The notes under the pieces are model-generated. The model saw only the letters and a program-made list of their open reading frames with translations. It was not told the origin of the DNA and searched no databases. A DNA stretch of 64,000 nt from Lota lota (lineage: Eukaryota > Chordata > Actinopteri > Gadiformes > Lotidae): NCBI GenBank assembly GCA_026745465.1, contig JACYXH010000205.1, forward strand, positions 1,661,501-1,725,500, written 5' to 3'. Made by a program: the position numbers and the translations under genes. Below, piece after piece: positions 1 through 64,000 of the stretch (position 1 is the first letter of the stretch; every line of letters begins with the position of its first letter).

Positions 1-159
1 ACTGGACTGGACTGGGCTTTAATTGAGCTGTGTGTTTGTTACTAACGGAGATAACCGAGGACTTCAGTATTGACTTAACTCTTATCTGTACACCCCCACT
101 TCCTCTCTTACACTTTCTCCCTTTACACTCGTTCACCCCTCTGGCTTTTCTCTCTTCCT

Positions 160-349
160 ATGCCTTAGCTCTCTTCCTATGTATTATCTCTCCTCTTATG
201 TCTTATTTCTCTCTTCATATGTCTTATTTCTCCTCCTGTCTCATTTATCTCTTCCTATGTCTTATCTCTCTTCCTATGTCTCTTTTTATGTCTCCCTTCC
301 TATGTGTTATCTCTTTTCCTATGTCTTATCTCTCTTTCTGTCCTCCCAG
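160..349 (+). repeat. Tandem pyrimidine-rich repeat forming a long splice acceptor tract
   Basis: The word ctcttcctatgtcttat and variants recur about eight times, ending in the acceptor tcctcccag of the cpeb3 exon at 350. Confidence 0.8.
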
Positions 350-12751
<12,402 letters not shown>

Positions 12752-13719
12752 ACCCCAGGGGCCACTTGTCCGCCCCAGCCAACACCACCGGTCAGCGCTG
12801 CACTCCACTACTCCCCACCACCACCTCCACCTCCGCCACCGCCACCACCACCATCTAAAAAAAACCACAACAAAATACACAATTGAGGATGAGATACATG
12901 GGACTTTGTTTTTGTTCAAAGTAACACCACTCTTGTGTCCCCCTGCCCCGCCCCCTTCATAGGAAATATAATTGTATTGTGGGTGTGGGTGATTTCACCT
13001 GCGAGCGTTTATTCATTTCGAGGTTGCACTTTGGCACACAATTATTTAAACTTCATGCACCCACACATAACAGACACGTGCCCGTGTTGCCGAGGGCGTA
13101 GCTGAGGGTGCCCTGTTGAACCCCACTGTGCTGAGACGGAGGTGGGACCACACATCTATTCAAATTTATATTTTTGATGTCTATCTATACATAGATAATA
13201 TACATTTTTATTTAAAAGGAGCATGCACTTATTTTCAGAAAGATGTAGATATCTTGCCCCTTGTAAAAGAAAAAAAGACTATTGACATTTACCAAAGGCA
13301 GATGAAACTAATGCGTTGTAAAAGTCAAACTAGGCGACTAACAAGTCCATATTGGCCCGACTTAACGCAACACGCGGCTGTACTCACTCTCAATTTTGAC
13401 TCTGAAAACAATATGATTAATACCTCGCGAGTGCAGTCGGACTATTTCACTTTAAAACATTTTCTAGGGTTTTATTTTTATAATACATCAGTTTTCTTTT
13501 TAGTGTTATGTAAAATGTAATGCTGCAAAGGCTTTGCTGCTAAAAATCGGTGGTAGGAACGGATACCAATAAGTACTTTATTCAGGCTATGGTGTGAGGA
13601 CAGAACACACGTAGACAGACAGGTCACCTGGGGTTACCGGGGCGACGGGGTGGCACGCCCCTTTGACGTATGACTGCTATCCCAGTGGCGATAGTGGGGT
13701 GGTGGGGAGGGTGGTCTGT

Positions 13720-13741
13720 GGGTGGGTGGGTGGGGGTGGGG
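13720..13741 (+). promoter_or_regulatory. G-quadruplex motif in cpeb3 3' UTR
   Basis: Four or more G runs separated by single T (GGGTGGGTGGGTGGG type) on the mRNA strand, the most stable class of quadruplex loops. Confidence 0.75.
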
Positions 13742-13867
13742 TGGTGTTATGGGTGCAGGACGGTCTGCCCCCTATAACTGCATGTAATATTTCAGTCAGG
13801 TTGCTGCATGCGATAGAACTTTACGTATCACGTCTACTGTCGTTAGATTCCGCCTACCTTTTGCACA

Positions 13868-14023
<156 letters not shown>

Positions 14024-14567
14024 TAGAGAGCTTATCTTTTTTTTTAGGGGGCGGGTGAGGAGAGGGGCTATTGTTCTCTTAACAGCAACAACCATGTAGC
14101 TGGTGAACTCATCTAGTTAGAGGAAAACTATAGTAAAATAATCAACAACCTTTCAATAATCACAAAGCTAAATCAACGTAGGATTCCCGTTAACAACCGT
14201 CTGTTAGGTGAAGTACTTATTTTTTTGCAGTGATTGTTGATATAATTGTGCCATTTTCCTTTATTTTAATTGTATGTAGTTAGGTGAGAGTTTGCTTAGA
14301 ACTGTGATTTGCGTTAACTGTTGTTGATGTCTGACATAGAGTTCAACGTGAAACTTCATAACTAGCATATGCACATGTAAAAATGTTCTTAAGAAACACA
14401 CACGCACATGGACAAGTAAAGGATAAGCCTCTCACAACACTTGGAGCAGATAACATCCAGGAGATAAAAAACTAAGTGAGCAAAGCGAAGAGAGCCTTGA
14501 CAAAAAGCGATCGTTTGTGTCCCAAACATAACCAAAGAGCTCACGTGTTTGACCTGCGCACGGCTCC

Positions 14568-14690
<123 letters not shown>

Positions 14691-14808
14691 CTACCCACAG
14701 TAGAGTACTGTGCGCCTCAAGAGCTCATGAATGAGGTTTAAATATAAGCAAAGAAGAAGAAGCCTATGTGTGCAGTGACATCTGTAAGGGAAGAAGACTG
14801 TTGAAGTG

Positions 14809-14845
14809 TGGGGAGGGAGGGAAGGAGGGGAGGGGAGGGGTGGGT
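14809..14845 (+). promoter_or_regulatory. Second G-rich quadruplex-type stretch in cpeb3 3' UTR
   Basis: GGGGAGGGAGGG then GGGGAGGGGAGGGG on the mRNA strand, with A-containing single-base or short loops. Confidence 0.65.
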
Positions 14846-16790
14846 TGATTCTGTTTTCTTTTCCTTTTTTACCTGCAAAGCTTGAAGTCGAATAATGACC
14901 TGTTAAAATGGTGGACATATTTTTAATATCATACAGCCGAGGAGGGATGGTTTAGGACTAAAGGGCGGGGCTGGAGTTTTGTCCTTTTCGGGGCATCATT
15001 TGGATATGTTTGGCAAGGCGTGGCAGCAGCCCTTTGAGAGTGTATAATGAACGCAACACACAGAGAGACCTTGGGTATTGGCTGCCGAAAGTCTGCTGGG
15101 CGGTGCGGAGACGGCAGATCAGGTGGGGTTCTGGTTAGGGTGGGGGCAGGTTACACTGGTATCGTCAGGTTTTGTGGTAAATGCGGCCGGATCTTGCATC
15201 ATTGCGAGTCTTGTCTGTCGTTTCAGCGTGATGAGATTGTCTCCGTGCCGACTCCCCACAGTCTCCTTTTGTTTTTAGTCTCAGGCAGTAAAGTTGTCGA
15301 GGTCGACGTTAAGTACATTTTTTATTTCTTGGAAAAGAAGACGAAATTGAGCTTGGAACTGAGGATAATGAGTACTGATAAGAAGGCAAGGAGAGACTAA
15401 AACAAATGCTAACCTGGCTAGGCTGATATAGTATCCCTATGAACGGGAATTCTGGCTGTCGCTTCTTTCTCCACCCAGAAGAGTTTTTCTATGTTCGTTC
15501 CTTCTCAATGATAGACATTTGTTATGCACTACTCTTTGTATCTGAACAGTTTTGGACAGTCAGCAATTCTTTTTGTTAAAAGAGAAAAAAAAGGCGGTAA
15601 AGCATGCTTTTTTTGACTGACATGACATTTTTGCAATACCTCAATTTTGAAATATATTAGGAGAGAACCGATATTTTCTAAGTTTATTCAAATGAAAAAA
15701 AGAAATATATATCTATATATTAATTTAATTCTTAGAGAGAAATGATTTAACAGAGGTTGATTTTATTTTTTATCATGCTCATTTGCTTTAACTTTCAAAT
15801 TATTTTTTGACAATTGAGGGAGCTGGAGCTTTATAACTTTAATATAATGACGTAGTTAGTGAGTGTACATTCTACTTTATTACAAAGTAGTGAGTGAGTG
15901 CTGGTCTGGTTAAAAATAACCAGCCGAGGCACAGTGTCAACAAAACAAAACAAATAAGGAAATAATGCATTAGTAATCGTTTGAAAAAAATAATTATCAA
16001 CAAGAGATCCTTAATATATCGGGTGCTTGGAAAGAAAACTGAAGATACTTCCCTTGTTTTTTTTTTTATATTTATATAATCAATCATTTACTATGCTGAC
16101 CAGAATTTTTTTTTTTTTACTTTTTATGTTTCCTACAAATGTGTACTCTCTTTTGTTTTGTAAAGTAATAAAACACATGTTTGTTAGCCTGATATCATAA
16201 GGGGGGTTTAAAAAAATAAATGACTACATTAAAAAGGATGTCTGAGAGTCACTGACAAGCTGGGGATAAAAAATAATGTTCTTTTTTTTAACACAAAACA
16301 GACATAAGTGTTTCACCTGTAAAAGCCCCCCTCCCCAAAAGGTGCATCAATTAAATGGTGGCCTTCTATTCACGCAAGACTTGAATTAGTCCCATTTTTT
16401 AAGACTAAGAACCTTGATTCTTTGTTGTAATGTGCAATACTGTTTGTACTGTTTGTAAAAAAAAAAGAGAGAAAAAAACATGAAAAAAAGAGGCAAAATC
16501 TTTATTGCAGAATTATTTTCATTGCAAGCAATGTGATTCACTAAAATCATTTTCTACTGTGTGTTTACCTGCTAGTACCTTCCAGTGGTAATGTAGCCTT
16601 TGTACTGAGAAATTTTCATTATTTTTAGAACGTTTTGCTAAAAAAGAAAAGGATTAAAACATTTACATGTTTTTCATTTTTATTTAATATTTTCTTTACA
16701 GACTTATTTCTCAACCATTTAATAGTTATTTTTGTGGGAGACTTTCATATCTGGTCAATGTCATTAATATTATTTTGTATTTTTACTTTG

Positions 16791-16796
16791 AATAAA
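16791..16796 (+). terminator. Candidate distal polyadenylation signal of cpeb3
   Basis: AATAAA followed within about 30-60 bases by T/G-rich sequence. An alternative proximal AATAAA lies at 16167-16172. Confidence 0.5.
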
Positions 16797-16815
16797 TTAA
16801 TTTTATGATGCTAAT

Positions 16816-17048
16816 TATTTTAAGTTTATTTTCTGTTTGTCCTCCGTTTCATTTTGGAAGTAGGAAAAACAACTTTTTAATATTGTTGGTAAAGTGTCTT
16901 AGATTCTTGAAATGCTATGCTTTTTGTATTAATTTGCTGATGTTGCTTACACATTAGTGTGGAATGGATCTCCAAAAAGAAACCGAGGGAAAAAAACTCT
17001 CTCTCTCTCTCTCTCTCTTCTATATCTATATATCTATATATCTATATA

Positions 17049-17086
<38 letters not shown>

Positions 17087-18689
17087 TATATACACACACA
17101 AAACAAAGTAGTGGATCGTAATGTAATGATGGTTGGCAAAGGTGATGTAAACAAACTAATGGGCAATAAAATGAAATGGAGCATATGATTCTTTATGTTG
17201 TGACGTACGTGTGGAAGCTGGGAAACTGCCGCTGCTACTCCAGACACAACTTCCAAAACTGCAGCAATAGTACTTTTAGTTCCTAATAATTATTAGATGT
17301 GTCAGACCACAGGATCACGGTGCATGATCTAGCTGGAGCTTGCACAACTTTTTTTATTCACGTGAAACACTAAATAGCAACTCCCGAATAGGCCTTAATT
17401 ATTCAACATTTCCATATTAAGCCTCTGGTTCAACATTAATGCAATGTTGAATCCAGTCGCTTGAACTAAAGAGATGCAAATGAACACGTGTGATTGTATT
17501 GTATGAATGTATATTTTAGGTGTCGTGTGTGAATAAAATCAGGCGGAGTGTGGGGCATACATGATTTGGCTGCAGATTCCTGACTGCCCAAATTATCATA
17601 TATTCTCAGAGAGATGAGATCCTGATTTATAATGTTTATCAATTTGCCGTCCTTTGTTTTGTTGCATCAGTCATCAAACACTGCATACATCTAATGAAAA
17701 TGCTAATACCGATCTCTTGACCACCAGTTCATCAAGGTACCCTTAATGTCTCGAAAGAGGCTGGGTTTGCTACTATGTTTCTAAATGTATTACTGGCAAA
17801 GCAGTTATAGTCTAGCAATATTAATAACATGTGCAACTTAATAGAAAAAAAATAGTTAATGTAACTAATCTTACTGTATATTACGTCTGCTTCTGTGGTC
17901 AGTCTTAATGAGGTATGCTGTATAACGTAAAAACGTGATATTTATAGACAAGTTTGGTGTTCTCAATTTAGTCATTTACCAACAAGCCACTTCATAAATG
18001 TACCTTCTTTTTTTTTAACAGTCTTATTTTTTTTTACTCGACTTGAATACTGGTTCTTTAATATTGACAAGACATTTGAAAATGCTTACGTTGAATTGAA
18101 CTATGGTTGTCTACACTTTGCAATTCAGCTGTGATTATTCAGTGAGAAAAAAAAAAACAATGCTGAATGCGTCAGTTTCTATTACCCCTTACAAGTTTGA
18201 CCCTTTTCTGTATAAATAAGCTTATGTTATTAAATGTAGCTGTATGGTGTCGTGAACGCTTGTGGTCATTTGCCTAGCCTCTTCTACATCTTTCACCCTT
18301 CTGCACAAGACATCTACCAGGTTTGTATGCTCCTAGTTTGACAAAAAATAACCATGTGGAAAAATTGCAGCTTGACAAATCGAAATTAACAAAAAATAAA
18401 AATGTACATGAGGTGAATGACTGGACTGTAATAACTATACCCGATGAATACGTTTTTCACAGGTTTTTTCCATTGATACATCATTACTGCTGATTTAAGA
18501 GCATTCTGATCCTACATTAAAAAATTAAGAGTCACACTTGTAGCTTCTTCCATGTGCATAACCATGTGCATTCCATTGTTGTGTGTGTATATGAATATCA
18601 TTACCACCTACATGTTCCACCTTTTTAAAGTGCATAACTTGATAAAATCACAATCCCACACAAATCAGAACAATACATATTCAAAGTTC
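16816..18689. other. Tail-to-tail intergenic region between cpeb3 and btaf1
   Basis: AT-rich sequence without a credible ORF. It contains a compound simple repeat at 16997-17100, (CT)n then (TA)n then a short (CA)n, and several T or A runs. I see no gene, RNA gene or recognisable transposon. Several further AATAAA motifs occur (for example near 17532), so some of this may still be cpeb3 3' UTR. Confidence 0.5.
16997..17100. repeat. Compound (CT)n (TA)n (CA)n microsatellite
   Basis: CT units, then TA/TATC units, ending in a short CA run. Confidence 0.9.
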
Positions 18690-19651
18690 TGAAGAATTTA
18701 TTTCAATTCCATCAGTTTAAACAAATGGCAGCCATTACAGAAATATTTACAAGTCTGCTCTATAATATTTTTAAAATACTTTTGGAAACAAGTCCGTGCC
18801 GCAGCTTTTCACTTCCTGTAACGCTGCTTCAGTTCAGTGCTTTTCCAAGTCCGTCTTCCATTCAAACCATCTTTTTTCCCCCCCAAAGAGCAGGTCGGTG
18901 CATCTCTTCCCACCTCATACCCCGAATGATAAAAAAAGAAAAAAAAGGGGACAACCAACCTTTTTCAGCCCAAGCCTCAAAGTCACTATAAGTGTGCTGG
19001 GGGGTGGGCTCTGTGGAAACTATAGCTCCCCTAGAGGGCGGGAGACGTATGTCATCGGCTACAACACTACTCAGTCACTGTAGGACACGGCTGGATGCAG
19101 AGCACCCTGGTGACCGTGGCTCCGTAGAACAATACTTCACATCCTACCGACACTTGCTCATCTAACCGAACAAGAACCTGATGTTCTTCCTCACCGAGTC
19201 TAAAGTGATGACCTACGCAACTGGTTCTTAGTACTTGAAAGTAGTACACACGGCTCCACGCCGCCCCAGGAGAAGGGACCGAGGTGACATTAGAAACTAG
19301 TTAACACTGTTGGGTACTTTGGCGGATGCGAGGATCTACTCCGTGACGCCACCACAGAAATATCCACTTTATTAACAGAGTGCATGTGTACTGGAGAGAG
19401 TTAGAGTGGGCAGGCCAAATTGAAATGTATCACGACCACCCATCTCCTTCCATTTTGGAGTCTTAACTCCGGTGCACAGGTGTGTGGTTACTTTCGGGTA
19501 CTAGCATTCAGGAACACCTGGGTTTTGGCCAGTTTCATTCCTGAGGGGTTGCGTGGAGCGTACCAGGGCGGGGTTGGTGGTTGGGGGGGGGAGGGTGTGT
19601 GTGTGTGGTGGGGTTTCTGTAGACCAGGGGTGGAGGACGAGGTGGAGAGAG
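18690..19651 (-). other. btaf1: btaf1 3' UTR (extent inferred)
   Basis: Non-coding stretch after the btaf1 stop at 19652-19654. A minus-strand AATAAA reads from 18702 to 18697, placing the 3' end near 18.68 kb. No other gene is seen here. Confidence 0.5.
18697..18702 (-). terminator. Candidate polyadenylation signal of btaf1
   Basis: AATAAA on the minus strand about 950 bases after the stop codon, the first strong signal downstream. Confidence 0.5.
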
Positions 19652-40160
<20,509 letters not shown>

Positions 40161-40640
40161 GGTCAGATAGTTCAGCTACCGTCTCTCTGGTCCAACATTC
40201 AAGAGGACAGCAGAAGTTGTGCTGGGTCTTGTGCTGTGTGTGTGTGCTGTCTGGGACTACTTGGTGAAGTGACACGCTAGCTGTAGCCAACAAGGGCTGT
40301 GCTCCTCTAACACCTGAACCGTGCATCCAGTTCGCTAGCGTTTCATGGCTTCAAACTTGTTCCTCTTGTCTCTTCCGATATCTTCTTTCACACAATATCG
40401 CCAAATACTATACGCATATCAAACTATAGCTGGGGTTAACCTTCAGAAATACTTGCGGATAGATACTTTAACCTAATAAGATGGAAAGAGTAATTTTGTC
40501 GCAGGCTGAAGGAAACCCCGAAGACTGTTTTTATATGAGGAGCCATCTTGCATTTATTACTTCCTCCATGGCAGGCAGAAGCTGATTGGGTACAAGATGC
40601 GAGAAGAGCCAATCACAAAACAGAGCCAGAGTTAGAGCCC
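40161..40640 (-). promoter_or_regulatory. btaf1: btaf1 5' UTR and promoter region
   Basis: Sequence just upstream of the btaf1 start codon. It has a pair of oppositely oriented CCAAT-box motifs (ATTGG at 40584-40588 and CCAAT at 40609-40613) and no clear TATA box. The cc2d2b remnant points away on the other strand, so the 1.4 kb between them may once have been a shared two-way promoter. The transcription start cannot be read from the sequence. Confidence 0.45.
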
Positions 40641-40696
40641 ATACTGTCAATCATAGCGTGTCCCACCTAAATATCATTGTCCATAATCTATACTGA

Positions 40697-40805
<109 letters not shown>

Positions 40806-41960
40806 CAGGCTTATTATCTGCAAAAGTTTAATTTAGGCTTAACGTTACTAGTCTCAGCCTCTTCCGTTAATTTGCATTACGTCAGCATGTGGACAGGATG
40901 GCTCTGTGAGACGAGTATTTACCTAACTCTTATTTACCTATTTTTGTGTAATTTGTTCTAAATCAAGGTCATAAAAAGAACAGAGCAGCCGTTTAAAGAC
41001 GGAGCTGACCGTTGGCCAGAATCAAACGCACGCGCTCACAACGAACGGTTTTCTCTGCCGAAAACCTTTATAATGCTTCTGGTGATTTATGTAACCCTTC
41101 CTTTTCATAACATTTCGGATTAACGTTATATAACAATATGCATACTTTCTATAACATTTTGGAGGATTTGAAGAGACATATGGACAGCTAGATTAAGTCA
41201 GTCCGGGCGAGCGAAAAGAAAACAATTCAAAACACGTGTGACGAAGAGCAAAATGCCAAGAAGACACGTAATAATGAGCCTTTCACATCATTTAAAATTG
41301 AATTAAATTGTTAATCTGTCGTTGTACAAATGTGGATTTCGTTTATTTAAACAGTTTATGAAACCTCCCCCTAGTCGCAGCTTTTAATGCTCCTAAAATG
41401 ATTATAATAAGAAATATGCAGGACTGTGGGGATACATCATTAGTCATACATTTGATGATTTGGAAAAAGAAAATGAAGAACATCAACATAAGGAGGCAAG
41501 AGAGGATTCATCACCTTTCTGCAAGCAATGTCAAAATTTTACTCTTATTATTTTTAGGATGTATCAGCATCTGTTGTTATATATGTATAACAATAAGTTA
41601 TCAATATTGAGGAGAATGCTACGGACTCTGACCCACTCATTCCTGGAGAAATTGTCCAGCAAACTCTACAGCAAACTCATGTTTTTGTGCCAAGCCTTTC
41701 AGCTGGTAAGGTAAAGTTATGGTTGATATACCACCTGGATTTTGGAGCATATTTACTAAGAAATTATAATTTTTCCAACAGTACCCCAAGAACGGCTAGC
41801 ACGAGCTAATCTGAAGCTGTGTTACATAGAAGATGAAGGACTGTATGTGCAGGACAGACCTAAGGTTCCACGGTGGATCGCCAACAAAATGTCAAACCGA
41901 TTCATAGAACAAGGCAAGGTCAACCACGCTAGATTTAATGATAATACACATTTTAATAAT

Positions 41961-42025
41961 TGTACATTGTACCCAATCATTGGGTACATTGTACCCAATC
42001 CCATTGTACCCAATCATCATTGTAC
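41961..42025. repeat. Short tandem and palindromic repeat of attgtaccc type
   Basis: ttgtacccaatc recurs three times; 41969-41987 is a 19-base palindrome (gtacccaat-c-attgggtac). In an intron of the cc2d2b remnant. Confidence 0.8.
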
Positions 42026-44194
42026 CTAGACTATGATTAAGTAAGATTTGGTAATGACATATTACTTGAAAATGTCTAATCATAAAATGAGCAGCCAGGC
42101 GCCAGGCGGTCATTTCTAGTTTCTGGTTATAAAACATGATTATGCAATATCTAAAATAAGCACAGAGCAGAGTACTCTGCAATGTTTTGAATACAGCACA
42201 TCTGAGTCAAATATAAGGGTAATCTCTCTAAAGTAGAACAATTAAACTGGTTTCAAAATAGTGTACGGTAATCAAAAATCTAATAAAAGAGGATATGTGT
42301 GTTCTTACTGTTTATCATGGTCAACTATTAAGTCCTGTTAAGGTGAAAAACGTGTATAGTATATGAATGAATGAGTCTGACATGAATGTTCTGTTTACTT
42401 CCTATTACAGGGAGAGTGTTGGTTTGACCAGAGTGGCTGCCTGAAATCTCTGCCTGACCCAGTGCAGAGGAGCTGCTGCTTCGAAGCAGACCACCCTTCT
42501 GCAAGTCACTCTCCTGGCCTTAGTACTGTATACATAGACTGTATACATACACATTTGGAAATGTGCCTTCTGACACAAAACACTGTCCTCTTAATTATTT
42601 ATAACTATTTTTAATGACGGAGCAGAGGGAGGGATTGTTTCTTAAGTTAATATATATATATATATATATATTAAGAGAATATATATAAATAAATAAACTA
42701 CATAAACTTCTGACTGTGTAAATAAACTACATATTACTTAGTAGTGTATACATCATGTATTCACACATAAATGTCCAACTAAGATAACATTTTGATTAAT
42801 AAAATGTAATAATGCCATTATGTAACCTGCTGGCAACCAAAGGTGATTTTCCTTTACTCCGCACAGCCTTCCACAATAGCCTCAAACACATCTAGTAAAT
42901 GTGATGCAGCAATGTGGCAGCTTGACCTTAACCTGGCAGGGCTCATATTCACACATCACCCCCTGTTCAGTAGAGAACATGTGTTGGCACAAAACCTGTT
43001 AGAGATCTATGAACTCTACCGAAACAAACGCCAAATGCCAGATGCCACTACTGCCCTGCAGTGCAAAGTATTGTGTAACACTTAACATATGTGCACTTGT
43101 TTATGCCAACAATTGAAAGAAAAATTGAATATATTTTAAGTTAACACATGAAACTTTTGCCATGCAATATTAGCTAAAGGGATTGGAGAAATCGGAAAGT
43201 GGTGAACGTTATTGGTTCTTGGCAAGAAACCAGTTGGGAACGAAACGAGATAAGGTATGTTTGTTTATATTTTCATTTGGAGTTTTTTTGGATTTTCAAA
43301 AATAGGAGTTATGGATTTATTTAGTCCAACTGCTTGTGTGGATCTATATATTTTTCTGTAGAAATATCTGTGAGCTGAACCAAGAGATAGAAACAGACTA
43401 TCTCTTGAAGAACATATGTAATCGTTGGAACACCAATAAAAAACACAGAGCAGACAATGCATTCACAAGCACAAATGTCAAATTGCAGCTGCACAGGTGC
43501 ACGTTCTTATTCCCCTTTGGTCATCCTTTGGAAATACTTTAGTTCTTAACTCCCTCACTCCCTTCTGAACAGACTCAAAGACATGAGTGTGAACAAATCA
43601 GCAACCCTGAGTGGAAAACCAGAGGACATATTTGTGATAATACATGGGCAAGGAGAAATATTTTTGATGCATTGCATGGGGGTGTACATCAGTGCACCCA
43701 ATTGAAAGATTTGCCTGTTACAGACTGCAGATGATGGGATTTTCCAGCAACCATTAATATGTTTCAAAGAGCACCTGGACCAGGATGAGGAGGCTACTTC
43801 AGGCCCTGTGGAGCAATTGAGGAATCAGGCCAATCCAGCCATCTTGTGTAGTGATCTGATCCCTGTTCTCTCCAGAAGAAAATGTATCTCCCACCACTGA
43901 GCTGCCCCCTGTAAGTCCACCATTAACAGAACAACATTAGTCATTTGTTGAGTCTTGGCAGGAATTTACCCCAGAGCTGAAATTCCATTTGCTTTATTGG
44001 TTTTGACTTTTAGTGACACATTTATTTGGAGATTTGAGTTGCTGCACCACAAGATAACAGTGAACATATTCTACAATGAGAAGCTTGTATCCTTCTAAGA
44101 TCCAGCGTCTTTAGACAGTGACGTCAGAGTCAACATCCAGCAGATCTTTCACATACGCATAATGCCCAGCTCAGAGAATATAATGCTGCAGGTA

Positions 44195-45099
44195 CACAAT
44201 ATAGCCAAAAGTTTTGGGACGCCTGCCTTTACATGCACATGAAGGTTAATGACATCCCATTCTTAATCCGTAGGGTTTAATATGGAGTCTGCCCACCCTT
44301 TGCAGCTATAACAGCTTCAACTCTTCTGGGAATGCTTTCCACAAGGTTTAGGAGTGTGTTTATGGAAATTTTTGACCATTCTTCTTGAAGCGCATTTGTG
44401 AGGTCAGGCACAGATGTTGGACGAGAAGGCCTGGCTCGCAGTCTCCACTCTAATTCATCCCAAAGGTGTTCTATCGGGTTGAGGTCAGGACTCTGTGCAG
44501 GCCAGTCAAGTTCCTCCACACCAAACTCACTCATCCATGTCTTTATGGACCTTGCTTTGTGCACTGGTGCGCAGTCATGTTGGAACAGGAAGGGGCCATC
44601 CCCAAACTGTTCCCACAAAGTTGGGAGCATGAAATTGTCCAAAATGTCTTGGTATGCTGAAGCATTAACAGTTCCTTTCACTGGAACTAAGGGGCCAAGC
44701 CCAACCCCGGAAAAACAACCCCACACCATAATCCCCCCTCCACCAAACTTTACACTTGGCACAATGCAGTCAGGCAAGTACCGTTCTCCTGGCAACCGCC
44801 AAACCCAGACTCGTCCATCGGATTGCCAGACAGAAAAGCGTGATTCGTCACTCTAGAGAACACGTCTCCACTGCTCTAGTGGCGGTTCCATGAAGCTCTC
44901 TACGCACTGTTCTTGAGCTAATCTGAAGACCACACGAAGTTTGGAAGTCTGTAGCTATTGACTCTGCAGAAAGTTGGCGACTTCTGCACAGTCTGCATGC
45001 CAAGGTGCTTGATTTGATACACCTGTGGCCATGGAAGTGTTTGGAACACCTGAATTCAATGATTCTGAGGGGTGTCCCAATACCGTTGGCAATATAGTG
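44195..45099 (-). mobile_element. Tc1-like transposon, internally deleted copy
   Basis: The element is 905 bp with inverted ends beginning CACAATATAGCC (left) and CACTATATTGCC (right, read on the minus strand), flanked by the TA target duplication at 44193-44194 and 45100-45101. The minus strand carries remnants of a Tc1 transposase. An N-terminal helix-turn-helix piece (about 44900-45010) is joined to the catalytic part (44277-44795), which keeps the second Asp (FLFQHDCAP) and the Glu of [11 protein letters not shown]. The motif around the first Asp (SDESRF) is preceded by a stop codon and lies in another frame. Full-length relatives run about 1.2-1.6 kb, so this copy lost inner sequence and cannot code for transposase. 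It lies in the cc2d2b remnant. Confidence 0.92.
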
Positions 45100-48000
45100 T
45101 ATGTGTACACTAAGCACATTTGTAGAGCCCTTCCCAATTGCAGTCTCAAAGGGCTTTGGTCCCCCAGTTTTGATATGTGTATGTAATCACATCAGAAGGG
45201 GATTATTGTCACACTTCTTGGAATTTCAGATTTGTGAGACTTCAGGACAAAAGAGCACTGAGGTGGCCAAGGTATATTTGCCAATCCCAGACAGAAATGT
45301 GCGGTCAAGCTGCACTTCCCTCCTGGAAACTACAGAGTTCAGCAACAAACAAGTAGTCCAGCCTTACTATGAGGGGGTTGGGAGCAGTGAGTAACAGCAA
45401 TTATCATTTATTAAAAAATTTATAAAGCAAAGTAAGCAAAGGCTATTTGTAGATTGTTTTTCTTTCTTTTATCATTAGATGTCACATTTATACTAAATGA
45501 CAAGCAACCAGCATATATATTGACCTCTGGAAGGCTCATCTATGGTCTCTCTTGGGCTGTTGAGGAGTCTGGGTTCCCCATGGCACCCATAGCCATTAAA
45601 CCAAATTTTACCAAGTGAGTAAAAACACCATTATAATATTATCTTTATTTTTTATACAATAATAGCACAATAAGACATTTTGTTGTATCAAAACTCATAT
45701 ACATAGATATTCATAGCCAATGTGTTGGGTTATCTTGGTGTTTTTATGGAGTTAATTAAGTGTTTTATAACTGTATAATCAATCAGTCAATCAATCAATA
45801 CATTCATACTGCATTCAATTCCATGATTTGTACCAGATGTTATGTATAAATGTCTACACAGATGTATCATCCAATTGGATTTATTTTATTTATATTTATA
45901 TTCAGTTCCAATACTTGCCAAGTGTTGAAGAGCCATACAAATGAATTGTTACTAGGCAGGCTTAAGGGCGTAAACTATGATCCCAACCACCCAGCAAACA
46001 CAGAAACCCAAGGGCTCCTCAGGGGTGAGTCTGGCTCCTGACATTTACCAGCATGTAAATGTCAAGTGCTTGCATAATGTTTTCTCTTGTAGGTTTTGTC
46101 TTTTGGTCATTCAGAACTGCAGCCCCTGCTGCTCTACAACTATCCCCATGTATAACAGGAAACAATGTGGGAGCACCAGATATTACATGAACTATGCTAT
46201 ATTTGTTTGGAGTGCAGAAAGCTTGTGAGTGGAGAGATGGAGTAATGGGATGCTTTCACATGTACGCCTGCGAAGAGGAGTTTGACTTCACCACAGAGGA
46301 GAACTTTGATAAGTCCTGGTGGTTTGCGCTCCTCAGGGCCAGGAGTGGTCGTACAGCTCCGCCCAAGGCCATACCGCTGCACGCCAGCGAAATCAAAGAC
46401 TCCATGTTTGCTGTAACATCACATTTTAAGAACTGTACGTTTTTGGTCAATTCTAAATCTAAAAAAAAGAATCTGAATTGCACACACAGCTGGAAAGAAC
46501 TTTAAATGTTAATGTTAAATGTTCTTCCTTGAGAATGTATGACTACGGTACCTTTTTGATTGGATTTGGATTGTGTAAACTAGGATATACTGGCAATGTT
46601 TGTGTCCCTGATTCCAACTATGCCCTTCCTCTCTGATGTTGGAAACAGCAGGGACATGTGGTTCCCCTCAGAGGTACACAAACAATTCACTAGAATAAAC
46701 ATTTACACACTTTTCCAAATATGCTTTGACCAAGATTATGTGTAGAGCAAACTCAGATGTTGACCTCAAAGTTTTTTTTTAAGTACCCAACAGAGAAGAT
46801 ATTTTATTCAGTTGTTGGGTATACCTTTAAGATCACTGTGAACTTTATCTGTTTGATAATCTTTTAGCAATGCCTGGAGCTAGCAGTGGGCAACCATATT
46901 AGCATGGCTGTACTCCTGTGTAACCTCTTCCACTACCAGCAAGTGGAGGCGTGGCTGCTACTGGGAAAATCTGTCCTTGAGGTAGCCTTCTACACTGGTA
47001 TTATGTTGATTATCACTACTGTACTATACTTAGTTCAGGCCCATACAAAACTATACTAGAATCATGTTTTTGTCTTTATTTTTGTGCAAAGTAAAAGCAA
47101 AGTATATTCTACAGAGAGACGGCATACATTCTCTCCAAAAATAACCATCCATACTTGGTTTGGAACCCCAGGGATGGAAACCACTATGACAAATGTGACA
47201 CGCATAGACCTCTGCAGACGGTGGAAGGCCTTGTGAATGGCCAAAATGTAAGGGTAGCCACTCATGCTCATCTGCTGTTTAGCAGTAGTAACACTGATGG
47301 ATGCGTTTTAGGTGTGGTTTAATGTCCAACGCACAAAGCTGGCGTCAGCAATCAACTTTAACTTTTCAGACGCAGGCTCTTAGAAGCCATTATTCCTCAA
47401 TGGTTCTCAAGCTGCAACATCTGGATTGGTAAACCATTTATTGAAGAGTCTGAAAATTTTATCTGCCTTAATTTTAACAAACAAAACTAATATACCTGTG
47501 AAAATGCATCTTCAGGTGAAATACCGGCCTGTTGAAATGGAATTGGTACGTATATAACGTCCAAAGGAGGTATAGGTCTAAAAAATTTCATTCAGCCCTA
47601 GTGCAGTCTACTCTATCAATATCACGTTATGGGTGTATCAGCTGAGAGCACAACGGTGTTACACTCTCAGCCGATTGCAAAACAGCTTAAACAAAACAAT
47701 TCCAAAATACATAAATCACACTTTTTGGTGATTCATAAGAAGGGCTGCTATACTGTGTATGTATCTTCTGTCCCAGGGTGGAGGTCAAGCTGAAGAACAG
47801 CATAATAGAGTGGAGGCTCCCTCACATCACTCGCTAGAACTCCAACTGCTCGGCCGTGCTCAGAGAAGTCCTGGAGCACCTGGAGAGAGCCCGGTCCTCT
47901 GACCCTGTCCTGACAGAGACAAACAAGGTTCTGGAAATCATGACAAACTACAAGGTAATCATAGTTGTATTGAGAGCCAGCTTGTTTTGCTAGTAATCTA

Positions 48001-48605
48001 CTGACCAGTGTAACCTACTTTTTTATCATCTTATCAATGACTTGTCGTGTGATGTGATTTCATGGCTGAGAATGATTGCATTACCCGCTAGGCTTCTATC
48101 CCTATTGAAAATCATTGTTTATTGTGGAATTTTGGATCCCGAATGTTTGTTAGTCCCAATACGAAATCAGGTCTTTGGTTTGTGGGTTAATTAGGTTACT
48201 GGATTCCCTCTTCATATGCCCTACCGAGACATAAACACATTGGTCGAAACAGTCTACAAAACAGGGATCGCACAACAGGGATAGCACAGAGATCCCAGAG
48301 ACCTCGTTTGCCTTGGCCGTGTACATCCACCCCTACCCGAACTACATCCTGTCCACATAGGTCTTCTTAGCTCGGCTGGTCAAACTCCAGCAGGGAGCCT
48401 GTTACGTTGCAGTGGTGTACGACTGAGAGGATATTTGGCTCACCAGTGCACAGAACTAAATGGGAATGTTGATCAGATCCTCAGGATGTTTGATACAAAA
48501 AACATGGATAAATGCATGCACAAATTGTAAGCATTCTCTACTTTTTAATTCATATTGATTTATAGTATATATGAAATGCATGAGACCTTAATTACATGTC
48601 AATTT

Positions 48606-49431
<826 letters not shown>

Positions 49432-51652
49432 TCACCTATCAAAGCAGGGAGCAGCACATGTGTAGTTCAGGCTAACCTGGTAGGCTCGATTCGACATGCT
49501 AGCCTTTGGCTCCAGGTTGGTGGTAGCGGTGGGGATGTGGCTGTGCTGGGGGGCGATAGGAGCCGGCAAGCCGTTGGGCTGGTTGAGGTAGGCCGTGGAC
49601 CGGTGGCTAGGGGCTACTGCTGGTGGGAGGGCCTGCTGGGGGTAGGGCATCACAGGCCGATGGAGGTACTGGGCCAAGGGGGCGGCCTGGCCTGAAGTGT
49701 GGTAGTTGGGAGTTGGACCTAGCTGGTGTTGTTGCTGCTGGTGGCTTGGTGGAGAAACCTTCTGCTTGTTGGCCTCTTTGACATCACCGTCATGTGCACT
49801 AGGAATAAAACAAGAGATGAGAAGTAATAAATACAATCCTGCAAGGAGACAAGACCTACACAGCTTCGGTTGTCCATGTGTTGCACCTGTTGCACTTTTA
49901 CAATGAGTCGATAGTTCATGCTGTAGAATAGAGCTCTAGTACTTGTTGGAGAGGAGAGTGCATTCATTGAAATAAAATACTGCACTAAGACAAGAATTGC
50001 AAATCTTCTCTAGTCCATGTGCTGCACATTCATGTTAACACCTGTTGCAATTTGTAAAACCAGATAAGTCGTTGTCGGCGAGGTGGCTGTATACTCACTC
50101 ATGCCATTATAAAGTATTTTTTATCCCTCTAACTCAAAGAGTTACCGTTAGTGTGAGAGGGTAATCTAACTGGAGACACTCACACCATCAGTTTCTCGGT
50201 GCAGGGCACCAGGTTGTCCCATGTATAGGCCGTGAGGCGCTGCAGACGGGGGGGCCATGTGGGGGACAGGTGGAGTATGAGGCGGGAGGACGCCAGACAC
50301 GCGGCAGCCACCATTGATGGGGCGAAGCACAGAAACACATGGTCTGGAAAGGAAGCAACACAAGCGGGGCCTGAATGCGTGGGGTAAGGGTAAGGTGCAG
50401 CTGTCAAGTTGTCGTGTGCCTGCCAAATCTGTATGGGTTTTGATGGGCGGAATAGTCTGGAGTGTGCCAGCATTTTTAACAGAGCCTGTGTGCGTGCGTG
50501 CAGCCGTTGAAGAAAATGGATTCAAATCTATCAGCCGAGGGGCATGGTAAAAAAGGATTAGGTTCTATTGCATATCTTACACCTAACTATAAATAGGTTT
50601 GTCTCCTGTTTATGTGAAACCTAAACTGATTTGACTCTTTTAAAGAGAAATAGTACACATTTTATTCAAAATAGATTTTGAAGTTGATCGTTATCCTTTC
50701 AGTATAGACTCATCTGTTAAGAGAAAATCTAATAAATTGACCTCATGGGTAGTTATTCTATGCATTTAAATACTTGTGTCACTCTAATGTGCGGTCCCTC
50801 TTCATTCGGTGATAGTGTTGCCAGCTGCTTGCCTTGTAAGGAGACCTCCAGGAAGTAGTCAGCATACTTGGCCAAGTACAGCTTTGTTTTGTCCAGGCAG
50901 CTGATAGGCCACCCGTCATGGAGGTCTCCTTCGTGCACCGCAATGGACAGGTAGTACTCGATGAAATGGGCTGCGGTCGGGAGATACAGGTTCCACTGGA
51001 AGGTCTCCAGCAGGAGCAGCTCCATGTGCAGCAGGCCCTGCTTGGTGAGCACCAGGTTCATGGAGCTCATGCATCCCAGGCTGTTCAGCATCTCCAACTT
51101 GGGCACCCGGTCTTCCCTCTCCTCAAACTTACCTGCAATGAAACAATGAAAAACGCAATCACTAAAGACTTGATATTCAATTGAATTTGTTCTTGTCAAA
51201 GTGTGATGGTGGCATGCATTACTGGACCAAGCACCGAGATGAAAGATGTAAAACATGTAATGAAATACTTACTGGCCAAAAGAAGACATGACAAGGAGAC
51301 CATATGAAGCTGCTGCACAGTGATATCATAGCGGTCCATAAAAAGATCCAACAGGTAAACTGCAAGATGTCTGGCGGCTGGACATAGCCTGAAGCGATTA
51401 CAGACGACCGCTATGAGGTCTGCGAAGTATCTTCTTAAATTCAGTTGAGGAGACTGTCCTTTGAAGGAAGGCAATTTGACCTCCTGTTAACACAATGGGA
51501 GTGAGATATCAGTAATTAATAGCGTGTCTACGATTGAGATAACCACATTGACGGTTTAAAAAATAAGGAATGAGTCTTATTACTTTGTATCGTAAAGCAT
51601 GATAGATATCAGCAGCAAGATGTCCTTTCCACCATTGGTCCTCAAGCTCCAT
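49432..51652 (-). CDS. ccnj: Cyclin J, complete
   Basis: Cyclin J is a conserved cyclin of poorly known partner, linked in flies to oogenesis. Five coding exons: 51584-51652, 51273-51483, 50833-51132, 50184-50343, 49432-49798, summing to 1107 bases (368 aa plus stop). The start [16 protein letters not shown] matches the known cyclin J N-terminus. The cyclin box follows: [38 protein letters not shown], ending in the second fold ([24 protein letters not shown]). The tail is Gln/Pro-rich and ends [10 protein letters not shown]. Exon 3 ends in a GC donor (AAG|GCAAGC) rather than GT; only this join keeps the frame into [11 protein letters not shown]. Position between cc2d2b and znf518a equals human 10q24.1. 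Confidence 0.96.
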
Positions 51653-52140
51653 TTATGAGAACACTTCGTACACCCTTGTCATTGGAAAATATCAAAGGCA
51701 GTACATTTATTAATTCACTTAAATCATCATGACAAACTGCATGTGAGGAGGAAACAAGAGCTTGTTAGTTCCTCGCATGCAGCAATCTGGTTTTGGACTG
51801 GAACTCAGATAACTCATTCAATGTATAGACAGTTATTGCAAGCAAACTCCACTCACCCGGCTCGCACATAAAGTGAGGCGGTTATTCAGCAATGTTTCAC
51901 TTAAAGCAAACGTTACTTTAACTTTATGTTTGCCGCATTCTCACATGCATTGTAGGCGATTGTGAAGTACCGGGAGAAGGAAGGCTTCAAGAGCTAGCAC
52001 GAGTTCGATGAACACGGCTACTCCGACACAACAATGGGCAGGAGAGCGCAAGTCACGCTGCAGCCAATTACAAGTTCGCTTACAACTAGGATGGATATCC
52101 AATCACGGGTGGGGAATCACATTACATGGTCGAATCCATA
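51653..52140 (-). promoter_or_regulatory. ccnj: ccnj upstream region
   Basis: Region before the cyclin J start codon, holding two CCAAT motifs on the plus strand at 52064-52068 and 52099-52103. There is no obvious TATA box. The transcription start is not determined. Confidence 0.35.
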
Positions 52141-52785
52141 GAAATGGTCGAATCCAATACATCCCTGCGTCGCCACAATGTCTCGCTTTGTGGTTAATGT
52201 GATGCCAGTATGTTGTCACCTCAACAATGTATAGCTAAAGGGAGAATATGTCAAATAGTATGAATAGGTTGGCCTTTAGATTGAATGGATGGAATGAGTA
52301 AAATAGTCAAAAGAGATTGATCGATACCGCTTTAGCCCCTCTCCATAGCCCAATTGTTAGTTTGTTACTTAGTTTATCATTTGAAAAAGAAGAGACAAAA
52401 TAAGAACAAAATCCCAACCACCAATGTTCACTCCACATACAATAAAAAAATATGTTCTTCAATTACAAACTCTTTTCAAAAGCTTTAAAGTTACCATCAA
52501 TATGTTCGCTTTTTCGTCAATCTATGCACCGAAAACACCGTTTTATTGGGGAAGAGGAAAGTATGTGAGTGACTGCAGGTAAATGGCCAGTCAGAAGATT
52601 GTATAGAATTTGCTATACAAGGCTATCCTTTAGATCGTATAATATACACACAAGGACTGAAGCATTCAAAAAGCATGAGATAGCCATCTTATCCTGATAG
52701 AATATCAACTACTATAAAGTAAGCATAGATAAAGGGATGTAAGTTAAGGAGGTAAAGACTGTTGTTTTCACTATTACATCTATAC
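52141..52785. other. Intergenic sequence without recognisable feature
   Basis: AT-rich sequence with no credible ORF, RNA gene or clear repeat by eye. Confidence 0.5.
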
Positions 52786-53275
52786 TCCTTTACTGGCTGC
52801 ACCTTATAGTCCTAGACACAGTCACATACAACCTGGAAAAGGCACTAGCCACCCTGATAAAGTCACTAGTCACCCTGGTAAAGTCAATAGTCACCAATTT
52901 TTTGCACTGGCAGGCATTATCGGAGCATCCATGCATGGACCGCCAGATTCAATCACACAGCGTCTTCTTTCCCCAACCTATCAGGCTGTTGAAATCTAGA
53001 CCCTGACTATTTGACTTATGAGCATGCTCCACAAGCTGTTGAGGAAGGTCAGCTCAGTGGTCGGGCTGGGGCTGGTCAGTCTGGAGGTGGTGGATGAGGG
53101 CAAGAAGATCAATGGCATCCTGGAGAACTCCCGCCCCGGCTCTGCATGACGAGCTGAGGCGGATGAGGAACACATTCAGCCACATGGCTCATCCCTCCAC
53201 CATCTGCAAACCCAGCATCATGCAACTGTTTTTGGACCACGAAGATGACCCTATGTAGCGACCGCCCATGTTATA
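52786..53275 (+). repeat. Possible decayed LINE 3' end
   Basis: A GC-richer island in AT-rich DNA. In broken frames it resembles the C-terminal end of fish non-LTR retrotransposon ORFs: FFPQPIRLL near 52970, then LLRKVSSVVGLGLVSLEVV (53034-53090), ILENSRP and DELRRMRNTFSH, with stops and frameshifts between. The assignment is by resemblance only; another reading would be an old processed gene fragment. Confidence 0.3.
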
Positions 53276-53819
53276 TTGCATTCTTTTTTCTTTCATGTTG
53301 TTTGATGTTTATGTTCAATAATACATAAATAATGATATTATGTTGACTGTCTTGTCATGTCAATTAGTCCATTCCTAGGTTCAATATTGTCTGCACCTTA
53401 AATAGTCAAACCTATGTCTAAAATGAACATTGAATTGAAGTGCCACCTTAAATGTTTCTATTTAGGGAGATTTTAATAAGAAAATGCAATTATAGTAAGA
53501 TATGTCAATGAAATAACAATTAGCATAGGTTATATATTAATAAAATACGATACGATCAACTTTAACATGTAAATGCTTTACAATAAAATAATTTCACTAA
53601 TCCATTATGTATTGTGAAATCAATCAACTGTAGGCTCATTTGCATACATTAGGGAAAGGGAACATTTAAAAAGACGTCTTTTCGTGAAGGTTTTTTTTTC
53701 CAGGGACTTGTACCGCCGCTCCATTAAGCAAATTGCAGATAGGCGAATCTACGAAGAAAAAAAGGTTAATAGATTCCAGAGGTTGAAATCCTTGGAACTA
53801 TGTTGATACCTGGTTGAAA

Positions 53820-53955
53820 CCTGCTTCAAACCACAGTGAGATCGGGTTGAACCCCGGTTCAAAACACAGAGACATCAGGTAGAAACCCGGTTCAAAACAC
53901 AGAGACATCAGGTTCAAAACACAGAGACATCAGGTTCAAACCCGGTTAAAACAGA
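53820..53955. repeat. Minisatellite, degenerate unit of about 22-36 bp
   Basis: The words cacagagacatcagg and ggttcaaa recur four or five times with variable spacing, several copies being followed by CCCGGTT. Confidence 0.7.
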
Positions 53956-55393
53956 GAAACGCCGTGAGGGTGAGCAAGGGGTGGGGGTAGTGGTCTGTAA
54001 ACACGGCGGAAGTGTTCCTCCAGGCACTTGGGGAGACTTTGAAGGCGTTATTCGGGACACCCAGTGGTTGTCTGTACCGTTTTCCGCGAGGTACCCTCTT
54101 TTAACAACCCTGGAATCGTTCCAATTATCTGGCCATTGTTTTTTAAACAACCGCAAACATGTAGAATACAATGCCTAATTTAATGTTAAAGCCAATTCAG
54201 CCAGCTTTAATTTGCCTTTTGTATTTGCAAGATTATTGCTTGGGAGTGTTTTTGTTCGATCAATCCAGCTGAATGCACGCTTTACAAATAGTTATTTTGT
54301 AGGCCTGTCCTATGAACGAGTCTTCACCACCGACGGTCTCTACTCTCCGGCTGTGGAAGTAAGGAGCTCAGGGCTGTAATCCCCGGATGAAACCATCATG
54401 GCTGCCATTTGTTGAGCTGTCAAGCGCTCTACAAAAGAAAGGTAAAAACACCGAAGGAAGTATGTAAATGTCGGATATTTGTCTGTAATCGACACTGATG
54501 GGGTCTTTCTCTGCAGCACTAACTTTGTGCAAAGCAAACGAATCAGAATTACTTTGGACCATACGATTTTTTTCTCCTACGAGTTTCTCCGTCTTTTAAG
54601 CTCTTGTGCGTCATGTTAATTCAAATCACTCAAACGCGAAAGTGAAATAACGTTCATCACATGAGTAATGGTGCCCTTCCGAAAGTGAACGGTACTGTTT
54701 CAGACTAGTTAGACACTGTGTGGACGCCGTCGCGGGACACAACTTGTGTCTCACTTTGTTAATACTCTCGGGGCGTTTGTTAGTCACAAAGACCGTCGCA
54801 TCACTTTGTTGTGGTCAAGACAGATTGCACAATGGCGGCCCGGGATGCCCGGATTAATCGTATTTTACGAAGCCTAATTAAACGTTTGTTTGATCATCGT
54901 GTCTCCTGATTTGTTGCAACTTTGTCTTGACTTTGACTTCGAGGCTGTGTTGTTTTAGTAGAAGGGCGATACGAACAGGTGGTTTAAAGTGAACATAATT
55001 CGCGTATCTGGTGGTTAATCGATAATCGAGATGTATGCTTCATCAGAATTGGTCTACATAACGGTATCTCTGTAAAGCCGTTATACACTTCATGCCACAG
55101 AGCATGGATTTAAAGGGATACACTGTTTACGTTTCTGTCTTGGGCTTAATTGCGAACAATTTTGTTTGTGTGAGTTGAGTAGGATATTAATTTACATTTA
55201 CATAGCCATCGCTAAATTCCTATGGCGATTATCAATAGGCTACGTTTGAAATTAACTTAAATTATGTCAAGATTCTTGACATGGAACACACTCTGTCAAA
55301 AGCAATTTATTCTCCCAAAAACGTCCAATATATTGGAATGTCTTATCATTAATATATATATAATTTTCTTTTTTACTTTGCTGAACTTCACAG
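53956..55393. other. Upstream region of znf518a, probably with its promoter and 5' non-coding exon
   Basis: No coding ORF is credible here. A moderately GC-rich stretch at 54000-54900 may hold the znf518a promoter and first non-coding exon; donor-like AAAG|gtaaaa occurs near 54440. The acceptor of the start-codon exon is clear: a pyrimidine tract ending ttcacag at 55393. Confidence 0.4.
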
Positions 55394-55407
55394 ATACCTG
55401 ATTAGAA

Positions 55408-58400
55408 ATGGATTTGGCAGACATGTGTGCGGCTCTTTCTTCAGGAGACGATAATCAGCTTGTCAAGAAGAAAAGAGAGTGGCACAAACGACTCCGCCTC
55501 AGGAAGACTGCCATGCAGCCCCCAACAATGCAAGGTCAAGATAAGTCTGGACCAAAGAAGATAGCAAAGCAGCAGGAGCCAAACACAGACAGTCCTCCAT
55601 CAATTATGCCCCTCCATGAGGGGAAACAGGGAAAACATAAGGCACACAACAGTCCAAGTATGCTCAGGTTCAAATGCTCACGATGCAATGACAACCTGGA
55701 GTTTGTTCCCAAAGAACTTGCGAGACACTTTCAGGAGAACCACAAAGGAAATCTGCCCGATTTTTCTTGTCATATTTGTTCTTTTAGAGCACATGAATTC
55801 TCCTACCTTCAGGTTCATCTATTAAGCCACAAGGACACTTTTTCGAGCTGCAACATTTGTAAAGACAATGTCCAGCGAACGCTGTCAGAGTACTGCTCAC
55901 ATCTGACCTCATGTCACAGCCAAAATGGCAAATTTTCATGTGAACTGTGTGATAAGTTCTCCACCCGTGAAGTACATGTGTTTTTACAGCATATGTATCT
56001 TCATGACTTGCCTATGGAAGAAAGGGGTGAAGTGGACCTTTCACTTCACACAATAGACTTTATGAAACCAGTCAGATCTAAAGCATCTAGTCACAGCTTT
56101 CAGTGTCAGTACTGTAGCTACAAAGGGCCCAGTAAACGCCTGATCAATAAGCACATGAACACTGTCCATGCTGGCGAATCAGTTAACCAAAACATGAAGG
56201 AGCTCCACCATATTAAAAACAATCCACACGAGTCGGCTCCTAAGATGTGGAATAGAGTGACCCGAAATACAGCCAGGGACATGCGTTGGTTGTCCAAAGA
56301 CTGCCTCTCTATGCCCGGTAGAGAATTCCTGGATAAATATTGCAGCCTATCGAATCCAGAGAGAACGCTAGAGGAGACTCAACAGTTTTTGGTGAGGTCC
56401 GCAGTTGGGGAATCGGACGACCAGAAGTGGACCAAGGCTCTCCAGAGTGTGCTGTCAAATTTCCCTCAGGACATAAACATGCATCCAAAGTTGGAGAACG
56501 CTATGATGTCCAACAGCAGCAAAGATCTCAATGTCCTCATGGTCAAAAATAAGCTAAAGGTTCCCCAGAATGCTGGCTCCTACGTTAAAAAGATGACACC
56601 ACCAGAAAAAATAGAAACCTCTCCTTCGGGGAGTGCTGCCCTCGACACTCATTGTGTATTCGACCCAACCAGACCTCCAACCAAACCTCAATTAGGCAAT
56701 GACCAAACCCACTACCCAGGAACTCAAAATAATATTGATGAAGATTCTTCCATCGCAGCCATGCCAGAGACTGTTGACGGTGGTCCAATTCAGGAAAACC
56801 GAGAAAATCAGGAATTGAGGCTTCACCAGAATGTGGAGGAACACGGTAGAAATAGTAAGGAGATAAAATGTGACAATTCCTGTGAGGATGGACTCAATGC
56901 CTCCAAAGAGCCAAAGATGGCGAACAAGCGAGATAACCGAATGTTGGTACAACGTAAATATAGGAGCAGAAGAGGTTGCCGGATGGAAAAGACCAGACCC
57001 AAGGCGCTGGAGAAACAGCTGCAAGGCCTTGGTCTGAAGCTAGTTCTGAAGAAGGACCCAGTCAAAAATAAGCAGTGGATGTCCCAGAGCCCCCTCTTGC
57101 CACCGGATGGTTGCCTAGCAGGCGAACATCATGGGCTGCTACTCTCCCTGCCAGCTATGGAGAAGCAAGGGCATACTCTCGTCAATGAGCGTATAGAGAC
57201 TGACTTGCACAGGACCTTTGACTCCATCGTGCTGCAGTCCCAGCCACAGCCTGTTGAAGAACTCTTCTCAGTGACACATGGGCAGTGCTGCGGAAATGGG
57301 AATGTTCACGCAATTGACATTTTGGTTCCCTCAGATGGCAACGGGAAGCCAAAGAGTAATTTTTCCTCAGCCAATGGATTTGCTGAAAACGTAGAAATTT
57401 CTAATGCCACTTTTGGAGTATCGGGAAGGAACAACGGAGGTGTGGACCACTCGGTGCCGGGCAGAAAGGGGAGTTTGTCTATCGACAACGTGAACCCGTT
57501 TAGGAATAATGGCGCCATATCCTCACATGCTGCCAAACCCTTAATCCCATCATTGGGTAAGATTATACATGTGAACCTGACCTGTGATAGTAATATATAT
57601 TTTTTAGTAAATGAAATAGTGCATTTATAAAACAAAAAATATTAGAGAAAATAAATAATATCTACATATTTAATTTGTGAGCATAACAGGAAACGTATCA
57701 ATATATATTTCCCTCAAATATATTTTCTCTCATATTCCTCCCCCTCTGTAGGCGCAGGCCCCCCAGTTCACTCCTTCCAGTCGGCGAGCACCCACCCCTC
57801 TCCGCCGAAGGACAACGGACCCCCGCCTAGCCAAACCACGTCCAAAGGCCCCACCGCCAGCGAGCGCTTCTGGCTAGTGGCCCCGAGGACCGTGGAAAGG
57901 ACCCTGAAGCTGACACCCTTGAGTCCAGGTCAGGCGGTGAAGTGGCCCCACGGTGAGCAGCCCGTGGTGGTGCTGAATCACCCAGACGCCGACGCCCCCC
58001 AGGTGGCCCGGCTCATGGAGGCGGTTCACAAACACAGAGGGGACGTGCAGAGGGTGGTGCTGTCTCGCCAAACACTGGACGCCATCTCCTTGGCGGTTCA
58101 GGGCGCCAGGGCTATGGCTCCACCCTCTCGACCCCCATCTTCTGGACCCCCACCCAATGGACCTCCCCCACCCTCCTCTGCGTGGCGGCTGAGTTCGGTG
58201 CGTGAGAGGTTCATCTTGAAACTGAGGCTGAGACGGACGAGCAGGAGGAAGTACCAGGTAATCCATGGTGCGTGCGATACGATGGACCCCGTCATTAAAT
58301 TCCGCTGCTGGTTCTGTGGACGAGTCTTTGTGAGCCAGGACATGTGGATTGCCCACCGGCAGCGACATTTTATGGAGTGGAAGAGGCCAAACTGTGAAAA

Positions 58401-58443
58401 ACCTGAAATGTCGCCCACACTGGAAAAGTACACAGAAACATAA
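55408..58443 (+). CDS. znf518a: Zinc finger protein 518A
   Basis: ZNF518A is a nuclear C2H2 zinc-finger protein linked to G9a/Polycomb-type repressive chromatin. Two coding exons, 55408-57556 and 57752-58443, join in frame to 946 aa. The start follows an acceptor at 55393 and has A at -3. Four N-terminal C2H2-like fingers lie at about residues 88-260 (FKCSRC, FSCHIC, FSCELC, FQCQYC, each with a following His pair). A basic stretch near residues 525-545 and a long low-complexity middle follow. A last finger sits at about residues 898-922 (CWFCGR, then H and H), the hallmark of ZNF518 proteins. The protein is shorter than human ZNF518A (about 1480 aa). ZNF518B is the alternative, but the ccnj and blnk neighbours favour 518A. 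Confidence 0.93.
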
Positions 58444-59372
58444 CGTGATATTGTAAGAGAACGGAAAAAAAAAATGGTGACTTGTTTTTCTTTTCTTTTT
58501 TTTCATGTCTTAAGTGCAAACTAATTATGAGAAGAAATACATTGTCAAGCTTCCTAAAGAATTTGTATACTCAGGGTCATTTAAACATTAGCTTTTTTTC
58601 CCATGTAGTTCGAGGGTAAATATTTTTCGAATTTGTTATAAAATACTGCAGTAAATTGGGAGTTGAAGTCATTGGTCTTGTATCGCTTTTATTTGGTCCC
58701 AAAAATGGCTTAGATATTTAATCTATCTACACTGTCTTGCGAGTGATTTCATAAAACACTTATATGCAAGTGCCATGCCGCCTCGATTTCTGACATGCGG
58801 GTCAGCTGTACATTGTGGTGGCGAGCATATTTATGTTTGTGGAGGAGGACACCAGGGTCCCCAATTTACTTGGAAAAACCAAAACTATTCGTTCATGTCA
58901 TGTTTTTATTTGTTTATTTTAATCTTTTTAAGGTCCGTTCTTTATAAAAGTGGTCGTTGGATTTATTGAAATTCCAATGTATGTTTTGATTATATAATTT
59001 TTCTGTTGACAGTAAATAGTCCAAAGAATACGATGTGTAAAAACTAACCTGTGGTATGGAATGTCAATGAGTAACTAGAAAATATTTGGCTTTGCTATCT
59101 GGATTTTAAACACAACTAGTTCTTGATCATTTGTGATTTTCCTTTTTTTCTTTTTGTTTACTTGAAATGAAAAAAATCTATTTTTTTAATTGCACTATGG
59201 GAGATTTTCCCATTACCTCACCTTTTTATAAGGCCTATGACAATCTCAGCCAGTGTCCATCTGCTGTTTAATAATCCTTCTATATGCAGGACAAGGTAAT
59301 TCAGCCAAGGACCATTGGACAAATTTAACCCAAACCATGTAGCCCAGCAGATGAGTGGATGCTCAGATAATC

Positions 59373-59517
<145 letters not shown>

Positions 59518-59629
59518 ATATGTACATACTTTTTTGTTTGTTACAAAGGATCTATAATTATACATACATTCTGAGAGGTACTGTACAAAATTTTACCTGA
59601 GAATTGTGGTTCACCAAGTGCCTAGTATT

Positions 59630-59635
59630 TTTATT
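59630..59635 (-). terminator. Candidate polyadenylation signal of blnk
   Basis: Minus-strand AATAAA about 610 bases after the blnk stop codon. Confidence 0.35.
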
Positions 59636-60243
59636 TAATTTGCTATGCATTCAATCTGCATACAAATATGACAGCATTACATGTTAAACCCCATAATAAA
59701 TGGACATAGTTTGTGAATTCATTGTTGTAGACACATTACTCATAAAACACGCAGTATCTTTTATAAAACAAAAACACAATTTAGAATGCACCTAAAACAT
59801 TAATACATAGCTTTTCAACCCCAAACCAATACCATTCTTATTTCACACACTGCACTTATTTATGATTATGTATGCCTCTTACAAATGATTTACTGTATGT
59901 TCTGATGTCCACAGTAAACGGACACAGCGCTGTAATCAGGGCAGATCTCCATGGGATTTGAAGCTGTATTTCACTTGTTCTGTTTGATTCAAGTAGCGAG
60001 CTCACCCAGTCAAGTCCTGGCTTACTTGCAGCCTTGTGCAGCTATTTGAAACCACAGATCGCTGCTGTACTTTTAGTGGAAATCAAACTGAGGTATAGCC
60101 TGAGTGATTATCCCTCCAATTCTTGGCAAATGTTCCTGCATGGACCGCTTGAGGAGTTGTGCCCACAATTTGTAATCAGCGGTCTGATGCATCAGAGTCA
60201 ATGAAGATGCAACTTTTGACCATGTCCCAGTTTTGTGTATGGA

Positions 60244-63200
60244 CTAACGTTGTGTGACCACCTGAGGCCTCACTGGATGCTGTAGTTTGGTGATGTCCCT
60301 GGTGTTATTCTGGTTGTCAATCAGCACCAGGGGATTCTGAAGGTGGTTCTCGATGATTCTGGAGACGCTGTTGAAATGCTAAGGGAACAGAGGAGAGCGA
60401 AGTTAGACCCAACCGGGCACATTGTCTTCTTAAAGGACTATCCTATTTTAAATGCTATATGTTGGCGCAAAGACGTTCTTTGGACTTGTGTCTGACTGAA
60501 AGTTGCCAGCACTTACAGGTTAAAATAAATAAAGCTAAGGTAGGCAATTTGGTGAAACCAGCCAGAGTAAGCTAGATTTTGAAAGTATCCAACTGAAAAT
60601 ATCCCACCCTTCCCTTCAGGCCTCCCTCCAAAGCCACTCCCCCAAAACACATGACTAGAACATTAGCTTTAGCAGTCTGCCTAGCCTTGTGGAAGACTCC
60701 GGTCATGCACAATGAGTGCACAGGCAAAGTGTGCGCAGGTAGGTAGGAAGACAGACCGTTAGGGCCTGCAATCATTTAATTCGGGCCTGCATCAGCCACA
60801 AATACTAGATTTTTGTCAGCATTTGATTTATTGATTTCTGTCAGGAAGTAAAAATAAATATGACAAAAAATGCTTCTAAGTAAATTGCCTACCCTAGCTT
60901 TAACAAATCCTTTTCAGGTTAAGTGTAAATTAATTCAGACCAAATATACATTATACACTATACAATACACTATTTGCTAATAGTATTGAAAGGGACCATT
61001 GATCTGGCTATTTATTCAAGATTACATTCTTTCAAGAATGTTGTGGCAGTTATGTGTGTCAGACAAATTTCTTACATAAAAAAAATATCAGTGGTATGAA
61101 CTGAAGAGTAACAAAGAGAAAACAACAGTTATAAAACGTAAGCTAAAACCCTTTAAATGATGAGCAAATTCAACAGTTAGTTCCGACCAAGTAATTTGAT
61201 TGGACGAGAGGCATTCCATGAGTGCTGATATGGAGTATAAGAGCACTGGGACTTTTAACTATACATGTAACACTCCGCTTTACAGGCGTTTCTAATGACC
61301 GTTAATTACATTAAAGACTGTGAGCTGTTAACTCATCAGAACCACGCATGTCACCAAAGCGTCTGTCAACAGACTCTTATTTCAGTGGTTGCACAATAAA
61401 TGAAAACATACAGATAACAGGTAACCTGTAGACCTACACAAAGTAGCAAGCTAGTGTGCAGGAAAATGTTTGTGTTGCTTGGCAACAGTCCAGTCCCAGT
61501 CCTGTTGCAAATTATTCGTGTTGGTGGAGCCAAATAAATGATGAAATAAACAAACAAATGATATTCTGTTGTTGCTTATTACTGCTAACCAAAAAATAGC
61601 GCTTGTAGAGCTGTTGTGTTGGAAACTTGGCCTGCGGCTTCATACCTACTACAGAATCACAGCCGTGCTGATATTCAATATAACAGCACAACCTCAAGTG
61701 TGATATTGCTTAATCAGGAACCTATCATTGCACTGCACAAACCTCCTTTCATAGCTTTTCTTCACAGAGCTGTCCTTTTATGTACCTGGACAATCCAGAA
61801 CAAACCAATCTGTCTTTTAAATATGAACTACTTCCAATTATCCCAAAACCTGTCTTATCATACCTGCTCTCCTTTCTTCTCCCGTCCCAGTGCGTACTGC
61901 TGCGTCGCTTGGATGAACCGCACAGGGATGTTGTACACCTTGCCATTGTAGAGCACCACCAACGTGTAGGGCTGTAGCGCATCCTGCCCAGTACTCTTCC
62001 TCACTAGGAAGGAGCCATCCTGATCCAGGGAAACACACACCTTGAATAATCACATAACTGTTTTTGGTTCATGGCTTGTTATGATCAAATGTTGTAGTTG
62101 AACAACTGTATGACTGCGGTTATGCTGATCTTTATAATATGGTTCTTCTGACCCTATTGGATTGAATCAAGACCTCTTCAGCAGTCTTGCGGCAGCACGT
62201 GTTGGCGTACCAGGGTTGTCTATGAATGTCTGACTTCTGTAAATCAAAAAGAAAATTAATTTCACAACACACTCCTCTATACAATATATGTATTGTGAAA
62301 CCATCAGGTTGTTATGAGAACAGAATTGAGAAATGGGTTAACCTTGTCCATGTCCTGCAATCCATTTGCAACCATCAAACTTAAATCGGCTTGTCCTAAG
62401 ATAGCAGAGAAAGTTACATTTCTGCTATCCACTCCAACGGTCAAAGATGAGTTTTGGGCATTGTCTTAGTGGCATGACCCTAGGAGGTTTGGAGGAGCAT
62501 GTTGTCCATCCGAGAGAAGAGAAGGGTCTATTACTTACTGCGAGAGTTCCATATTTGTGGAAGAGGAATCCTACAGTGTGGGGGAAAACAAAACCAGCGT
62601 AACCTCTCTTTCATACGTCAAAGCAAAGCCAAAATGTCTTTGTTGAACAGCATCACATCAACTCGTTCTGATGGTGCTGCCTCAGAACTACCCAACTTTG
62701 TAGACCAACAAACTATCTGTAATATAACCTGAATCTGCTTACATTGGTTCTCTGAAATCAGCTGTAAAAGCCTTGGGAGGCGGTGGCTGGCCATGGTTCA
62801 TCCTAGGCATTGTTTGACCTATAGGGATAAAGAATTAATTTGGTTTGTTATTATAAAGATATAAAAAACATACTCTCTGGGCAATGGTTTTGGTACTAGT
62901 CGTGGGTCCTTCTCAGTCCTTAGACTTTAGAGAAAATGCACCCAAATGATCAAAACTACTGAAATAGTGGTCATAAACTGTGGTTAATTGATCTCTGGAA
63001 TTAGATTTGAACGTTTTTTTTCATGTGTAGTTTATTTAGAAAATACACAGCAACAAAATCCTAATTCCAGAGATGTATTAGCATTAAAGCTTTTCCTTGT
63101 TTTACATATAAATGAATTGATCAATGATGAGTATGGATTTTGAAGGGTTTATTTAGTCTAACGCTTACTGATATCTGGGTCAAAAGCTTCATATTCATTG

Positions 63201-63769
63201 TCCGAAGATGGTTCAAGGATCTGGAAAAAGAAAAAAACGAAATATCATCAACATCATCATCTTGTAGTCCAACGATAATTATTACATATTTACTATTACA
63301 TATTTACAGACTTAAATGTTAGTGAGATTTTTCAGTTGCTCTTACTTACCACATGCGGGCTGATGAGTCTGGAGAGGAAAAAATGAAATGTTGGTCCAGT
63401 GATACAAAATACACCATTTATTTTGTACTATTGGATGTAAATTGACTGTGGTAATGGAAATCAGCTTACCTGGTACTGAATTTTGTTTGCAAAGGTTGTG
63501 TTTGTGTATTTGAGGCAAATCTGTCATGTAGACACAAGAATAATTAGTTTCAGGTGGATTTTCACAATATGTCAATATATGAATGGACTTGCAACAATAA
63601 AAATCATAAATGAGTGTGAAAGTCACCTGCTCACTGGAGGAATATACTCCTTTAAAAACATAGGACCAGATGTCAATTTCAAAGTTATTTTTTTGTTATT
63701 ATGTACGTTTAGTACTATTATTATTAGATTAAACTGGATTTACCTCTTGGAGAGAAACTTCGTATACAT
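60244..63769 (-). CDS. blnk: B-cell linker protein BLNK/SLP-65, C-terminal part (5' exons outside window)
   Basis: BLNK is the cytoplasmic adaptor that, once phosphorylated by Syk, gathers PLC-gamma2, Btk and Vav below the B-cell receptor. Eleven exons join without a frame break: 63744-63769, 63627-63649, 63470-63520, 63350-63368, 63169-63220, 62743-62818, 62539-62570, 62343-62395, 62153-62236, 61864-62019, 60244-60378 (707 bases, 234 aa plus a partial first codon). The first exons carry acidic tyrosine motifs DVYEV, EYIPPV and NEYEAFDP, typical phosphosites. A proline-rich piece (GQPPPPKAF) precedes the SH2 domain, which starts PWYANTCCRKTAEEVL, has the FLVRKS phosphotyrosine-binding motif and continues QPYTLVVLYNGKVYNIPVRF to NPLVLIDNQNN. 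The tiny exons (19-84 bases) match the usual BLNK gene structure. The N-terminus lies beyond 63769 or outside the window. The paralogue LCP2 is less likely given the ILENHLQNPLVLID end and the gene order. Confidence 0.93.
61171..61571 (+). repeat. Dispersed repeat copy 2
   Basis: Uninterrupted counterpart, inverted, of the repeat at 6425-7466. It sits in the blnk intron between the exons 60244-60378 and 61864-62019. No coding capacity. Confidence 0.75.
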
Positions 63770-64000
63770 CTAAAACAAAATAAAGTCAATGATAAAAACA
63801 CAAACATCCATCTTTGTCATCATTAGTTATCTACCAAACTCATGAATCATTGCATATTCATGTTCATGAATACCATAATTGTAACTCTAGCCAATGCTAA
63901 CGACAGTTAAACTCTTCGTTTTTTTTTAATGCACACCCACATTGTAGTTTAAGTAGCTGTTTCTGTAGCTGTTTCTGGAGGCCATCCTCAAAAAACAAAT

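Follow-up and report, generated by a model that had tools for sequence, protein, structure and literature searches.

Two questions are raised by a 905-bp insertion at the 3' end of an exon of a cc2d2b-like gene of Lota lota: what did the insertion do to the splice donor of this exon, and does it stand at the beginning or at the end of the decay of the gene? An initial annotation had proposed that a Tc1-like transposon landed inside the donor and replaced it, either as the first lesion of the gene or as a later hit. The analysis presented here is based on a stretch of 64,000 nucleotides, which we refer to as the window, and all coordinates are positions in this window.

The inserted element and its transposase remnant

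The element, which is read on the reverse strand, extends from 44195 to 45099; its limits (CACAATATAG...CAATATAGTG) were read directly in the sequence. The two ends form terminal inverted repeats of 29 bp, located at 44195-44223 (forward strand) and 45071-45099 (reverse strand). They are imperfect, with 6 mismatches over the 29 bp, and are of the type found in Tc1/mariner elements. Both ends of the 905-bp element are bordered by TA on the forward strand, as expected for a target-site duplication. The left TA (44193-44194), identified by direct reading, corresponds to intron bases 2 and 3, and the right TA (45100-45101) is followed by TGTG, which would be the old intron bases 4 to 7. When a 26-base fish Tc1 terminus was compared with the 64 kb, exactly two matches were obtained, and these were the two ends of the element (3 and 2 mismatches); the same search gave 0 matches in 100 shuffles of the window. 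A blastn search for a second copy of the element in the window was negative, as was a search for relatives in viral, prokaryote-genome, plasmid and phage collections, where fish DNA is not expected.

The element carries a fragment of a transposase gene at 44280-44852 (reverse strand), 191 codons between stops, whose product matches DDE_3 (E 2.9e-12) and has Sleeping Beauty SB100X as its best match in PDB (E 1.4e-42). The residues D, D and E, which we take to be the catalytic ones, are all present and 34 residues separate the second D from the E, which gives the DD34E signature that marks Tc1. Together, the inverted ends, the length, the terminus search, the flanking TAs and the DD34E fragment show that the 905-bp insertion is a Tc1-like element of the Tc1/mariner superfamily with a TA target duplication, and this part of the initial annotation is thereby confirmed.

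A complete transposase marks an autonomous copy and is not required for membership of the Tc1-like group. The present copy does not encode a complete transposase with a DNA-binding N-terminus: the 191-codon fragment is directly preceded, in the same frame, by a TAG (44853-44855, reverse strand), and from this TAG to the end of the element an open frame exists solely in another frame, so that the two transposase parts are out of frame. Because of this in-frame TAG, and because the remainder is open only in the other frame, the copy is defective. Only 820 bases are available from position 44280 to the element end; the related fish transposase DrTRT is reported to be 338 residues long.

The exon end and its donor before and after the insertion

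The exon next to the element, E5, encodes part of a C2 domain (PF15625), is read on the forward strand, and starts at 44054 or 44014 and ends at 44191. It is followed, beyond the element, by an exon at 45230-45385 and by another one at 45481-45612 that contains the end of the C2 domain (both forward strand, limits given as full codons). E5 cut at 44191 matches PF15625 columns 33-83 (E 2.5e-07, 30.9 bits), the exon after the element cut at 45230 matches columns 84-136 (E 4.9e-08), and the three exons joined match columns 34-175 (E 9.6e-32); no PDB relative of this C2 domain was found at E 0.1. The cuts at the proposed splice sites were our own choice, and the search was therefore repeated without them. 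The match of uncut E5 then scored 35.8 (34.2) bits and extended to column 89 (or 90), entering the element by 6 or 7 residues, and that of the uncut downstream exon started at column 80, 4 residues ahead of 45230. The column register did not depend on the cuts: 44189-44191 fell on column 83 and 45230 on column 84 throughout. Thus, the PF15625 profile gives the register but does not locate the cut with single-base precision. The region 44180-44210 contains a single GT, at 44192, and an acceptor AG is located at 45228-45229. It is the combination of the profile register and this GT-AG pairing, and not the profile alone, that places the exon end at CAG|GT (44191/44192), in agreement with the exon ending CAG that had been proposed.

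The present donor reads CAG|GTACAC (44189-44197, forward strand). Its first six bases, CAG|GTA, are host sequence, and the transposon supplies only positions +4 to +6, the CAC at 44195-44197 being the transposon end. The G at 44192 and the TA at 44193-44194 are directly followed by the element, so that the donor is interrupted after the third base of the intron, just as the initial annotation stated. Removal of the element together with one TA brings the flanks together as CAG|GTATGTG, which we infer to be the empty site. Scored with a human donor matrix, the joined donor reaches 9.78 bits and the present one 4.18 bits; only 0.16% of the forward-strand GTs in the window equal or exceed the former, compared with 9.1% for the latter. 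The joined flanks would therefore have formed a good donor, as had been predicted. The TGT next to the right TA supports this reconstruction only moderately, since 304 of the 3856 TAs in the window precede three bases that are at least as donor-like. The present donor keeps 6 of the 9 consensus bases and has lost the G at +5. The earlier proposal that GT was kept while positions 4-6 were weakened is borne out by these results. The same proposal held that the donor was hit and replaced; a Tc1-like element indeed lies in the donor, but the donor was not replaced, as GTA is retained and only +4 to +6 are altered.

It is very improbable that the exon end is misplaced and that the Tc1-like element is simply an intronic or exonic insertion: the uncut PF15625 match does pass 44191 by 6 residues and gains 4.9 bits, but the overrun bases are transposon, columns 83 and 84 hold in cut and uncut matches, the sole GT in 44180-44210 sits at that column, with the AG at 45228-45229 as its partner, and the joined flanks are within the top 0.16% of GTs.

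The insertion would be expected to affect splicing, perhaps with loss of function, in one or more of the following ways. Donor CAG|GTACAC may be used more poorly. Transcripts could be read through from E5 into the element, in which case translation would end early, as a stop is encountered after 16 codons beyond 44191. Donor-like sites inside the element could be used instead; 6 GT sites between 44014 and 45229 outscore the present donor, and the best of these are two GAG|gtcagg sites inside the element (6.3 bits). Finally, E5 might be skipped. E5 is 138 nt long if it starts at 44054, and its skipping would then be in-frame, and it is 178 nt long if it starts at 44014, in which case skipping would not be in-frame.

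A later exon of the same gene (46614-46673, forward strand) probably ends in GAG|GTACAC, with no transposon next to it. This donor scores 3.1 bits with the same human matrix. In the peptide obtained by joining this exon to the next one, PF24656 columns 1-7 correspond to the last 7 residues of the 46614-46673 exon and column 8 to the first residue of the next exon. The exon end at 46673 is probable and not proven, because the join was chosen by us and no Pfam family matches this exon when it is searched by itself. The sequence GTACAC after an exon may thus not be fatal, or the donor at 46673 may have decayed too.

The host gene and the order of its lesions

Upstream of the C2 domain the gene contains PF17661, and the order of profiles along it is PF17661, PF15625, PF24656 and PF24652, which we take to be the make-up of the CC2D2 family. 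PF15625 is the CC2D2A N-terminal C2 domain and PF24656 the CEP76-like peptidase, and a CC2D2-type C2 domain, a CEP76-like peptidase and a C-terminal domain thus follow each other in the order expected for cc2d2b. The reading frame is interrupted by a TAA inside E5 (44096-44098) and by TAGs at 47381-47383 and 47835-47837, all in-frame on the forward strand. The 470 codons examined thus comprise 467 sense codons and 3 stops, a count that leaves out pieces E3, E4, E8 and E9, the limits of which are unsettled. In addition, the last recognised exon contains a reading-frame change at 48279-48285 (forward strand): PF24652 spans both sides of it and is found only when the change is bridged by an X (25.7 bits, cut-off 22.5). 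As to N-terminal exons, no Pfam family was detected at E 0.1 in 37901-41802, the region in which they would be expected, in the three frames of the forward strand. The cc2d2b-like gene is therefore a pseudogene in decay, and it bears several lesions, of which the insertion is one.

The tentative label B, rather than A, for this paralogue rests on its neighbours, a cyclin and a putative zinc-finger gene, compared with the human gene order CC2D2B-CCNJ-ZNF518A. Cyclin_N is encoded on the reverse strand at 50756-51486. A large zinc-finger exon, named by eye, is present at 55402.

The explanation that accounts best for these observations, and that we hold with considerable confidence when the order of the lesions is left aside, is that a defective Tc1-like element, mobilised in trans, inserted into the CAG|GTATGTG donor of a now decayed cc2d2b. 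The transposase would have come from another copy and would have directed insertion at the TA of the donor. Duplication of this TA, the normal outcome of such an event, would leave the exon end and GTA in place and change intron bases 4-6 into CAC.

The initial annotation had suggested that the age of the Tc1-like copy be compared with that of the stops. Assuming neutral accumulation, the stops imply 0.054 substitutions per site (95% interval 0.011-0.159); assuming that both ends were alike at insertion, the transposon ends imply a divergence of 0.12 per arm (0.04-0.28). These values do not order the insertion relative to the stops, because the intervals overlap widely and the ends were perhaps already different in the source copy. 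An age bound of 0.11 derived from the stop-free transposase stretch was withdrawn, as this stretch had been picked for being stop-free and has a TAG directly before it.

Three orders of events were considered for the proposed insertion of the trans-mobilised element. We give about an even chance to the one in which the element entered a gene that was already dead, so that nothing opposed it. The presence of several lesions and the failure to recognise N-terminal exons argue for this order, and selection should in principle remove insertions from the donors of working genes; on the other hand, the stops are few (3 in the 470 codons examined) and the dating does not separate the events. It is possible, though we are inclined to doubt it, that the insertion was the founding lesion, which crippled the splicing of a working gene before the stops and the frame change arose. 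The divergence of the transposon ends is nominally above that implied by the stops, which speaks for this order, but the wide overlap between the intervals 0.04-0.28 and 0.011-0.159 and the chance that the end mismatches were inherited from the source copy both take weight from this argument. The third order, in which CAG|GTACAC remained a functional donor, so that the insertion was tolerated and other causes later killed the gene, appears unlikely: CAG|GTA is retained and the end of a further exon probably reads GAG|GTACAC, but the G at +5 has been lost, the remaining score is 4.2 bits, and better-scoring donor-like sites are present inside the element. More improbable still is the wider proposal that CAG|GTATGTG donors are natural Tc1 targets in which insertion leaves a weak but usable CAG|GTACAC, and that in this gene such a tolerated, transposon-built donor preceded the stops.

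The target site and comparison with known systems

The gene without the element contains 425 TAs over 5,661 bases, and 6 of the 10 exon donors listed begin with GTA, the split one being counted once. From these counts we estimate that a random TA insertion in the gene strikes the TA of a donor in roughly 1 or 2 cases per 100. Fish genomes carry many Tc1 copies, and hits in donors are therefore expected in a fish genome. Compared with CAYATATRTG, a Tc1 target consensus, the site matches at 8 of 10 bases, a level reached by 19 of the 425 TAs, the site itself included.

In C. elegans, splicing reportedly takes Tc1 insertions out of the mRNA (Rushforth and Anderson, in 1996). In the dpy-19(unk88) allele of C. 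elegans, Tc1 is reported to be spliced out of the mRNA, likely via a cryptic site (PMC12405876). The C. elegans cases and the present one share the presence of Tc1 in a gene and perhaps a rerouting of splicing through cryptic sites; they differ in that the dpy-19 insertion lies in an exon (PMC12405876), whereas the present one lies in a donor and is known from DNA alone. Introners are transposons that create introns, and for some of them one splice site is derived from the duplicated target; in vertebrates, the same study finds no pattern of gain of these elements (PMC9860276). The likeness to the present case is that a duplicated target contributes part of a donor, and the difference is that the intron here pre-existed and was made longer. 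Among the matches listed in a literature search, none described this insertion or a loss of cc2d2b in fish.

The fish elements Sleeping Beauty and ZB share with the present one the TA duplication, the inverted ends and a DDE_3 domain with DD34E spacing. The preferred target of ZB, a zebrafish element, is ATATATAT, with insertion at its central TA, and the preference is said to be similar for SB and Bari (PMC7913693). The present copy differs in being defective and 905 bp long, and its site, AGGTATGT, agrees with ATATATAT at only 5 of 8 bases, a level of agreement attained at 34% of the gene's 425 TAs. A reading of the site as a hot spot was dropped, as the site is unremarkable by the published ATATATAT. 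The insertion is an ordinary one, made in a pseudogene by an element of a known type, and taken alone it changes nothing that is known about Tc1 elements or splicing. It is nevertheless unusually clear to read, and provides a legible case in which a TA-targeted transposon enters a GTA donor, leaving GT intact and changing only positions 4-6.

GTACAC after GAG in the cc2d2b-like gene

The hexamer GTACAC, identical to the one found at the junction of the Tc1-like transposon, is also present after GAG within 46668-46679. This GAG is probably the end of a second exon of the same cc2d2b-like gene, and no transposon was recognised at this GTACAC. In the last recognised cc2d2b-like exon, a short near-duplication (acagggatcgcacaacagggatagcac, 48261-48287) is located at the change of reading frame.

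Palindrome and repeats

An 86 bp palindrome, which is near-perfect (93%), is located upstream of the remains of the cc2d2b-like gene (37350-37435) and is perhaps a small mobile element. Two other stretches, 6448-7469 and 61168-61549, each resemble an inverted complement at the opposite end of the window (80% and 88%), and these probably correspond to a dispersed repeat. In addition, region 1103-1337 contains a tandem repeat whose diverged copies are spaced by ∼38-39 bp (offsets 39, 77, 114 and 152).
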